Positions 1 through 64,000 of a stretch of DNA of 64,000 nucleotides are shown in pieces. The translations under genes and the position numbers were made by a program. Location: positions 62,001-126,000 of the forward strand of contig CAJYHN010000001.1 of assembly GCA_913774665.1 (NCBI GenBank). The letters run 5' to 3'. Each line of letters begins with the position of its first letter. The first letter of the stretch is position 1. The notes under the pieces were generated by a model. It did not search any database, had not been told where the DNA came from, and saw only the letters and a program-made list of their open reading frames with translations. The DNA comes from an uncultured Microbacterium sp. (GTDB lineage Bacteria > Actinomycetota > Actinomycetes > Actinomycetales > Microbacteriaceae).

Positions 1-299
1 AGGCGGCGACCGATCCGACCGAGAGGTCGATGTGGCCGGCGATGATGATCATCACCATGCCGATCGCGAGGATCAGGATGTAGCTGTTCTGGACGATGAT
101 GTTCGACACGTTGCCCGCGGTGAGCAGACGGCCGCCGGTCAACGCCTGGAAGAGCAGCACGATCACGATCAGCGCGATGAAGATGCCGATCTCGCGCAGG
201 CGCGACGTGAAGAACTGCACGATGCCGCCGGCACCGCCGCCGGCGGCGCCGCCGACGGGGCCCTTCGGCGTGGCGGGCCCCTGGGGGGTCACGGTGTTG

Positions 300-313
<14 letters not shown>
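1..313 (-). CDS. mmsB: Monosaccharide ABC transporter permease MmsB-type (partial, C-terminus off window)
   Basis: Inner-membrane permease of a ChvE/MmsA/MmsB-type sugar importer. Only about 104 N-terminal residues are inside the window and the gene runs off the left edge. A Gly/Ala/Pro-rich cytoplasmic leader is followed by a first membrane segment (about residues 42-56, [15 protein letters not shown]) and the hallmark [10 protein letters not shown] of the RbsC/XylH/MmsB permease family. The ATG at 313-311 lies inside the 3' end of the ATPase gene (14-nt overlap), so the two are translationally coupled. Order on the minus strand is binding protein, ATPase, permease, as in known chvE-gguA-gguB operons. 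The family is clear; the exact sugar is not. Confidence 0.9.
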
Positions 314-1844
<1,531 letters not shown>

Positions 1845-1919
1845 GAGGTCCTCCTTGCAGAACCGGCGCGAGGCCGGTGGGAATGTGGGGCGGGTGCGGG
1901 ATGCCGCGGACCCGCGGGA

Positions 1920-1954
1920 GCCTCCGCCGCGACCCGAGGGGCCGCGGCGGAGGC
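1920..1954 (-). terminator. Intercistronic hairpin between chvE and mmsA
   Basis: A perfect 12-bp GC stem (GCCTCCGCCGCG pairing with CGCGGCGGAGGC) with an 11-nt loop lies 33 nt after the chvE stop and 76 nt before the mmsA start. There is no U-run. It is therefore more likely an mRNA-stabilising or partial-attenuation hairpin that keeps the binding protein in excess over the ATPase than a full terminator. Confidence 0.6.
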
Positions 1955-1986
1955 GGGGAGGAAGGGCGAAGAACCCCTCCCGGGGA

Positions 1987-3105
1987 TTACTTCAGGTCGG
2001 CCTCGGTGTAGTAACCGCTGTCGAGGAGGACGGCCTTGTAGTTGTCCTTCGTGACGATGGTCGACTGCAGGAGGTACGAGGGGACGACCTTCTTGCCGTT
2101 GTCGTACGTCTTGGTGTCGTTCGTCTCGGGGGTCTGACCCTTGCGGATGTCGTCGACCATGGTCACGGCCTGCTTGGCGAGCTCGCGCGTGTCCTTGAAG
2201 ATCGTCGAGTACTGCTCACCGGCGATGATCGACTTGATCGAGCCGGCCTCGGCGTCCTGACCCGTGATGACGGGGAGGTCGCTGGCCGAGTATCCGCCCG
2301 AGGTGAGGGCCGAGATGATGCCGATCGACAGACCGTCGTAGGGCGAGAGCACACCGTTGAGCTTGGTGCCGCCGATGACGGTGAGGATGTTCTCCATGCG
2401 CTTCTGCGCCGTCTCGGGCAGCCAGCGGAGGATGGCCGCCTGACCGAACTCGGTCTGACCGGAGGGAACCTTCAGCACGCCCTTGTCCATGTAGGGCTTG
2501 AGGGTGTCCATCGCGCCGTTCCAGAAGAACGTGGCGTTGTTGTCGTCGGGGCTACCGGCGAACAGCTCGACGTTGAAGGGACCGGTCGCGCCGGTCTCCT
2601 TGCCCGAGGCGTCGAGGACGCCGAGGCCGGTCAGGAGCGAGGTGGCCTGCTGGACGCCGACCTTGTAGTTGTCGAAGGTCGTGTAGTAGTCGACGTTCTC
2701 GGTGCCGTTGATCAGGCGGTCGTACGCGATCACGGGGATGTTCGCTTCTTTGGCCTGCTGCAGCACGTCGGTGAGGGTCGTGCCGTCGATCGAGGCGACG
2801 ATCAGGGCCTTGGCGCCCGTGGTGATCATGTTCTCGATCTGCGAGACCTGGGTGGGGATGTCGTCGTTGGCGTACTGCAGGTCGACCTGGTAGCCGAGCT
2901 GCTCGAGCTGCGACTTGACGTTGTTGCCGTCGGCGATCCAGCGCTCCGACTGCTGGGTCGGCATGGCGACGCCGATGGTGCCGCCGGCCTCCTGCTCGCC
3001 GCCGGCGCTGTTGCCCGTGCGGTCTCCGGCGCAACCGGCCAGACCGATGCCGAGCGCGAGGACGCCCGCGCCCGCGATCGCCTTGAGCATGCTGTGCTTC
3101 TTCAC
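1987..3105 (-). CDS. chvE: Multiple-monosaccharide ABC transporter substrate-binding lipoprotein (ChvE type)
   Basis: A periplasmic-binding-fold sugar receptor of 372 aa. The N-terminus is a lipoprotein signal ([14 protein letters not shown], lipobox LAGC), so the mature protein is anchored outside the membrane. The following [51 protein letters not shown] and PVIAYDRLI are strongly ChvE-like. I chose the GTG at 3105 because GGAGGGA stands seven bases upstream; the reading frame stays open further upstream but that part is low-complexity. The gene is first in the leftward sugar operon. A promoter with TTGACA and a LacI-type operator at its start region lie upstream. ChvE-family receptors bind galactose, glucose, arabinose, xylose or fucose; which one here cannot be told. 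Confidence 0.95.
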
Positions 3106-3290
3106 TCTGGTTCCCTCCATTGGGTGTTGGTCGCGGCGCTCCCCTGGAGCCCACCGCGGGCAGTGCTGACGGCACAGGTCGGGCGCACGGTCTCGGGGGC
3201 GAAACGAAGGGCCCTCGGCGAGGCGGTCATCCCGCGTCGTTCGAAACGTCTTCGTCTCGACGGATCCGCTCCGCAGCGAGTCCCGTCGGC

Positions 3291-3320
3291 CGTGTGACCC
3301 GGTCATGTGACCGTTCACAT
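3291..3320 (-). promoter_or_regulatory. LacI-family operator upstream of chvE
   Basis: The near-palindrome ATGTGACCGTTCACAT (3305-3320; one mismatched pair) is preceded by a second, overlapping half-site pair TGTGACC-C-GGTCATG (3294-3308). The same core, GTGACCGGTCAC, is perfect in front of the adjacent lacI-type gene. The site sits about 10 bp downstream of the -10 element, where a bound repressor would block initiation. Confidence 0.75.
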
Positions 3321-3330
3321 TGTGTGAGTG

Positions 3331-3361
3331 ATGCTACCTCGACGCCTGGCACGACTGTCAA
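3331..3361 (-). promoter_or_regulatory. Probable promoter of the sugar transporter operon
   Basis: On the minus strand a consensus -35 TTGACA (3361-3356) and TAGCAT (3336-3331) are separated by 19 bp, slightly long. Transcription would start near 3324, inside the operator region. The 313-nt gap between the lacI-type gene and chvE holds only this promoter, the operators and the leader. Confidence 0.5.
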
Positions 3362-3418
3362 GTCCCGGAGCGCTCGGAGTCCAGCCGTTGCCGAAACGTG
3401 ACGTGGACTCCTCGCGGA

Positions 3419-4444
3419 TCACGACCTCGGTGGGGCCGTCGACGACCTCACGATGAGGCGGAGGTGGTCGGGTTCCACCACGCGTCCGTCGCCACCGGTC
3501 TCGCCCAGCGATGCCAACAAGTCGGTCACAGCGCGCGTGCCGATACCCACGAAGTCCTGCCGGACGGTGGTCAGCGGCGGCCAGAAGTGGGCGGATTCCG
3601 GCACGTCGTCGAACCCGACCACCGACATGTCCTCGGGGACCGAGCGACCTATGGCCCGGACGGCATGCATGAAGCCGAGCGCCATATGGTCGTTGCCCGC
3701 GAAGACCGCGGTGGCATCCTCCGTCCGCAGCAGTTCGAGGCCCGCCTCGAATCCGAACTTCGCCGTCCAGTCGCCCAGGACCGGAGGTCGCGGCGAGAGG
3801 TCGTTGGCATCCATCTCCGCCAGGTACCCGCGCATGCGGTGATCCGCCTCGACCCAGTCGCGTGGACCCGCGATGTGCAGGATCCGCGAATGCCCGAGCT
3901 CGACGAGGTGGCGGACGGCGGCCCGCGCTCCGGCGCTCTGGTCGTTGCGGCTCGTGGCGGCGCCTGTCGAGGTGACGATCTGCACGGGAACGGGCAGCTT
4001 CAGCTCGTCGAGGATCGGTACCACCCGCGTCTGCGGCGCGACGGCGATGAGTCCCTCGATCGACTGCTGCATGAGGTGGTCGATCGAGGAGCGCACGTCG
4101 TCGGGGGCGCTGGTGGCGAGGTTCGTGAGGGTGAGGCGGTACCCGGCGGATCGCGCCGCCGATTCGATCGCCTGCACCATCGCCGAGGTGCCGTGGGTCG
4201 TCGCCCGCGGTCCCAGCACACCGATCAGCCGCGAGCGGCTCGTGGCGAGGGCGCGCGCGGCCTGATTGGGGACGAACCGCAACTCGGCGATCGCCGATCG
4301 CACCTTGGCCGCGGTCTCGGGGCGGAGCTGCGTGCTGTTGTTGATCACCCGCGAGACGGTTTGATACGACACTCCGGCGAGCCGGGCGACGTCGCGGATG
4401 CTCGGGGCACGCCCCGCCGTCTCCGGGGTATCGGTGTCGCTCAT
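3419..4444 (-). CDS. LacI-family transcriptional repressor
   Basis: A 341-aa regulator with an N-terminal LacI helix-turn-helix (SIRDVARLAGVSYQTVSRVI) and hinge (RPETAAKVRSAIAELRFVPN, ARALATSRS), followed by a periplasmic-binding-like effector domain ending in the usual LIVRSSTAPP. The family binds a sugar or its phosphate and releases DNA. I chose the ATG at 4444, which has GAGG six bases upstream; ATGs at 4447 and 4456 are in frame but lack spacing for a ribosome site. A perfect GTGACCGGTCAC palindrome lies 33 nt upstream and a matching site controls the neighbouring chvE operon, so autoregulation plus control of sugar uptake is the likely job. The effector is unknown. Confidence 0.9.
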   Translation of the reverse strand: MSDTDTPETAGRAPSIRDVARLAGVSYQTVSRVINNSTQLRPETAAKVRSAIAELRFVPNQAARALATSRSRLIGVLGPRATTHGTSAMVQAIESAARSAGYRLTLTNLATSAPDDVRSSIDHLMQQSIEGLIAVAPQTRVVPILDELKLPVPVQIVTSTGAATSRNDQSAGARAAVRHLVELGHSRILHIAGPRDWVEADHRMRGYLAEMDANDLSPRPPVLGDWTAKFGFEAGLELLRTEDATAVFAGNDHMALGFMHAVRAIGRSVPEDMSVVGFDDVPESAHFWPPLTTVRQDFVGIGTRAVTDLLASLGETGGDGRVVEPDHLRLIVRSSTAPPRS

Positions 4445-4476
4445 CATCCGCCTCATCGCGGGTCGCGCGCTGCTGC

Positions 4477-4497
4477 GTGACCGGTCACACGAGAATA
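4477..4497 (-). promoter_or_regulatory. Autoregulatory operator and -10 of the lacI-type gene
   Basis: The perfect 12-bp palindrome GTGACCGGTCAC (4477-4488) lies directly downstream of a TATTCT -10 hexamer (4497-4492, minus strand). The geometry and motif match the operator before chvE. No convincing -35 is visible. Confidence 0.7.
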
Positions 4498-4596
4498 GCC
4501 GACGCCAGCTGGATCACCCGCCGCGGAAGAAGAACCACCCCTTCGACGCGGAACGGCAGGCTCGCGGTCCGCCGCTCTCGGCCGTCTCGGCCCGCG

Positions 4597-5919
4597 TCAG
4601 CCCTCGATGAGCGCTCGGTAGAACCGGATGCCACGCAGCCACACCTCGACGCGGATGCGCTCGTCGGGAGCGTGCAGGGCATCGCGTTCGGCCCGCGTGA
4701 GGTGGAACGGCGCGAACCGGTAGACCGCGTCGGTGAGACCCGTGTAGAAGCGGCTGTCGCTGGCCCCGAGCTGAAGATACGGCAGCGGGACGGTGCCCGC
4801 GCCGAGGGTGTCGGTGACGGCGCGGGACAGCCGCCGCCACGCCTCCCCGTGCCAGGGCGAGACCGGCGAGGGGTCGTCGCCGTGGCGCAGCTCGATGTCG
4901 ACGAGCGGGTCGGCGACCGCTCGGCGCAGGTGGATCGACACACCGGCGAGCGTGTCGCCGGTGAGCAGACGAACGTTGACACTCGCGCGCGCCGAGGTGG
5001 CGAGCACATTCTCGCCCGCCGACCCCTCGAGACGGGTGACGACGGCGGTGGTGCGGACGAGCGCATTGGTCTCGGGACCGAGGAGCGACAGGGCCGCGGT
5101 CACCGCCGGCGCCGACACGGACGTGCGGCGGAAGAACGTCGCCAGGGGCTCCCCGGTGTGCGATGCCGCCGTGGCGAGCATGGCCCGGACGGGCGGGACC
5201 AGACGCCGGGGGAACGGGCGACGGCGGAGGCGATCGATCGCGCGGGCCAGTCGGGCCGTCGCCGGCATGCGCGGTGGAGTCGAGGCGTGACCCCCGGCCT
5301 CTCGGGTCACGAGGTCGAAGGTGGCGACGCCGCGCTCGGCGACACCGATCATCGCCGTGGGCGCACCGACGCCCGGCACGGCACCCTCGACGACCGCTCC
5401 CCCCTCGTCGAGCACCAGAGCGGGTCGGATGCCGCGCGCCGCGAGAAGGGCCGCCATCGCCTTGGCCCCGGTGCCGCGCGTCTCTTCGTCGTGCCCGAAG
5501 GCGAGCCACACGTCGGTTCGCGGAGTGACCCCCTCGGCAAGTGCCCCCTCGACCGCCTCGAGGATCGCGACGAGCGCGCCCTTGTCGTCGATCGCGCCGC
5601 GCGCATGGATCGTCGCCTCCTCCCCGTCGCCGACGAGTTCGGCGGCGAAGGGCGGATGCCCCCACTCCTGCCCGTCCACCGGCACGACGTCCTGATGGGC
5701 GAGGAGCAGGAGAGGCGCGCCGGGGCTCTCCCCCGCCCATCGGTAGAGGAGCGACCGTCCCTCGACCACCTCACGCTCGAGGCGCGCGTGGACCAGCGGA
5801 TAGAGCCGTTCGAGCGCCGCGTGGAAGTCTCCGAAGGCCGAATCGTCGACCTCCGCCGGGTCGACACGCGACACCGTCGGGATGGACAGGAGCTCGCGGA
5901 AACGCTCGACAGCCGTCAT
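4597..5919 (-). CDS. M20-family metallopeptidase (carboxypeptidase S-like)
   Basis: A 440-aa dizinc M20 peptidase or amidohydrolase, probably cytoplasmic since no signal peptide is visible. Metal and catalytic motifs appear in order: LLLLAHQDVVPVDG (His ligand and catalytic Asp), GAIDDKGALV (bridging Asp), FGHDEETRGTGA (catalytic Glu pair) and LVLDEGG (Asp ligand), followed by the dimerisation domain. The large size and the first motif fit the carboxypeptidase S/PM20D1 branch, which hydrolyses or condenses N-acyl amino acids or peptides. It is a single gene divergent from the oxidoreductase at 6031, with a 111-nt shared promoter region. The substrate is unknown. Confidence 0.9.
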   Translation of the reverse strand: MTAVERFRELLSIPTVSRVDPAEVDDSAFGDFHAALERLYPLVHARLEREVVEGRSLLYRWAGESPGAPLLLLAHQDVVPVDGQEWGHPPFAAELVGDGEEATIHARGAIDDKGALVAILEAVEGALAEGVTPRTDVWLAFGHDEETRGTGAKAMAALLAARGIRPALVLDEGGAVVEGAVPGVGAPTAMIGVAERGVATFDLVTREAGGHASTPPRMPATARLARAIDRLRRRPFPRRLVPPVRAMLATAASHTGEPLATFFRRTSVSAPAVTAALSLLGPETNALVRTTAVVTRLEGSAGENVLATSARASVNVRLLTGDTLAGVSIHLRRAVADPLVDIELRHGDDPSPVSPWHGEAWRRLSRAVTDTLGAGTVPLPYLQLGASDSRFYTGLTDAVYRFAPFHLTRAERDALHAPDERIRVEVWLRGIRFYRALIEG

Positions 5920-6030
5920 GCGACGAGCCTAGGACGACACCGGCATCGCGGGACACGGGATGCCGGCATCCGGGGGCTCTTCGAGACTCGCGCGACGCCG
6001 ATGTCGGCGGGCGCCGCTACGGTGGAGCGC

Positions 6031-7014
6031 ATGACCGGACTGCACTGGGGCATCCTCGCGACGGGCGGCATCGCCCACGCCTTCACCTCCGACCTGCGCA
6101 CCGCGGGCCTCGACGTCACCGCCGTCGGCTCCCGCCGCCTCGACAGCGCTCGCGCCTTCGCCGAGCAGTACGACATCGCGCACGCGCACGGCTCGTACGA
6201 AGAGCTCGTCGCCGATCCGGATGTCGACATCGTCTACATCGCGACCCCGCACCCCGGTCACCTCGAGAACGCCCTGCTCGCCCTCGACAACGGCAAGCAC
6301 GTGCTCGTCGAGAAGCCGTTCACCCTCAACGCCGCCGAGGCGGCGGCCATCCGCGACAAGGCGGCCGAGAAGGGCCTCCTCGCGATGGAGGCGATGTGGA
6401 CCCGATACCTGCCGCACATGGTGCGCATCCGCGAGATCCTCGCCGCGGGCACCCTCGGCGAGATCCGCGTCGTGTCCGCCGACCACACCCAGAAGATCTC
6501 CACCGACCCGGCGCATCGCCTCAATGATCTGGCGCTGGGCGGGGGCGCCCTGCTCGACCTGGGCATCTACCCGATCTCGTTCGCGATCGACGTCCTCGGC
6601 CTGCCGGAGCGCATCACCGCCCTGGCTCGTCTGTCCGAGGCGGGCAGTGACGCCGAAGTGTCGACCAGCTTCGTCCACGCGGGCGGTGCCCTGTCGACCA
6701 GCGTGTCGTCGTCGCGCGGAGCGGGAATGAACGTCGCGCAGATCGTCGGGACCGAGGCTCGAATCGAGATCGACCGCGTCTGGTACACCCCGACGTCTTT
6801 CCGCGTCGTCTCGCCCGACGGAGACGTGCTCGAAGAATTCACCTCCGAGGTCCCGGGCCGCGGCATGCAGTTCCAGGCCCAGGCCGCCGAGCGTCTCGTC
6901 GCCGCCGGAGCGGACTCCCCCGACATCCTGTCGATCGACGAGACCGTGGCGATCATGGGAGTGCTCGACGAGGTGCGTCGCCAGATCGGCGTGGTCTACC
7001 CCGGCGAGCGGTGA
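6031..7014 (+). CDS. Gfo/Idh/MocA-family NAD(P)-dependent oxidoreductase
   Basis: A 327-aa two-domain dehydrogenase. The N-terminal Rossmann fold begins WGILATGGIAHAFTSDL. IVYIATPHPGHLENALLAL and the signature GKHVLVEKPFTLNAAEA carry the EKP lysine usual for the family. The C-terminal half is the alpha/beta substrate domain, with MEAMWTRYLPHM typical of the dihydrodiol-dehydrogenase-like branch. I chose the ATG at 6031; the reading frame stays open far upstream, but that stretch is antisense to the M20 gene and has no family similarity. The substrate is probably a sugar or inositol derivative. It lies 47 nt before the NYN gene, so co-transcription is possible. Confidence 0.9.
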   Translation: MTGLHWGILATGGIAHAFTSDLRTAGLDVTAVGSRRLDSARAFAEQYDIAHAHGSYEELVADPDVDIVYIATPHPGHLENALLALDNGKHVLVEKPFTLNAAEAAAIRDKAAEKGLLAMEAMWTRYLPHMVRIREILAAGTLGEIRVVSADHTQKISTDPAHRLNDLALGGGALLDLGIYPISFAIDVLGLPERITALARLSEAGSDAEVSTSFVHAGGALSTSVSSSRGAGMNVAQIVGTEARIEIDRVWYTPTSFRVVSPDGDVLEEFTSEVPGRGMQFQAQAAERLVAAGADSPDILSIDETVAIMGVLDEVRRQIGVVYPGER

Positions 7015-7061
7015 AGGGCGAGGGCTACCCGCTCGCGGGCGCGACGGGTCAGACTGGTCGT

Positions 7062-7922
7062 ATGCCCGACACCCAGACCGCCCGCGTCGCCGTCTACCTC
7101 GACTTCGACAACATCGTCATGTCCTGGTACGACCGCGTGCACGGGAGGAACGCCTACTCGCGCGACCGGCAGAAGATCGCCGAGAACCCGACCGATCCCG
7201 ACATCGCCGAGCGCCTGACCAAGGCGACCATCGACGTCGGGGCGGTCATCGATTACGCCGCGTCCTTCGGCACCCTGGTTCTCACTCGGGCATACGCCGA
7301 CTGGTCGTCGCCGGTGAACGCCGAGTACCGCTCCCAGCTCGTCGCGCGCGCGGTCGATCTGGTGCAGCTGTTCCCCGCCGCCGCCTACGCCAAGAACGGC
7401 GCCGACATCCGACTCGCGGTGGATGCCGTCGAGGACATGTTCCGCCTCCCCGACCTGTCGCACGTGGTCATCGTCGCCGGCGACAGCGATTACGTTCCCC
7501 TCGCCCAGCGTTGCAAGAGGCTCGGTCGCTACGTCGTCGGGGTCGGCGTGGCCGGGTCCACGGCGAAGTCGCTCGCTGCGGCGTGCGACCGGTTCGACGC
7601 CTACGACTCGCTCCCCGGCATCCCGAAACTCGCCGAGACCAAGAAGGATGCCGCTCCCTCGCGGCCGCGGGCACGCAAGCGCTCGAAGGATCCGGCGGTC
7701 GATCTGCTCGAGCGCGCGATGCAGCTCGAGGCGGAGCGCGCCGACGGCGAGTGGCTGCACGCCTCGGCCGTGAAGGATCTGATGAAGCGCCTCGACCCCT
7801 CGTTCAGCGAGAAGGCGCTCGGGTTCCGCAGCTTCTCGGACTTCTTGAAGGCGCAGACCGACCAGGTCGAGGTCGACGAGGAGTCCAACGTCGTGCTGGT
7901 CAAGGCGATCTCGCGCGGCTGA
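7062..7922 (+). CDS. NYN-domain protein with C-terminal OST-HTH/LOTUS domain
   Basis: A 286-aa protein with an N-terminal PIN-like NYN nuclease domain. Acidic residues sit in the expected places: VYLDFDNIVMSW (first Asp), KNGADIRLAVDAVEDM and IVAGDSDYVPLAQR. A basic linker (RPRARKRSKD) leads to a winged-helix OST-HTH/LOTUS domain (LHASAVKDLMKRLDPSF, FRSFSDFLKA). Proteins of this LabA-like layout are thought to bind RNA and may cleave it; a cellular role in actinobacteria is not established to my knowledge. The ATG at 7062 is chosen because homology begins there. It follows the oxidoreductase gene by 47 nt. Confidence 0.85.
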   Translation: MPDTQTARVAVYLDFDNIVMSWYDRVHGRNAYSRDRQKIAENPTDPDIAERLTKATIDVGAVIDYAASFGTLVLTRAYADWSSPVNAEYRSQLVARAVDLVQLFPAAAYAKNGADIRLAVDAVEDMFRLPDLSHVVIVAGDSDYVPLAQRCKRLGRYVVGVGVAGSTAKSLAAACDRFDAYDSLPGIPKLAETKKDAAPSRPRARKRSKDPAVDLLERAMQLEAERADGEWLHASAVKDLMKRLDPSFSEKALGFRSFSDFLKAQTDQVEVDEESNVVLVKAISRG

Positions 7923-7961
7923 GGGGCGGACGCGCCCGGACACCGGGGTCTGTTCGTCGAG

Positions 7962-7977
7962 GGGCGCGCGCCCTTTT
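7962..7977. terminator. Possible GC hairpin terminator in a convergent gap
   Basis: The 152-nt gap between convergent genes contains GGGCGCGCGCCC followed by TTTT. The loop would be very short, so a terminator is only tentative. Nothing else is recognisable in the gap. Confidence 0.3.
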
Positions 7978-8074
7978 CGATGCGCCGCCGACCCCGACCG
8001 ATCGCACGGCCGTCAACGTGTCGTGGATACCCGACAGGTGTGGAGGGGCGGGGACGACGGCCCCGGTCCGGGCC

Positions 8075-8701
8075 TCAGCGTCGTTCGGCGCCCGGGGCGA
8101 CGTGCGCCAGCACGCGTGACCACACCGACGTGAGCGTGACCTCGCCGGTGACCGAGTCGATCTCGTCGGGGTGGACGACTTCGGCGGTGCCGGAACGCAA
8201 CCGGTCGACGTACCATTCGGCATCGCCCCGTCCCGCAGGGCCGTCCTGGCCCACGAGCACCAAGACGTCGGCCGCGAGATCGTCGAGCAGCGGCGTGCGC
8301 AGATCGCGACTGAGCGCATCGGTCGGGCTGTGGACGCCGACGATCGCGACGCGGTCCACGACCCCGCCCATGGCGGCGGCGAGGTAGAGCGCGATCGGTC
8401 CGGCGGCTCGCTCGCCCACGACACCGACCGCCGCACCCGGGGCCTCGCGCTCGAGCAGAGCCTTCAAGGCTTCGACCGTGAGCCCCGCGGGGGTCTGTCC
8501 GCCGAATACCGGCGGATCCTCGAGTTCCGGCGCGTCGAGACCGATCGCGACGATGCGCACATCGAAGCCGGAGGTCACGCGGGCATCGGGGTCGGTGGTG
8601 GCGACATCACCGGTACGGAGGACGAAGACGGCCCGCGGGGCGCCGGGGGCGCCGAAGCTGCGGTAACCGAGCTCGCCATCGAGCCAGGGAGCCAGACTCA
8701 T
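8075..8701 (-). CDS. Alpha/beta-hydrolase-like protein of unknown function
   Basis: A 208-aa protein with alternating beta/alpha character typical of the alpha/beta-hydrolase fold: AVFVLRTGD, VRIVAIGLDAPE, VGVVGERAAGPIALYLAAA, VDRVAIVGV, ADVLVLVGQDG. The position of the nucleophile elbow reads GERAAG rather than GxSxG, so the usual serine is missing and it may be non-catalytic or a relative with another role. It starts 4 nt after the DNA ligase stop and is very likely co-transcribed with it. No signal peptide is visible. The fold call is moderate; the function is unknown. Confidence 0.65.
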   Translation of the reverse strand: MSLAPWLDGELGYRSFGAPGAPRAVFVLRTGDVATTDPDARVTSGFDVRIVAIGLDAPELEDPPVFGGQTPAGLTVEALKALLEREAPGAAVGVVGERAAGPIALYLAAAMGGVVDRVAIVGVHSPTDALSRDLRTPLLDDLAADVLVLVGQDGPAGRGDAEWYVDRLRSGTAEVVHPDEIDSVTGEVTLTSVWSRVLAHVAPGAERR

Positions 8702-8705
8702 CGTG

Positions 8706-10253
8706 TCATCCTTCCGTCGCCGCTTCGCCGCCGCCGGGCAGCAGCGCGCGCAGGGTGTCGATCGTGTCGGCCTCGGCCGCGGTCTTGTCGGAACGGTAGG
8801 TCTTCACCCGGGCGAAGCGCAGCGCCACGCCGCCGGGGTACCGTACGGACCGCTGCACGCCGTCGATGGCGATCTCGACGACGGTGTCGGGGGCGACGTA
8901 GATACCGCCCGTCACCTCGCCGATCTGCCGCTCGGCGAAGTGCGCCGTCTGCCATTGCAGCAGGTCGTCCGTCAGCCCTTTGAACGTCTTGCCGACCATG
9001 ACGAAGCTGCCGGGCTCACCGAAGAGGCCCCGGGGATCACGCGCTCCGAGATGCAGGTTCGACAGCCAGCCGGAACGTCGGCCCGAGCCGTACTCCACCC
9101 CGAGGACGACGAGGTCGAAGGTGTGCACCGGCTTGACCTTGAGCCAGCTCTTGCCCCGGCGCCCCGCGGTGTAGGGGTCGTCGAGCCCCTTCACCATCAC
9201 CCCCTCGTGACCGGCGGCGAGAGCGTCGCGGGCGAAGGCGTCGGCGACATCGACCTCGTCTGTGAGCACGGCGGGGATGCGGTGCTCCCCCGCCACCCGT
9301 TCGAGCTCGTCGAGGCGCGTGGCGAGGGGTTCGTCGACGAGGTCGCGCCCGTCGAGGTGGATCAGATCGAAGAACCAGGGTCGCAGGGCGATCTCCCGAG
9401 CCGTCTCGGCGCCGAATCGTGCCATCGTGTCCTGGAACGGACGGGGGCCGCCGTCTTCGTCGAGCGAGAGGGTCTCGCCGTCGAGGATCACGTCGTGGAC
9501 GGGGAGCGAGAGCGCCACCTCGACGATCTCGGGCACCCGGTGGGTGATATCGGCGAGGGTGCGCGTGAAGACGCGCACCTTATCGCCGTGGCGATGGACC
9601 TGCACCCGGGCCCCGTCGAGCTTGTACTCCACCGAAGCTCGGCCCGTGACGGCCATCGCCTCGGCGACGCTCGTCGCGGGAGACGCCAACATCGGCTGCA
9701 GACCGCGACCGACGACGAGCCCGACCGCCGCGAGATCCTCGGGGGTCCCGGTCAGGGCGATGCGCGTCGTCCCGCCCAGGTCTCCCGACAGCATGGCGGC
9801 GCGACGCACCTGGGCAGCGTCGCGCTCGGCGGCGCGGGCCACGGCATCCAGGAGCACTCCCTCGAGGGCCCCCGTGCGCAACTCCCCCGTCATGATGCGA
9901 ACGAGCAGATGCCACTCCGTCGCCGTGGCGCGTCCCGCGAGGTCGTCGAGGAGGCGCGTTCGGACCGCCGCGGAACCCGCCCCACCGATCCCGGTGAGCT
10001 CGCTGAACGCGTCGTCGATGTCGCTGATCGTCAGGTTCGAGGTGTCGGCGTGATCACCGGCGCGGGCGGAGAGCGTCCGCCACCCCACGCCGAGGCGCCC
10101 CTGTCGCGGGGCCGCGGTGAGCAGCCCCACCGCCGGCTCGATCTCCTCGGGATCGAGCCCGCGCAGAAGAGCCGCGAGGGCCTCGATCTTCGCCAGGCGC
10201 GATCGCGTGTTCGTCACCGTCGCGAGTGCGGTCTCGATGTCGCCGAAGAGCAT
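8706..10253 (-). CDS. lig: ATP-dependent DNA ligase (LigB/LigI type)
   Basis: A 515-aa nucleotidyltransferase that seals DNA nicks through a ligase-AMP intermediate. The order is an N-terminal helical DNA-binding domain (about residues 1-180), an adenylation domain with the active lysine in VEYKLDGARVQVH (motif I), later RRGKSWLKVKP (motif V), and an OB-fold C-terminal domain with LRFARVKTYRSDK. The ATG at 10253 (MLFGDIETALATV) matches the usual start; an upstream in-frame ATG would add 22 unlikely residues. Actinobacteria rely on NAD-dependent LigA for replication, so this enzyme is an accessory repair ligase. It is divergent from the recQ-type gene and coupled to the hydrolase-like gene. 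Confidence 0.95.
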   Translation of the reverse strand: MLFGDIETALATVTNTRSRLAKIEALAALLRGLDPEEIEPAVGLLTAAPRQGRLGVGWRTLSARAGDHADTSNLTISDIDDAFSELTGIGGAGSAAVRTRLLDDLAGRATATEWHLLVRIMTGELRTGALEGVLLDAVARAAERDAAQVRRAAMLSGDLGGTTRIALTGTPEDLAAVGLVVGRGLQPMLASPATSVAEAMAVTGRASVEYKLDGARVQVHRHGDKVRVFTRTLADITHRVPEIVEVALSLPVHDVILDGETLSLDEDGGPRPFQDTMARFGAETAREIALRPWFFDLIHLDGRDLVDEPLATRLDELERVAGEHRIPAVLTDEVDVADAFARDALAAGHEGVMVKGLDDPYTAGRRGKSWLKVKPVHTFDLVVLGVEYGSGRRSGWLSNLHLGARDPRGLFGEPGSFVMVGKTFKGLTDDLLQWQTAHFAERQIGEVTGGIYVAPDTVVEIAIDGVQRSVRYPGGVALRFARVKTYRSDKTAAEADTIDTLRALLPGGGEAATEG

Positions 10254-10457
10254 GTCGGCATCCTGGCATCCCCCTCCGACATCGGGATGACGGTTGTGCC
10301 GGTCCGGCGCGAGTGGCATGGATCCCGGCGCGTTTCGGCGACCCGTCGCGTTTCACGGCCATCCCCCCGCGAGAACAGATCCGAGCCGCCCTCGCAACCC
10401 CCGGGGCGATGCCGGAGGTCTGAGGTGTGCTGAGACCTCTCCCAGGAATGAGGCTTC
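10254..10457. promoter_or_regulatory. Divergent promoter region between the ligase and RecQ-type genes
   Basis: A 204-nt non-coding gap between two divergent DNA-repair genes. No LexA-type (GAAC-N4-GTTC) box, clear -10 or -35 pair, or hairpin stands out by eye. Confidence 0.4.
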
Positions 10458-12107
10458 GTGAACGCTCCCGCCACACTCGAACAGTCCGCCCGCACCGCCC
10501 GAGAGGTCTTCGGATGGGACGACCTGTTGCCGGGTCAGGCCGAGGCGATCGACGCGGTGGTGAGCGGCCGCGACACTCTCGTCGTGTTCCCGACCGGAGC
10601 GGGCAAGTCGGCGGTCTACCAGATCGCCGGATGCGAACTGGGCGGCACCACCGTGGTCATCTCGCCCCTCTTGGCCCTCCAGCGCGATCAGATCGACTCG
10701 ATCGACGCGGCCCCCGATGCCCCCGCCGCGGTCGCGCTCAACTCGCGAACCGGCGCCGCCGCCAAGAAGGCCGCGTGGGCCGCGATCGAGGGGCCCGACG
10801 CCGTCTACGCCTTCCTCGCCCCCGAGCAGCTCGCCAACAGCGAGGTGTTCGATCGTCTCGCGAAGGCCGATGTGCGCCTCGTCGTCATCGACGAAGCCCA
10901 CTGCGTCTCGGCGTGGGGTCACGACTTCCGCCCCGATTACGCGCGCATCGGCGACGCCATCGACGCACTCGGCCATCCCCCGGTGCTGGCGCTGACCGCA
11001 ACGGCATCCGCTCCCGTCCGCGACGACATCGTGTCGAGCCTCGGCATGCGCGAGCCCCACCTCGAGGTGCGCGGAATGGATCGTCCCGAGATCCACATGG
11101 CCGTCCGCCGCCACGAGCACGACGCCGACAAGCGCCGTGCTGTCGTGGCGGATGTCCGGGATGCCGGCGGCCCGGCGTTGCTGTACGTGGCGACGCGCAA
11201 GGGCACCGACTCCTACGCCGGAGAACTCCGCGAACTCGGCCTGCGAGCGGCGGCGTACCACGGAGCCATGGCGCAGAAGAAGCGCGACGAGGTGCACTCC
11301 GCGTGGAGCGCCGGAGAGCTCGACGTCGTGGTGGCGACATCGGCGTTCGGCATGGGCGTGGACAAGAGCGACGTGCGCCTGGTCGTGCACGCCGATGTCA
11401 CGGAGTCGCTCGATTCGTACGCGCAGGAGATCGGACGCGCCGCCCGCGACGGGCAGCCCGCGCGGGCGATACTTCACTACCGCGCCGAGGACTTCTCGCT
11501 GCGCTCGTTCTTCGCGGGCGGCCACACCAAACGCGCCGACATCGCGGGCGTCTGGGACGTGCTGCGGCGGGCGACTGAGCCGGTGCGCGCGAAGGACATC
11601 GCCGACGAGAGCGGACGCTCGGTGCGGGCGATCGGCCGGGTGCTGAATCAGCTCGTGGCTTGCGAGCTCGCCGTGTCAGGCCCCGACGGGGTGTCGGCGC
11701 TCGCGAAGGTCTCGGCGGGTGACGCGGTGAGCGCCGTGCGCGAGCGCGACGAGGCCGAGGAGCGCATCCGGGCCTCGCGCATCGAGATCATGCGCGGGTA
11801 CGCCGAGACGACTCACTGCCGACGGCGGGCGCTGCTCGAGTATTTCGGTGTCGAGACGCCGAGTCAGTGCGGCTCATGCGACCGGTGCGACGCCGGCGCG
11901 GTGGTGTCGGTCGAGCACGCGGACGAACACACCGAGCCGGGCGGCATCCGCATCGATTCCACCGTCGAACACGGTGAGTTCGGCACCGGTACGGTCATGG
12001 CGATCGAGGACGACCGCCTGACGGTCTTCTTCGCCGACCACGGTTACAAGGTGCTGGCCCGAGCGGCGTTCGAGAACGGCATCCTGGAGCTCGGCGAGGC
12101 GGCGTAG
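10458..12107 (+). CDS. recQ: RecQ-family ATP-dependent DNA helicase
   Basis: A 549-aa SF2 3'-5' DNA helicase. Motifs in order: VFPTGAGKSAVYQIAG (Walker A), ISPLLALQRDQI, VVIDEAHCVSAWGHDFRPDY (motif II plus the RecQ aromatic loop), LALTATASAPVRDDI, TSAFGMGVDKSDVRLVVH and SYAQEIGRAARDGQPA (motif VI). The C-terminal part has the zinc-binding cysteines CRRRALLEYFG and CGSCDRCD. No HRDC domain is visible. Instead a short beta-rich tail (HGEFGTGTVMAIEDDRLTVFF) ends the protein, reminiscent of Tudor-like tails in UvrD helicases. The start is GTG at 10458. It may act in recombination repair with the divergent ligase. Confidence 0.93.
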   Translation: MNAPATLEQSARTAREVFGWDDLLPGQAEAIDAVVSGRDTLVVFPTGAGKSAVYQIAGCELGGTTVVISPLLALQRDQIDSIDAAPDAPAAVALNSRTGAAAKKAAWAAIEGPDAVYAFLAPEQLANSEVFDRLAKADVRLVVIDEAHCVSAWGHDFRPDYARIGDAIDALGHPPVLALTATASAPVRDDIVSSLGMREPHLEVRGMDRPEIHMAVRRHEHDADKRRAVVADVRDAGGPALLYVATRKGTDSYAGELRELGLRAAAYHGAMAQKKRDEVHSAWSAGELDVVVATSAFGMGVDKSDVRLVVHADVTESLDSYAQEIGRAARDGQPARAILHYRAEDFSLRSFFAGGHTKRADIAGVWDVLRRATEPVRAKDIADESGRSVRAIGRVLNQLVACELAVSGPDGVSALAKVSAGDAVSAVRERDEAEERIRASRIEIMRGYAETTHCRRRALLEYFGVETPSQCGSCDRCDAGAVVSVEHADEHTEPGGIRIDSTVEHGEFGTGTVMAIEDDRLTVFFADHGYKVLARAAFENGILELGEAA

Positions 12108-12118
12108 GCGCGAGGCCG

Positions 12119-12526
12119 TCAGCGCCGTCGCGTCGACCACCAGGCCCACGCGACGAGCGGCACCTGGAGGAACAGCCGGAGGAAGCGCGAGCGGTCGGTG
12201 TTCAATCCGGGCGCCGAGCGCCCGGTCCGCCATTGGTGGACGTTGCCGGGGAACACCGCGACGAAGAACGCGGCGATGGCCCCGCCGATGCGCCTCCGCT
12301 CCTTCGGCAACGCGATGACGGCGACGCCGAGGATCACTTCGGCGGCCCCGGATGCCACGACGATGGCGTCCTTATCGGTGCGGAGCAGCCGCGTCGCCCA
12401 TCCGGGAACGACGATCCGGTAGCCACGGCGCCCCCACGTGACGTGGCTGACGCCGGCCCCGACGAGCAGCAGGGAGAGTGCCCCACGGGCGACGGAGCGG
12501 ACGGTGAGACCTGTGCGACGCGGCAT
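12119..12526 (-). CDS. DoxX-like membrane protein
   Basis: A 135-aa protein with four predicted membrane segments (about 13-26, 53-73, 82-100, 112-130) in DoxX order, including VASGAAEVILGVAVIALP and FVAVFPGNVHQWRTGRSAPG. The Asn-His and Trp of that loop are typical of the DoxX-like subfamily. Its biochemical role is not known; related proteins sit near thiol or redox genes. It is convergent with the recQ-type gene (11-nt gap) and on the same strand as the two flavin-dependent enzymes, 92 nt from the nearer one. Confidence 0.75.
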   Translation of the reverse strand: MPRRTGLTVRSVARGALSLLLVGAGVSHVTWGRRGYRIVVPGWATRLLRTDKDAIVVASGAAEVILGVAVIALPKERRRIGGAIAAFFVAVFPGNVHQWRTGRSAPGLNTDRSRFLRLFLQVPLVAWAWWSTRRR

Positions 12527-12618
12527 CCGGTCAGTCTGTCATCCGTTCGCGAGGGTGGGGTCTCGGCCGCCGAGACCCCCGCGCGCGCGACGCCCCGGAA
12601 CCAGGCACCCGCACACGC

Positions 12619-13395
12619 TCAGCGCGGCGACGGAGCCGTCCTCCTCGCGAACTCGACGTAGGCCTCGACGGTGTCCTCCGCCACGATCGCCCGCAGAACG
12701 ACCTCGTCGGCGGCCGCGGTGTAGGCGTCGAGAGCGTCCCCCAGCTCGGTCACGTCGCGGATCGTCGTGTCCGCGGCATCCACCCCCATCCGCTCGAAGT
12801 TCGCGGCGTAGTTGGGGAAAGAGGCGTATCGAGCGGTCTCCGCCTCGAGGCGTGCGCGCGCAGCCGGGGCGATCGCCGTGCGCACGTAGACGGCGATGTG
12901 CGCGTCCGGCGCGATCGCGTGCAGAGCCTCGGCCTGGTCGCGGGCCTCGACAGGAGGCACCCAGTTCAGCAGGACTCCCTCAGCGCGCTCGACGCCCGTT
13001 CGTCGCATCTTGGGACCCAAAGCCCCGACGAGGACGCGCGGCACCCCGGCCTCGTGCAGCACGGAGACGGCCTCGGCCACCCGGGCGAGAGCCCCCTGTT
13101 TGGCCACGCCCGAGCCGATGCCGAGCGTGAGCCGATCGAGGGGAAGAGCCAGGGATGCCACGTCGGCGGCGATCGCCTCGGCGGGCCTGCGGTCGACGGG
13201 CACGACCCCGGTGGCGAGACGGAGCCGGTCGGTCACGCGTGCGGCGGCTGAGAGCGCCGCCAGGGCATCGCCGTCGGGGGTGTCGTTGACCCACAGCGTG
13301 TCGAAGCCGGCGCTTTCGACGACCGGGGCGATGCGGGCGACGGCGTCGGGGCCCAGGGAGCCAGCGAGGCCCAGCGAAACGGTTCCGCGCGTCAT
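12619..13395 (-). CDS. LLM-class (luciferase-like, probably F420- or FMN-dependent) oxidoreductase
   Basis: A 258-aa TIM-barrel protein of the luciferase-like monooxygenase superfamily: start VSLGLAGSLGP, AGFDTLWVNDTPDGDALAAL, DRLRLATGVVPVDRRP and LDRLTLGIGSG. It is shorter than most family members (300-350 aa), and the barrel looks compact. The ATG overlaps the stop of the upstream LLM gene by 4 nt (ATGA), so the two are probably co-translated and may form a heterodimer, as luciferase-type enzymes often do. The cofactor could be F420 or FMN; the sequence by eye does not decide. Confidence 0.85.
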   Translation of the reverse strand: MTRGTVSLGLAGSLGPDAVARIAPVVESAGFDTLWVNDTPDGDALAALSAAARVTDRLRLATGVVPVDRRPAEAIAADVASLALPLDRLTLGIGSGVAKQGALARVAEAVSVLHEAGVPRVLVGALGPKMRRTGVERAEGVLLNWVPPVEARDQAEALHAIAPDAHIAVYVRTAIAPAARARLEAETARYASFPNYAANFERMGVDAADTTIRDVTELGDALDAYTAAADEVVLRAIVAEDTVEAYVEFARRTAPSPR

Positions 13396-14273
13396 GACAC
13401 GCCTCCCGCGTGGGGAACAGCCTGTGCGACCTGGCCCACGGCCGAGAAGAACGCGGCGAGATCGACGTCGTCCGTCGGCAGGAGCACGACGTCATCGACG
13501 CCCGCCGCCTGGAAGCGCGCGACCCCCTCGGCGACCTCGCCCACCGATCCCGCGAGCACGCGGTCGGTCGCGTCGTCGCGATCGGACATGACCGCCGTCG
13601 CGCGCTCTCGCGCATCGGGACCGAACGCGGTGAGCACGTACGCCACGATGTCGGCGCGGCCCTCTCGACCGGCCTCTGCTCGCCCGGCCTGGACGGCCTG
13701 CACGGCGGCGGCGATCTCGGCGACGGTGTGCCGACTGTCGAGCACCACCCCGTCGGCGACGGCGCCGGCGAGGGTCAGAGTCTTGGGACCCTCGGCGGCG
13801 GCATAGACGAGGGGAGCCTGGGCGGGCGGCCAGTCGAGAGCGACGTCGCGGAGTTTCACGTAGCGCCCCTCGGCCGTGACGGTCTCGCCCGCGAGCAGGG
13901 AACGCAGCGCGGGCAGGTGCTCGCGCATGAGCGTCAACGGAGACGCGGCTTTCGCTCCGACCTGTCGCATCCAATCCTGCACCCCGTGCCCGAACCCCGG
14001 GAGAAGGCGACCAGGGAACATGCGCTCGATCGTCGCGACCTCCATGGCCGAGGCGGCCACGTTGCGCAGGGGTAGGGGGGCGATGCCGATCCCGATGCGC
14101 AGATGATCCGTCACGGCGAGCGCCGCGGCGGCCGCGGCCCAGGCCGAGGAGCGGAAGCAGTCCTCCCAGAGCCAGAGTTCTTCGACACCGGCGTCTTCGG
14201 CGGCGCGCGCGGCATCGCGCAGCTGCTCGGGCGGATGCGGGTAGGGGCTGAAGATCGTGCCGATACGACTCAT
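13392..14273 (-). CDS. LLM-class flavin/F420-dependent oxidoreductase
   Basis: A 293-aa luciferase-like TIM barrel: FSPYPHPPEQLRDAARAAED, GVEELWLWEDCFRSSAW, DHLRIGIGIAPLPLRNVAAS, ATIERMFPGRLLPGFGHGVQ and SPLTLMREHLPALRSLLAGE, all usual landmarks, with a normal length. The ATG at 14273 begins MSRIGTIFSP; upstream in-frame residues are low-complexity. It is first of a two-gene unit with the shorter LLM gene and lies 202 nt downstream of the ClpC-type gene, beyond a strong terminator. The substrate is unknown. Confidence 0.88.
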   Translation of the reverse strand: MSRIGTIFSPYPHPPEQLRDAARAAEDAGVEELWLWEDCFRSSAWAAAAAALAVTDHLRIGIGIAPLPLRNVAASAMEVATIERMFPGRLLPGFGHGVQDWMRQVGAKAASPLTLMREHLPALRSLLAGETVTAEGRYVKLRDVALDWPPAQAPLVYAAAEGPKTLTLAGAVADGVVLDSRHTVAEIAAAVQAVQAGRAEAGREGRADIVAYVLTAFGPDARERATAVMSDRDDATDRVLAGSVGEVAEGVARFQAAGVDDVVLLPTDDVDLAAFFSAVGQVAQAVPHAGGVS

Positions 14274-14358
14274 GGCTCTACTCTGCCGCCAACCCCGGAC
14301 ATCGGGGCCCGGCCCTGCCGTGCGTCCGCTCATCCTCGCGCGTGCTCGCAACGACGAC

Positions 14359-14388
14359 GAAGCCCCCGACCACGAGGTCGGGGGCTTC
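14359..14388 (-). terminator. Terminator after the ClpC-type gene
   Basis: A perfect 13-bp stem, GAAGCCCCCGACC pairing with GGTCGGGGGCTTC, with loop ACGA. It lies 88 nt past the stop of the ClpC-type gene, separating it from the oxidoreductase pair. No long U-run, as is common in actinobacteria. The rest of the 202-nt gap holds nothing recognisable. Confidence 0.75.
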
Positions 14389-14475
14389 GAAACGGCTCAG
14401 TCGGTCGAGCCCGAGCAGGTGACGATGGCGAACTGGCCCGTCGAGGTCTAGCCCCGGGGCGTTCAACACGTCGCT

Positions 14476-16992
14476 CTACGCGGCGAGCGCCTGCGCGGAG
14501 GCGCCGATCGCGAAGCCCGCGTCGGTGGCATCCACCGTCACCGCTCCCCCATCGCTCAACTCCCCCGAGACGAACAGGTCCGCGATGCGGTCGTCGACCT
14601 CGCGCTGGATGACGCGGCGCAACGGCCGTGCACCGTACTCCGGCTCGTAGCCGACCTCGGCGAGACGATCGATCGCGGCATCCGTCACCTCCAGCCGGAC
14701 CTCGCGAGAGGCCAGCCGGCGCGAGGTCGCGCCCAGCAGCAGCCGCACGATCTGGCGCAGCTGTGCCTTTTCGAGCTTGCGGAACAGCACGATGTCGTCG
14801 ATGCGGTTGAGGAACTCGGGCCGCATCGCCTCGCGGAGCTTGCCCATCACGCGGTCGCGCAGGTCGTCGTCGGCGAACTCGCGCCCCGTGGTGGTGAAGC
14901 CGATGGCCCCCGATCGGGATGCCAAGAACTCGGCGCCCAGGTTGGAGGTCATCACGATCACCGTGTTGCGGAAGTCGACCGTACGCCCTTGACCGTCGGT
15001 CAGGCGACCGTCGTCGAGCACCTGCAGCAGCAGGGTGAACACGTCGGGGTGCGCCTTCTCGATCTCGTCGAACAGGACGACGGCGTAGGGGTTGCGGCGC
15101 ACACGCTCGGTGAGCTGCCCCGCCTCGTCGTAGCCGACGTATCCGGGAGGGGCGCCGATCAGCCGCGACACGGTGTGCCGCTCGCCGAACTCGCTCATGT
15201 CGAAGCGGATCACGGCCCCGTCGTCGTCGAAGAGCGAGCCGGCCAGGGCCTTGGCGAGCTCGGTCTTGCCGACGCCGGTCGGGCCGAGGAACAGGAACGA
15301 TCCGACCGGACGGTTCTCGTCGCCCATGCCCGTGCGGTTGCGGCGCACGGCCTTGGCGACGGCGGCGACCGCGTCGTCCTGACCGATCACGCGGGCGTGC
15401 AGCTCGGTCTCGAGCTCTGCGAGGCGTCCGCGCTCGGTGGCGGTGAGACGGGCGACGGGGATGCCGGTGGCCCGGCTGATCACCGCGGCGATCTCGGGTT
15501 CATCCACCACTGCGGCACCGCGCGGGGCGGTCGTGGCGTCATCGAGCCGGCTCTGCACCGCGGCGATCTCGTCGCGCAGGCGCGAGGCCTCCTCGTAGTG
15601 CTCGGCCGAGACGGCGGCGTTCTTGTCGGCCTCGAGGGTCGCGAGACGCTCGAGCAGCGACGAGGTGTCGACCGTCACACCGAGGCGCAGACGCAGTCGC
15701 GCCCCGGCCTGGTCGATCAGGTCGATGGCCTTGTCGGGCAGCACACGGTCGGGCAGGTACCGGTCGCTGAGCTCGACCGCGGCACGCAGGGCGTCGTCGG
15801 TGTAGGTGACGGCGTGATGCTCCTCGTACGCCGAGCGCAGCCCGCGGAGGATCTCCACGGCATCCGGGATCGAGGGCTCGCCGACGCGCACGGGCTGCAG
15901 GCGCCGCTCGAGGGCGGGGTCCTTCTCGATCGTGCGGTATTCGCGGAGGGTGGTCGCACCGATCAGGTGCACGTCGCCGCGGGCGAGGCGGGGCTTGAGG
16001 ATGTTGCCGGCGTCCATCGAGCCGTCTCCACTGCCACCGGCGCCGACGAGCGTGTGCACCTCGTCGATGAAGACGACGAGCTTGTCGGATGCCGCGATCT
16101 CGTCCATCGTCTGGGTGAGACGCTCCTCGAAGTCGCCGCGGTAGCGGGCGCCCGCGAGCATCGCGGCGAGATCGAGCGAGACGACGCGGGTCTCGCGCAG
16201 CTGCTCGGGAACCTCGTTCGCGACGATCGCCCGGGCGAGACCCTCGACGACCGCGGTCTTGCCGACGCCGGCCTCGCCGATCAGCACGGGGTTGTTCTTG
16301 GTGCGACGGCTGAGGATCTCGATGGTCTGCTCGATCTCGTCGGTGCGACCGATGACCGGGTCGAGTTCACCGGCCGCCGCGCGGGCCGTGAGGTCGGTGC
16401 CGAAACGGTCGAGGTTCGGAGTGACGGATGCCGACTCCCCGGCCGTGTCGTCGGGCTCGCCGCCCATCACGGTGTCGCGGACCCCCTGGGTGAGGGCCTC
16501 GGCGGTAACGCCGGCCTGCGCGAGGATCTGCCCTGCGGGCGCGTCCTGCGCGAGCACGAGCGCGAAGAAGAGGTGGTCGGGGTCGACGTAGGTCGAGCCC
16601 GCGGCGCGCGCGACCTGGAAGGCGTGGAAGAGCGCGCGCTGCACGGAGCCGGCGACGACGGCGCCGTCGACGTTCGCGGGGGTCGCAGCCGCGGGGAGCC
16701 GACTCTCGGCCGCGCGGGCGATGGCGGCGGGGTCGGCGCCGAGTCGGGCGACCGCCTCTTTCGCGGGCGATTGACCGACCAGGACGTGGAGGACGTGCAG
16801 GGCGTCGAGCTCGCGCTGACCACGGCCGAGCGCGAAGCGGCCGGCCTCCTGCAGGGCATCCTGGGTGCGGGCGCTGAGGAACCGGCTGAGGTCGATGGAG
16901 CGCTCGGCGCGCGCCTGCTCGCCCGCGAGGTAGCGCGCGAGGAACTCGTCGAACGACTGGGCGCCGTCACCGGGGGTGAAGTCTTCGGGCAA
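14476..16992 (-). CDS. ClpC-type AAA+ unfoldase (Clp protease ATP-binding subunit)
   Basis: An 838-aa double-AAA+ unfoldase. A Clp N-domain (about residues 30-170) precedes ATPase 1 (Walker [11 protein letters not shown] near 239, Walker [10 protein letters not shown]), a short UVR-like linker ([20 protein letters not shown]) rather than the long coiled coil of ClpB, and ATPase 2 ([31 protein letters not shown]). The tripeptide loop that docks ClpP is present as GAIGF, aligned with the VGF loop of ClpC, so it probably feeds ClpP rather than acting as a ClpB disaggregase. The start is TTG at 16992 with AGGAGA five bases upstream. A HAIR operator lies just before it, suggesting HspR-controlled heat induction. 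Actinobacteria normally also carry a housekeeping ClpC, so this may be a stress paralogue. Confidence 0.9.
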
Positions 16993-17009
16993 TTCCGTCT
17001 CCTGTGATA

Positions 17010-17043
17010 CGTGAGTGAAGTCGACTCAATTTTCGTAATTGAG
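17010..17043 (-). promoter_or_regulatory. HAIR (HspR) operator plus overlapping inverted repeat
   Basis: On the plus strand CGTGAGT, seven bases, then ACTCAAT (17010-17030) match the HspR-associated inverted repeat CTTGAGT-N7-ACTCAAG at 12 of 14 positions. A second perfect repeat CTCAATT-N5-AATTGAG (17025-17043) overlaps it. The site is 18 nt upstream of the ClpC-type start codon. Confidence 0.75.
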
Positions 17044-17098
17044 CGACGTCGTATCAACTTCAACGGGTGGACCCCGAGGATATTCCCGGCGAGCGGCC

Positions 17099-17937
17099 TC
17101 ACGCTCGAAGTCGCGGATCCGCCTCGTTCCACAGCTCGACGGTCTGCAGCAGCCAGAACACCGCGAACAGCGCGAGCGCCACCGTCTCGCCCAGGAGCAC
17201 CCACGGCACCGGACGTGTGATCTCCCCGCCCGCGACCGCCGACAGCAGCGCCGCAGCGAGCCCCAGCAGGGCGATCAGGATGCCGATCGCCACCCCCGCG
17301 TATGCGGGTCGGAACCGTTCCGGAGAGCGCTGCGGGCGCCACGCCGCGATCGCCGCCACCGCCGCGACGAGGAGGAAGAAGCCGACCGCGGCGACATTGT
17401 GCGCGACGAGCAGAAAGGCGCCAGGGGCCGAAACCGCCCACACCCCGAGCCCGACGACCACGACCACCACCGCGACAGCGGTCGAGGCCACCCCCCGCGA
17501 GAAGGTCCCCTGCACGATCGACAGCACCACTCCCGAGGCCACCCCCACGAGGACCACGGATGCCACGCTCGCACCGCCGTTGAGCACGACGGGGAGCACC
17601 AACGGCGGTACGCACCGCACGGAACCCGCGCAGCCCGCCCCTCCACGGTCGTCGGAACCACGGCGATCGCGAGCGCGAGCACCGCGGCGACGTCGAGGAG
17701 CCCCTGCTCGATGCTCCGACCCGAAAGAGCGACGAACGCCGCCGCGACCACGAAGAGACCCGCCGTGAACATCGGTCCCGCCGGCGTGTAGAAGGCCGCG
17801 CTCAGCGACGGCGGCGGGCCGCCGACGATCGCCTCCACCGTCACCGCCACGGCGATGAGCAGCGTCGCGGCGAGGATGGTGAGACGCACGTAACGGTAGG
17901 TGCGCTGCGTCGAGGTCGTGCGGATGCGCATGGCCAC
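17099..17937 (-). pseudogene. Frameshifted multi-pass membrane protein
   Basis: Two overlapping frames together read as one hydrophobic protein of about 279 aa. The first frame starts at ATG 17937 (LTILAATLLIAVAVTVEAIV, then PMFTAGLFVVAAAFVALSG and VLALAIAVVPTTVEG) and then degenerates. From about 17640 the next frame continues with sensible membrane segments (LVLPVVLNGG, ASVASVVLVGVASGVVLSIV, AVVVVVVGLGVWAVSAPGAF, FFLLVAAVAAIAAW, VLLGETVALALFAVFWLLQ) to a stop at 17099. The span is 839 nt, one short of a multiple of three. Adding one base to the C-run at 17638-17641 joins the frames. It is either a recent single-base deletion or a homopolymer sequencing error. No family is recognised. Confidence 0.7.
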
Positions 17938-17961
17938 AGCCTGACAGCAGCCCCCGACTTT

Positions 17962-18762
17962 TCAGCCGACCGCCGCGTACTGCGTGGCCGCCGCCGCGAC
18001 GCGATTGTTGTAGTCGACGGACGGGTTGTAGGCGTGGACGGCGGCGATCCAGTTGTCGGGCACGGTGAGGTCGCCACCGACCTCGCAGAGGTGCTCCGCC
18101 GCGGCGAGCGCCGCGTCGTCGATCTGATGGACGTCGACGACGCCGTCGCGGTTGCCGTCGCGTCCGACCTGCGCCCACGTCGAGGGGATGAACTGCATCG
18201 GCCCCACCGCGCGGTCCCACGTCGTGTCACCGTCCACGGCTCCCCCGTCGGTGTCGCGCACGACCTCGGTGCCGCGCCCGTCGAGCGCGATGCCGACGAT
18301 GGCGGGCGACACGGTTCCGTCGCGACGCAGCGTGGCGCCGTTCATCGTGCCGTGCTCGGTCTCGATCAGCCCGATGCCCGCGAGGGTGTTCCAGCCCAGA
18401 CCGCAGCCCGGATCCGAGCGCGAGACGGCGAGGGCCGCTCCGGCATAGGCGGCGAGCGCGCGGGAGGGGATGCCCGTGGATGCCGAGACCCGGTCGATCC
18501 ACGAGGAGTCCGGAAGTTCGGCGATCGGCACCTCGCGCGGGTCGGTGCCGCCCGCCGCCGCCACCGGGAAGGGCGTCTCGACCGGTGCCGGGGTGGCGGT
18601 CGCCGATGTCGGCGACGGGGTCGTCCGCGCCGCGACGAGGGTGGGCACGGCGAGTCCGCCGACGAGGGCACCGGTGCCGAGAACAGCGAGAATCACTGTC
18701 ACGACCGGCCACGCGCGCGAGGTCCGGGGCGACGGCGGCAGAAGGGGCGTGGGATCGGTCAT
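17962..18762 (-). CDS. Secreted or membrane-anchored lytic transglycosylase (SLT-like)
   Basis: A 266-aa peptidoglycan-cleaving enzyme. A membrane anchor or signal (VVTVILAVLGTGALVGGLAV, about 20-39) is followed by a Thr/Pro-rich spacer and a lysozyme-like domain. The catalytic glutamate is in AGIGLIETEHGTMNG, followed by AVGPMQFIPSTWAQVGRDGN and DAALAAAEHLC, the usual MltB/SLT actinobacterial pattern. The region RDGNRDGVVDVHQIDD resembles an EF-hand-like loop. The ATG at 18762 overlaps the metal permease stop by 4 nt, so this enzyme is the last, translationally coupled gene of the metal-acquisition operon. It may open the wall locally for the large surface proteins. Confidence 0.85.
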   Translation of the reverse strand: MTDPTPLLPPSPRTSRAWPVVTVILAVLGTGALVGGLAVPTLVAARTTPSPTSATATPAPVETPFPVAAAGGTDPREVPIAELPDSSWIDRVSASTGIPSRALAAYAGAALAVSRSDPGCGLGWNTLAGIGLIETEHGTMNGATLRRDGTVSPAIVGIALDGRGTEVVRDTDGGAVDGDTTWDRAVGPMQFIPSTWAQVGRDGNRDGVVDVHQIDDAALAAAEHLCEVGGDLTVPDNWIAAVHAYNPSVDYNNRVAAAATQYAAVG

Positions 18763-19700
18763 GCGTGCGTCTCCTGATCGAGCGGGCTGCGGAGGGGAGG
18801 ATGTCCGGTCGCTGAGTGCGACGACGACGGCCCGCGCGGGGTCGTGCGACGCCCGCGAGAGCGACGCCCCAAGACTCCCTGTCGCGGTGAGAACGTCCAC
18901 GCGGCGAGGAAGACGGCCGTCAGCACGAGCACGATCGTCCCGCCCGTGGGGAGGGCCCAGGACCACGAGACGTAGAGCCCGACGGTGGCGGATACGGCGC
19001 CGATCACCGGGGCGAGGATCATCATGACCCCGAGCCGGTCGGTGAGAAGTCGCGCGATAGCGGCGGGGGTGACCAGCAGCGCGAGCACGAGGATGTTGCC
19101 GATCGTCTGCACGCTGATGACGACAGCGAGGGTCACGAGCACGTACAGGGCGAGGTCCAGCCAGAACACGCGCAGTCCGAGGGCCCTCGCGGACTCGCGA
19201 TCCAGGCTGACCGTCACGAACTCCTTGTTCAGCGCGAGAACCGCACCGAGCACGATCAGAGACATCACGGCGATGACGGGGAGATCCTCGTCGGGGATGC
19301 CGGTGATCGATCCGAAGAGGAATTGCTGCAGCGAGCCCGCGTACCCCGGCGCCTGGGAGATCACCACGATGCCGAGCGCGAACGCGGCGACGAAGAAGAT
19401 CCCGATGATCGAGTCCTCCTTCACGCGCCGGTTCTGCGCGAAGACGGCGACGAGCACCGCTGTCAGGACGCCCGCGATCGTTCCGCCCAGCACGAGGTTG
19501 CCCGACACGACGAACGCGACGGCGAGACCCGGGAAGACGGCGTGGGCCACGGCATCCCCGATGAAGGCCATTCCGCGCAGCACGACGTACGTCCCGACGA
19601 CGCCGCAGACGACCGACGACATCACCGCGACCGCGAGCGCCTTCGGAAGGAACGCCAGATCCGGATTGAGCAGGTCGACGACGAAGTCCGCGGGGCTCAT
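18759..19700 (-). CDS. Anchored-repeat-type metal ABC transporter, permease
   Basis: A 313-aa ZnuB/MntB-like membrane permease with about eight hydrophobic segments: ALAVAVMSSVVCGVVGTYVV, GDAVAHAVFPGLAVAFVV, IIGIFFVAAFALGIVVI, VLALLVTPAAIARLLTD and VLTAVFLAAWTF among them. The family landmark for interaction with the ATPase is present (IGDAVAHAVFPGLA). The C-terminus carries an extra basic, Ser/Pro-rich tail of about 35 residues. The ATG at 19700 overlaps the ATPase gene by 4 nt, and its own stop overlaps the transglycosylase start. Metals moved by this family are Zn2+ or Mn2+; the neighbouring Zur-like site favours zinc. This matches the 'anch_rpt_perm' type in actinobacteria. Confidence 0.92.
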   Translation of the reverse strand: MSPADFVVDLLNPDLAFLPKALAVAVMSSVVCGVVGTYVVLRGMAFIGDAVAHAVFPGLAVAFVVSGNLVLGGTIAGVLTAVLVAVFAQNRRVKEDSIIGIFFVAAFALGIVVISQAPGYAGSLQQFLFGSITGIPDEDLPVIAVMSLIVLGAVLALNKEFVTVSLDRESARALGLRVFWLDLALYVLVTLAVVISVQTIGNILVLALLVTPAAIARLLTDRLGVMMILAPVIGAVSATVGLYVSWSWALPTGGTIVLVLTAVFLAAWTFSPRQGVLGRRSRGRRTTPRGPSSSHSATGHPPLRSPLDQETHA

Positions 19701-20455
19701 GCGAGGCTCCGCATCATCCGGACGAGCGTGGAATCCGCCGCGACGCCGAAGGTGGCGCTCCACGCCTGCGCATTGCGCGTGAGCCGGGCGGGTGTCCCGA
19801 CCGCGACGATCGTGCGGTTCAGCAACGCGAGTCGATCCGCACCGTCGACCGCACCGAGGAGATCGTGCGTGGTCATGAGCACGGCTCGCCCCTCGCGGGC
19901 GAGGTCGGCGAACAGCCGAGAGAGCAGCTCCTGCGTGGGCATGTCGAGTCCGGTGAACGGTTCGTCCAGGAGCAGCACGGCGGAGCGCAGGACGAGGGCG
20001 CGGGCCACGAGGACGCGCTGCCGCTGCCCTCCCGACAGCTGCCCGACGGGACGCCCCGCGAGCTCGCCCAACCGGACACGGTCCAGCGCTTCCGCCACGG
20101 CATCCCACTCCGCCCGTCCGGGACGGCGGAAGAGTCCCAGGCGACCCGTCAGCCCGGTCATGACGACGTCGGCGACCGAGAGGGGGAAGTCCCACGCGAA
20201 CTCGTGCCGCTGCGGCACGTAGCCGATCGCGGCCGGACCGCGGCGAGCCGCCCGCCCCTCCACGAGCACGCGCCCGTCCGCGATGCGCTGAAGCCCGAGC
20301 ACCGTGCGCAGGAGCGTCGTCTTCCCCGCACCGTTGGGCCCGAGCAGGGCCACCAGCTCACCGCGGTCGACGGTGAGCTCGACGTCCTGCAGCACGCGCC
20401 GACCGCGGAGATCGACGGCGACCCCCGCCAGCTCCAGCCCCGTGTGCGGGCTCAT
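19697..20455 (-). CDS. Anchored-repeat-type metal ABC transporter, ATP-binding protein
   Basis: A 252-aa ABC ATPase that energises the adjacent permease. Walker A is GPNGAGKTTL (about residue 39), the Q-loop region GYVPQRHEFAWDFPLSVADV, the signature LSGGQRQRVLVARALV, Walker B LLLDEPFTGLD and the H-loop TTHD. WDFPLSV is typical of ZnuC/MntA-like metal ATPases. The ATG at 20455 overlaps the previous gene's stop (ATGA), as do all joints in this operon. It corresponds to the 'anch_rpt_ABC' subunit in actinobacteria. Confidence 0.93.
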   Translation of the reverse strand: MSPHTGLELAGVAVDLRGRRVLQDVELTVDRGELVALLGPNGAGKTTLLRTVLGLQRIADGRVLVEGRAARRGPAAIGYVPQRHEFAWDFPLSVADVVMTGLTGRLGLFRRPGRAEWDAVAEALDRVRLGELAGRPVGQLSGGQRQRVLVARALVLRSAVLLLDEPFTGLDMPTQELLSRLFADLAREGRAVLMTTHDLLGAVDGADRLALLNRTIVAVGTPARLTRNAQAWSATFGVAADSTLVRMMRSLA

Positions 20456-21516
20456 GAGCGTGACCCCTCGTCGTCGAGGGCGCGCTCCGACGGTGCCGGC
20501 TCCCCGGCGACCGTGGCATCCCTCCCGCGTCCGGCGAGGGCCGCGCGCTTGGCTCGCGCTCCGCGGACCGCGACCAGGATCGCGGCGAGCGCGATGCCGC
20601 CGGCCACCAGCACGATCGCCGCGATGAGGAGGGGCACGAGCGGTGAGACCGGGGCGGACGTGACGACCGCCTCCCGCGCCGCGGGCGCCGTGGAGGCGCC
20701 CGCGGCGCTCTCGCCGTTTCCGGCCCACACCGCGGCGAAGGCGTCACCGGGTGCCGTGTCGGTGCCGACGGCGAACCGCAGCCGCTGCGTGTCGGCGGCG
20801 TGCGAGCCGTCGATGAGATCGGCTTCGGCCGTGAGCTCCACGAGGTACACCCCGGGTGCGGTGAAGACCCAGTTCGCGTGGGTGTGCGTGTTCACGTCGA
20901 CCCACACCGGTTGCGCGTCGGTCCGGCGCGAGTCCCACAGCACCTGCGGCGCACCGAACGACCCCGACTGCAGGTAGGTCGTCATCACACCGGGTCCCTC
21001 GACAGCGCGCAGCGAAAGCGTCACGCCCCGATCCACGGTCTCCATGACGGCGGGATCCTGGGTGTTCCACCCGATCCAGACGACGTCGGGATTCTGCGTC
21101 TGCGGCGCGACCCAGACCTCGCTCCCGGCGTCTGCCCCGAGGAAGGCGTACGCCGGATCGTCGGGCACGACGAGCTTGGCCTCGTCGCGCACGTGCAGCA
21201 CCGTCTCGTCCGGGTAGCGCCACACGCTCGTGGCGTTCGCGTCGGCCTTGGCGACGTCGTCGTGGATGAGGAAGCGCCAGTGGCCGTCGGCGTCGTACTT
21301 GGGTCCCATATCCAGATGACCGGCTTCGAGGACGCGCTCGCCGTGCACGATCGCGAGCTCGCCGAGCTTCTGATCGAGGTTCGGGTCCTCGCCGGTGGCG
21401 GTGGCCGCGACCGTGGGCGAGATGGTGGATGAAGCGGATGCCGCCGCCGGGGCGAGAGCGGCGATCGCGACCGTGGCCAGGACGCCGGCGCAGAACAGGC
21501 GTGAAGTCGGGGTCAT
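20452..21516 (-). CDS. Membrane-anchored surface protein with one choice-of-anchor M repeat
   Basis: A 354-aa exported protein. The signal peptide (LFCAGVLATVAIAALAPAAA) precedes one actinobacterial surface-anchored repeat: GHLDMGPKYD at its start, then VWIGWNTQDP, VEGPGVMTTYLQSGSFGAP, the histidine motif NTHTHANWVFTAPGVYLVEL and the closing LRFAVGTD. A C-terminal membrane helix (about 285-312, LLIAAIVLVAGGIALAAILV) and a basic cytoplasmic tail fix it to the membrane; no LPXTG is visible. It lies between the binding-protein and ATPase genes with 4-nt overlaps on both sides. The repeated His motifs make metal binding plausible but unproven. Confidence 0.88.
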   Translation of the reverse strand: MTPTSRLFCAGVLATVAIAALAPAAASASSTISPTVAATATGEDPNLDQKLGELAIVHGERVLEAGHLDMGPKYDADGHWRFLIHDDVAKADANATSVWRYPDETVLHVRDEAKLVVPDDPAYAFLGADAGSEVWVAPQTQNPDVVWIGWNTQDPAVMETVDRGVTLSLRAVEGPGVMTTYLQSGSFGAPQVLWDSRRTDAQPVWVDVNTHTHANWVFTAPGVYLVELTAEADLIDGSHAADTQRLRFAVGTDTAPGDAFAAVWAGNGESAAGASTAPAAREAVVTSAPVSPLVPLLIAAIVLVAGGIALAAILVAVRGARAKRAALAGRGRDATVAGEPAPSERALDDEGSRS

Positions 21517-23105
21517 GGGGTTGTTCCCTCGGACGGGGTCAGGCAGGAGAGGATGCTCTCTGCGTTGAAGCGGACGAGCCCTTCGTAGGTGGTCACGGTG
21601 TCTGAGAACGTGTCGCCGTAGATGGGGCAGACACGGATGCCGAGGTCTCCGGCGACATCCGTCAGGGTCGACGAGCGCGCGGCGAGGTTGGGCTCGAGGA
21701 ACACCGCGGGGACGTGAAGAGTCCGGATCGTGTCGGCGAGGCGTCGCCGGTCGGCGAGGGACGGCTCGACCGCGGGGTTGGGCGAGACGAAGCCGGCGAC
21801 CTCGAGCCCGTAGGCGTGGGCGAGATAGCCGAAGGCGTCGTGCGTCGTCACGAGGTGGCGATCAGCGGGCGGGATCCGCGCGTATTCTGCGCGGACGTCG
21901 GTGTCGACGGCATCCAGCTCGGCGAGGTATCTGTCCGTGTTCGCGGTGTAGTCGCGGGCGTGTTCCGGGTCGGCCCGGATGAGGGTGTCGCGGATGAGTT
22001 GCACGTACGCCATCGCGTTGCGGACGTCCTGCCACAGATGGGGGTCGATCTCGCCGTGGACGTGCTTGCCGAGCACCGCCTGCGCCAGCTGGTACACCGG
22101 CTGACCGGCCCGCCCCAGGAAGCGGAACTCCTCGCCGGCGGGGATCTCCGCGCGCGCCTTCGCGGGCACCTCGACGATGGCCCGATCGGCGGGCAGGGTC
22201 TGTTGCGTGTGCTCGCCCCCGCCGCTGGGGTCGTAGCGGACGCCCAGGGTCCCGGCATCCACGTCCACCGTCAGATCCGCGTGTCCGCGGTCGAGCATCA
22301 GGGGATCGGCCACGCCGAGCTCGTGGGCGGCGTCGAGCGGATCGACGCCCACCGCGAAGGCGAACCTCGCCTCGCCGAGGTCGACCGGACGCGAGGTCTC
22401 GTCGACCTGGAGCCGCGCCCGCAGCGTCAGGGTGTAGGCGCCGGGTTCGGTGAACGCCCAGGAGAGGTGGGTGTGCGCGTCGGCGGGGAGGGTGACGCTG
22501 TCGTGGCGGTACCCGTCCGCGGCATCGAACCCGTCGGAGGAGTCGATGTAGCGCTCGGTGTTCCCGAACGACCCGGTCAGATACGCGAAGATCGAGCCCG
22601 GTCCGGTCGCCGAGACCGCCGACACCTCCACCTCGGAGGTGCGGGTCGCACCGCGCGCCTCGCCCCTCCCCTGAGCGCGAAGACCCAACCACACGGTGTC
22701 CAGCGCGACGTCCTCCACGAGGGGGATGATCTCGGCCGCGTACTTGACGGCCTCTTCCGCGAGCGAGACGTTCACGGCATCCGGCCGCAGGTTGGCGTCC
22801 AGGGTCTTGATGACCGACTGCTCCTCGAGCATCGCGTAGTTCGAGAACGCCACGTCCGCGTAGACGACATTGCGCGCATCGCGAAGCGTCGGCTCGTATG
22901 AGTGCGTATCGGCCCGGTCGGGCACGAGCGAGACCACGTCGACGAGGTCACCCCCGACGTTCTGGACGAGATCGCGCAGGATGCCGGTGGTGGTGACGAC
23001 CCGCAGCCGGTCACCGTCCGCGCTCAGCGAGGGAGGAGCCGCGCACCCCGTGAGACCGAGGACGAGCACTGCCGCGAGCGCGGTCGTTCCCTGTCGCCGC
23101 GTCAC
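21513..23105 (-). CDS. Metal-binding lipoprotein with an inserted anchored repeat (ABC substrate-binding protein)
   Basis: A 530-aa ZnuA-like receptor, almost twice the usual length. The lipobox is LTGC (Cys21). Cluster-A1 metal ligands are suggested by DRADTHSYEPT (His68), HGEIDPHLWQD, TTHDAFGYLAHAYG and ICPIYGD-like VCPIYGDTF. Between the first and second ligand regions a choice-of-anchor M repeat is inserted (about residues 130-250: VWLGLRAQG, ATGPGSIFAYLTGSFG, DAHTHLSWAFTEPGAYTL, FAFAVGVDP), followed by GHADLTVDVD. The start is GTG at 23105, overlapping the giant protein's stop by 4 nt. The layout matches the 'anch_rpt_subst' family, where the same insertion is known. The likely cargo is zinc. 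Confidence 0.9.
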   Translation of the reverse strand: MTRRQGTTALAAVLVLGLTGCAAPPSLSADGDRLRVVTTTGILRDLVQNVGGDLVDVVSLVPDRADTHSYEPTLRDARNVVYADVAFSNYAMLEEQSVIKTLDANLRPDAVNVSLAEEAVKYAAEIIPLVEDVALDTVWLGLRAQGRGEARGATRTSEVEVSAVSATGPGSIFAYLTGSFGNTERYIDSSDGFDAADGYRHDSVTLPADAHTHLSWAFTEPGAYTLTLRARLQVDETSRPVDLGEARFAFAVGVDPLDAAHELGVADPLMLDRGHADLTVDVDAGTLGVRYDPSGGGEHTQQTLPADRAIVEVPAKARAEIPAGEEFRFLGRAGQPVYQLAQAVLGKHVHGEIDPHLWQDVRNAMAYVQLIRDTLIRADPEHARDYTANTDRYLAELDAVDTDVRAEYARIPPADRHLVTTHDAFGYLAHAYGLEVAGFVSPNPAVEPSLADRRRLADTIRTLHVPAVFLEPNLAARSSTLTDVAGDLGIRVCPIYGDTFSDTVTTYEGLVRFNAESILSCLTPSEGTTP

Positions 23106-26100
23106 GCGGAACCTCCGCCCGGTCGGCTCCGCGCCCGCCGCCACAGCAGCCCCGACCCCGCGGCGGCGACCAGCAGCAGCCCGCCGAGGATGAGCAGCAG
23201 CAGCGGTACCGGGTCGCCGGAGGCGAGGGCTGCGAGCGGGTCCTGCGGGCTCGCCACGTCCGAGCCCTGCCCGGGAAGGGTGAGCCGTGCCGCGTCCGCC
23301 GCCTCGGCCGCCGCTTGATCGGCCGCGACGGCCGTTGCGGTCGCGTCGGCGAGGACGGCGCCGGCCGCCGGGGCGCAGGTGACGCCCCCGGCCACGGCGG
23401 TGCGCGGATCGACATCGCCGACGACGATCGTCATCGTCTCGCGGTCGCGGGAGACGCGTCCGTCCGCGAGCGTCGCGGTCTGCGTCGAGGTGATGCGGTA
23501 CACCCCCTCGGCGCTGAACGCCCAGTCGGCGTGCGCGTGGACACCGAGCGGGATGTCGTACGTTCCGCCCCCGGAGAAGATCGCCTGCTGGACTCCGCCG
23601 AACGCACCGGTGAGATAGACGCTCACGCGGCCGGGTCCGTCGATGCCGTCGATCGACCACCGCACCGGCCCCGTGGTGTTGCCGGCGTTCAGGGCTTCGG
23701 TGTTCCAGCCCAGCCACACCAGGTCGGGGTTCTGCGTCTGCGGCACCTGCCAGATCGTCGATCCCGGCGCCCCGATCTGCCCGAATCCGGCCGGCAGGGT
23801 CACGCGTGCGGACGGCTTCAGCCACAGCACGACGCTCGACGGCTCGCGGTACACCTTGCTCCCCGAGCTGTCGTCGCCGATGAGCGACTGGAGCGCCCCG
23901 TCGACGATGCGCGAGGCGTAGTCGACGTGTCCCGCCGACAGGACCGTGGCTCCCGAGACGCACGCGGCCGCGGCGAGCTGAGCGGCGGCGGGGGTCGCTC
24001 CCCGCGCGTCCTCGCGCGGCGGGACCGGAACCTCGACCGCGCCCGTGTCGACCTTCTCACCGCAGCGCGCCGGGTTCACCGACATCACGTCGGCAGTGCC
24101 CACGGCCACGGCCAGGACGAAGGTGTCCGACGAGACGCGGCCATCGGCCAGCTGCGCGGTGCGCTGCATCGACAGGCAGTAGTTCCCCTCGGCGCTGAAG
24201 GCCCACGAGCCATGCGCGTGAGTGTTCTTCGGAATCGTCACCCGGTCGGACGCCGAGATCCCGTCGCGCGTGGAGAAGATCACCGACGGTTGCCCGAACG
24301 CCCCGGTCTCGTACAGCGCGAACTGGCCGGGACCGGAGGTGTCCAGCAGAGACCAGGTGACGCCACCCGTCGTCGCCGAGAGCGGAATGCCCTCGGTCGA
24401 CCATCCCGGCCAGACGAGGCCGCTCTGCTGCGTCTGCGTCACCTGGTAGAACGACGCCCCGGGGTCGCCGAGGAAGCGCCACGCCTCGCCGCCCGGCACG
24501 GTCGCGCGCGATCCGGGCGTGAGCTGCAGCACGGTGCGGGACACGTCTCGGAAGACGGGCGTGGACACGGATGCCGAATCCTTCACGCGCGTGACCAACC
24601 GACCGTCCTGCACGAGCGAGGCGATGTCCACGTGGCCGTCATTGAGGACGACGGCACCGGCTTGGTTGACCGTGCCGTTGGCGACGTTCCAGGCGCCGGG
24701 GGTCCCGGGGTCCGGGTCGACCGGATCGACGGGTCCGGTCGCGGCGACGACCTGCAGGTCGTCCCATCCGGCGAGGGTGCCGTCCCGATCCTTCACCACC
24801 ACGACGTGCGCACCGAGCGCCGCCTCCGCGGGCAAGCGCACCTGTGCGGCTCCCGACGACCCCAGACGCACCCAGCCGAGCCAGTGCGCGTCATCCAGCC
24901 ACACCGAGACCCATTGTCCGGCCCGGTCTCGATCGACCTGCAGCGTGACGAGCTGGCCCGCGGTGAGTCCCGCATCCTCCCCCAGCACCTGGATGCCACC
25001 GCGGGTGGCATCCGTCAGCAGATCGCGCGCGATCGGCGTCGTGTCGGTATCTCCGGGCGATCCGTCGGGAACGGTGAAGCATCGGGTCGGGTCGACCTTC
25101 TTCACCGACACCGCTCCGACCGCGAAGGCGAGCGTGAAGGTGTCACTGACCCGCTCACCCGAGGCGAGGGTCGTCGCCCAGGTGAACCCGAGGCAGTACG
25201 TCCCTTCCGCGCTGAACGCCCACGTTCCGTGCGCGTGGATGTTCCTCGGAATCTCGAACGCGTCGGCCGCGGTGATCCCGTCGCGCGTGTCGAAGAACAC
25301 CTGGGGACCATCGAACGGGGTCTGGTAGAGGGAGAACTCCCCCGGCCCCTCCACGCGATCGAGCGCCCACGTCACACCGCCCGTCGTGGCGTCCTGCGGG
25401 AGGGCCTCGGTGGACCAACCGGGCCACAGGATGCCCTCCGCCTCGGTCTCCGGCAGCAGCCACGCCCTCGCCCCCGCCGTGCCGAGGAACGCGTACGCGG
25501 GGTCGTCGGGCACGGTCGTCTCCGCCTCGGGCCGCACCTGCAGCACCGTCTCGGATGGGAGGCGCTGCGCCTCGGGCTGCGAGGCGTCGCTGGCGTCGGC
25601 GATCACCGTCGTCAGCCGCCCCCCGTCCAGGCGCGCGGCGACGTCGACGTGTCCGACGGCCACGATCGTCGCACCGGAGTCGGTGAGGGTGTGGTTGGGG
25701 ACGTCCCACTCCGCGTCGGGGGTGCCGGGATCGGGATTGCCCGGTTCGGTCCCGTGGCCGCCCTTCGCGCACGGGGTCACCGCGGTCGCATCGACTCCCG
25801 CCGCGAAGGTGAGGGTCTTGGCGACCCGGAAGACCGTGCCGTCCGCGAGGGTGCCCGTCCAGGTCAGGGGGACGCAGTACACCCCGGCGGCCGAGAAGAC
25901 GTGGTTGGCCGGGAAGTTCGATCCCCGCCAGAGCGTCTCGACCGATCTCACGGGCACCGAGCCCGAGTCCAGCTGCACGGCCTGGGAGTCCGTGCTGTTC
26001 CCGCGACGCGAGTACGAGCCGGGACCCTCCACGGCGCCGAGGCTGACGGTGACGTCGCTGCCGCCGGCATCCCATTCCCACGTCCGCCACCGGTCCTGGA

Positions 26101-28771
26101 AACGGAACTCGTCGACGAACCGGGCCGCTGAGAGGACGGTCTGCTCCGGGTCGAAGAACGTCATGCGCGGACCGTTCTTCTCCTCGATGGATGCCACGAC
26201 CGCGGGGACCCCGTTCACCTTCCGCAGTTCGAGCGACGGTGCCGGCGAGGCCGCGTCGACCACCGCGGGCGCGGTCGAGAGCGCGACGGCCGCCGGTGAC
26301 GGCGCGGCGGGCACGGCCTGCGTGCGCTCGCACGGCTGCACCGTGGCGAGGTCGACGTCGCCGACCACGACCGTCAGCAACGACGCGGCGGAGAGCGGGC
26401 GGGTCTCGTCGGCCGTGGCGCGGAGGTCGGCGCGCACCGCGAGGCAGTACACGCCCGCCTCGGTGAAGGCCCAGTTCAGGTGTCGATGGGTGCGACCGAG
26501 CGAGAACGGCACGGGGGTCGCGCGCCGGGAATCCAGCAGGAACGCACCGCTCGTCCAGGCGTACGCGTCGCCGGGACCGGAGACCTTCTGCAGCGACCAG
26601 GCTGCGTGACGCTCCGTGAAACCGGCCGGCAGGTACAGCATGCTCAGCCCGGGCCAGAGGGTGTGTCCCACGTATTCGCTCCCGGCGGAGAAGCCGTAGT
26701 ACGACGTTCCCGGCGGGCCGATGAAGGTCCGGTCGTCGGCGGTATCCGGCTGGCGCACCGTGAACGAGGCGAAGTCTCCGCGACCGACCCACACGGCGTC
26801 GCGCAGCGCGTGCATGCCGAGGTCGCTGTGGCCGTCACCGGTGGCGAACTCGATCCCGCCGCGGCCGTCCTCGCGAACCGCGAGATCGGTGTGGCCCTTC
26901 TGCAGCCACGCGACCGACGGGTCGAGCGTTCCGGGATCCTCCCCGCCCGGATCGCCGCCGCCCTGGCCGGGGTCGCCGCCGTCGCTCTGCGCGCACGGCT
27001 GGACGGAGGAGGCGTCGATGCCCACGGCGAACGTGAACGTGGCGCGGTCCTGCGCGACCGCACCGTCGGGACGTGTCGCCGAGGAGCGGAGGGTGACGCA
27101 ATAGACACCCGGCTCGGTGAACACGGTGCCGAGCGCCGCGGAGCCGCTGAGTTCGTCGCCGCGGTTGTAGAACGGGTCGCCCCATTCGTCGGGGGTCGCC
27201 ACGACGCGCCCGACCGTGGTCTCGTCCGCGGGGGAACGTCCGTCCCAGAATCCGATGTCTTCGGGCCCGTTGAGCTCGGGCACCGACAGCTGACGGTAGG
27301 TGAAGAAGCGGCCGGTCGAGCTCGTCGACGTCGCCCCTTCGAAGTCGAAGGCGACCGAACCCCCCTCGTCCGGGTTCACCCGGACGTCGTCGGCCGAGAC
27401 GAAGCGGCCGTCGAGATCGAGGACCAGCGGGTTGGCCTGTTCGTCACCGAGTCGACGATCGGCGGGGACGTGTCGTCCCGACGTGCGATAGGCGGTCGAT
27501 CCCTCGGGGACGTACCGATCCCAGAGGTCCTTCTGCGTCGCACCGCGCCCCTGGGCGGGCCATCGCGTGTCGCGGTTCGGCAGCGAGAGCACGATTCGCG
27601 CGGGGTCGTAGGCGGTGGTGCGACCGCGGTCGGCCGTCACGGCGTGAAGGGAGAGGGCGCCGCCGCTCATCGTCGGCGCCAACAGCACGGTGCCCGCGTC
27701 GATCACGCGGATGTCACCCGAGGTCGCCTGCACGGGGTGCGGGCCCTGCGGGGAGACCTCTGCCGGCTGCGGGCAGGGGTCGACGGCGGCGGGATCCACC
27801 CCGACGGCGAACGTGAGCGCCACATCGTGGTTCACGAACGTGCCGTCGGCGAGCTGCGCATGGCTCCGTAGCGTCACGCAGGTGCGGCCCGCATCGGCGA
27901 ACACCGCGGTCACCGGCACGGGCTCGGCGGCCTCGCCGACGACCACCGCCATCATCGGGGCGAGGTCGCCCGCGCGCGCGGATGTTCCGGCATCGTCGAT
28001 GCCGCTGCGGAGCAGCCCGGCCGGGCTCGCCCCCGTCACCTCCCCGAGCGACGTCTGCACGACGAGACGTTCCGGAGCCCATTCCGGCGCGAAGAGCGCA
28101 TTCGACGGGATGCCGCGGGCGTCGAGCGACAGGGACAGGGCGTTGCCGGAGCCGTTCGGCGTCCGCGACCGCCACACGTCGCCGCGCGCGGGGGCGACCT
28201 CGTCCCAGAACGCGGCGTTCTCGCCGTCCGCTCTCCCCGGCCACGTCTCGGCCGTGGGCAGGGACAGCACCGTGCGCGCCGGGTCGACGATCGTGTCTCC
28301 TGCGACAAGGTTCTGGACGAGGTCTCCGTCGACAACACGCGAGACCACGCGCAGCTCGCCCTCGGAGAGGATGATGCGCCCGTCCGCGGATGCCGCGCCG
28401 GCTGCCGCCGCGGTCTCGGGTGGCGTCGCCGACGCGGCCGCGGCCGGGGCGGTCGCCGCGGTCTCGACGTCGGCCACCGACGCGCGGTCGTCGGGGGCGT
28501 CGCCGGCGTCGCTTGTCGAAGCGCCGTCGGCTCCCGGCCCGGTCGTGTCCGGGGCGGGGGTCGCGCTCTCGACTCCGGTCGCGGTGTTCTCGGTGGAGTG
28601 AAGCGACCCGGGGGGCTCTGCGGCGCGGGCGCCCGCGATCGGCAGGGTGACCGTCGTGACGAGGACGACGGAGACGGCACCGGCGATCAGGCGTGCGGTC
28701 AGGCGACGCGAGAGCGGCTCGGGGCCGAGACGGACGGAGCGGGTGGGGCGGAGGCGAGTCATCGAAGGCAT
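23102..28771 (-). CDS. Giant surface protein with seven anchored repeats (ABC transporter-associated)
   Basis: A 1,889-aa exported protein. A long-n-region signal peptide (about 23-50, ending PIAGARA) and an Ala/Thr/Pro-rich stretch precede seven choice-of-anchor M-type repeats separated by Pro/Gly/Asp linkers (such as GDPGQGGGDPGGEDPG). Most repeats open with GHxD (GHTDLAV, GHVDVAA, GHVDIAS, GHVDYAS) and close with an FAVG-like strand. Four carry an HxHxxW or close variant before xFSAEGxY: HRHLNWAF, HAHGTWAF, HAHGSWAF and HAHADWAF. Six have a Cys in the GVYC strand and another near VxPC, suggesting an internal disulfide. A C-terminal membrane helix (LLLLILGGLLLVAAAG) and RRAR tail anchor it. 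It matches the 'anch_rpt_wall' type and probably displays metal-binding modules. The ATG at 28771 is tentative; 28762 also fits. Confidence 0.9.
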   Translation of the reverse strand: MPSMTRLRPTRSVRLGPEPLSRRLTARLIAGAVSVVLVTTVTLPIAGARAAEPPGSLHSTENTATGVESATPAPDTTGPGADGASTSDAGDAPDDRASVADVETAATAPAAAASATPPETAAAAGAASADGRIILSEGELRVVSRVVDGDLVQNLVAGDTIVDPARTVLSLPTAETWPGRADGENAAFWDEVAPARGDVWRSRTPNGSGNALSLSLDARGIPSNALFAPEWAPERLVVQTSLGEVTGASPAGLLRSGIDDAGTSARAGDLAPMMAVVVGEAAEPVPVTAVFADAGRTCVTLRSHAQLADGTFVNHDVALTFAVGVDPAAVDPCPQPAEVSPQGPHPVQATSGDIRVIDAGTVLLAPTMSGGALSLHAVTADRGRTTAYDPARIVLSLPNRDTRWPAQGRGATQKDLWDRYVPEGSTAYRTSGRHVPADRRLGDEQANPLVLDLDGRFVSADDVRVNPDEGGSVAFDFEGATSTSSTGRFFTYRQLSVPELNGPEDIGFWDGRSPADETTVGRVVATPDEWGDPFYNRGDELSGSAALGTVFTEPGVYCVTLRSSATRPDGAVAQDRATFTFAVGIDASSVQPCAQSDGGDPGQGGGDPGGEDPGTLDPSVAWLQKGHTDLAVREDGRGGIEFATGDGHSDLGMHALRDAVWVGRGDFASFTVRQPDTADDRTFIGPPGTSYYGFSAGSEYVGHTLWPGLSMLYLPAGFTERHAAWSLQKVSGPGDAYAWTSGAFLLDSRRATPVPFSLGRTHRHLNWAFTEAGVYCLAVRADLRATADETRPLSAASLLTVVVGDVDLATVQPCERTQAVPAAPSPAAVALSTAPAVVDAASPAPSLELRKVNGVPAVVASIEEKNGPRMTFFDPEQTVLSAARFVDEFRFQDRWRTWEWDAGGSDVTVSLGAVEGPGSYSRRGNSTDSQAVQLDSGSVPVRSVETLWRGSNFPANHVFSAAGVYCVPLTWTGTLADGTVFRVAKTLTFAAGVDATAVTPCAKGGHGTEPGNPDPGTPDAEWDVPNHTLTDSGATIVAVGHVDVAARLDGGRLTTVIADASDASQPEAQRLPSETVLQVRPEAETTVPDDPAYAFLGTAGARAWLLPETEAEGILWPGWSTEALPQDATTGGVTWALDRVEGPGEFSLYQTPFDGPQVFFDTRDGITAADAFEIPRNIHAHGTWAFSAEGTYCLGFTWATTLASGERVSDTFTLAFAVGAVSVKKVDPTRCFTVPDGSPGDTDTTPIARDLLTDATRGGIQVLGEDAGLTAGQLVTLQVDRDRAGQWVSVWLDDAHWLGWVRLGSSGAAQVRLPAEAALGAHVVVVKDRDGTLAGWDDLQVVAATGPVDPVDPDPGTPGAWNVANGTVNQAGAVVLNDGHVDIASLVQDGRLVTRVKDSASVSTPVFRDVSRTVLQLTPGSRATVPGGEAWRFLGDPGASFYQVTQTQQSGLVWPGWSTEGIPLSATTGGVTWSLLDTSGPGQFALYETGAFGQPSVIFSTRDGISASDRVTIPKNTHAHGSWAFSAEGNYCLSMQRTAQLADGRVSSDTFVLAVAVGTADVMSVNPARCGEKVDTGAVEVPVPPREDARGATPAAAQLAAAACVSGATVLSAGHVDYASRIVDGALQSLIGDDSSGSKVYREPSSVVLWLKPSARVTLPAGFGQIGAPGSTIWQVPQTQNPDLVWLGWNTEALNAGNTTGPVRWSIDGIDGPGRVSVYLTGAFGGVQQAIFSGGGTYDIPLGVHAHADWAFSAEGVYRITSTQTATLADGRVSRDRETMTIVVGDVDPRTAVAGGVTCAPAAGAVLADATATAVAADQAAAEAADAARLTLPGQGSDVASPQDPLAALASGDPVPLLLLILGGLLLVAAAGSGLLWRRARSRPGGGSA

Positions 28772-28817
28772 TCCAGAGGGGGCGGGGACGCGATAGGGCG
28801 CGCCCCCGCCCGGTTCG

Positions 28818-29453
28818 TCAGAAGGTGAAGCGGTAGGTCGCCGACGCGGTGTAGGCGGTGGCGCCGCCGGAGACCGCGCTCACGCGCACGGAGACCGGAA
28901 GGTCGACGGAGCTGCCGCTCCCGCTGAACTGCCAGGTGTAGTGGCGGTGCCACTCGACGCCGGCCGCGACCGAGCCGGTCGTGATCGCGATCGTCTGAGA
29001 CGCGGACGAGACGGGGACCGAACGCACCTGGCCGCTGGCGACGTCGGTGATGCTCAGGCCGGTTCCGGCGGGGACCGTGATGGTGAAGGTCGCCGACCGG
29101 GCGACCGAGGCGGTGTTGTGGAAGCGCACGCCGCCACCGGAAACCGGCGACGTCGCGGTGGCATCGTCACCGTCGATGAGCTTGCCGCTGCCGACGGCGA
29201 ACGAGGCCGAGGGGCTGGCGACGGTGTCCCAGGTCTCGGTCTCGTGGTTGTAGCTCTGCAGGCGGGGCGACTGCGCGGCGGAGGTAGCGAGCAGGTCCCA
29301 CTCGCCGGTCTGCGCGCCGGTGGCGGCGAAAGACGGGGCGCTCACCCCGAGGGTGAGGGCCAGAGCGGCGACGAGGGCGACGACGAGTCGCGCGAGGGGA
29401 CTCTGGGTCCGCGGCGTCGGCGACGCGGCGACGGAGTCGTGGATGGTGGTCAT
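28818..29453 (-). CDS. Secreted 211-aa protein of unknown family in the metal operon
   Basis: An exported protein with a Tat-less Sec signal (LARLVVALVAALALTLGVSA, cleavage near APSFAA). The mature part is about 165 aa, Ser/Thr/Val-rich and probably all-beta. I do not recognise a family. One segment, GVEWHRHYTWQFSGSG, has the HxHxxWxFS pattern of the choice-of-anchor M repeats made by its neighbours, though the surrounding sequence is different. The ATG at 29453 has AGGAGAA eight bases upstream. It lies 46 nt before the giant repeat-protein gene and 108 nt after the 70-aa ORF, so it is probably part of the same metal-responsive unit. Confidence 0.75.
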   Translation of the reverse strand: MTTIHDSVAASPTPRTQSPLARLVVALVAALALTLGVSAPSFAATGAQTGEWDLLATSAAQSPRLQSYNHETETWDTVASPSASFAVGSGKLIDGDDATATSPVSGGGVRFHNTASVARSATFTITVPAGTGLSITDVASGQVRSVPVSSASQTIAITTGSVAAGVEWHRHYTWQFSGSGSSVDLPVSVRVSAVSGGATAYTASATYRFTF

Positions 29454-29561
29454 GGCGGAGTTCTCCTGATCGAAAGGGTGTCGGAACGAGGGCGCGCGAG
29501 CGCGCAGGGGCGACTCGGATACCTGTGTCCGCGCGGTGCACGAGGCGGCGGACGGGAGGCG

Positions 29562-29774
29562 TCAGGCTCCGAGGCGGGCCATTCGATCGGAGTAGATGAA
29601 GTGCGCGCGCACGAATCCCGTGTGCTGCCCGCGCACCGGGGCCCAGTCCGTGAGGGCGGGCGAGAACGGGATCCGGGCCGGTTCGGGAGTCGGGCGCGAG
29701 CACCCGCATCGCTGCACACCACCGGGAAGCAGATGACCTCCGGTGTGGGCGTGAGGGGGCAGCATCGTCGACAT
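29562..29774 (-). CDS. Small His/Cys-containing protein, first gene behind the Zur-like box
   Basis: A 70-aa ORF starting at ATG 29774 with GAGGGGAG just upstream, 28 nt downstream of the palindromic operator. It begins MSTMLPPHAHTGGH, followed by RCGC and a Pro-rich middle, and ends FIYSDRMARLGA. No signal peptide or membrane segment is visible. The four histidines and two cysteines could bind metal. It is the first ORF of the leftward metal operon. I do not recognise it, and it could be a leader peptide instead of a protein. Confidence 0.5.
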   Translation of the reverse strand: MSTMLPPHAHTGGHLLPGGVQRCGCSRPTPEPARIPFSPALTDWAPVRGQHTGFVRAHFIYSDRMARLGA

Positions 29775-29801
29775 CGACTCCCCTCGCTCGTGATCCACGC
29801 T

Positions 29802-29826
29802 CTTATCGATAACAGTTATCAATAAG
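29802..29826 (-). promoter_or_regulatory. Zur-like operator of the metal-acquisition operon
   Basis: A 25-bp palindrome: arms CTTATCGATAAC and GTTATCAATAAG around a central A, matching at 11 of 12 positions. This AT-rich TTGATAAC/GTTATCAA pattern in very GC-rich DNA resembles Fur-family (Zur) boxes of actinobacteria. It lies 28 bp upstream of the first gene of the zinc-type ABC operon and 79 bp before the divergent gene at 29905. Confidence 0.7.
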
Positions 29827-29904
29827 CTGCGCGCTCATCTTGTCGAGTGCGCGCTCCTCATGTCAAGTCCGTTCGTCGGACGCGGTCCCTGCGAGACTGC
29901 TGGC

Positions 29905-30669
29905 ATGCGCGAGTTCTTGCAGGGTGCCCGGATGCTCTTGCGCGGCCTCGGCCAGTGGCGACGCTCCCCCGGGGCGATGGCGCTCGGCCTCATCCCCGGA
30001 TTCCTCGTCGGCCTGGTCTTCGGCGCCGCGCTCGTCGGCTGGGGCATCCTCCTCGGCGAAGTGGTCGACGATTGGACACCCTTCGCGAACTCCTGGGACC
30101 CCCTGTGGGCCACGATCCTGCGCACCGCGATCGCCGTCGCGTCCTTCGGGGCCGCCGCGTTCCTCGCGATCATCTCCTTCACGGCCGTGACGCTCGCCGT
30201 CGGCGAGCCGTTCTACGACCGCATCTGGCGCGCCACCGAACTCACCGCCCTCGGCCGGATCCCGGCGGCCGAGTACGGCTTCTGGCGCGCCGCGGGCGAC
30301 AGCGTCCGCCTGATCCTGCGCGGTGTCGTCGCCGCGGCGGTGGCCTGGGCGGTCGGGCTCGTCCCGTTCGTCGGCGGCATCCTCGGCTTCCTCCTCGGCC
30401 TGCTGCTGACCGGCTGGCTCCTCGCCGACGAGCTGACGTCGCGCGCGCTCTCGGCCCGCGGGCTCGACCGCCGCTCCCGCCGCGCCGTGCTTCGCGAGAA
30501 CCGGGCCGGAGCGCTCGGATTCGGCGTCGCCACACAGCTGTGCTTCCTGCTGCCGCTCGGAGCGGTCGCCGTCATGCCCGCCGCCGTGGCCGGCAGCACC
30601 CTCTGGGCGCACGCCGCTCTGCGCGAGACAGCCGACGCCGCGGACCGACGCGCCGACACGGCACGATAG
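29905..30669 (+). CDS. EI24-domain (CysZ-like) membrane protein
   Basis: A 254-aa membrane protein with the EI24/CysZ layout: FLQGARMLLRGLGQWRRSP, MALGLIPGFLVGLVFGAAL, ASFGAAAFLAIISFTAVTLA, GEPFYDRIWRATE, AVAWAVGLVPFVGGILGFLL and the late QLCFLLPLGAVAVMPAAVAG. CysZ proteins move sulfate; the actinobacterial EI24 branch has no assigned substrate that I know. The ATG at 29905 begins MREFLQGARM; an upstream in-frame ATG at 29860 is less likely. It is divergent from the metal operon, and whether the Zur-like box also affects it is open. A 49-aa membrane peptide follows 24 nt later. Confidence 0.85.
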   Translation: MREFLQGARMLLRGLGQWRRSPGAMALGLIPGFLVGLVFGAALVGWGILLGEVVDDWTPFANSWDPLWATILRTAIAVASFGAAAFLAIISFTAVTLAVGEPFYDRIWRATELTALGRIPAAEYGFWRAAGDSVRLILRGVVAAAVAWAVGLVPFVGGILGFLLGLLLTGWLLADELTSRALSARGLDRRSRRAVLRENRAGALGFGVATQLCFLLPLGAVAVMPAAVAGSTLWAHAALRETADAADRRADTAR

Positions 30670-30693
30670 CCTGGAGCGACCGAAGGGATCCTC

Positions 30694-30843
30694 ATGTTCA
30701 TCGTCTCGCTCATCCTGTTCGTCGGCGGCATGCTGCTGACCGGCCTGTCGTTCTCGCTCGCCGCGCCCGCGCTCTTCTTCGCGCTCGGCATCATCCTCGT
30801 CTCGGCCTCGCTGGCACTGCCGTTCCACTTCGGCACCCGCTGA
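30694..30843 (+). CDS. Small two-helix membrane protein (49 aa)
   Basis: A short ORF of 49 codons that is almost entirely hydrophobic: MFIVSLILFVGGMLLTGLSF then FFALGIILVSASLALPFHFG. The ATG has GAAGGGA upstream at good spacing. It follows the EI24-type gene by 24 nt on the same strand. Two membrane helices with a short turn are expected. No family assignment. Confidence 0.6.
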   Translation: MFIVSLILFVGGMLLTGLSFSLAAPALFFALGIILVSASLALPFHFGTR

Positions 30844-30896
30844 GCCCGCACCTCGGATCGGCACCGCCCCACGTCACCCCCGGGTAGCGTGGACCG

Positions 30897-32000
30897 GTGC
30901 CTTTCTCGTTCGACGCCCTGCGTCGCCGCCCCGATCTCGAGGGGCCCGATCTCCTGGCGGTCGACGCCGCCGACCGCCTGATCCTCGACGAGTCAGCGAA
31001 GGCGCGAGCCCAGGCCGGCGATGACGAGCTCGTCGTGATCGGCGACTCCTACGGGGCGCTCACCCTGGCGGCAGCGGATGCCGGAGCTCGCGGCATCCGG
31101 GTCCATCAAGACGAACTGCTGGGCGAGGAAGCCCTCGCGCTCAACGCTCGCGACACCGGGCTCGAGGACTCCTTCGTCTCGCACCCGCTCGACGCAGCGC
31201 TTCTCACCGAGGCACGGGTCGTCCTCCTGCGGCTCCCGCGGTCGCTCCAGGCCCTCTCGGACATCGCCGGGCTGATCGCTCTCCATGCGCACCCCGACGT
31301 CGTCGTCTACGCCGGCGGGCGCCTGAAGCACATGACCCCGTCGATGAACGACGTACTGCGGCAGAACTTCACCCGGCTCGACGTCACGCATGCGCGGCAG
31401 AAGTCGCGCGTCCTCGTCGCGCGCGGCCCGCACGACGGCGCCGAGCCCGTCCCCGAGAGTGCCGAGATCGACGGTATCGCGGTCCGCGCCTTCGGCGGAG
31501 CCTTCGCGGGCGCATCGATCGACATCGGCACGCGGTTGCTGCTCGCCCACCTCCCGTCCCCGCGGGGAGGCGAGGCGATCGACCTGGCGTGCGGGACGGG
31601 AGTGGTCGCCGCGGCCCTGGCGACGCGGCATCCCTCGCTCCGGGTCATCGCGTGCGATCAATCGGCCATCGCGGTCGCGTCCGCCCGCGCCACCGCCGAG
31701 GCCAACGGGGTGTCCGATCGCGTGAGCGTCGTCCGCGACGACGTCTTGAGAGCACAGCCGGATGCCACGGCGTCGTTCATCGCGCTGAATCCGCCGTTCC
31801 ACGCCGGGTCCGCCATCAACGAGGGTCTCGCTCCCCGGATGTTCGCCGATGCGGCCCGGGTGCTCGCCCCCGGTGGAGAGCTGTGGACCGTGTGGAACTC
31901 GTCGCTGCAGTACCGACCCGCGCTCGAGCGCCTCGTGGGCCCGACCCGTCAGGCCGCTCGCGACCGCAAGTTCACGGTCACGGTGTCGACGAAGCGCTGA
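30897..32000 (+). CDS. Class I SAM-dependent methyltransferase (RsmC/RlmG-like)
   Basis: A 367-aa two-domain methyltransferase resembling the 23S/16S rRNA guanine-N2 enzymes RlmG and RsmC. The N-terminal half is a degenerate Rossmann domain (LVVIGDSYGALTLAAADAG). The C-terminal half is catalytic: AIDLACGTGVVAAALA (motif I), VIACDQSAIAVASARATAEA and ALNPPFHAGSAIN, where NPPF is the motif of N-methylating enzymes acting on base amino groups. Start codon GTG at 30897. The length equals RlmG. The target is probably rRNA, which I infer only from the architecture. Confidence 0.88.
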   Translation: MPFSFDALRRRPDLEGPDLLAVDAADRLILDESAKARAQAGDDELVVIGDSYGALTLAAADAGARGIRVHQDELLGEEALALNARDTGLEDSFVSHPLDAALLTEARVVLLRLPRSLQALSDIAGLIALHAHPDVVVYAGGRLKHMTPSMNDVLRQNFTRLDVTHARQKSRVLVARGPHDGAEPVPESAEIDGIAVRAFGGAFAGASIDIGTRLLLAHLPSPRGGEAIDLACGTGVVAAALATRHPSLRVIACDQSAIAVASARATAEANGVSDRVSVVRDDVLRAQPDATASFIALNPPFHAGSAINEGLAPRMFADAARVLAPGGELWTVWNSSLQYRPALERLVGPTRQAARDRKFTVTVSTKR

Positions 32001-32076
32001 CCTGCCTCCCGTCCACCCGTGGCATGGAGTCCGTTCCCGGCGTAGATTCCGTCTGACGTCGACGAGGAGGTGCGCC

Positions 32077-32646
32077 GTGCGGATTCGAACCGCTGCTCCG
32101 CTGCTCGCCGTCGTCGCAGTCCTCGCGGCGGTGCTCGCAACGGGTGCGCCGGCGGCCGGCGCTCCCGCGTCGTCGTCTGGGCGCGCCGATCCCCTGTCCG
32201 ACGCTCTCACGGCGCCCCTGCTCGCGGACTGCTCGAGCATCACGGACAACGGTCGCGGCTACGCCCGACTGCACGGCATCGGTCTGTGCGGCGCCGACTC
32301 GACACCGGCGTCGCAGCCCCTGCGCACAGAGCTCGTCGGCGGGGAGGAATGCGGGTCGGCGACTCTGACGATGACGAGTCGCGGCGGCGGGCTGGCCGCG
32401 ATCGACTGGCGGGTGAGTTCCGAGACGGGACCGATCGTCGCCGTCGAGCTCGACCTCGCGTTCGCGAGCCACGCGGGCGGGGAGATGCGCCACTTCTCCG
32501 ACCGCTCACCCAGCGTCCACGCCCACGACGGGACGGTCGTTTTCCTCGGGGCGGGTCGCGCCACGGCCACCCTCTCCGGGTCGGTCGAGACCTTCACCGC
32601 CACGTGTCGCATCGTCCCGGCGAGCGTGCGCATCCTCGTGCGCTGA
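32077..32646 (+). CDS. Secreted protein of unknown function (189 aa)
   Basis: An exported protein: signal peptide LLAVVAVLAAVLATGAPAAG, then a mature region of about 160 aa with four cysteines (LLADCSSITD, GIGLCGAD, GEECGSA, FTATCRIVP), probably two disulfides. The rest alternates polar strands (ATLTMTSRGGGLAAIDW, IVAVELDLAFASHAGGEM), suggesting an all-beta fold. The start is GTG at 32077 with GAGGAGG six bases upstream, a strong site. It stands alone, 76 nt after the methyltransferase and convergent with the DUF3817-type gene. No family recognised. Confidence 0.8.
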   Translation: MRIRTAAPLLAVVAVLAAVLATGAPAAGAPASSSGRADPLSDALTAPLLADCSSITDNGRGYARLHGIGLCGADSTPASQPLRTELVGGEECGSATLTMTSRGGGLAAIDWRVSSETGPIVAVELDLAFASHAGGEMRHFSDRSPSVHAHDGTVVFLGAGRATATLSGSVETFTATCRIVPASVRILVR

Positions 32647-32662
32647 GGCTCCTCGCGCGCGG

Positions 32663-33127
32663 TCAGCCCTTGCCGCCGGGAGGGCCCACGATCAGCAGCA
32701 CGACGAACACGACCACCACCACCGCGACGAGGACCAGCGCGAGCGCCCAGGGCCGGCGGAGGAAGAACCGCAGCAATCGGTCGAGCGGCCGGTGATCGCG
32801 CGGGTCTCCGCTGTCCTCGAGTCGCCACGCCCCGCGGAGGCGTCCGGTGCGGTGCAGCCAGATCTCGGTCGGGATCGTCGCGTAGGGGATGACGGCGCTC
32901 ACCACCGCGAGCGCGGTCGGACCGAGGCCCCAGCGCTGGTTCAGCGCCACGAGGACGGCGGTGGCCCCGTAAGCGAGGAACACGAAGCCGTGGATGCCAC
33001 CCCCGATCGACACCGCGAGGGGAAGGTCGGCGACGGCGCGCACGATCACCCCGCCGATCAGGAGCGTCCACGAGATCGCCTCGGCGATCGCGAGAGTGCG
33101 AAACAGGGTCAGGGGCGTGCGGAACAC
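32663..33127 (-). CDS. DUF3817-like integral membrane protein
   Basis: A 154-aa membrane protein. The N-terminal 90 residues match the DUF3817 pattern: LTLFRTLAIAEAISWTLLI, then LAVSIGGGIHGFVFLAYGAT and AVVSAVIPYATIPTEIWLHR. A hydrophilic linker with many charged residues and a fourth helix (ALALVLVAVVVVVFVVLLIV) end the protein. Its function is unknown; the family is common in actinobacteria. It is convergent with the secreted-protein gene (16-nt gap). Confidence 0.8.
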   Translation of the reverse strand: MFRTPLTLFRTLAIAEAISWTLLIGGVIVRAVADLPLAVSIGGGIHGFVFLAYGATAVLVALNQRWGLGPTALAVVSAVIPYATIPTEIWLHRTGRLRGAWRLEDSGDPRDHRPLDRLLRFFLRRPWALALVLVAVVVVVFVVLLIVGPPGGKG

Positions 33128-33209
33128 GTCTCTCCTCGTTCGGGTCGGGGGCTTCCCACCCTACGGAAACGCCTCCCCGCTCACCGGCGCACCGTTCGAC
33201 GTCGAGGGG

Positions 33210-33329
33210 TCACTCGATCGGCTGGTCGTCCCCGTCGAAGGAGTCGTCCGAGCGACCGGCTTCGGCGGCCGTCGTGGTGTCGGGTTCGGGGCCGGGCTCG
33301 ATCGGCCCCTTCTCGCGTTCGGCATCCAT
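33210..33329 (-). CDS. Small acidic ORF (39 aa)
   Basis: Thirty-nine codons beginning MDAEREKGPIEPGPEPD and ending DGDDQPIE. It is highly acidic and disordered-looking. The ATG has GGAGAA immediately upstream (about 2 nt spacing, tight). It lies in the 363-nt gap between two divergent membrane-protein genes. No family recognised; small acidic proteins like this are common in actinobacteria, but it may be non-coding. Confidence 0.4.
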   Translation of the reverse strand: MDAEREKGPIEPGPEPDTTTAAEAGRSDDSFDGDDQPIE

Positions 33330-33490
33330 TTCTCCACCCCATCAGATCGAGGGAGGGATGCCATCCCCTTGACGCCGCGGGATCGTCGGGCGCCTCCGCC
33401 CGAGGCCCCGGTCCGAGACCTCGCCCGGACCCGCCACCCACACGGCGCACGGCGCACGGCACCGGGGAGCGCGGCGCGTAGGCTGAAGGA

Positions 33491-34516
33491 ATGGCGGAAT
33501 CCCGGGGGCGCGTGTGGACCGGGGTCATCCGCGTCGGGCCGCACCGCGGCGATCACCGCGTCGCCCTGCGTGCCGTGCTCAGTGTCGGCATCCCGCTCCT
33601 CCTGCTCCTGGCGCTCGGGCGGCTCGACCTCAGCGTGTATGCGAGCTTCGGCGCTTTCGCCGCGCTCTACGGGCGGACCGACCTTCCCCGCACCCGGGTC
33701 CGCATGCAGGCGGTGGCGGGAACCGTCCTCGTGTCGTGCATGCTCATCGGCACTGCTCTCTCCGCGCTCGCCACCCCGGCGCTCGCGAGTGTCGCCGTCG
33801 TCGCCCTCGTCGCCGCGACGGTCACCCTCTTCGCCTATCGGGCCCAGTGGCATCCACCCGGAGCTCTGTTCGCGGTCTTCGCCGCGGGAGCCACGGCGAG
33901 CTTTCCCGCCACCGGCGCGACGTTCGCGACCGTGCTGCTCGTCGGCGGCGCGAGCGTGCTGTGGAGCCTGCTCGTGACGACCGTCTTCGTCGTCGCACGG
34001 CGCGGCTCGTGGCGGCGCCCCGCTCGCACGCGACCGCCGATCGGCACCGTCGCGTGGGAGATGACGGCGACCGTCGGCGTCGCAGCCCTCCTCGCGGGAG
34101 TGGCCGGAGCCCTTCTGGTGGGCACCCACTGGTACTGGGCGATGGTCGGCGCCGTCGCCGCTGTCGGCGGAGCGCACGTCACCGCGCGGCTCATCCGCGG
34201 CGTGCAGCGGCTCGTCGGGACCCTGCTGGGCGTGCTGATCGCCGCGGGTCTGCTCGCTCTCGATCTGCCCCCGTGGGTCGTGCTGCTGGTCGCCGTGGGC
34301 CTGCAGGCGGGTGCCGAGCTGTTCGTCGGGCGCAACTACGGCATCGCGATGCTCTTCATCACCCCGCTCGCGCTGCTCATGGTCTCGCTCGCCTCGCCCG
34401 TCGCCCCCGAGATGCTGCTGCGCGACCGCGTGGTCGAGACGGTCATCGGCGTCGCGGTCGGAACGCTGGTCGCCATCGTGTCTGCGGGCCTGCGCCGCCG
34501 AACAACGAGAGGCTGA
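33491..34516 (+). CDS. FUSC-family membrane protein
   Basis: A 341-aa polytopic membrane protein of the FUSC (fusaric-acid-resistance-like, aromatic-acid-exporter-like) superfamily: VALRAVLSVGIPLLLLLALG, LDLSVYASFGAFAALYGR, two bundles of about four to five helices separated by a short basic loop, and HWYWAMVGAVAAVGGAHVTA, RLVGTLLGVLIAAGLLAL, GRNYGIAMLFITPLALLM and RVVETVIGVAVGTLVAIV in the second half. The RxxxTxxG elements are typical. It is smaller than AaeB and lacks a big soluble domain. Seven bases separate it from the next gene, so the pair is probably an operon. Confidence 0.85.
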   Translation: MAESRGRVWTGVIRVGPHRGDHRVALRAVLSVGIPLLLLLALGRLDLSVYASFGAFAALYGRTDLPRTRVRMQAVAGTVLVSCMLIGTALSALATPALASVAVVALVAATVTLFAYRAQWHPPGALFAVFAAGATASFPATGATFATVLLVGGASVLWSLLVTTVFVVARRGSWRRPARTRPPIGTVAWEMTATVGVAALLAGVAGALLVGTHWYWAMVGAVAAVGGAHVTARLIRGVQRLVGTLLGVLIAAGLLALDLPPWVVLLVAVGLQAGAELFVGRNYGIAMLFITPLALLMVSLASPVAPEMLLRDRVVETVIGVAVGTLVAIVSAGLRRRTTRG

Positions 34517-34523
34517 GCACACC

Positions 34524-35009
34524 ATGAACACTGAACGACAGCGCCGCCTCTCCACCGACGCCGCCGAACGCATCAGCGCCGGGTGCTACGGCGCGCTGGT
34601 CTCGGCATCCACTCTCATCGGCCTCGGCGAGGCCGACCTGGGCGATGTGATCCTCGTCGTCGCGCTGACGAACGTCGTCTACTTCTTCACGCACGTCTTC
34701 GCCTACACGCTCGGCGACACCTCGCCCGACCGCCCCTCGAAGATCTTCCGGCACCACCTGCGCGTGAGCGCTCCGATGGTGTCTGTCACGTTCCTGCCCC
34801 TGTTGGTCGTGGTGCTGCTCAATGCCTTCGGCGTGGGTCTCGCCACGGCCCTGCTGTGGGGCGTCGGCGTCGCGATGGCATATCTCGTCATCGTCGCCAC
34901 CGCCGGTGCGCGCCTTCGCGGATACTCCGCGTTCGTCGTCATCGCCACGGCCGTGGGGGCGGCCCTCGTCTCGGCGCTGCTCATCGTCGCGAAGCTCCTG
35001 CTGCACTGA
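34524..35009 (+). CDS. Integral membrane protein of unknown function (161 aa)
   Basis: A 161-aa protein with four hydrophobic segments (YGALVSASTLIGLGEADLGD, VILVVALTNVVYFFTHVFAY, FLPLLVVVLLNAFGVGLATA, FVVIATAVGAALVSALLIVA). The central TNVVYFFTHVFAYTLGD has two histidines within the membrane border. I do not recognise the family. It starts 7 nt after the FUSC-type gene, and the kinase gene follows closely, so all four genes to 36778 may be one transcript. Confidence 0.75.
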   Translation: MNTERQRRLSTDAAERISAGCYGALVSASTLIGLGEADLGDVILVVALTNVVYFFTHVFAYTLGDTSPDRPSKIFRHHLRVSAPMVSVTFLPLLVVVLLNAFGVGLATALLWGVGVAMAYLVIVATAGARLRGYSAFVVIATAVGAALVSALLIVAKLLLH

Positions 35010-35024
35010 CCGGAAGGCTCCCTC

Positions 35025-35858
35025 ATCACTGCTCAGCTCACCGTCGTCGGCGCCATCAACGTCGACCTCACCGCTCGCGTCCGGCGCTCCCCCGGCCCCG
35101 GTGAAACCGTCGCCGACGGCGTCCTCGACCGCGGCCCGGGCGGCAAGGGCGCGAATCAGGCTGTCGCCGCCGCCCGCCTCGGCGCCGACGTCCGGCTCAT
35201 CGGCGCCGTCGGCGATGACGCCGAGGGTCGTGGCATCCGGGACCGCTTCGCCTCGATCGGAATCGACGCCTCGGGCGTGCAGACCACGGATGCCGCGACC
35301 GGAACCGCCCTGATCGTCGTCGACGCGACGGGCGAGAACTCGATCGTCGTCTGCGCCGGGGCGAACGCCGCGATCGATGCGGACGCGCTCGGCATCGAGC
35401 CGGGAGCGGCGGTGCTGCTGCAGCTGGAGGTGTCGGATGCCGTGGTCGCGGCCGCCGCACGCGCCGCCGGGTTCCTCGCGGTCAATGCCGCCCCCGCCCG
35501 CCCGCTTCCCGCCGACGTCCTCGAGCGGTGCGATCTCGTGATCGTCAACGAAACCGAGTACGCGCAGCTGCCCGAGGTGCACGACGCGCCCCTGCTGTGC
35601 GTCACGCTCGGTGCCGCGGGCGCGCGGCTCTATCGCCTCGGCGAGCTCGTCGCGTCGGCCGCCGGGGTGCCGACCACCGTCCGCAACACCGTCGGCGCGG
35701 GAGACGCGTTCTGCGCGGCCCTCGTCGTCGGACTTCTTCGCGGCGACGACGAGGCCGACGCCCTCGCACGCGCCTGCGCGGTGGGCTCGGCCGCGGTCGC
35801 CGACGACGCCTCCCAACCGGCGCTCGACGCCCTCGACACGTACGGGGTCCCCGCATGA
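35025..35858 (+). CDS. rbsK: PfkB-family sugar kinase (ribokinase-like) with apparent ATC start
   Basis: A 277-aa kinase that phosphorylates a sugar, probably ribose. Landmarks: VVGAINVDLTARV, GGKGANQAVAAARLGADV (signature 1), IVVDATGENSIVV, LVIVNETEYAQL and the anion-hole/catalytic NTVGAGDAFCAALVVGLL (signature 2, catalytic Asp). No ATG, GTG or TTG exists in frame between the preceding stop codon (35007-35009) and signature 1. The only sensible start is ATC at 35025, seven bases after GGAAGG. It overlaps the nucleoside hydrolase start by 4 nt (ATGA), and that enzyme would release the ribose. Family is firm; ribose specificity is inferred. Confidence 0.85.
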   Translation: MTAQLTVVGAINVDLTARVRRSPGPGETVADGVLDRGPGGKGANQAVAAARLGADVRLIGAVGDDAEGRGIRDRFASIGIDASGVQTTDAATGTALIVVDATGENSIVVCAGANAAIDADALGIEPGAAVLLQLEVSDAVVAAAARAAGFLAVNAAPARPLPADVLERCDLVIVNETEYAQLPEVHDAPLLCVTLGAAGARLYRLGELVASAAGVPTTVRNTVGAGDAFCAALVVGLLRGDDEADALARACAVGSAAVADDASQPALDALDTYGVPA

Positions 35859-36778
35859 GCCGCCGACCGATCCTCGTCGACTGCGACACCGGCATCGACG
35901 ACGCCCTCGCCCTGGCCTACCTGCTGGCCGAGCCCTCGGTCGAGATCGTGGGCGTCACGACCGTTTCGGGGAACACGGATGCCGCCCGCGCGGCCGCCAA
36001 CACGCTGTCACTGTTCGAGCTCGCCGGCGAGGACGACATTCCGGTCGCGATCGGCGCCCACGATTTCCGCGCCCGCGCTTATGCCGGGGGTGCGCCGCAC
36101 GTGCACGGGGACGACGGCCTCGGCGGCATCGCCCTGAGCGCCGCGGCCCGCGCGCACGATGCCCGCGCGGCGGTCGAGCTCATCGACCACCTGGCGTCGC
36201 GGCATCCGGACCTCACCGTCCTCGCCCTCGGCCCCCTGACGAACCTCGCGGCCTACGCCGAGGCACCGGGAGTCGCCCGATTCGATCGCCTCGTCGTCAT
36301 GGGCGGCGCCTTCGCTCACTCGGGAAACGTCACCGCGTGGGCCGAGGCGAACATCCACAACGACCCCGAGGCCGCGGCCCTCGTCTTCGCGCAGGACTGG
36401 GACACCACCCTCGTGCCCCTCGACGTGACGATGACCCAGACCCTGGATGCCGCCGACCTCGTCCGCCTCGAAGCGATCCCCGGCGCACTGCCGCAGGCTC
36501 TCGCGCGCATGCTGCCGACCTACCTCGACTTCTACGCCCGGGTGTTCCCCGGCCGACGCTGCGCGCTGCACGATCCGCTGGCGGCGATGGTCGCCGCGGG
36601 GGCCCTGCGCGGGGTCAGCGTCGCTTCGGGCCACGTCGACGTGCGGCTCGAACGCGGCGAACGCGGGCGGACAGTCTCGGGCAGCGGGTCCGAGACGCAG
36701 CGCTGGGTCCGCGCCATGGAAGGCTGCGCCGTCGAGGTGCTGCTGGACCGCCTCGAGTCGCGGGAGTGGCCGGCCTGA
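35855..36778 (+). CDS. Inosine/uridine-preferring nucleoside hydrolase
   Basis: A 307-aa IUNH-family N-ribohydrolase cleaving ribonucleosides to base and ribose. The N-terminal calcium-binding motif is VDCDTGIDDALALAYLL. VTTVSGNTDAARAAANTL and ALGPLTNLAAYAEAPGVA are typical, EANIHNDPEAAALVF matches the family motif, and HDPLAAMVAAG provides the late His-Asp pair. Length normal. It is translationally coupled to the ribokinase-like gene (4-nt overlap), making a hydrolyse-and-phosphorylate salvage pair. No signal peptide. Confidence 0.93.
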   Translation: MSRRPILVDCDTGIDDALALAYLLAEPSVEIVGVTTVSGNTDAARAAANTLSLFELAGEDDIPVAIGAHDFRARAYAGGAPHVHGDDGLGGIALSAAARAHDARAAVELIDHLASRHPDLTVLALGPLTNLAAYAEAPGVARFDRLVVMGGAFAHSGNVTAWAEANIHNDPEAAALVFAQDWDTTLVPLDVTMTQTLDAADLVRLEAIPGALPQALARMLPTYLDFYARVFPGRRCALHDPLAAMVAAGALRGVSVASGHVDVRLERGERGRTVSGSGSETQRWVRAMEGCAVEVLLDRLESREWPA

Positions 36779-36787
36779 GGTTTCGCT

Positions 36788-36949
36788 CTAGCGGCGGCGT
36801 TTCAGCCACGCCGTGAACCGCGACGTGTGGCGGTCAGTGAACTCGTTCGCGAGCCGGAACGCCTCGTCGCCGATGTCAGCACCCGCGTCGATGGCCTCGA
36901 TCGAGCGGAGGGCTCGCTGTTCCTGTTCGTCCCGCTTGTCGTCGGCCAT
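36788..36949 (-). CDS. Small charged protein (53 aa)
   Basis: A 53-aa protein starting MADDKRDEQEQRALRSIEAI and ending FTDRHTSRFTAWLKRRR. It is acidic at the start and basic at the end, probably helical. The ATG at 36949 follows a CTGGACAC context without a strong ribosome site. It is convergent with the nucleoside hydrolase gene (9-nt gap). No family recognised. Confidence 0.55.
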   Translation of the reverse strand: MADDKRDEQEQRALRSIEAIDAGADIGDEAFRLANEFTDRHTSRFTAWLKRRR

Positions 36950-37007
36950 GGTGTCCAGGGTACGAGCGTCGGACGGGGTGGACACCGATAACGACAGAAG
37001 GAACGAC

Positions 37008-37041
37008 GAAGCCCGCCCTCGCGTGATGCGGGGCGGGCTTC
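37008..37041. terminator. Terminator at the chromosome/low-GC module boundary
   Basis: The perfect 11-bp stem GAAGCCCGCCC / GGGCGGGCTTC with a 12-nt loop, followed by GTTT. It lies 4 nt beyond the stop of the two-TM protein gene and probably ends that transcript. G+C content drops sharply immediately to its right. Confidence 0.75.
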
Positions 37042-37044
37042 GTT

Positions 37045-37884
37045 TCATGCCTCTCGTTCGGGCAAAAATTCCTGGGACCAGCTCCGTTCCACCGGCTCTG
37101 TGACGAGGTCGATGGGCGCGATGTCGTCGACCCCACCCCCAACTTTGTACTTCCCCGCCACCACATTCTCGAACTCAGGCTTCTTGTCCTGCTCGACGGC
37201 CACCGTGCCGAGCACAGACGACCGCCATGCCTCGCCATTGAGCGCGTCGTACTCCACTCCCACTACAAATTTCACTTCTCGCTGCAAGTCAACAAGCAGA
37301 GCAGAACCTTCAGTACTCGAGGCCGTCAACCGCACTTGTACAGAGACTTGCTCGCCCATGCCAATTGGCAGCGTCACCCAAGATTTCGACGTGACGGAAG
37401 GATGATCAGAAACGGCGACGGTCACGCAGGCGTTCATGGCAGTCTGCTCAGTCAGATTCCGCAGCCCAACTTCCACCTCGAAAGAGACTTCAGCACCCGA
37501 ACTGTGCTTCTCCGCCACGACGAGACGAACCCCGTATGAAGCGCGCCGGTCGACAGCCTCGCGGATCAAGTCTTCTTTGAAGATCGAGGGAGCGAGATAC
37601 GGCCGTTGCTCCTTCCGGCGATGCACGAGGTCTTTCGTGCGCTCCTTAGAGTCGTGGAGAAGTACGGCCAGCAGCCCCGCGAACGCTAGACCTGAGAAGA
37701 GCGCGTTGACCGCCCCAAATGCATCCCCGGCCGAGCCACGACCGCCGAGATCTCCGTCCCCAGCTAGCAGAGTAGGAACAATCAGTGTCACCAGTAGCCA
37801 CAGAGCGATCACTACAATCGCGAACCAAATGAGGGGCTTCAGTGGTTCCCAGCGCGCAGCTTCCAAGACCCTTTTATTGCTCAT
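37045..37884 (-). CDS. Two-TM membrane protein coupled to a DUF262 gene
   Basis: A 279-aa protein with two N-terminal membrane helices (about 18-40, IWFAIVVIALWLLVTLIVPT; about 57-77, GAVNALFSGLAFAGLLAVLL), then a charged helix (KERTKDLVHRRKEQRPYL) and a cytoplasmic domain of about 180 residues rich in beta strands (VRLVVAEKHSSGAEVSFEVE). The second helix pattern FSGLAFAGL resembles a widespread uncharacterised bacterial membrane-protein type. The ATG overlaps the DUF262 stop by 4 nt. The region is near 53-55% G+C against about 70% around it, and codon use is unlike the neighbours, so recent transfer is likely. In the context of its partner a defence effector role is conceivable, but nothing in the sequence proves it. 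Confidence 0.8.
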   Translation of the reverse strand: MSNKRVLEAARWEPLKPLIWFAIVVIALWLLVTLIVPTLLAGDGDLGGRGSAGDAFGAVNALFSGLAFAGLLAVLLHDSKERTKDLVHRRKEQRPYLAPSIFKEDLIREAVDRRASYGVRLVVAEKHSSGAEVSFEVEVGLRNLTEQTAMNACVTVAVSDHPSVTSKSWVTLPIGMGEQVSVQVRLTASSTEGSALLVDLQREVKFVVGVEYDALNGEAWRSSVLGTVAVEQDKKPEFENVVAGKYKVGGGVDDIAPIDLVTEPVERSWSQEFLPEREA

Positions 37885-39449
37885 TCCGGACGCTCATATT
37901 CGCTCGAGCCAGCACAAGCTCGCAGCCATTCCAAACGAATATTGGCCGCTTCCAAGTTCGTGACATCTTCACCAAATCCTTGCCCCGCGAGCGCTTCCGG
38001 ATGCAGATCGATTACCGAAACATCTCCGTTGCGTTGACCGAGCTGCAGCAGAGAACTCTCGGAAACATATCCAATCTCCACTAGTAGATCATTCGACTTC
38101 ACAGCCGTCCGCACCGATCCGTCATCGGACACACAAATTTCGGCGACAGATTCCCCCACCAGGCTGCGACCAGTGAGGAGATCGCGCACCCCGACGACCG
38201 AGGCTGCAGACTTCAAGCCACGCCGGAGGAGCCGGTTTCTGCGAGAATCATCGACCAACGATGCAAGCACCAGGTCCGGGACGAGTCGACCGTCCGAGAA
38301 TTCGAGTCGATGGTCCACATCGTATGTCACCTGCGTATTAGCGCCTTGCGCATACGTCTGCATCGCCACCGAGAACCAATACCACCTCTGAATATCGTTG
38401 ACGCGCGAAGCGATGCCGATTTCATTTGAAGCACCTACGAAGTACGCGACCACGAGAACCATCGCCCATGACGGGACGTCTTCCGGCAGCGAGACGCCGA
38501 ATCGCTTCCGCAGTAGCTCGAGCGCACCCACGTAGGCTTCTACTGCGTCATCCCAGCGAGTAACGACGTAGTCAGCAGGCACGTTAAGGACGTCCTTCTG
38601 ACGTACCCCTTGGACTCTCCGACTGGGCGGACGAATAGATTCCGGGGAACGATCCTCATCGCGTTTCCAAAGGGCAACTAACTTAAGAATCTCAATCGGT
38701 TCGACGTCGAAGTTCTCTTTGGCCAAGATGGGATGATGCCGCCTGGCCTCGTCCCACTCTTCTCGAAGATCGCGCCCTTCGTTATAAACCACTGCAACCA
38801 TGAGATCGAAAGCATCGAGACGCGTTCCGGTTCTGTTGAGCGTTTCAAAAATTCTTGTAAGTGCTTCGAGATCGATGTCCTCGCGCATCACAATTGCGGG
38901 GAGGGTGTACCCACCGTGTACCAGCTCGCCCAGTCGCTGCTCTCGGAGCGTCATCAGCAACTGTCGATCAGCCTCCGAGAGATCGTGCCACTTCTCGTAA
39001 CTCTTCGGGCGCAGCAATTCATTGACCGCCCACGTTGAATTCGGGGGGGTACGCTTACCACGCTTGCGCCATTGAACTGGTGGCAAGCCTTCTTCGTCGA
39101 GTTTTTCATCGGGCGCACGCAGATCGACGAAGTACTGAGTGTCGCCCACGTCCTGGAGGAGGTGAAGCAACGACGTTACCCTCTGCTGCCCATCCAGCAG
39201 GTAGTAACGAATGTTCTCACGGTCGGCTGCCTGCGCGACACCGTCCATCCGTTTGGTACCGAATCGTTGAGGGCCCTCAAGAAGTAGAAGCGATCCTACT
39301 GGCCAACCGTTGGCAACGCTGTCCAGTAGCTCGACCACGTTACTCGGACTCCATACAAAGTCTCGCTGAAAAGCGGGCAAAGCAAGCGTCCCGGCGATAG
39401 CCATCTCCACGACATCTTGTACGTGAAGATCGCGATATACGTGCCTCAC
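37881..39449 (-). CDS. DUF262 (GmrSD N-terminal-like) domain protein
   Basis: A 522-aa protein. The N-terminal third is DUF262, the ParB/sulfiredoxin-like nucleotide-binding domain of GmrS: ALPAFQRDFVWSP (residues 23-35), YYLLDGQQRVTSLLHLLQD (83-101, the DGQQR motif) and IFETLNRTGTRLDAFDL (about 203-219). The rest is helical with no HNH (GmrD) nuclease motif that I can see. GmrS-type domains hydrolyse NTPs and occur in modification-dependent restriction and other anti-phage systems. The apparent start, GTG at 39449, directly follows the nrdF stop codon (39450-39452). It is low-GC like its partner gene. The domain call is strong; the biological role is inferred. Confidence 0.85.
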   Translation of the reverse strand: MRHVYRDLHVQDVVEMAIAGTLALPAFQRDFVWSPSNVVELLDSVANGWPVGSLLLLEGPQRFGTKRMDGVAQAADRENIRYYLLDGQQRVTSLLHLLQDVGDTQYFVDLRAPDEKLDEEGLPPVQWRKRGKRTPPNSTWAVNELLRPKSYEKWHDLSEADRQLLMTLREQRLGELVHGGYTLPAIVMREDIDLEALTRIFETLNRTGTRLDAFDLMVAVVYNEGRDLREEWDEARRHHPILAKENFDVEPIEILKLVALWKRDEDRSPESIRPPSRRVQGVRQKDVLNVPADYVVTRWDDAVEAYVGALELLRKRFGVSLPEDVPSWAMVLVVAYFVGASNEIGIASRVNDIQRWYWFSVAMQTYAQGANTQVTYDVDHRLEFSDGRLVPDLVLASLVDDSRRNRLLRRGLKSAASVVGVRDLLTGRSLVGESVAEICVSDDGSVRTAVKSNDLLVEIGYVSESSLLQLGQRNGDVSVIDLHPEALAGQGFGEDVTNLEAANIRLEWLRACAGSSEYERPE

Positions 39450-39533
39450 TCAGAAGTCCCAGTCGTCGTCCTCGGTCGCCTCGGCCTTGCCGATGACGTA
39501 CGACGAGCCCGAGCCACTGAAGAAGTCGTGGTT
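39450..39533 (-). pseudogene. nrdF: 3'-terminal fragment of nrdF: prophage attachment site
   Basis: Twenty-seven codons plus stop on the minus strand read NHDFFSGSGSSYVIGKAEAT then EDDDWDF, the invariant C-terminal tail of class Ib ribonucleotide reductase beta subunits (NrdF). Immediately upstream (39534-39536) is an in-frame TAA, and no further nrdF sequence exists. This is the footprint of site-specific integration into the 3' end of nrdF: the element supplies a replacement tail for the real gene, which should lie at the other end of the prophage, outside the window. The recombination core lies somewhere in these 84 bp. Confidence 0.88.
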
Positions 39534-39885
39534 TTATTCAAGGCCACTGGCTACGTCCACTCAGTCTCGTTGACCCCGGATTTGTGCGGGTGTGGGACGA
39601 CTACGGACGACTACACCCGGTGTGATCCGTGGGCAGGATGTGGGCAAGCGCGCGACACGCAGGCACGCGTGCTTGCGCAGTGCGTGCACGCACGCTAGTT
39701 TTATGCACATGAGCACGAACACCACCAGGCCGGTGGCGGTGAACGCGGAAGCGCGGCACGCCAGAAGATGAGCAGGGGACGACGGAGTCCCCGCCAACGG
39801 CACGACGATCCACCGCCCCACCCCGCGAGAGAGCCCCATGGGACACCACGTCAGAAGAGCACCCGCCGCACACCGCGGCCACCGC
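39534..39885. other. Non-coding left end of the prophage
   Basis: About 350 nt without a convincing gene. It contains a perfect 14-bp palindrome GTGCGTGCACGCAC (39680-39693) next to CACGCGTG and a TAGTTTTAT stretch that could be a -10 region, followed by a 22-codon ORF (39703-39771, MHMSTNTTRPVAVNAEARHA then RR). This could be an arm-binding or promoter region near the attachment site. No integrase is encoded here. Confidence 0.5.
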
Positions 39886-39931
39886 ATAAGCCCACCGCTT
39901 ATCAACCCCGGACTATAAGCCGAGCGCTTAT
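39886..39931. repeat. Two tandem operator-like inverted repeats
   Basis: Two copies of ATAAGC-N5-GCTTAT (39886-39902 and 39915-39931), each a perfect 6+6 palindrome, start 29 bp apart. The spacers differ (CCACC and CGAGC) while the arms are identical, so the arms appear selected. AT-rich arms in GC-rich DNA near the phage end suggest a phage repressor or excisionase binding site. Confidence 0.65.
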
Positions 39932-39944
39932 CCCCCCGAAGTAC

Positions 39945-39974
39945 AGCCCCCGTCTCGCCGAGCGGGGGCTTTCT
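39945..39974. terminator. Terminator in the prophage left arm
   Basis: Stem AGCCCCC / GGGGGCT with a 12-nt GC-rich loop followed by TTCTT on the plus strand. It also lies 9 nt beyond the stop of the minus-strand gene at 39983. It may separate the operator region from the small-gene block. Confidence 0.6.
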
Positions 39975-39982
39975 TCATGCGC

Positions 39983-40156
39983 TCAGATCACTCCCCCACA
40001 CCACACGTTCTCACCGCGCTCGGCGTGCTTGCGCCACCCGGTGTGCGCGGTCTGCTGCGTCGCCGCGCGGCCGCGCTTCCCGCACTCGCACACCCATACG
40101 ACGAACAGGCCGTCGGCGTCCTCGTCGGGCATGAGTTCCTCGAGCGAGTGTTCCAT
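39983..40156 (-). CDS. Small phage protein (57 aa), possible metal-binding
   Basis: A 57-aa protein: MEHSLEELMPDEDADGLFVV, then WVCECGKRG, TAHTGWRKHAERGENVWCGG. The CxC pair, the late Cys and three histidines suggest a small zinc-binding fold common in actinophages. The ATG at 40156 has AGGAGG upstream and shares one base with the stop of the DUF3263-type gene, so the two are coupled. Function unknown. Confidence 0.65.
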   Translation of the reverse strand: MEHSLEELMPDEDADGLFVVWVCECGKRGRAATQQTAHTGWRKHAERGENVWCGGVI

Positions 40157-40356
40157 CACGCCGCCTCCTTCGCGAGAACGCGGCGGCAGAGCATCGGGTC
40201 CAGCGCCCACCCCTCCGCCGACCTCGCAGCGTGCAGGAGCAACTGGTAGTACCGTGCCGGCCGCAGCCCGAGCTCGTCGAAGATGAGCGACTCCTTGTGG
40301 CTGGTATGCCGGGGGTGGCGGTTCTCGAAGGCGAAAAGCTCGGGGACGGTGGGCAT
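40156..40356 (-). CDS. DUF3263-like phage protein
   Basis: A 66-aa protein with the DUF3263 pattern: ELFAFENRHPRHTSHKESLI, FDELGLRPARYYQLLLHAAR and DPMLCRRVLAKE, similar to small actinobacterial and actinophage proteins. The helix FDELGLRPARYYQLL looks like a helix-turn-helix, suggesting DNA binding. It precedes the 57-aa gene by a one-base overlap. Role in the phage is unknown. Confidence 0.75.
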   Translation of the reverse strand: MPTVPELFAFENRHPRHTSHKESLIFDELGLRPARYYQLLLHAARSAEGWALDPMLCRRVLAKEAA

Positions 40357-40403
40357 GTGGATAGTCTCCTCGGGGCCTCCGACATCGCCGCTACGCTCCC
40401 CGC

Positions 40404-40508
40404 ATGAGCATCCCGCCCCCGATCTCCTGCCCCCTATGCGGCACCGTCATCGCCGCGACATGGTGCCACGCGTGCCGCGTCGACGTCATCCCAGTTTCGG
40501 TGGGGTGA
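40404..40508 (+). CDS. Tiny zinc-ribbon-like ORF (34 aa)
   Basis: A 34-codon ORF: MSIPPPISCPLCGTVIAATW then CHACRVDVIPVSVG. Two CxxC pairs (CPLC and CHAC) spaced 9 residues apart make a minimal zinc ribbon. It starts 47 nt from the divergent DUF3263-type gene and is followed by the 93-aa gene on the same strand. No strong ribosome site (CTCCCCGC). The paired cysteines argue for a real gene. Confidence 0.5.
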   Translation: MSIPPPISCPLCGTVIAATWCHACRVDVIPVSVG

Positions 40509-40547
40509 CGTAGCCTGTCACGTGGCCGGGGAAGGGGACCGGTCTGC

Positions 40548-40829
40548 ATGGGATCGAACAAGGTCAGCGACGAGATGCTGTCACGCACGCTCACATCGGT
40601 GCACCCGATCACCCTGCCGATGCAGGCGTACGGGCCCGCCCCCGTGGAGTGGTTCGACCCGAAACTTCCCGTGTGGGCGTGGGTGCAATGGCCCAACCGT
40701 GCAGCCGAACGAGTCGAAGCGTGGGCCGCAGGGGCGAACGATCGCGTCGTCGTGCTCGAGGTGCCGTGCGACGGTGGGCACTGGCAGCCGGTCGTGTGGC
40801 GCAACGCGGTATCTATCCGACGGCTATGA
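40548..40829 (+). CDS. Phage protein of unknown function (93 aa)
   Basis: A 93-aa ORF starting at ATG 40548 with GAAGGGGA at good spacing. Sequence highlights: ITLPMQAYGPAPVEWFDPKL, VWAWVQWPNRAAERVEAWAA and VVVLEVPCDGGHWQPVVWRN. It is Trp-rich (seven Trp) and soluble, possibly a small beta/alpha fold. No family recognised. It is part of the short plus-strand block of the left arm. Confidence 0.65.
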   Translation: MGSNKVSDEMLSRTLTSVHPITLPMQAYGPAPVEWFDPKLPVWAWVQWPNRAAERVEAWAAGANDRVVVLEVPCDGGHWQPVVWRNAVSIRRL

Positions 40830-40878
40830 CAGCGGGTATGCTCACCACCATTTCCACTCCACAACCAAGGGGGATCCT

Positions 40879-41043
40879 GTGGAAGGCATCGTTCTCATGC
40901 TGTTCGGCTGGGCCGTCGGCCTCTTCGCGCTCTACTTCGTGATCACCGCCGCGGTGGCCGAGGGGATGAAGCGTCACACGCGGTGGCAGGTCGCCAACCG
41001 GGACGCGATCGAAGAGAAGTACGCGCAGCGCCCCGAGGTCTGA
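40879..41043 (+). CDS. Small single-TM phage membrane protein (54 aa)
   Basis: A 54-aa ORF from GTG 40879 with AAGGGGG six bases upstream. One membrane helix (IVLMLFGWAVGLFALYFVIT) is followed by a charged tail (MKRHTRWQVANRDAIEEKYA). It lies 49 nt after the 93-aa gene and is convergent with the tail-spike gene across a strong terminator. It could be a superinfection-exclusion-like or accessory lysis protein; nothing specific is recognised. Confidence 0.65.
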   Translation: MEGIVLMLFGWAVGLFALYFVITAAVAEGMKRHTRWQVANRDAIEEKYAQRPEV

Positions 41044-41055
41044 GCGCACGACGAA

Positions 41056-41096
41056 ACGCCCCCGGTGTCACCTCCGAAGAGGGACACCGGGGGCGT
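41056..41096. terminator. Bidirectional terminator between left arm and late operon
   Basis: A perfect 14-bp stem, ACGCCCCCGGTGTC / GACACCGGGGGCGT, with a 13-nt loop lies between the convergent 54-aa gene (stop 41043) and the tail-spike gene (stop 41113). It marks the end of the phage late transcript. Confidence 0.85.
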
Positions 41097-41112
41097 CGTC
41101 GTGTGCCGTTCG

Positions 41113-43641
41113 TCAGTTGAGCTTGACCCATCCAGATCCGCCGCGGTAGACGTACATACCCGCGCCGCTGCCGGAGACGACCTGTGACGGCGTACCGGAC
41201 GAGTAGATCCAGTCGCCGTCCTGCGGAGTGAGCGGCAGGGTGTTCAGTGGTAGCGCGACGCGGTCCGAGCGGGGGACGCGGATGGTCGGGGTGTTGACCG
41301 GCGTGATCACGTTCGCTCCGCTGCCGCTGCTGGTTACCCCGTCGAGAGTCAGCGTGAGCGTAGACCCGTCCACCCGTGCCAGGTTCGAGCCGGTGAGGAT
41401 CGAACCGCCTCGGAAGGTGATGTCGGCCTGCTTGCCGCCAGACACGAACACCGGGTGCACGCACCCGTTGATGATCGAGTCGACGACAGCCGCGCGGCAG
41501 ATGACGGATCCCGTGGCTCCCGACCGCACGGCGAAGAGGGTCTTCGGGTTGAGCAGGTTGAGCCGGGACAGGATCCCTGCCGAGAGGACACCTCCGGGCT
41601 GGAAGACGATGCCGTGATTGTCGCCGGACCCGCCGGCGAAGGTGAGCTCCCACGCATCCGCGATGAGTCGGTCGACGGTTCCGTTCAGATTCAGCACAGG
41701 GCCGTCGATCGTCACGCCGAGAGCGGTGCGGAGGCGGCGCATGGCGAGGCTCTTCACCCGCGAGTACACGTTCGTTCCGTACGTGTTGATCAGAACGACC
41801 GAGTTGGGCGTCTGCGTCGTCTCGATGATGAGCCCATCGATCTCGATCCCGTCGAGCGGATCCTTCGACCGCACGTTGAGGAAAGACTGACCCGATGGTG
41901 CCGACTTCCACGAGCAGTCGCGGAACGTGACGCCCTGCATCGAGAGCCCAGCGAACCGGTAGTCGATGAGGGCAGCGCTGCTCCCCGCGGTCGAATCGAA
42001 TCGCACACTCTGGAAGACGATGTTTCGGAGCGTGAGCTGTGTCTGGCCGTCAGCCGGCGCGCCGTTCGAGTCTTTGTAGACCGTGAACGCTGATGCGGTC
42101 GGAGTGGATGCCCATTGACCACCGATGAAGGTCACGTCCTGGATGGTCCCCGCGCCGCTGTACTCGGCACCGTCCACCTGGTCGAAGTCGGAGAGCATGC
42201 CGACACCGGGGCCGCCGTTGACGGTCAGGCCCTCCACGACGACGTCGCGGATGTTTCCGACCCCCTGCCCTGCTCCGGTGGTGCGGGTACCGACGAGGAA
42301 CTTGATCGCTCGAGCGGAGTGACCACGGGGGCCGGTCCCGAGGTAGGTGCACCGCTGAATGATGACGCCCTGGATGTCGCCGGACGCCGGAGACGAGCGG
42401 TGCCAGTCCCATGCGTTGAGAGCGATGAAGTCGTCATCGGTGTATCCGGTGACATCGCGGATGGTGACGTTTTGGCTGGGCCCGGAGATGTGCATTCCGT
42501 CGCGCGCGGTGTTGAGCGCGATCGACGCCAGGGTGACGCCGGTGCCGAGAGCGTGAACAGCGAAGCCGTTGCAGTTGACGATGGTGGTGTTGCGGATGGT
42601 GACGTTCCGCACACCGATCAGGTTGAGGTCTCCCTGGATGCCGTAGAGCAGCGAGTTCTTCGCCGCGGAGGTCTTGTCAGCCTGCGCGAGGGTGGACTGG
42701 TTGTTGGCGTAGTTGCCGTCCCAGGTGCCGCCCTCGATCACCATGTTCGCGTCAGTGAGAACGTCGCCCGCGGTGGGGTTGGCGTTGCGGAGCATGCAGA
42801 CGTTGCCCGTCGCGGCGTCCGCCTTGCGGATGGTGACACCGGGCCCGAGGCGGAGGGTGATGTTCGACCGCATGAGAATGTGATCGTCGATGTAGTAGAC
42901 CCCGCTGGCGGGAACCTCCACCACACCGCCGCCGGCTGCGTTCACCTGGGCGATGGCCGCGTTGATGGCAGCTACGTTCGCCGTCGCCTTGTCGAGTCCG
43001 GCTGACAGCTTCACGTAGGTCGTTGCCAGCACGATCGAGGCCGCGGCGGCGACTGCGGCATCCGCCGACGCCTTCGCGTCGTTCTTGTGCCCCAAAGCCG
43101 AGGCCGCAGACTGACCCGCCGCGAAAGCCGACCCCCCTGCGCGGTTCGCATCGAAATCCGCCGCGCCAGCGAACGTGCCAGCATCCGTCGCAGCCTCAAG
43201 CGCCTGAGCGGTCTTCGCGGCCACGTCCGCCTGCATCCCAGACACCTCGCCGACGACGAGCTCCCAGGCGGTCACGACGTCCGTCACCGGCTCGTACGTG
43301 CCCGGGTCGACGGCCACGAGGGCAGAGATCGCCACCGGGCCGACGCCGGGGATCGCGACCGCCGGGAGCACCAGCGGCGACGGCGCATACGGCTTCACCG
43401 ACTGCACCGTCACGCGCGCGTAGCATCGTGCATCGGTGGGCGGCACGTCCACGATCACGGTGGGGACACCGTCGACGATCGGCACTCGGATGGCGTTCGG
43501 CAGGAGCGCCGTGGTGCCGTCCGTGCGCACCGACGGGGCGCCGTCCGCCCCGTAAAGGTATTCGATGAGGACAGAGCCGTCCTGCACGGCGGCGCGGCCA
43601 CCGATCGCGGTGACGGCGGCGGTTACGTCGATGACGGTCAC
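41113..43641 (-). CDS. Tail spike/fibre with right-handed beta-helix (pectate-lyase-like)
   Basis: An 842-aa receptor-binding protein. The N-terminus (about 1-150) is a virion-attachment region (VPIVDGVPTVIVDVPPTDAR), then a helical Ala-rich coiled-coil stretch (ALGHKNDAKASADAAVAAAA). From about 220 a parallel beta-helix begins, with INAAIAQVNAAGGGVVEVPA, VYYIDDHILMRSNITLRLGP, VIEGGTWDGNYANNQS and repeated NVTIRN-like rungs, as in polysaccharide-degrading spikes. DGMHISGPSQNVTIRDVTGY and TDDDFIALNAWDWHR place Asp residues where GH28-like enzymes have catalytic ones. The start is GTG at 43641, overlapping the 36-aa gene by 4 nt. It probably cleaves a cell-surface glycan. Confidence 0.85.
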   Translation of the reverse strand: MTVIDVTAAVTAIGGRAAVQDGSVLIEYLYGADGAPSVRTDGTTALLPNAIRVPIVDGVPTVIVDVPPTDARCYARVTVQSVKPYAPSPLVLPAVAIPGVGPVAISALVAVDPGTYEPVTDVVTAWELVVGEVSGMQADVAAKTAQALEAATDAGTFAGAADFDANRAGGSAFAAGQSAASALGHKNDAKASADAAVAAAASIVLATTYVKLSAGLDKATANVAAINAAIAQVNAAGGGVVEVPASGVYYIDDHILMRSNITLRLGPGVTIRKADAATGNVCMLRNANPTAGDVLTDANMVIEGGTWDGNYANNQSTLAQADKTSAAKNSLLYGIQGDLNLIGVRNVTIRNTTIVNCNGFAVHALGTGVTLASIALNTARDGMHISGPSQNVTIRDVTGYTDDDFIALNAWDWHRSSPASGDIQGVIIQRCTYLGTGPRGHSARAIKFLVGTRTTGAGQGVGNIRDVVVEGLTVNGGPGVGMLSDFDQVDGAEYSGAGTIQDVTFIGGQWASTPTASAFTVYKDSNGAPADGQTQLTLRNIVFQSVRFDSTAGSSAALIDYRFAGLSMQGVTFRDCSWKSAPSGQSFLNVRSKDPLDGIEIDGLIIETTQTPNSVVLINTYGTNVYSRVKSLAMRRLRTALGVTIDGPVLNLNGTVDRLIADAWELTFAGGSGDNHGIVFQPGGVLSAGILSRLNLLNPKTLFAVRSGATGSVICRAAVVDSIINGCVHPVFVSGGKQADITFRGGSILTGSNLARVDGSTLTLTLDGVTSSGSGANVITPVNTPTIRVPRSDRVALPLNTLPLTPQDGDWIYSSGTPSQVVSGSGAGMYVYRGGSGWVKLN

Positions 43642-43748
43642 CGGGAGCTCCTTCCAGAGCCGGGGGCCACGTCAGTCGACGTGGGCGAGAAGATGAGGGT
43701 GAGGGCCACCGCGGCGACGAGGCCTACGGTGGCCCAGCGGAGAATCAT
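43638..43748 (-). CDS. Tiny phage membrane protein (36 aa)
   Basis: A 36-codon ORF, MILRWATVGLVAAVALTLIF then SPTSTDVAPGSGRSSR: one membrane helix and a polar tail. Its ATG overlaps the upstream holin-like gene stop by 4 nt and its TGA overlaps the tail-spike GTG by 4 nt. This precise double coupling argues that it is a real gene. It may be a lysis accessory protein or only serve coupling. Confidence 0.6.
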   Translation of the reverse strand: MILRWATVGLVAAVALTLIFSPTSTDVAPGSGRSSR

Positions 43749-44110
43749 TCCCCGCGCGATGCCCGGTACTCGGCGCGCGTCACCTTCGACGGGTCGAGCG
43801 CGGTGCGGTCGGTCTTCCGCTCGATCGCCTTCGCCGTGCCGCCGGTGATGAGCGCATAGGAGGCGGAGACGATGACGACGGCGAGCAGGAGGAAGACCCA
43901 GATGTTGCCGACGGGCTCACCGGTGATGTTCACGTAGAACAGGACGACGACCACCGCGAGAGCGAGGGCGAAGAGAATCGACACCACCTTCCGCTGCCAC
44001 GCCTTCTGCACGAAGGGGAGGACGCCGTTGAGCGCCCCGATCGCGTAGGGCGCGAAGAACGCGAGGAGGGTGAGTATGCCGACGGGGAGGGCCGGGATGG
44101 CGATGTCCAT
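43745..44110 (-). CDS. Holin-like phage membrane protein (121 aa)
   Basis: A 121-aa protein with about three hydrophobic segments (LPVGILTLLAFFAPYAIGAL, VVSILFALALAVVVVLFYVN, NIWVFLLLAVVIVSASYALI) and a charged C-terminal tail ending TRAEYRASRGE. That layout fits actinophage holins, which permeabilise the membrane so that the endolysin can act. The ATG at 44110 begins MDIAIPALP. It is downstream of the M15 endolysin gene and three other membrane-protein genes; which of these is the true holin cannot be decided by eye. Confidence 0.6.
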   Translation of the reverse strand: MDIAIPALPVGILTLLAFFAPYAIGALNGVLPFVQKAWQRKVVSILFALALAVVVVLFYVNITGEPVGNIWVFLLLAVVIVSASYALITGGTAKAIERKTDRTALDPSKVTRAEYRASRGE

Positions 44111-44135
44111 GGGACTGTCCTTTCGGGACGAGGGA

Positions 44136-44441
44136 TCAGGTGGGGTGGGTGTCTTCGTCGATGCCGAGCGCACGTCGCATCCAGTAATCGCGCAGCCCCT
44201 CGGCCTTTTCCGCGCGCTTCTCGGCCTTCTTGAGCTGGTCTTTCATGTCGGCGTAGGCGCGGTAGTCGATCTCGTCGTCTTCGTGCTCGGCGACCGCGGG
44301 GATACCGACCTCCGGCGCAGGTGCTCGGTCGGGTCGACGCCACGCACCGATCAGATCGGCGATGGCCTTGGTGAGACCGGCGACGGCGGTGAGCACGATC
44401 GCGACAACACCGGCGATCGCCACCCACGCGTCCACCGTCAT
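44136..44441 (-). CDS. Phage single-TM protein with coiled-coil tail (101 aa)
   Basis: A 101-aa protein: N-terminal membrane helix (AWVAIAGVVAIVLTAVAGLT), then an acidic linker (VGIPAVAEHEDDEIDYRAYA) and a strongly helical Lys/Glu-rich stretch (MKDQLKKAEKRAEKAEGLRD). It resembles small spanin- or antiholin-like phage proteins, but no family is recognised. The ATG at 44441 shares its first base with the preceding stop, so translation is coupled. Confidence 0.6.
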   Translation of the reverse strand: MTVDAWVAIAGVVAIVLTAVAGLTKAIADLIGAWRRPDRAPAPEVGIPAVAEHEDDEIDYRAYADMKDQLKKAEKRAEKAEGLRDYWMRRALGIDEDTHPT

Positions 44442-44932
44442 CAGGTCTCCTTCGACTGGGCGATCGCCTCCACGTGGGTGGTGCGTCCAGCTCGAAGAGC
44501 TCGCCGGTACCGCCCGAGGCCGCGGACGATCTGCACGACCCGCACCCCAGCGGTGATCCCCAGCCCGGCGACCATGAGCTGCGTGAGCGGGTTCGACCCG
44601 AACCCGTACTCGTGGACGAGCGCGCCCCACAGCAGCAGGTAGCAGAGCGACACGACGGCCGTGGCGACCGCCTCGACGCGCTGCACGGCCCGCATGCGGT
44701 TCCCGTGCCCCTCAGCCCGCTTCATCAGCGGGAGGGTCGAGAACGCGACGACAGCGGCCACCAGCAACACCCACTGCCACACGTCAGCGAGGAGGTGGCT
44801 CCACGCCTCGAGCGCGACCGGCTGGTACACCTCGGCGACGGAAAGGATCGGGATGCCGGTGGAGATGAGCATCGCGCCGGCCGCCCACGCGTTGTCCGGA
44901 GAGGTGAGGCGGACGGGCTTAGGTTCGTCCAT
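44441..44932 (-). CDS. Phage membrane protein, four TM (163 aa)
   Basis: A 163-aa protein with about four hydrophobic segments (AAGAMLISTGIPILSVAEVY, WQWVLLVAAVVAFSTLPLMK, VATAVVSLCYLLLWGALVHE, LTQLMVAGLGITAGVRVVQI). It has charged ends and no signal. The ATG at 44932 lies within the 3' end of the upstream membrane-protein gene (14-nt overlap). Position in a lysis cassette is the only clue to function. Confidence 0.6.
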   Translation of the reverse strand: MDEPKPVRLTSPDNAWAAGAMLISTGIPILSVAEVYQPVALEAWSHLLADVWQWVLLVAAVVAFSTLPLMKRAEGHGNRMRAVQRVEAVATAVVSLCYLLLWGALVHEYGFGSNPLTQLMVAGLGITAGVRVVQIVRGLGRYRRALRAGRTTHVEAIAQSKET

Positions 44933-45341
44933 CTGCTTCCCCCCGTTCGACCAGGCACGACATTCCCGCGACGAGGGTGAGCAGCGCGAGCGCCGTGTAC
45001 ACGATCGGTGCGGACGGGGCGAAGTTCGGGGAGAATGCGATCGGCAGCACCCACAGCACCCACACAATGCCGAGCAGGAACGCGGGCACCGCGGCCGCCG
45101 CACGCGAATGCACGAGCAACGCCACCATCAGCACCCCGAGGATCACCATCGTCAGGCCCCACCACGGCGGTGCGACGAACGCGAACGCCTGAGCGAACGA
45201 CGGGATCCGTGCGTAGTCCTTCGGCGCCGCGACAATCGACGCCCCGAACACCGCACCCACGGTCCCGAGGATGACGGTGATGACCTCGGTGAGGTAGATC
45301 GCCGCGAGCTTGTACCGCCACGCGGTGGGGATCACCGTCAC
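44919..45341 (-). CDS. Phage membrane protein, four TM (140 aa)
   Basis: A 140-aa protein with four hydrophobic segments (IYLTEVITVILGTVGAVFGA, PPWWGLTMVILGVLMVALLV, AAVPAFLLGIVWVLWVLPIA, APIVYTALALLTLVAGMSCL). The GTG at 45341 overlaps the endolysin stop by 4 nt. It is the first of the membrane proteins following the endolysin, so it is a holin candidate as well; the sequence gives no direct proof. Confidence 0.6.
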   Translation of the reverse strand: MTVIPTAWRYKLAAIYLTEVITVILGTVGAVFGASIVAAPKDYARIPSFAQAFAFVAPPWWGLTMVILGVLMVALLVHSRAAAAVPAFLLGIVWVLWVLPIAFSPNFAPSAPIVYTALALLTLVAGMSCLVERGEADGRT

Positions 45342-46261
45342 TGCGACGATCCCCGAGCGAGGCGCGCGGCGAGCTCGGTCACGATCTCGTCCGACAGGCC
45401 CTCACGGATCGCGTCGGCCAGCGCCGCAGCGGCGGCGACTGGGTCTACCGCCGCCCCTCCGGGCCCCGCCGTCTGCCCGACCGACGCTAGGAGCGTACGC
45501 AGCATCGGTACGACCTGCACGGCGATCACATCCGCGAGGCTCCACCGAGGCGTGCCGTTCTCATCACGGAAAATGAACCGTTTGTGGAGGTCTATGCTGG
45601 AGTCGATCGCCTGGCGGAGCCGCCCGATGGAGAGGTCGACGCCGGGGACGCCGGCGAACAGTTCAACCTTCACGAGATTCTTCGCGAATTCTTCACCGCC
45701 GAGGATTTCGATGAATTTGTCGATGCGGGCCAGAGCCGCCACCTGGTCAGGGGTCATGTCTTCTTCCTCTCCCTCGAAGGGGATCGCTTCGATGAATGCG
45801 GAGACCGGTCCGCGGGGGTTCAGGTCGATGACGTGCCACGGCTCGTCGGGGTACCCACGGGAGGGCTCGATCATTCCGGGCTCGAGGCCGACGGCGCGGC
45901 AGTCGTCGTAGAACGCGGCGCGACCACCGTGGCCCTCGTACACCCACGCCCAGTTGTCGTAGTCGATCGCGAGCGTCTCGCGTTTCTCCCAATAGCCGCC
46001 ATGCGAGGACGTGCCGACGTCGGCAGCGCCGATGCCGTAGCGCGCCTTCGCGATGCGCTGGGCCGGGATAGGCCGGTACGTCGAGAACCCCTCACCCGGC
46101 GTCAGCGTGCGGCCGGTGCGCGCCAGAGCGCGCGCCACGAGCGCGTTGTGCCGAGCGAGGGTCGCCGGCGTCAGCGCCCAGAACCAGTCACCGTCGCGGT
46201 CGCGACCTCGCCGGAACACGACGAGATCAGCCTCGGGGATCTGCCCGTTCTTCCACACCAT
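45338..46261 (-). CDS. Endolysin with M15 (VanY-like) peptidase domain
   Basis: A 307-aa cell-wall hydrolase. The N-terminal half is an M15 LD/DD-carboxypeptidase domain: GTSSHGGYWEKRETLAIDYD carries the zinc ligands His87 and Asp100 (SxHxxxxAxD pattern), and the third ligand is His143 in EPWHVIDLN. The C-terminal half (from about 165) is helical and charged (MTPDQVAALARIDKFIEILG), possibly wall-binding or oligomerising. No signal peptide, so a holin is needed for release. It begins the lysis cassette after the tail genes and overlaps the first membrane-protein gene by 4 nt. Confidence 0.85.
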   Translation of the reverse strand: MVWKNGQIPEADLVVFRRGRDRDGDWFWALTPATLARHNALVARALARTGRTLTPGEGFSTYRPIPAQRIAKARYGIGAADVGTSSHGGYWEKRETLAIDYDNWAWVYEGHGGRAAFYDDCRAVGLEPGMIEPSRGYPDEPWHVIDLNPRGPVSAFIEAIPFEGEEEDMTPDQVAALARIDKFIEILGGEEFAKNLVKVELFAGVPGVDLSIGRLRQAIDSSIDLHKRFIFRDENGTPRWSLADVIAVQVVPMLRTLLASVGQTAGPGGAAVDPVAAAAALADAIREGLSDEIVTELAARLARGSSQ

Positions 46262-46280
46262 GCGTGATCACTCCCCTCGC

Positions 46281-47360
46281 TCAGCCGACGGCCCGGATGA
46301 GGAACTCACACAGCCCACGCCCGTTGCCGCCGACGGTGACGGTCCCGCCGCTGACACCGTTCTGCGGCACCCACACGCGGACCGTCTCGCCCGCCGTGAG
46401 CGCGATCGACAGGACGGAGAGCTTCGCGATGCCACCGAAGCTCGGCGACGGGGACAGGGAGTCCTGCGCGATGATGTTCGACGGCGTGCCGTTCTTGATC
46501 AGGTGCATCGACACCGTTGCGCCGCTCACGGGGGCGATGGCGACGCGCGCTTCGATCTCGTACCGCCCCGATTTCAGGACCGTGATGTCACCCGACGCCG
46601 AGTTGTAGGAGAACCAGTTCGCCGTGGCGACGGAATCACCCGATCCGGGAGCGGACCAGATGGGAACGTTCGTCGACCCCGAGGAGTTGACGGTCGTCCC
46701 ACCGATGAGGTCGATAAACGGCCCCGACGTCGGCATCCACTTCCCGCCAGCGCGGCGGAGGTGCACGCCCTCGTCGACACGGAACGCCAGCGACCCATCA
46801 TGCGGGGTCCACGCGTCCTGCTCCGTCTGGTTTCGGAGGAGGACGACGCCGCCCTCCATCGCGGTGTACGGGACCGTCTCGGTGTACGTGACCCCCGATG
46901 CGGCGTTCGTCGTGGACACGCCAGCGTCGACCTTCCACACGCCGAGCTCGCGCGCGCCCGCGGGTAGCAGGTTCCGCGCGGCGGTCTCCGATGTCGTCGA
47001 CTCGACCTTGTCGATGATCGGCCCCGCCGTGGCGTCAGAGAACGGTGCCTCCGTCTCCCGCTGCTTCGCGTAGATCACCGACCAGCGAGATCCGGACGAC
47101 GGGGCCGAGGACAGCGTGACCTGGTGCACGCCGTCATTGGGCAGGAACACCGCGCCGGACCGATCGAGGACGACGACGCACGTCTGCACGTTCACAACCA
47201 TCGACGCCGTGCCGACCATGAGCGGGGTCGTATCGGCTACCAGGACGCCCGTGCGCAGCGCGCCGGCGGCGGACTTCACCACCATGCCCGACAGGGAACG
47301 GCGGATGTCCTGGAACGTGGCCGCGCCGGTGACGGCGGGGAAACCGGGACGAGCGGTCAT
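46281..47360 (-). CDS. Minor tail/baseplate protein (359 aa)
   Basis: A 359-aa structural protein following the S74-type gene, coupled by a 4-nt overlap (ATG 47360). The N-terminal part, TFQDIRRSLSGMVVKSAAGA and VFLPNDGVHQVTLSSAPSSG SR-type repeats, resembles actinophage minor tail proteins. The C-terminal part looks like a C1q/TNF-type trimeric beta-sandwich: SGRYEIEARVAIAPVSGATV, MHLIKNGTPSN, LSVLSIALTAGETVRVWVPQ and GRGLCEFLIRAVG. It is probably a receptor-binding or fibre-base protein of the tail tip. Confidence 0.7.
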   Translation of the reverse strand: MTARPGFPAVTGAATFQDIRRSLSGMVVKSAAGALRTGVLVADTTPLMVGTASMVVNVQTCVVVLDRSGAVFLPNDGVHQVTLSSAPSSGSRWSVIYAKQRETEAPFSDATAGPIIDKVESTTSETAARNLLPAGARELGVWKVDAGVSTTNAASGVTYTETVPYTAMEGGVVLLRNQTEQDAWTPHDGSLAFRVDEGVHLRRAGGKWMPTSGPFIDLIGGTTVNSSGSTNVPIWSAPGSGDSVATANWFSYNSASGDITVLKSGRYEIEARVAIAPVSGATVSMHLIKNGTPSNIIAQDSLSPSPSFGGIAKLSVLSIALTAGETVRVWVPQNGVSGGTVTVGGNGRGLCEFLIRAVG

Positions 47361-48145
47361 GGGGTGATCTCCAATCGGGAGAGGACGGTGTCCATGTCGG
47401 ACCGGAGAGTCGAGTACTCGGCGGCGAGGTGGCGGAGAGCCGCCTGCTGAGCGATGACGAACTGGGAAAGCTCGATGCCCTGCACGGTGCCGTCGGGGGC
47501 GTGGATGACGCAGAAGCCGAGGCCGAGCGCGTCGAGGTGCTCGGCGATGAAACCGACCTCGGTGTGGACCTGGTAGTCGGGGTTCCAATCCCAGAACGGG
47601 GAGGGAAGCGCCGCACGCCGCTTCCGCTCTTCCCACTCGGCGACGTACTCGAACAACATCGGCTCGACAGCGAGCACCGCAGCCGGGTCGATATCGGCGG
47701 GACGGATCTTCGTCTTCGCCGCCTCGGTCGATGGCGCGTAGCCGAGGCGCCCGGTGGCGTCCTCGATCCACAGGGTTCGACGAGTGCCAGTGATGTTGAA
47801 CGCGACCGCGCCAGGGGCGTAGACGTCCCCGGTGCGGACCATGCCGGTGGTGCCGTTGTCGACGTTCTTCGACCAGACCCCGGTGACCTGGTCCTGCGTG
47901 TGCGTGTGGACCGTCGGCGCCTTCCCACTGAGCGCGGTGTCCACCTCGGCGCGCGTGTACGTGAGCTGCGCGACGAGGTTGTTGACGGTCGTGCCGATGC
48001 CGGCCACGAGGGCCTGCATCTTCTCGTAGAGGCGGATGAACTGGGAACCGTCGATGCGGGCGTTGTCGTCCGTGTCTCGTCGGATGCGCTCGCGCTCGGC
48101 GTTCTGCCGGCCGAACGTCTCCGTCTCGGGAACTCGTGAGCTCAT
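47357..48145 (-). CDS. Tail-tip protein with S74-like intramolecular chaperone domain
   Basis: A 262-aa structural protein. An N-terminal helical region (QFIRLYEKMQALVAGIGTTV) and a short collar-like segment (KAPTVHTHTQDQVTGVW) precede a C-terminal part matching the S74 chaperone: TKIRPADIDPAAVLAVEPML, EVGFIAEHLDALGL and GIELSQFVIAQQAALRHLAA. S74 domains promote trimer assembly of spikes and then self-cleave; the catalytic Ser is not obvious here. It is coupled on both sides by 4-nt overlaps within the tail-tip block. Confidence 0.75.
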   Translation of the reverse strand: MSSRVPETETFGRQNAERERIRRDTDDNARIDGSQFIRLYEKMQALVAGIGTTVNNLVAQLTYTRAEVDTALSGKAPTVHTHTQDQVTGVWSKNVDNGTTGMVRTGDVYAPGAVAFNITGTRRTLWIEDATGRLGYAPSTEAAKTKIRPADIDPAAVLAVEPMLFEYVAEWEERKRRAALPSPFWDWNPDYQVHTEVGFIAEHLDALGLGFCVIHAPDGTVQGIELSQFVIAQQAALRHLAAEYSTLRSDMDTVLSRLEITP

Positions 48146-49290
48146 GCCGCGATCACCTCATCTGTCGTGACCTTCGCCCGCCGAGAGCGAAGCTGCCCGG
48201 AGAGGGCGGCGATGCGGCGACGGTAGGTGCCGTCGGGGAGGTACGGGTTTCGGCGGAGGACGACGTCGCAGTAGTCGCCGAGCGTGAACGACCCGACCTT
48301 GGGGACGCGGTCGATGTCCGTATCGAACGACCACCACTCGGCCAGACCAGAACCGAGCCCGAGGTCATCCCAGGCGTACGCGTCGAGGGTCGCCTGCTCC
48401 TTCACGGTCGAGTGCGCCGCAGACAGCGACTCCATGCGCGGGAAGCCCGCCTTTTGGAGCGCGTCCGACGCGGCACGAGAGATGAGTGCGATTGCCGCCT
48501 GACGCCCGCCCGTGGCCCATGCCTCGGAGGTCATGTCGCGCGCACTGCGCTTCACGACGAGTCCGCTCACGGATTTCTGCGGCGTGGAGAAGTCGAACCG
48601 GTGAGGGGCCCCGACGCGGGTGATCTGCAACTGAGCGTCGTCGCCGACCATCGGGCGCCACTGCACCCCGGTCCCGCCCGGAGCGAACTCAGCGCGGAAC
48701 TCGATCTCAGGCCCGTCGACGAGCTCGGTGATGTCGGTGAACGCCTCGCCCTGCGTCTTGAACGACGCGGCGTCGTAGCTCTTGTCGTGCGCGCCGACAC
48801 CGTCGGGGCCGAACACGAACGGAAGAGCGCCGCCCGCGCGCGCCATGCCCTGCTGGATGATCTGCCGCACGATCGCGGGCCACGTTGCGCCGGTGAACAG
48901 CGTCGCCACCGCGGGGTTGGGCTTGCCCGCGTCGTCACCCGACTGCAGAAGCAAGTCAATGGTCTCGACAGCGGCGGGCATGATGAACCGGCGCATGAGC
49001 ATCGACCAGATGCCCTCGGCGTCGATACGGAGACGGCGGCTGTCGTCGTTGTACTCGTGCTCCCAGATGGGACCCGCCTCGAAGATGAAGTCACCCTCAG
49101 CGATCGCCAGGTAGGCGCGCCCGGGCATCGCCGACTGGTACAGGTCCAGTCGACGATGCGCCTTCGCGGAGAGAGTGACCTCGGCGGAGAGCGACCCGCC
49201 CCGGTTTCGGCGGATGGCCCACTCTCCGTCCCGCGCGGGGATGGGGATGATGTTTCGGCCCGTGGTCAGTTCGCCGACGAAGATCCTCAC
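48142..49290 (-). CDS. Minor tail protein (siphovirus Gp37-like)
   Basis: A 382-aa tail-tip protein. Sequence landmarks: WAIRRNRGGSLSAEVTLSAK, DFIFEAGPIWEHEYNDDSRR, RIDAEGIWSMLMRRFIM and RFDFSTPQKSVSGLVVKRSA, resembling siphovirus minor tail proteins of the Gp37/ReqiPepy6 type. It probably forms part of the baseplate hub. The GTG at 49290 overlaps the distal tail gene stop by 4 nt; an upstream ATG in the same frame encodes only a basic low-complexity leader. Confidence 0.75.
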   Translation of the reverse strand: MRIFVGELTTGRNIIPIPARDGEWAIRRNRGGSLSAEVTLSAKAHRRLDLYQSAMPGRAYLAIAEGDFIFEAGPIWEHEYNDDSRRLRIDAEGIWSMLMRRFIMPAAVETIDLLLQSGDDAGKPNPAVATLFTGATWPAIVRQIIQQGMARAGGALPFVFGPDGVGAHDKSYDAASFKTQGEAFTDITELVDGPEIEFRAEFAPGGTGVQWRPMVGDDAQLQITRVGAPHRFDFSTPQKSVSGLVVKRSARDMTSEAWATGGRQAAIALISRAASDALQKAGFPRMESLSAAHSTVKEQATLDAYAWDDLGLGSGLAEWWSFDTDIDRVPKVGSFTLGDYCDVVLRRNPYLPDGTYRRRIAALSGQLRSRRAKVTTDEVIAA

Positions 49291-50150
49291 GCGTTCGCCT
49301 CTCTCCACCGCATCGTCAGGGTGGGCGTTCCGGTGACTGCGCCTATTGCCTCGAGTTGTACGGTCGCGGTCTCCCCGGGGCCGAGCACCCACCAGTTGGC
49401 GGCGGTGAGGCGACCAGAGATAGGTGCCTGCTCGTTGAGCCAGACCTGACCGTCAGCGAAGGAGAATCGGACGGTATCGGTCGGCAGGATCGGCCACTCA
49501 AGGCGAATGCGTTCGGCGGTTTCGATGCGCGTGAGCTGCACCCCGCCAGCACTCCCGCCGCCGCTGATGATCGCCTCGGGGAAGGTGTCGGTGCTGCCAG
49601 GATTGGTGAGCGACACACGCCCCGGGGATCCGCCGCCAATCTGGGTGAGCGGAGACGCGAGCGGCGATTCCACACCGAGACCCAGCACGGGCAGACCCGT
49701 CGACTGCTCCCGCCACGACCCGTACTTCCGAGGGTCGGGAGCCTTGAACGGCAGCTCAAACTCGATGACGTAGGGGGCGTTCACCATGTCCCAGGTGAGT
49801 CGACCGTTTCTGACCACCTCGGCGCGTTGGATGCCGTCGAGCGACTCGACCTCGATGGTGTGCGCCTTTCGGCTCGCCATCATCCGCGCGAACGGTGCAC
49901 GAGCGGCGAACAGCTGCGCCTCGCTGGCGAAGCTGACGCGGCCGACGACGACGGGGAACCGGGCCGCGCTGTACACGTCCTCCTGGTCGTACTCCCCGTC
50001 GCCGTTGGCGCGCTCGTTGCGCTCGTTCATCGAGTCGACGCCGTCCCACCAGTTGACGACGTCGACCAGCCACGCCCCGTCCCCCGACTTGTCGTTCGAC
50101 AGCTCGGGCACGTCGGGGAAGTCGGGGAACCGCACCACAATTCGGCTCAT
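49287..50150 (-). CDS. Distal tail protein (Dit-like)
   Basis: A 287-aa tail protein following the tape measure, as Dit does in siphoviruses. The N-terminal domain (LVDVVNWWDGVDSMNERNER, then a band-like region ARAPFARMMASRKAHTIEVE, YVIEFELPFKAPDPRKYGSW) fits the Dit ring. The C-terminal part is a galectin-like beta sandwich (IRLEWPILPTDTVRFSFADG, WLNEQAPISGRLTAANWWVL). The ATG at 50150 overlaps the tape-measure stop by 4 nt. Confidence 0.8.
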   Translation of the reverse strand: MSRIVVRFPDFPDVPELSNDKSGDGAWLVDVVNWWDGVDSMNERNERANGDGEYDQEDVYSAARFPVVVGRVSFASEAQLFAARAPFARMMASRKAHTIEVESLDGIQRAEVVRNGRLTWDMVNAPYVIEFELPFKAPDPRKYGSWREQSTGLPVLGLGVESPLASPLTQIGGGSPGRVSLTNPGSTDTFPEAIISGGGSAGGVQLTRIETAERIRLEWPILPTDTVRFSFADGQVWLNEQAPISGRLTAANWWVLGPGETATVQLEAIGAVTGTPTLTMRWREANA

Positions 50151-52861
50151 CGAAGCTTCTCCTCGACTCGGCGGACGATCTTATTGGTGAGCGCCGTTTC
50201 ATCCATCCCCGGGGCTGCGTGCACGACGGGTGCGATGTTGTTGGTGACGTACGTCACGGGCTGCGCCTGACCAACGCCGAGACGCCGGCCGGTCTCTCGC
50301 CAGATCGCGATGTTGCGGTCCTCCTCGGACTCTTTGCCCGAGATGTACGCCTCCCACCGGGTGTTGGGCTCCGCGAATTTGTGGATCCCCCCAGGCACGG
50401 CGCCATAGATACCGGTAGCGAAGCCGCCGTTCTCGAAGGCCTTCACCTTCGCCATGCCCCGCTGATAGTCGACGAAGTTGCCGTTCTCGGAGACGAGGCC
50501 ACCCGAACCGCCGAGCCCCTGAGCCACGGGCACGTTGTTGATGCGGAGGAGAATTTCGCGGTTGTTGTTCCGGCTGATGTAGGAATCGATCTCCAACTGC
50601 GCAGGCTTGGTGTTGAGGGTCACCGCGGTCGGGATATTGCTCGGGATGAGCCCAAGCTTGTTCGCGTAGTCCTCCGCCGCCTGCCCCGTTATTCCGAACT
50701 GGCCGAGCGCCCTGATGAGCTCGTCGCGACCGCGCTGGACCGCCGCTGTCGCCTGCTCCTGAGATCCTGTCTGCTGCAGCGTCGCCCCCGCCGCCTTGAG
50801 CGCCGACTCCGCGATGTTGTCGAGCGCTGCTTCGTTCGCGCGGCCCGCCGCGGTACCAATGTCGAGCGTCTGCCCGTTCTGGTTGACCGAGTCGGTGAGG
50901 GCGTCGATCGCCGCCTCGAAGTTGCGGGCCGCATCGCGTGCGTTCAGCTCGGCGGATCCGAAATTGAGGATCGTGTCCGTCAGGGCGTCCATGTCGAACG
51001 CCGTGTCGGTCGCCTCTCCCGCGAGTGCTGCCAAAGCGTTCGCGTTCTCTTCGGCCGCGGCGGAGGCCTTCTGCTCAGCGGACGTGGCCGCGTTGGTGAC
51101 TGCAGCCTTCTCCTCGTTGACGCGGATCGCCTCTTCGATCGACGAGCTCTCACCACGGACCGAGTCGCGCAGCTGCCCGGTGGCGACGTCGAGGTCGTTA
51201 AGGCCGATACCGAGTCGGTTCGCGATCTCTGCGCGCTGGTACATGTTCTTGTTGCTGAGGTCGGTCTCCACGTCGAAGCGACGCAGGGCGTCGACGTTGC
51301 CGAGGGTCGCGTCCTTGACGGTCTTGAGGTCCACGCCGAGGGTGCGCGCGTTCTCGAACGCCGAATCCTGCTCCCACCACCACTGCTGCTTTTTCGCGGA
51401 GAGGTTGGCGACGACCATCTCTTCGGTGGCCGCGGTGACCTTGTTCGTGCCCTCCTCGAGCGTGGCGGCGTAGGCGTCGGCGCGGGCTCGCGCTTCGGCC
51501 TGCACGCGGGACAGCTCGCTGACGGCGAAGGCGATCGCGCCGAGCGCGAGGCCCGCGGCCGCGGCCTTCCCGGCGATGCTCCCCATGGACAGCCCAGCGC
51601 CGTCGACTGCGGCCTTGAACTCGAGGAACTTGCCGACGGACAGGAGCGCGGTGCCGCCAGCGAGTCCGACTGCCGCGGTGCCGATGCCGATGGCTAGCAC
51701 GGCGCCTTGGACGCCGTCGGGCAGTTCGCCGTACATCTCGGCGAGGCCCGTGAGGGACTGGACCATGTCGCGGAGGACACCGTTCGCGCCGGACCCGGTC
51801 TTGATGAGCGCCGTGTCCAGGGCACCTCCGAGTGCCTCGATGTCACCGTTGAGGTTGTCGAGGCGCATGCGCGCCGTCTCGGCTGCGAAGCCGCTGTCGT
51901 CGACGGCCTTCGTCCACTCGTCGACGCCGCTCGCGCCCGCCTTATACAGCGCGGTCGCGGCGGTGATCGTTTCGCGTCCGAAGATGACCCCCAGGGATGC
52001 CTGGCGGGACGCGTCGTCCATGCCGGTGTAGGCGTTCGCGAGCTGCCCTGCGGCGTTCTCGAGGCCGAGGAACTTGCCGTTCGAGTCGTAGAGGGTGATG
52101 CCGAGCTTGTCGATCTCGGTGCGCGCCTGTGCGGAGGGTGCGGTCAGCGAGGACAGGACGCCGCGGAGCGACGTACCGGCCTGCTCGCCGATGATGCCCT
52201 GCTGCGCGAACAGGGCGAGGACACCGGTGGTCTCCTCGAGCGAGACGCCGAGCGACGCGGCCACGGGCCCGACGAACTTGAGGCCGTTCGCGAGGTCTTC
52301 GACGGATCCCATCGCCTTGCCCGCGCCGGCGGCGAGGACGTCGGCGACGTGGCTCGCCTTGCTGCCGTCGAGGCCGAACTGGTTGAGCGCGGTCGACGTG
52401 ATCTCGGCTGCGCGCGCGACACCGAGCTCTCCTGCGGCAGCGAGGTCGAGAGAACCCGTGAGAGCACCCTTCATGATGTCGGAGGTCGAAATACCCGCCT
52501 TCGCGAGCTCCTCGATCGCGCCCGCCGCCTCGGTGGCAGAGAACACCGTCGACGCGCCAGCCTCGAGCGCGGCCTCCCGGAGGAGACCCATGTTCTCGCT
52601 ACTCTCGTGCGTCGCGGCCTTGACGTTCGACATGGCGGCGTCGAACTCGGCAAACCGCCCGATCGCGATGCCGATGCCGGTAGCCATGAGACCGCCCATG
52701 ACGAGGGCGCCGCGGCCGATGCCCTCGTAGGCCTCTTTCATCTGGGCGAGCTTCTCGCCCTCCGTGCCGACCTTGCGGGTGGCGTCGGCGGCGTCCTGCA
52801 TGCCCTTCTGGTAGGAGAGCATCGACGCGGAGAGAGAGACCTTGACGGCGCGTTCGACCAC
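50147..52861 (-). CDS. Tail tape measure protein
   Basis: A 904-aa protein that sets tail length. The N-terminal TP901-type core reads GALVMGGLMATGIGIAIGRF, EFDAAMSNVKAATHESSENM, AAGAIEELAKAGISTSDIMK and VLADFAAAGAGKAMG-like VLAAGAGKAMGSVEDLANGL. Hydrophobic segments lie near 425-470 (LAIGIGTAAVGLAGGTALLS). Long helical regions follow, with Ala/Glu repeats. The C-terminal part has KAFENGGFATGIYGAVPGGI and KFAEPNTRWEAYISGKE, common in actinophage tape measures. The start is GTG at 52861 with GGAAGG nine bases upstream. At about 0.15 nm per residue the tail would be near 135 nm. Confidence 0.9.
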   Translation of the reverse strand: MVERAVKVSLSASMLSYQKGMQDAADATRKVGTEGEKLAQMKEAYEGIGRGALVMGGLMATGIGIAIGRFAEFDAAMSNVKAATHESSENMGLLREAALEAGASTVFSATEAAGAIEELAKAGISTSDIMKGALTGSLDLAAAGELGVARAAEITSTALNQFGLDGSKASHVADVLAAGAGKAMGSVEDLANGLKFVGPVAASLGVSLEETTGVLALFAQQGIIGEQAGTSLRGVLSSLTAPSAQARTEIDKLGITLYDSNGKFLGLENAAGQLANAYTGMDDASRQASLGVIFGRETITAATALYKAGASGVDEWTKAVDDSGFAAETARMRLDNLNGDIEALGGALDTALIKTGSGANGVLRDMVQSLTGLAEMYGELPDGVQGAVLAIGIGTAAVGLAGGTALLSVGKFLEFKAAVDGAGLSMGSIAGKAAAAGLALGAIAFAVSELSRVQAEARARADAYAATLEEGTNKVTAATEEMVVANLSAKKQQWWWEQDSAFENARTLGVDLKTVKDATLGNVDALRRFDVETDLSNKNMYQRAEIANRLGIGLNDLDVATGQLRDSVRGESSSIEEAIRVNEEKAAVTNAATSAEQKASAAAEENANALAALAGEATDTAFDMDALTDTILNFGSAELNARDAARNFEAAIDALTDSVNQNGQTLDIGTAAGRANEAALDNIAESALKAAGATLQQTGSQEQATAAVQRGRDELIRALGQFGITGQAAEDYANKLGLIPSNIPTAVTLNTKPAQLEIDSYISRNNNREILLRINNVPVAQGLGGSGGLVSENGNFVDYQRGMAKVKAFENGGFATGIYGAVPGGIHKFAEPNTRWEAYISGKESEEDRNIAIWRETGRRLGVGQAQPVTYVTNNIAPVVHAAPGMDETALTNKIVRRVEEKLR

Positions 52862-52920
52862 CGTGCACCGCCTTCCGTTGCGTTTCGGTGCGCGGGGCGC
52901 GCGGGGGTGGACCGATCGGG

Positions 52921-53735
52921 TTAGCCGTCTGTCTCGGGTTCGGTCTTCGGCGTGCGTTGCACGCGCCACGTCAGCGACGAGGGATCGTCGTGCGGGTAGT
53001 CCTTCTCGTACTGCTTGCGCACCTTCGTCGCGGCCTGAGAGGCGTAGTCGCGGCGCGGTGGCGGCACCACGAATGCCTGAGCGTTTGCGGGGTCCGTGGC
53101 CTCGCTCATCGGTATGCCGTATGCGTTCCGGGGCTCGTTCTGCTCGTACCAGTCGGCGAGTAGGAGCGCCTGATCACGGACGGTGTACTCCGGTTCACGG
53201 ACCGTGATCGAGCGGGTGATCCACGACGGGTGCTCGGGATCTTCGCGCAGATAGGTCGTTACTTCCGCCGCTTCTTTCCCTTGGAGGCGGCTCGGCGAGA
53301 CTCCCTGTTGGCGGGCGAGCTTGACCGCTGGCCCGCCCGGGCTTTTCCCAGGGTCGCGAGCTCCTTCGCCGCCTCGAATACGTTCAGGCCCCACATGAGC
53401 GTGGTGATGTTCATGCGGTGAGCGAACTCGAGCACGTCGACGAGCTCGACCCACGTCTCCGGGGTGACGGCCTCGCCGTTGACCTTGATGCGCTCGGCGG
53501 GGTAGCCGCGGGGCAGCGTCCACTGGTCGAAGCCCACGCGGGCGTCGCCGGGGACGTTTGGCCGCACGGGGTTCAGCGCGGTGAGCGCGGCCCAGACGGC
53601 AGGTTGCAGCTTCGTGACCTCGACGATGACCTCCACGCCGCCGACGGCAACGGGAACAGTCTCCTTGCTCGGGTCCTCGAGCTTCTGCTTCTCGGCCTCG
53701 ATGAGGGCCTTGAGGTCTTTCATGGTTTCCGCCAT
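52921..53735 (-). CDS. Tail assembly chaperone GT, -1 frameshift product
   Basis: The 271-aa fusion made when ribosomes slip back one base at 53280-53274 in the upstream chaperone gene. The zero frame to 53274 joins the -1 frame that begins EAAEVTTYLREDPEHPSWIT and runs to a stop at 52921 (ending TPKTEPETDG). The second frame has no start codon of its own. Like lambda gpGT, the extended form is expected to bind both tape measure and tail tube subunits. It lies directly upstream of the tape measure, where such pairs always lie. Confidence 0.85.
53259..53735 (-). CDS. Tail assembly chaperone G (unshifted product)
   Basis: A 158-aa protein: MAETMKDLKALIEAEKQKLE, a middle VTKLQPAVWAALTALNPVRP and VTPETWVELVDVLEFAHRMN, then an Ala/Lys/Arg-rich tail ending SKGKKRRK. 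Position between major tail protein and tape measure, size and the slippery heptamer near its end mark it as the G-type chaperone that coats the tape measure during tail assembly. The unshifted form is expected to be far more abundant than the fusion. Confidence 0.85.
   Translation of the reverse strand: MAETMKDLKALIEAEKQKLEDPSKETVPVAVGGVEVIVEVTKLQPAVWAALTALNPVRPNVPGDARVGFDQWTLPRGYPAERIKVNGEAVTPETWVELVDVLEFAHRMNITTLMWGLNVFEAAKELATLGKARAGQRSSSPANRESRRAASKGKKRRK
53274..53280 (-). promoter_or_regulatory. Programmed -1 ribosomal frameshift site GGGAAAG
   Basis: In the chaperone frame the codons are TCC AAG GGA AAG AAG CGG, so the heptamer is phased G GGA AAG. This is the same slippery heptamer used by phage lambda gpG/gpGT. 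It lies five codons before the zero-frame TAA. Confidence 0.85.
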
Positions 53736-53798
53736 TTCGTCCGCCTGAAGTGGGATGCCCTGGGCCGGGGGCGGAAGACCCGGCCCAGGGCGGTCTGG

Positions 53799-54305
53799 TT
53801 ACGCGACGAGGGTCGCCTGACGATCGGTCGGCTTCGTGAGGTACACCGTGTAGCTGGCGGTGTCGACGCCGTTTTCCGTGGGGGCGTTCGCGCGGCGGAC
53901 GCCGACGATGCCGGTGAGCACGTCGGCCTTCTGACCGGTGGCGAAGGTCGCGTCGTTGGCGACGGCGCGGCGCGTGGTGAACTGCGTCTCCGCGCCGGAC
54001 AGTGACAGAGCCAGGAGCACCTGGTCCGCCGATGTGGCGTCGGACGAGGCGACGGCGGTGAGCTCGAGCGTCTCGGTGATCTTGCCCGGGCGGGAGAGAT
54101 CCTGCAGCAGCGTGAGGCGCTTGTCCTCGGCGGTGGCCTGCGAGACGGTGTGGTTGTAGCCGTCCGACGTCAGGCCGTACGTGATGGCGGTCGCGGTGCC
54201 GCCGTTGAGGATGGCGACCGACTTCGCGTTCGACCCGGACGGGACGTTGACGACCCGCCAGCGGCCGTCGGACTGCGAAGAGGTAGGGACGTTCTCTGCG
54301 GGCAT
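53799..54305 (-). CDS. Major tail tube protein
   Basis: A 168-aa beta-rich protein: MPAENVPTSSQSDGRWRVVN, KITETLELTAVASSDATSAD and VLLALSLSGAETQFTTRRAV. It has the size and composition of actinophage major tail proteins. The ATG at 54305 has a GGAA(C)AG context. It lies downstream of a strong terminator and upstream of the tail chaperones, so tail genes may be expressed at a level separate from head genes. Confidence 0.8.
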   Translation of the reverse strand: MPAENVPTSSQSDGRWRVVNVPSGSNAKSVAILNGGTATAITYGLTSDGYNHTVSQATAEDKRLTLLQDLSRPGKITETLELTAVASSDATSADQVLLALSLSGAETQFTTRRAVANDATFATGQKADVLTGIVGVRRANAPTENGVDTASYTVYLTKPTDRQATLVA

Positions 54306-54376
54306 GGCCCTGTTCCTTTCGTTCTCCCCGGCAACCGGGGTTCGGTTGGCCCTCGGGAGACCGAGGGGGCATGAAA

Positions 54377-54401
54377 AACCCCCGACCGAGCGGCGGGGGT
54401 T
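54377..54401 (-). terminator. Rho-independent terminator between head and tail modules
   Basis: On the minus strand AACCCCCG, nine bases, CGGGGGTT followed by TTT: an 8-bp GC stem with a T-run. It is oriented to end transcripts from the head-completion genes before the major tail protein gene. Confidence 0.8.
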
Positions 54402-54419
54402 GAGAGGGTGGGTGGGAGA

Positions 54420-54830
54420 TCAGGCGGGCTCGCTGTCGAACGACAGCTCGATGACCTGGTAGGCGACCGGCGGTGTCACGCCGCGGTCCCACTGGATCGG
54501 TTCGGGGCTCGACCAGCGCAGGTTCAGGGTCTTCTCGCCGGGGACGTCGAGGGGGACGCCGATGCCGTTGACGATGAAGCGGGCCTTGAGGTCGCGCGTG
54601 ATCATCGCGACCTGGTCGTAGGAGTCGCCGACGATGTGCAGCGTGAAGCGGGGGTGCTGCGTCCGTCGCCCACCAGTGAACCGCTCTTGAGTGTCGATGC
54701 CGTCAGCCGGGTACACGGCGATGTAGGGGCGCTCGACGAGCTCCCCGGAGGCCGTGCGTGGCACCTCGCCGACAAAGGTGGGGAGCATGCCCTCGGTGCG
54801 GTCCGTCACCGCCTTGGTGTGCTGGATCAC
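54420..54830 (-). CDS. Tail terminator/completion protein (136 aa)
   Basis: A 136-aa protein in the position of the tail-terminator or neck protein between HK97 gp10-like and major tail genes: VIQHTKAVTDRTEGMLPTFV, ERPYIAVYPADGIDTQERFT, RFTLHIVGDSYDQVAMITRD and VAYQVIELSFDSEPA. The alternation of a helix and strands fits the gpU/Gp17 fold. The start is GTG at 54830, one base after the stop of the previous gene; no ATG fits better. A terminator follows 19 nt later. Confidence 0.7.
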   Translation of the reverse strand: MIQHTKAVTDRTEGMLPTFVGEVPRTASGELVERPYIAVYPADGIDTQERFTGGRRTQHPRFTLHIVGDSYDQVAMITRDLKARFIVNGIGVPLDVPGEKTLNLRWSSPEPIQWDRGVTPPVAYQVIELSFDSEPA

Positions 54831-54831
54831 G

Positions 54832-55242
54832 TCAAAGCCCGTTCTCGCTGAGGGTGTCGTCGACGGCGGTTTCGATGCCGTGGACGTAGTCGGCTTGCTC
54901 CTCTTCGAGGGACGCGAGACCGTACCCGCGGGGGGCGACGGTCGGCGTTCCGAACTCGGAGATGTTGTCCAGGCGTCCCTGGGTCTTGTTCGGGTCGGGC
55001 CCGATCTCCGCCTCGACGACGTCGACGCCGAAAACTCTGTTCGTGTCGACGTCGTAGGAGACCGCGCGCGGGAGGTGCTTGAGGGATCCGCCGCCGGCGA
55101 GCTTCGCCTTCCACCGGTCTTTGATCTTCCGGGCCGTGACCTCGGTCGCCTTGCGGACGTTCGTGCGGACGCCGCGGCCGGCGTTCTCGAGGTCGGCGGC
55201 GAGGCGATTGAGCTCGCTGAAGTCAAAGTCGAGCTCGGCCAC
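54832..55242 (-). CDS. HK97 gp10-like head-tail joining protein
   Basis: A 136-aa protein: DFSELNRLAADLENAGRGVR, KATEVTARKIKDRWKAKLAG, RLDNISEFGTPTVAPRGYGL and DYVHGIETAVDDTL, matching HK97 gp10-like neck proteins (N-terminal helix, EFGT motif, C-terminal helix). It probably completes the neck. It lies in the usual place before the tail completion protein. Confidence 0.8.
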   Translation of the reverse strand: MAELDFDFSELNRLAADLENAGRGVRTNVRKATEVTARKIKDRWKAKLAGGGSLKHLPRAVSYDVDTNRVFGVDVVEAEIGPDPNKTQGRLDNISEFGTPTVAPRGYGLASLEEEQADYVHGIETAVDDTLSENGL

Positions 55243-55250
55243 GGTTTCTC

Positions 55251-55649
55251 CTAGCTGATGCGCTTGACCTGGAAACGGCGGGCGGTCGCGTGCGACTTCG
55301 TGAAGGGCGCGGTGATGCGCATCCGGGCGCCGACCATGTCGGGGTCGTCACGGCACGCGAGGCACACGACGATGTCGTTCGTGAGGATCCCCGTGTGCTC
55401 GTATGCGGTGTGGAAGGTGAGCCCCGTCTCGGCGACCTGCTGCGCGGGCAGCTCGACGTCCGCCGTCTGCGCGTTGCCGGTCTGCACCTTGCCGCGGATC
55501 TCGGCGTAGACGGTGGCGAGCTCGTCAACCTGCTTGTAGGTGACGGGGTCGATCTCTTTCGCACCGGTCGCCCGGTACACGGCGAAGCGGTCGGTGTGCG
55601 CGCTCGCGACCTTGGCGCGGGCGGCTGCGAGCCGTGCGTGCGAGATCAT
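55251..55649 (-). CDS. Head-closure/neck protein (132 aa)
   Basis: A 132-aa protein resembling small actinophage neck proteins: LAAARAKVASAHTDRFAVYR, VYAEIRGKVQTGNAQTADVE, TGILTNDIVVCLACRDDPDM and ITAPFTKSHATARRFQVKRI. Size and position match head-closure proteins. The ATG at 55649 overlaps the connector gene stop by 4 nt. Confidence 0.7.
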   Translation of the reverse strand: MISHARLAAARAKVASAHTDRFAVYRATGAKEIDPVTYKQVDELATVYAEIRGKVQTGNAQTADVELPAQQVAETGLTFHTAYEHTGILTNDIVVCLACRDDPDMVGARMRITAPFTKSHATARRFQVKRIS

Positions 55650-56038
55650 CGCGTGGTGAGCGGGATCGAGTAGAACCCGCCGGTCTCGGAGAAGCGCGGC
55701 ATGAGGCCTGCCTTCTCGGCGGCGGAGACGTAGAGCTGCCCCGATGCGATCGAGGAGTCCACCTCTTCGTTGAAGTCGTCGCCGCTCCACTTTCGGCGGG
55801 CGTCGGCGTTGCGGACCTTCCGCTCGACCATCGCCACGACGACGTCGCGCACGTCCTCGGTCGCGAGGTACTGCTCGTGGGTGGTCGCGAGGGCGTTGCG
55901 CTGGGCGATCCCCGGGACGACCCGGTTGAGCTCGCGCCACGCGCGCGCCAGCCAGTCGGGGACCACCCGCTTCTCGTCCTCGGTCAGGGGACGCTCGATG
56001 GTTCCCACGACGTGCGCGAGCGTTGCCGGGTTCTCCAT
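55646..56038 (-). CDS. Head-tail connector (Gp15/Gp19-like)
   Basis: A 130-aa mostly helical protein: VVPDWLARAWRELNRVVPGI, EDVRDVVVAMVERKVRNADA and SAAEKAGLMPRFSETGGFYS. The helical pattern and location after the capsid genes match head-tail adaptors. Translation couples directly to the head-closure gene. Confidence 0.75.
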   Translation of the reverse strand: MENPATLAHVVGTIERPLTEDEKRVVPDWLARAWRELNRVVPGIAQRNALATTHEQYLATEDVRDVVVAMVERKVRNADARRKWSGDDFNEEVDSSIASGQLYVSAAEKAGLMPRFSETGGFYSIPLTTR

Positions 56039-56060
56039 GAGCGTCCCCTTTCCTCGGGTC

Positions 56061-56459
56061 TTACTCGGCGTCGACGAGCGCGGACTCGCCGGTGTCGATG
56101 TTGCGGCGCACGCGCACCACGGTGCCGTCGGGCTTCGTGGCGTTGTACTCCTCGAACCGGTGCTTGGTCTTGGTCGACTTCGCGGCGGCGGGCTTGTCGA
56201 CCTTGATGGCGCCGTTCACGGTGCCCTCCGCGATGGCCTGGGCCGACGGGTTGGGCGTGACGGTCGTCGCGATCTCGGTGGGGTCGGTCGTGTCGGCCGG
56301 GGCGTCCCCGGGAGCGACCGTGGAGGGCTCGGTGACGTTGTCGTCGAGCCGGGTCTCCGTGGGCGTGCCCGACTCCGCCGCGGTCGCGCCGTCAGCGGGC
56401 GTCTCCGTGGCGGGTTCGGCCGGGGTGTTCGCCGCCGGAGCGGCCTTGCGAGCGGTCAT
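56061..56459 (-). CDS. Low-complexity phage protein following the capsid (132 aa)
   Basis: A 132-aa protein with a long Ala/Thr/Pro/Glu-rich disordered N-terminus (AANTPAEPATETPADGATAA) and a short ordered C-terminus (HRFEEYNATKPDGTVVRVRR, NIDTGESALVDAE). It sits between capsid and connector genes where actinophages often encode a decoration or head-fibre protein. The function is not determinable by sequence. Confidence 0.6.
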   Translation of the reverse strand: MTARKAAPAANTPAEPATETPADGATAAESGTPTETRLDDNVTEPSTVAPGDAPADTTDPTEIATTVTPNPSAQAIAEGTVNGAIKVDKPAAAKSTKTKHRFEEYNATKPDGTVVRVRRNIDTGESALVDAE

Positions 56460-56477
56460 GTGCGTGATCCCTTCTGA

Positions 56478-57434
56478 TCAGCCGTTGAGAACGCCGGTGA
56501 GGCGGGCCGCGGCCTTGCCGCCAAAGACCGCCATGCCGCAGTAGAACTCGATGCGGGTGCGGTAGACGGGCTGCGACTGCAGCTGGCCGAGGTCGTCGAC
56601 CTGGATGCCGCCGTTGGTGAGGCCGGTGACGCCGCGGTCGGTCTCGTCGTCGCCGAACTTCACCGCGTAGATCGAGGAGGCGAGGCTCGAGGAGCCCTGC
56701 GTCTCGTTCTGCGGGAGGATCGCCGCGCCGGCGGGGTTGTTGCCCGGGTCGAGAACGGGGATGCCGTTCCAGGTGAGGATGCGCTTGCCGGTCGTGTCCT
56801 CGCGGACGGTCTCGGCGCCGCCGATGCGACGTCCGGCGGAGCGGATCTTCGCGACGAGCGACGAGTTCGCGTAGATCGCGCCGTTGCTGCCGTCGATGCC
56901 CGGGACGAGGCCGAGCAGCGCGTCCAGCTGGTCGAAGAACGCGTGCGTGTCGGTCGTGCCGTTGCCGACGACGGGGATGCCGTTCGTGCCACCGGCGATG
57001 ACCTGACCGCCGATGAGGCGCTTCTTGAGGCCGTCGAACGCCTTGGTGTCCACGGTCACGTCTCCGTTGAAGAACGTGTCCTGGAACTTGTACGACGCGG
57101 CCTTGACCTTGAGCGCCGTCTGGGTGGCGCGCTGGTCGTTGAGGTTGCCGCGAGTCTGGACGAGGAAGCGGTCCACGTCGGCGTCGCCACCGAGGATCGA
57201 CAGCGTCTCGGTGCGCTGGTTCACCGCACCGGTCGACTCGACGTAGGCCTCGTTGACGGCACGGAACGCGACGCCAGGGAGGGTGGCCTCCTCGTTGTAC
57301 GCGTACGCGTTGCCCTCGATCGGCAGGAGCGGGAGACGGTCGAGGACAGGCGACACCTGCACGAAGGTCTCGATGACGCCGCGCTGCAGGTCGGTGGTCG
57401 ACAGCAGAGCGGCCTGGGGAAGGGTGACAGCCAT
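56478..57434 (-). CDS. Major capsid protein (HK97 fold)
   Basis: A 318-aa capsid protein. Landmarks: MAVTLPQAALLSTTDLQRGV, VSPVLDRLPLLPIEGNAYAY, VDRFLVQTRGNLNDQRATQT, HAFFDQLDALLGLVPGIDGS, AIYANSSLVAKIRSAGRRIG, RILTWNGIPVLDPGNN and the late VYRTRIEFYCGMAVFGGKAA. The pattern matches HK97-type shells of Microbacterium and Gordonia-like phages. The separate scaffold gene lies directly upstream, so no fused delta domain is needed. Confidence 0.88.
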   Translation of the reverse strand: MAVTLPQAALLSTTDLQRGVIETFVQVSPVLDRLPLLPIEGNAYAYNEEATLPGVAFRAVNEAYVESTGAVNQRTETLSILGGDADVDRFLVQTRGNLNDQRATQTALKVKAASYKFQDTFFNGDVTVDTKAFDGLKKRLIGGQVIAGGTNGIPVVGNGTTDTHAFFDQLDALLGLVPGIDGSNGAIYANSSLVAKIRSAGRRIGGAETVREDTTGKRILTWNGIPVLDPGNNPAGAAILPQNETQGSSSLASSIYAVKFGDDETDRGVTGLTNGGIQVDDLGQLQSQPVYRTRIEFYCGMAVFGGKAAARLTGVLNG

Positions 57435-57486
57435 CGGCTATGTCCTCTCAGGTTCGGCTCGACCGCAGCACGGCTCGAGCACGGGG

Positions 57487-58092
57487 TTACTTGGATGTGG
57501 TCGACGCGTACGCGGCCCGCATGCGGTCCGTGCCGGCGCCGACCTCCGCCTTGGCGGCGGAGCCTGTACCGCCGATGCCCGCGGCGCGGTGATCAGCGGT
57601 GGTGTCTGTGGGCTTGAGGAGATGGGGGTTCTCCCTGGCGAGGTCGTCGAGGAGCTTCTTGACCGCGCCCTGGTCGGCGTCGCCGTCGTCCGAGACGGTG
57701 ACCTTCGCAAGCTCCTTCGCATCGACGAGCGCGAGGGCCTGGGCGGGCTTGATGAAGCCGAGCTCCGCCGCCTGCGCGCGCACTTCGGCGCTGCGGGCCC
57801 GGGCGTTCGACTTCTCGGTGTTCTCGGCGTTGGCGGCGTCGAGCGCGTCCTTGATGCGCTTCTCGACGTCCTTGGCGTCCGGGCTGCCGGGGGCGTCCTT
57901 GAGCGCCTTGATCTCGGCGGGGGTGAGGCCGAGGTCCGTGAATGCGCGCAGGTCGCCCTGGGCCTTGTCGATGACGGTCTGGCGGGCCTTGAGCCGCTCG
58001 GTCTCGAGCGGGAGGCCTTCGATCCAGGAGGCGAGCTTGTCGCGGTCGCCGCCGAATGCCTGCACGTCGTCGTCGCTGATTTCGATTTCCAT
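57487..58092 (-). CDS. Capsid scaffolding protein
   Basis: A 201-aa acidic, strongly helical protein: DKLASWIEGLPLETERLKAR, DLGLTPAEIKALKDAPGSPD, KDVEKRIKDALDAANAENTE, ending in a polar tail. Coiled-coil character, size and the position just before the capsid gene identify it as the scaffold. Two short hairpins precede it. Confidence 0.8.
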   Translation of the reverse strand: MEIEISDDDVQAFGGDRDKLASWIEGLPLETERLKARQTVIDKAQGDLRAFTDLGLTPAEIKALKDAPGSPDAKDVEKRIKDALDAANAENTEKSNARARSAEVRAQAAELGFIKPAQALALVDAKELAKVTVSDDGDADQGAVKKLLDDLARENPHLLKPTDTTADHRAAGIGGTGSAAKAEVGAGTDRMRAAYASTTSK

Positions 58093-58118
58093 CGGGGTAT
58101 CTCCTTGCGAGATGTCGT

Positions 58119-58160
58119 GGCACGTTGCGTGCCGGTGATCCCGTGCCGTTGCGGCACGGG
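58119..58160 (-). repeat. Two hairpins with CAA/TTG loops between MuF and scaffold genes
   Basis: GGCACG-TTG-CGTGCC (58119-58133) and CCCGTGCCG-TTG-CGGCACGGG (58140-58160) are two adjacent perfect hairpins with the same 3-nt loop and related stems. No T-run follows. They could moderate the MuF/scaffold ratio or protect mRNA 3' ends. Confidence 0.5.
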
Positions 58161-58163
58161 GGC

Positions 58164-59468
58164 TCAGACGAGCGCGTTGTAACGCGCCCAGAGCAGCTCG
58201 GCGAGGCGCTTCTCCTGGTCGGTGCCGTTGCGGCGAACCCGGTCGATGCGTCGGATGAACCCGGCGCGGAGAATGTCGGCGTCCTCGTCGCTGATCGAGG
58301 TGAAGACCTGCCCGCGGTCGGCGGAGTTGCCGCCGATGGTGCGCGCGCGGCGCAGGAGGAGTGCCTGTTCGGCTCGGTAGTAGTCGTCGTAGATGCGCCG
58401 CTCACCGGCGGTCATCGTGGACCGGTTGAGGGGGTCGCGCTGGCCGCTCACGAGAGCGTCAAACTCGGCGGCACGGCGGGTGGTGACGCGTTCCGCGCCC
58501 ACCAGGTACGTGCCGCGGCCACGCCCGCGCGCGATCGTCGCGGCGTTCGTCGACGCGTTGCCTCGGATGTTGCCGCCCGCGACCTGCGGTCCGGTGACGT
58601 ATCCCTCACGGGCGAGCATCTCGATTGCCTGCTGGCGGGTGCCGGCTTCGCGGTACACGTCGTCGACGGTCATCCGGGAGGGCGTGCCGAACTTTCGAGC
58701 CTGCTTCGCTGTGGACAGCCCCCGCGACCGGGTGTTCACGACGCGGTAGATGTCGCCGCCGTCGCGGATGGCCTGCGCATCGCTCTTTCCGAACAGGCGG
58801 TCCTGCATCTTCGGGTCGAGCGAGCGGAAGTAGGCGTAGGGGTCGATGGTCAGATCCCCCGCAGCGGCCTCCTGCGCGGGAATGTGCCGGCAGTCGCAAT
58901 GCGGGTGAGAGGGGAACCCCTCGTTCCAGCGGAACCACTTCCCGGCAAGAGTGACGCAGAACTTGCAGGACGGCGGGTTCAGCATCCGTACCCACCCCTG
59001 CACCGCGGGCCGCACGGCGATCGACGCGGACACAGCCTGTCGGTCGGCCTCTCGGGTCGCGTCGAGCACTGCTCCGCCGAGCCAGGTGCGCGCGCTCTGC
59101 AGTGCGGCCGATGCGGCGATACCCTGACCGACGAGAGTCTTCGCGCGGTACACGGCCCCATCGAGGAGCGTTGCCAGCGGGCGTCCATCCTTCGTCGTGC
59201 CGACGAATGCGCGTGCATTGACTCGCGCCTCGGGTGGTGCTTCGACGCCGGTCTCGTCGAGGACCGATGCGGTGTACGCGATCCCCGAGAGGGCGGCGGC
59301 GAGTTGCCCCGCCGACGCCGCCTCGTAGACGTGAGGAGAGATGGCCGACCACGACGTGTCGAAGTCGTCGGTCATCCCCGACCACAGGCGATCAACCGTG
59401 CGCGCCGTGCCGACCGAGATGGCCTGCTGATCCTGGTAGTGGCTAATCGCCGCCTGCGGGAGGACCAT
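58164..59468 (-). CDS. MuF-like minor capsid protein (VG15 type)
   Basis: A 434-aa minor head protein. The central cysteine/histidine cluster NPPSCKFCVTLAGKWFRWNE and GFPSHPHCDCRHIP is the hallmark of the actinophage VG15/MuF class. The C-terminal half (QARKFGTPSRMTVDDVYREA, GTYLVGAERVTTRR, DADILRAGFIRRIDRVRRNG) is basic and helical. MuF proteins bind the portal and are injected or help head assembly. The ATG at 59468 lies inside the 3' end of the portal gene (26-nt overlap). Confidence 0.85.
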   Translation of the reverse strand: MVLPQAAISHYQDQQAISVGTARTVDRLWSGMTDDFDTSWSAISPHVYEAASAGQLAAALSGIAYTASVLDETGVEAPPEARVNARAFVGTTKDGRPLATLLDGAVYRAKTLVGQGIAASAALQSARTWLGGAVLDATREADRQAVSASIAVRPAVQGWVRMLNPPSCKFCVTLAGKWFRWNEGFPSHPHCDCRHIPAQEAAAGDLTIDPYAYFRSLDPKMQDRLFGKSDAQAIRDGGDIYRVVNTRSRGLSTAKQARKFGTPSRMTVDDVYREAGTRQQAIEMLAREGYVTGPQVAGGNIRGNASTNAATIARGRGRGTYLVGAERVTTRRAAEFDALVSGQRDPLNRSTMTAGERRIYDDYYRAEQALLLRRARTIGGNSADRGQVFTSISDEDADILRAGFIRRIDRVRRNGTDQEKRLAELLWARYNALV

Positions 59469-60960
59469 TCACGACCTCCGTCTGATCGACGACCGGGCGT
59501 GCCGGAGGCGTCGTGTCCTGCAACGCGCGGCCCGCGCGGGCGAGTTGGTTATCCCAGATCTCGTCGTCGGCGTGCTCGATCCAGGTCTCGACCTTCTGCT
59601 TCGTCGCTCCCGGCAACATCTGCCAGGCATCCCGCTTCGGGAAGCCCGACGCGATGAGCTTGGTGATGCCGTCGACGATCTGCGCGAACGACTTCGCTTC
59701 GGCGTCGGCGTAATTCATCTCGGCGTCGGGGAAGTCGCTGTCCACGCCGATGCACTTCGCGCCGCGGCGGAAGATGCCCTCGTTGCCCTCGGCACCGATG
59801 AGCTGTATCTCTTTCACCAGCGCTGCGAGCGTGGATTCCGCGCCAGCGAGCGCGTCGCCGGACAGGTTCGACATGCGCGAGAGGAGGTACTGCGGCGGGA
59901 TCTGGCCCGTCGCGAAGAACTGGGTCAGGAACTCTCCGAGCACCTCGATGTAGTTCTTGAGGTTCGACTCGGCGAGGTCGAAGACTTTCGTGTCACCGCC
60001 CGGGAACGCGAGCAGACGGTCCACGCCCACCCGGCCCGGTGAGGTGAGGACCGGGATGGGATTCCCGTTCGCGTCGGTCTGCAGCGACCCGTCGCCGTTC
60101 TTGCGGAACGTCGGGTTGCCGTCCTTGTCGCGGACGATCGGGTCGAAGCCGACGACGATCCGCTGCCGGAACGCCGAGAACTGCATCGCGAGGAGGGTGT
60201 TGAAGCGGATCGTGTTGATGGCGTCCTGCTGCGGGATGAGCGGGTCCATCGGCGATCGAACCTGCCCGCGGCTGTCGGGTCGGTAGTCGAACGTCTGGAA
60301 GGGGTTCTCCCCCATCGGGTGAGTGCCCGTGGTGACAACCTCGAAGTTGGCATCCCCTGTACGCCCGCCGCGCTCAAGGCGGATCATGCCCTCGTCGTCG
60401 TACACGACCGCGATCGTCCGCACCGTGCCCGATAGACCGAAGGGCAGGATCAGCTGCCCGGTCGCGGCGCTGTAGTCGTTGACCGTCCAGACCTTCACCG
60501 ACCAGTCGTGAGTGAACGGGTCATCCTCGGACGGGTGCAGGTAGACGAGCTCGTTCGACTCGGGCCGGACGATCGGCTTAGACCGGTCGGCGAGGTTGGG
60601 CCAGACGGACATGATGCCGCGACCGTGCTTCATCATGTCCTGGTACGGGTTCTGCTGACGCGCGTCGAGCTTGTTGCGCTGCCACACGTCGCGCCACAGC
60701 GTCTTGTCCAGGTCGTCGCTCTTGTGCGTCGCGAACGACTCCCCGCGAAGGCGCTGCACCGGTGCTCCCACCGCCAGCGCGATCCAGTTGGCGACGGCCT
60801 GCTTGCGCAGATCCTCGTACTCCTGGTTCACGCCGACGGGGGCGAACGGGAGGTCGTGCTCGCCGCGGTCGTACCGCTCCCGCTTCTCGATCTGGGGCCG
60901 GCTCTTGGTGAGCTCATCCAGAGCGATACGGATGCGCTGGCGGGCAACGTTGACGTCCAT
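59443..60960 (-). CDS. Portal protein (SPP1 Gp6-like)
   Basis: A 505-aa portal subunit. Landmarks: RYDRGEHDLPFAPVGVNQEY, AVANWIALAVGAPVQRLRGE, WQRNKLDARQQNPYQDMMKH, QQDAINTIRFNTLLAMQFSA, FDPIVRDKDGNPTFRKNGDG, FATGQIPPQYLLSRMSNLSG and DAEAKSFAQIVDGITKLIAS. The pattern and length match the SPP1-type portal family in actinophages. It starts 9 nt after the terminase large subunit. Confidence 0.9.
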   Translation of the reverse strand: MDVNVARQRIRIALDELTKSRPQIEKRERYDRGEHDLPFAPVGVNQEYEDLRKQAVANWIALAVGAPVQRLRGESFATHKSDDLDKTLWRDVWQRNKLDARQQNPYQDMMKHGRGIMSVWPNLADRSKPIVRPESNELVYLHPSEDDPFTHDWSVKVWTVNDYSAATGQLILPFGLSGTVRTIAVVYDDEGMIRLERGGRTGDANFEVVTTGTHPMGENPFQTFDYRPDSRGQVRSPMDPLIPQQDAINTIRFNTLLAMQFSAFRQRIVVGFDPIVRDKDGNPTFRKNGDGSLQTDANGNPIPVLTSPGRVGVDRLLAFPGGDTKVFDLAESNLKNYIEVLGEFLTQFFATGQIPPQYLLSRMSNLSGDALAGAESTLAALVKEIQLIGAEGNEGIFRRGAKCIGVDSDFPDAEMNYADAEAKSFAQIVDGITKLIASGFPKRDAWQMLPGATKQKVETWIEHADDEIWDNQLARAGRALQDTTPPARPVVDQTEVVNGPPAGGD

Positions 60961-60969
60961 TCGTTCCCC

Positions 60970-62619
60970 TCAGTTGAAGCCGTACATGACGGTGGAGACG
61001 TTCGCCGACTTCCGCTTGCCGAGATCCCCGGCAGCGATGGCGTCGAGCGTCGCGGCGTGCGCGAGCGTGCTGGACATGGAGAGGTCGATCTTCTGCTTCT
61101 CGGACGGCTTGCCGAGGATGTACGTCTGCCCCGGCCGTGCGCGCACGACAGCGTTTCGCATGTGCTGCGCCGTGAACTGACAGTCGTCGTGACGGAAGTT
61201 CGCCGACGGGTTCGTGATGTCCGTCCGAAACCGCTCGAGCTCGAAGTGCATCGCTTTCGCCCGGTAGGTCTCCCATCCGATGAAGACCTTGTCGCCGTAC
61301 TTGCCCTGCAGCTCCTGCAGCTCGGTCCCCCACAGCGGCGGATCGAAGTAGGCGCGGACGACCTCGAAGTTCTGCATGATGTCGTGCCACGCGGTCATGA
61401 CCTCGTCGCGCGGGATGCGATGACCGGGCCAGCGCGCCGGGTCCCAGATCGTGCGGCGCTTGCCACCGAAGTAGGTCGGGGTGAACTGGAACTGGTCGAA
61501 CGTCTCGAGCCGGATGCCGGTCCAGTCGTCGACGTCGGAGCCGTCGAAGCCTGCACAGACGGGCACGCCGCGTGGGCGGTCGCGCACCTCGAGCTTGTCC
61601 GCCCACGTGTGCTGCTCTTCGGGGTCGTACTGATCCATGCCCGGTTCGGGCAGCCACGAGCCGGAGCCGGCCGCGCTGATGTTGCCGTAGAACCGCGCCG
61701 CTTCGGTCGGGTCCTTGCGGAGCAGCTTCACGGCGTCGATCTCGATGCGGTCGAGGTTCACCCACCCGGAAACGCGAATGCCGTGGCGGTCGAGCTTGAT
61801 CGCCGAATCGCCGTAGACGTGCCGGTGGATACGGGCACGGTCTTTCGCGTTCGTGTACGACAGACCCGCGAGTCGGCCCGACTTGAAATCGATCAGGTCG
61901 GACGGGTCGCCCGCTTCCTCGATCTCCTGAGCGACGCTATTCTCTGCGAGGTCCCACGCGTTCGTCGTCAGCAACGACCGCCCGCCAGTGCCCGACAGTC
62001 CTCGGTACTGGGTGGTCGCGAGGTACTTCATGTTCGGGCTCGTCCACGTACCGACCTCGTCCTGAGGGACGAACGTCACGCGCGCACCGAGGCGAGACAG
62101 TGCCTTCGACGTCACTGGCTCGATCCACCCCTGGCCGGGGAGGTTGATCCGATCTACGCCCGTGTCCGGGATGAGCTCGGCGAGCGGGCCCTCCTCGATC
62201 ATGGGCCGCAACACCTTCCAGATGTTGTCGGTCTGATCCTCGCTGTAGGCGGTCACCTGGATGATCGGCGTCGGCCAGGGACGGCCAACGGGCTCGCCGT
62301 CCGCATCCCACCCGGCGAAGACGACGGGCGCCACTGCCTCGGCGGCGACGAATGCGGACGTGAGGGGGGCCTTGCCCCACTTCTGCGGCTTCACGAGGAG
62401 CGTGCGGACGTACTCCCACGCCGTCTGCCACTGATGCTGTGTCGCATCCGGGCGCAGCCGGTAGTGGTTGACGATGATCGACAGCTGCTCATCGGTCAGC
62501 CGGAACGGCTTGCCGATGTCCTCCCCGTCGGGGACGACGCAGTGCGACTCGATCCAATCCGCTACCTGCCAGCCCAGCGACGGGAACTCACCGTCCCACT
62601 CCGGGCCGCGCCACGGCAT
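60970..62619 (-). CDS. Terminase large subunit
   Basis: A 549-aa packaging motor. The ATPase half has a degenerate Walker A in KPQKWGKAPLTSAFVAAEAV (GKA instead of GKT) and a Walker-B-like VTFVPQDEVGTW with SLLTTNAWD after it. The C-terminal RuvC-like nuclease has acidic residues in VCAGFDGSDVDDWTGIRLET, VVRAYFDPPLWGTELQ and NFRHDDCQFTAQHMRNAVVR. The start codon shares one base with the small-subunit stop (TGATG). The length is normal. Confidence 0.9.
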   Translation of the reverse strand: MPWRGPEWDGEFPSLGWQVADWIESHCVVPDGEDIGKPFRLTDEQLSIIVNHYRLRPDATQHQWQTAWEYVRTLLVKPQKWGKAPLTSAFVAAEAVAPVVFAGWDADGEPVGRPWPTPIIQVTAYSEDQTDNIWKVLRPMIEEGPLAELIPDTGVDRINLPGQGWIEPVTSKALSRLGARVTFVPQDEVGTWTSPNMKYLATTQYRGLSGTGGRSLLTTNAWDLAENSVAQEIEEAGDPSDLIDFKSGRLAGLSYTNAKDRARIHRHVYGDSAIKLDRHGIRVSGWVNLDRIEIDAVKLLRKDPTEAARFYGNISAAGSGSWLPEPGMDQYDPEEQHTWADKLEVRDRPRGVPVCAGFDGSDVDDWTGIRLETFDQFQFTPTYFGGKRRTIWDPARWPGHRIPRDEVMTAWHDIMQNFEVVRAYFDPPLWGTELQELQGKYGDKVFIGWETYRAKAMHFELERFRTDITNPSANFRHDDCQFTAQHMRNAVVRARPGQTYILGKPSEKQKIDLSMSSTLAHAATLDAIAAGDLGKRKSANVSTVMYGFN

Positions 62620-63053
62620 CAGACCACGGCCTGCATGATCCGTCGACGCTCAGCCGGGGTCCGGCCGTCAGACTTCGACGCCGGCTTCTTCTCCGACCGC
62701 TTCTCCGACACCTCGTCATCGCTGATGACCCACTCGAGGCGCTTCATCGACATCGGCGTCAGTCCGAGACGGTCCTCGAGCTGCCGAACCTCGTTCAGCA
62801 GCGCGGCGGTGGCATCCGGCTTTTCGGCCGACTGCAGCAGCAGCGCGTACCGGGCGACGGTGCGGTGGTAGCCGAGCTTCTCCCACGCGGCCGACTGCGG
62901 CGTCACCCACAGTTCGCGCCACACAGCGGGGACCCGCTGACCCTTGATGGGGAACGCGGGGGCTCGACCCACTCGGCCACCCACGGGCAGGACCATCGCA
63001 GCCTGCCGCTTGTTGCGGCGGCGAGCGTTCGGATCGGGGGCAGGACCAGGCAT
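62619..63053 (-). CDS. Terminase small subunit
   Basis: A 144-aa protein starting MPGPAPDPNARRRNKR, a standard opening for actinophage small terminases, followed by AFPIKGQRVPAVWRELWVTP, YHRTVARYALLLQSAEKPDA and NEVRQLEDRLGLTPMSMKRL, and a basic Lys/Arg tail (KRSEKKPASKSDGRTPAERR). It recognises phage DNA and directs the large subunit. ATG 63053 has GGAGGAGG six bases upstream; an in-frame ATG upstream is possible but has no comparable site. Confidence 0.85.
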   Translation of the reverse strand: MPGPAPDPNARRRNKRQAAMVLPVGGRVGRAPAFPIKGQRVPAVWRELWVTPQSAAWEKLGYHRTVARYALLLQSAEKPDATAALLNEVRQLEDRLGLTPMSMKRLEWVISDDEVSEKRSEKKPASKSDGRTPAERRRIMQAVV

Positions 63054-63188
63054 GGCGGGCCTCCTCCGAGGTGCGGTGAAATGTACGGGTTCCAGGCTTT
63101 TGAGGGGAAGCCCCGAACCCGTACGGCGAAGTTTTGCCATCTCCGGCGGTTCGACGGGGTCGGCCTCGGAGGGGGTACCCCCCACCCC
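63054..63188. other. Gap upstream of the terminase operon
   Basis: A 135-nt stretch between HNH and small terminase genes with the palindrome GGGGGTACCCCC (63171-63182). The packaging (cos or pac) site of such phages is usually near here, but no specific motif can be assigned by eye. Confidence 0.4.
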
Positions 63189-63521
63189 TCAGCGCGTCGC
63201 TGATCGCCCGCCCTCACTGCGGTTGCAGTGGGCGTGCTCGGGTCCTCTGTAGCCACGGCGGTCGGGGGTGTGACCTAGATCCCATGGCTCACCAGGGTGG
63301 ATGAGTCGGTCATCAGGTCTCTTGCAGTGCGGGCTGTGACAGCGGACACGACCGGTCGCGACCTGCGGTTCCCATTGAGCTCGGAGTCTGTCGTGCTCAG
63401 GACCGTATCCGCGTTGCTGTCGCGTGCCGCGTCTGCGCTCATGCTCCCTCGCATGCGTGCGGCAGTACACGCCTGGCACCAGGGTGGGGCATCCAGTGTG
63501 TCGGCATACCCTCATCGACAT
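63189..63521 (-). CDS. HNH endonuclease
   Basis: A 110-aa homing-type nuclease. It opens with a zinc-binding CRHTGCPTLVPGVYCRTHAR, then GTRQQRGYGPEHDRLRAQWE, CHSPHCKRPDD and the HNH core EPWDLGHTPDRRGYRGPEHA HCNRSEGG (His-Asn-type ligands). Such an HNH beside terminase genes is required for packaging in many phages (for example HK97-type systems). It is followed leftward by the terminase genes and preceded by two small zinc-ribbon genes. Confidence 0.88.
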   Translation of the reverse strand: MSMRVCRHTGCPTLVPGVYCRTHAREHERRRGTRQQRGYGPEHDRLRAQWEPQVATGRVRCHSPHCKRPDDRLIHPGEPWDLGHTPDRRGYRGPEHAHCNRSEGGRSATR

Positions 63522-63527
63522 ACGGGC

Positions 63528-63710
63528 TCAGTCCCCGCCTCGAACGATGGTGTCGCCGTCATCGTCCACGCGTGAGGGCACGAAGGTGTGCCGCACGCCA
63601 CAGGCGCAGGCTGTCTCGCCCACCCGGTTGATGGTGAGCGCTCGCCCGCACCCCACGCACACGACGTCTACCGTGGCCCCGTGAAAGGTCGCTTCCATCT
63701 TGTTGCTCAT
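63528..63710 (-). CDS. Small zinc-ribbon-like phage protein (60 aa)
   Basis: A 60-aa protein: ATVDVVCVGCGRALTINRVG then ETACACGVRHTFVPSRVDDD. Two Cys pairs (CVGC, CAC) and a His suggest a zinc ribbon. It is separated by 6 nt from the HNH gene. No specific family recognised; small zinc ribbons next to HNH genes are common in actinophages. Confidence 0.7.
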   Translation of the reverse strand: MSNKMEATFHGATVDVVCVGCGRALTINRVGETACACGVRHTFVPSRVDDDGDTIVRGGD

Positions 63711-63734
63711 GACGCGACCCCTCAGTGGTTCGGA

Positions 63735-63944
63735 TCACTCGCGAGTGAATCCCACTCGAGCGGTGATGATGGGTGTTTCGCCGTCGAAGTAGCGGTCTCC
63801 GGCGTACTCCACCTGGGCGCCGGCACCGACGTGGGCGCCGCCCTCCGGCTGCTGCCTGTCCGGGCATCGGTGCTGATCACGCCAGGTCAAGACGTCGCGG
63901 CGGCGTGCGCGTATGGCTGCGCCGCATGAGCACCACTCACGCAT
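63735..63944 (-). CDS. Small Cys/Arg-rich phage protein (69 aa)
   Basis: A 69-aa protein beginning MREWCSCGAAIRARRRDVLT, then WRDQHRCPDRQQPEG and a beta-like end YAGDRYFDGETPIITARVGF. A CxC near the start and a later Cys-His pair suggest zinc binding. It is 24 nt upstream of the zinc-ribbon gene. The 56 nt to its right hold the end of another possible frame but nothing assignable. Confidence 0.6.
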   Translation of the reverse strand: MREWCSCGAAIRARRRDVLTWRDQHRCPDRQQPEGGAHVGAGAQVEYAGDRYFDGETPIITARVGFTRE

Positions 63945-64000
63945 CCGTCGTCGCTCCGTTCGCGTGTGTGATCGGAGGGGCGCAGGTACGCCTCGTCGCG

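Follow-up and report, generated by a model that had tools for sequence, protein, structure and literature searches.

Two adjoining genes at positions 37045 to 39449 of the window (the whole 64,000-nucleotide stretch of Microbacterium DNA that was analysed) are best read as a two-gene defence module descended from a GmrSD/BrxU-type (type IV restriction) ancestor, in which the HNH nuclease would have decayed and a membrane effector would instead bring about abortive infection. We give this reading a probability of about one half. Type IV restriction is viewed as the sensing of foreign DNA followed by its cutting, and proteins with two transmembrane (TM) segments are common effectors in abortive infection. 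The module pairs a relative of type IV restriction enzymes, whose catalytic nuclease residues are replaced, with a two-TM protein.

Anatomy and chromosomal site of the module

The module and its surroundings comprise the following features.

35852-36778, plus strand: nucleoside hydrolase (IU_nuc_hydro), the chromosomal left neighbour and left border of the variable nrdF site
37006-37022, minus strand: terminator-like hairpin just past the 3' end of the module (consensus match only)
37045-37884, minus strand: two-TM gene, 279 aa, downstream of the DUF262 gene
37881-39449, minus strand: DUF262 gene, 522 aa, GTG start
39450-39533, minus strand: att site formed by an 84-bp copy (89% identity) of the nrdF 3' end
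39534-64000, unstranded: part of the prophage inside the window, with the portal gene at 59443-60960; continues to contig position C1:140991

The open reading frames at 37881-39449 and 37045-37884 are both intact and overlap by 4 nt, exactly as the first-pass annotation of this DNA had claimed, and the two-TM protein is probably co-translated with the DUF262 protein. The annotation had also called the genes AT-rich relative to their surroundings, and indeed the GC content of the module is 57.0%, compared with a window mean of 69.4% (sd 3.0; 308 segments of 2.4 kb); a single one of these segments is as GC-poor as the module, and it overlaps the module itself. The GC content at third codon positions is 59% and 66% in the two module genes versus 85-94% in nrdF, the integrase, and three phage genes, a sixth comparison row being left out because it was out of frame. 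The proposed placement between a terminator and an attachment site holds, with the hairpin (a consensus match) at 37022-37006 on one side and the nrdF 3'-end copy on the other. The stretch that contains the hairpin, 37001-37043, has 40-bp matches (83-88%) elsewhere in six of 11 relatives, and the terminator at the end of the module may therefore be a repeated terminator of the genus. No match to a sigma-70-like promoter was obtained in 36700-41200, a consensus from which actinobacterial promoters may differ.

The GTG start of the DUF262 gene is the codon directly following the stop of the nrdF copy (TGA GTG). Intact nrdF lies 39.5 kb from this copy, at C1:140992-141966 (C1 being the contig that contains the window), where it is adjoined by genes for a phage integrase (Pfam 3e-22) and an M78 peptidase, with the portal gene further in. 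A prophage has thus entered the 3' end of nrdF; it carries a tyrosine integrase and spans ~39.5 kb between the copy and the intact gene. The two att copies (39450-39533 and C1:140992-141075) differ at nine sites. The module-side copy agrees with nrdF of the two nearest relatives at 82 (L026) and 81 (L027) of 84 positions, compared with 76 and 75 for the attR copy, and among the 20 further relatives shown, the two copies are about equally close, or now one and now the other is closer. Prophage cargo was considered as an identity for the module and set aside, because the module lies outside the att copy and this copy is nearer to nrdF of L026 and L027. Judging by these alignments, the module is likely chromosomal and external to the prophage, which likely supplied the present nrdF tail; before the prophage arrived, transcription of nrdF may have extended into the module. 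The phage integrates in the coding end of nrdF, the gene of the ribonucleotide reductase small subunit, and seems to carry with it a tail that replaces the lost one.

The nucleoside hydrolase is found on the same contig as nrdF in four of the 11 relatives searched, and the genes between the two differ widely, which marks the interval as a variable site. In G006 it holds a TetR gene (by Pfam), in G020 a gene that looks TetR-like by eye, in G007 a block that includes proteins with many TM segments, and in G009 an MBL-fold gene with two partners of low third-position GC (L258:1234-3674), which is weakly like Lamassu LmuA and RTasMBL and is possibly another defence module. The neighbours of the window's own module that can be named are the nucleoside hydrolase and the prophage. 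To the right of the window, the prophage contains a gene for a C5-cytosine DNA methyltransferase (L021:4241-6181, contig C1:130241-132181; Pfam DNA_methylase 1e-25). DUF262 enzymes often sense modified cytosine, and the methyltransferase and the module might therefore interact.

The DUF262 protein and its two-TM partner

The identification of the larger protein as a DUF262 protein of the GmrS type is borne out by a Pfam GmrSD_N (DUF262) match at 9.8e-25 and by its GmrSD_N/ParB-Srx fold of the BrxU type, with a large BrxU-like body. The NTPase motifs of GmrSD enzymes, as listed in PMC12137116, are retained: QR (28-29), DGQQR (86-90), and FxxxN (201-205). The catalytic positions of the HNH nuclease, by contrast with these retained motifs, are replaced, with G444 and S445 in place of HH, and E458 and L467 in place of the two N. 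The earlier observation that no HNH/GmrD nuclease is visible also stands, since the protein has no Pfam DUF1524/HNH match, and our own HNH profile gave none either. In alignment A5, the HHxxP element of the HHxxP-N-N nuclease signature is present in 27 of 28 other rows (22 of the 28 in the form HHxFP, F included), but all five proteins for which a two-TM partner had then been identified lack it. Their C-terminal parts can nonetheless be aligned with those of the HNH proteins (hhalign P 1.6e-5, probability 57%); the match is weak for the window protein and its L018 counterpart alone (P 0.006, probability 3%). Going by these alignments, the C-terminus of the DUF262 protein seems once to have had the nuclease and then lost it, rather than to have been without it from the start. 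In PADLOC, the best match of the protein is protein C of the candidate system PDC-M55 (5.8e-25), alongside weak matches to PD-T4-2 and Menshen (6.4e-6 and 1.2e-4).

The 279-aa partner has TM segments at about residues 18-38 and 55-77 followed by ~190 residues, in agreement with the two membrane helices and soluble domain described earlier. Its net charge is +2 before TM1, -2 between the segments, and +3 after TM2, which indicates that both termini are on the inside (N-in/C-in); the region after TM2 would be cytosolic and is predicted, with low confidence (model pLDDT 54.5), to be rich in β-structure. At this pLDDT, the best Foldseek match (a C2 domain, E 0.02) was not used to assign a fold. 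Assignment to a known family was likewise abandoned, since nothing exceeds the Pfam cut-off (best DUF6082, E 0.018) and there is no PADLOC, NCBIfam, or PHROGs match.

The family of this protein is sparsely distributed. No relatives were found in plasmids or phages, and 82 pattern matches in viral contigs include none; among 58 relatives, the window's own genome is the sole carrier of the family. The searches of family and phylum genomes scored only a few candidates per genome. They gave four matches among 398 family genomes (the own genome, a true relative in G351, and two weak ones) and two among 396 phylum genomes (the own genome and G1131). The weak matches, in G390 and G061, were dismissed as chance, being ORFs in flagellar-export-like neighbourhoods (named by eye). 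A member of the family thus stands beside DUF262 in two genomes only, that of the window and G351. The G1131 protein (L177; A2 profile E 2.3e-8) resembles the window protein over the TM hairpin, GDxFGxxxALFSGLAFAG, only. It carries a putAbiC domain (PF16872), and a reverse transcriptase gene lies ~2 kb away; the combination of putAbiC membrane protein and reverse transcriptase gene in L177:6520-11237 is possibly a retron/DRT-like locus in its own right.

Recurrence of the pair

Absence of the two families together outside this strain had been named as grounds for giving up the proposal. Six further genomes have an HNH-less DUF262 gene adjoining a two-TM gene, which makes seven with the window's, with gaps of -4 to +3 nt. 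Co-occurrence outside this strain is therefore supported; G351 carries a member of the window's two-TM family, and the two-TM proteins of the other five genomes are dissimilar to it. In G351 (locus L018) the gene order and the 4-nt overlap are the same as in the window, and BLAST gives 44% identity between the DUF262 proteins over 507 aa; in the alignments, the identity is 46% for the DUF262 proteins and 31% for the two-TM proteins. In G017, G713, G701, G242, and G236, the order is opposite, a two-TM gene encoding 267-309 aa lying upstream of the HNH-less DUF262 gene. These upstream proteins are themselves diverse (58, 20, 16, and 19% identity to the first row), and their profile bears no resemblance to that of the window family (hhalign probability 0.4%). 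None was found in plasmids with the two members tried, and two plasmid relatives of the DUF262 protein have HHIFP and HHFFP, each with one neighbour checked and this neighbour devoid of TM segments.

A defence-island context of the pair is seen in single cases only. Near L018 lie a gene for an nSTAND NTPase and an ORF that resembles an integrase but falls short of the Pfam cut-off, near L180 a TrwC relaxase, near L019 a gene with a DndB domain, and near L185, where the examined stretch ends, a helicase domain like that of type IV restriction enzymes; L186 adjoins gatB, and the one neighbour of L178 that was tested gave no match.

The association between HNH loss and a two-TM partner was assessed in a census, which started from 160 sources, of which 158 had a DUF262 ORF, 154 remained once proteins identical at their ends had been removed, and 150 encoded at least 480 aa. 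A protein was called HNH-positive if it matched a profile made from those 27 rows of A5 that have HHxxP, or the pattern HH[IVFL]xP, and a two-TM partner was called if an adjacent same-strand ORF of 150-420 aa, at a gap of -10 to +40, had exactly two N-terminal hydropathy peaks. Such a partner is present at none of 112 HNH-positive and seven of 38 HNH-negative loci (Fisher p 4.3e-5), in a sample that is enriched for kin and in which five of the seven pairs served as profile seeds. When kinship is allowed for, the link loses its significance (median p 0.5 in the sign test; one or two of five independent pairs informative), and it rests on one or two events. The remaining 31 of the 38 HNH-less proteins, among them the close relative L205, have no two-TM partner, and among further HNH-less relatives that score >340 with the census profile it is present in G242 and G236 and missing in L205/G1266 and L260. 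The last of these, on a viral contig and counted apart (L260:3694-6629), is an HNH-less DUF262 gene near the two-TM-paired group with a YaaC-like gene upstream. In a viral set examined afterwards, a DUF262 ORF was present at 22 of 24 loci, with HNH at 13 of them, and none of the 22 had a two-TM neighbour; three repeat places counted earlier. Many of the 31 HNH-less proteins that have no two-TM partner adjoin a close gene without two TM segments, which suggests that partner exchange may be general. One other partner recurs in L214, L222, and L223, where an HNH-less DUF262 gene is overlapped by 4 nt by a downstream gene of ~350 aa without TM segments.

In a quick tree built from residues 1-380 of those 90 among the 150 proteins that scored best, the window protein and L018 (support 99) join three HNH-bearing proteins from Chloroflexi/Dehalococcoidia records (96), and the five remaining two-TM-paired proteins cluster with L205 (96). 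This split suggests two separate exchanges; a single clade is neither demonstrated nor rejected (p-AU 0.10 for all seven pairs, 0.32 with L205 included).

Known systems and a possible mode of action

The published systems are described here from excerpts of the cited papers, with further literature in PMC3710099, PMC12707154, and PMC11090510. The window protein shares QR, DGQQR, and FxxxN with the BrxU/GmrSD type IV restriction enzymes, but it lacks the catalytic HH...N...N of their C-terminal HNH/DUF1524 domain and has a two-TM partner instead. DUF262 systems without a nuclease domain have precedent (PMC10952713, PMC11980606). In ptuXYZ, a DUF262 gene likewise lacking this domain forms an operon with other genes, whose products are a PtuA-like ATPase and a PIN-BECR RNase rather than a membrane protein (PMC11980606). 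In Dazbog, a DUF262 gene without DUF1524, as in the window, is needed for defence, the system is described as responsive to methylated DNA/Dam, and one paper lists it under abortive infection (PMC10952713, PMC12926258, PMC11680222). This likeness concerns the DUF262 gene, and neither window protein has a PADLOC match of that name, although PADLOC may lack such a model. The pair may have been described already, in particular as Dazbog. PD-T4-2 and Menshen too have DUF262 without DUF1524 in multi-gene systems, and the domain is required for Menshen defence; the Menshen partner is a predicted OLD nuclease, whereas that in the window is a two-TM protein without a family match above the cut-off, and PD-T4-2 is listed with HEPN, which neither window protein matches (PMC10952713). 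TgvAB, GrwAB, and GmrS1/GmrSD2 resemble the module in having two genes and a nuclease-less DUF262, but their second gene is a DUF262 gene with a nuclease (PMC12409362, PMC11411939, PMC12137116, PMC12373910). Protein C of PDC-M55, a system not named in the literature searched, is matched by the window DUF262 protein, whereas the two-TM protein matches no PADLOC model. Proteins with putAbiC (PF16872) have an N-terminal TM hairpin like that of the window partner, which lacks both the PF16872 domain and a match to the AbiC model. The excerpted enterobacterial GmrSD survey (20 groups) finds two predominant architectures, single and double GmrSD genes, and the excerpts of the open-access literature searched describe no system of DUF262 plus membrane protein.

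From the anatomy of the module, its retained and lost motifs, its recurrence, and its variable site, we infer a defensive role, its trigger, a contact between the two proteins, and an action at the membrane. The DUF262 protein would sense invading DNA, probably modified; NTP hydrolysis would change its shape, and it would then engage the cytosolic domain of the two-TM protein rather than fire a nuclease of its own. The two-TM protein would in turn disturb the membrane, so that the infected cell is stopped and possibly killed. This reading is favoured by the DUF262 domain with its BrxU fold, by the retention of the NTPase motifs alongside the loss of HNH residues in C-termini that are still alignable with HNH, by the seven tight pairs and the partner count in the census, by the resemblance of the TM hairpin to that of the putAbiC protein, and by the low GC and the variable site with its LmuA/RTasMBL-like gene in G009. 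It is weakened by the seed bias of the census, the loss of significance under kinship, the majority of HNH-less proteins that have no two-TM partner, and the viral loci without a two-TM neighbour, as well as by the restriction of the window's own two-TM family to two genomes, the poor model of this protein, the weak HNH match of the window and L018 proteins, and the nature of the nameable neighbours, a nucleoside hydrolase and the prophage.

Among the alternatives, it is conceivable, though unlikely, that the two-TM protein does no more than regulate DUF262 or anchor it at the site of entry, and that the ParB/Srx-like core, or else a nuclease whose gene lies elsewhere, attacks the DNA. Generic anchoring would fit two dissimilar two-TM families, a nuclease activity of its own has been proposed for the GmrS core (PMC4619093), and PtuX, which has DUF262 but not DUF1524, is described with different partners and as a putative nuclease (PMC11980606). 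Against mere anchoring speak the resemblance of the TM hairpin to that of a putative Abi protein and the presence of the partner, in this sample, only where HNH has been lost. That the membrane protein is small, and that the two genes overlap so closely, by 4 nt, both in the window and in L018, would also suit a pair akin to toxin-antitoxin systems, in which a constitutive two-TM toxin is held back by DUF262 and any anti-phage effect is secondary or absent, but the NTPase motifs and the large BrxU-like body would be superfluous in a plain antitoxin, and we consider such a pair improbable. Similarly improbable is a decaying remnant, that is, a former type IV restriction gene without its nuclease, now cargo and possibly silenced once the prophage had cut its link to nrdF: the HNH residues are gone, no promoter was matched, and the prophage does separate the module from nrdF, but both frames are intact, the DUF262 protein keeps its NTPase motifs and its 44-46% identity to L018, and the HNH-less, two-TM-paired state is found in seven genomes.

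If the pair is a defence module with a membrane effector, a broader proposal can be made tentatively. Sensors of the GmrSD type may, perhaps twice independently, have given up a nuclease that cuts DNA in favour of an in-trans effector at the membrane, once in the lineage of the window and L018, with a downstream β-rich two-TM protein, and once in that of L019, L178, L180, L185, and L186, with an upstream, dissimilar one. They would then form a class of abortive-infection systems derived from type IV restriction, which recognizes foreign DNA and answers at the membrane. The pair is small and lends itself to cloning, and were the proposal true, it would permit a direct test of NTP-driven sensing that is passed to an effector in trans, and the DUF262 switch would be a general-purpose sensor with exchangeable outputs.
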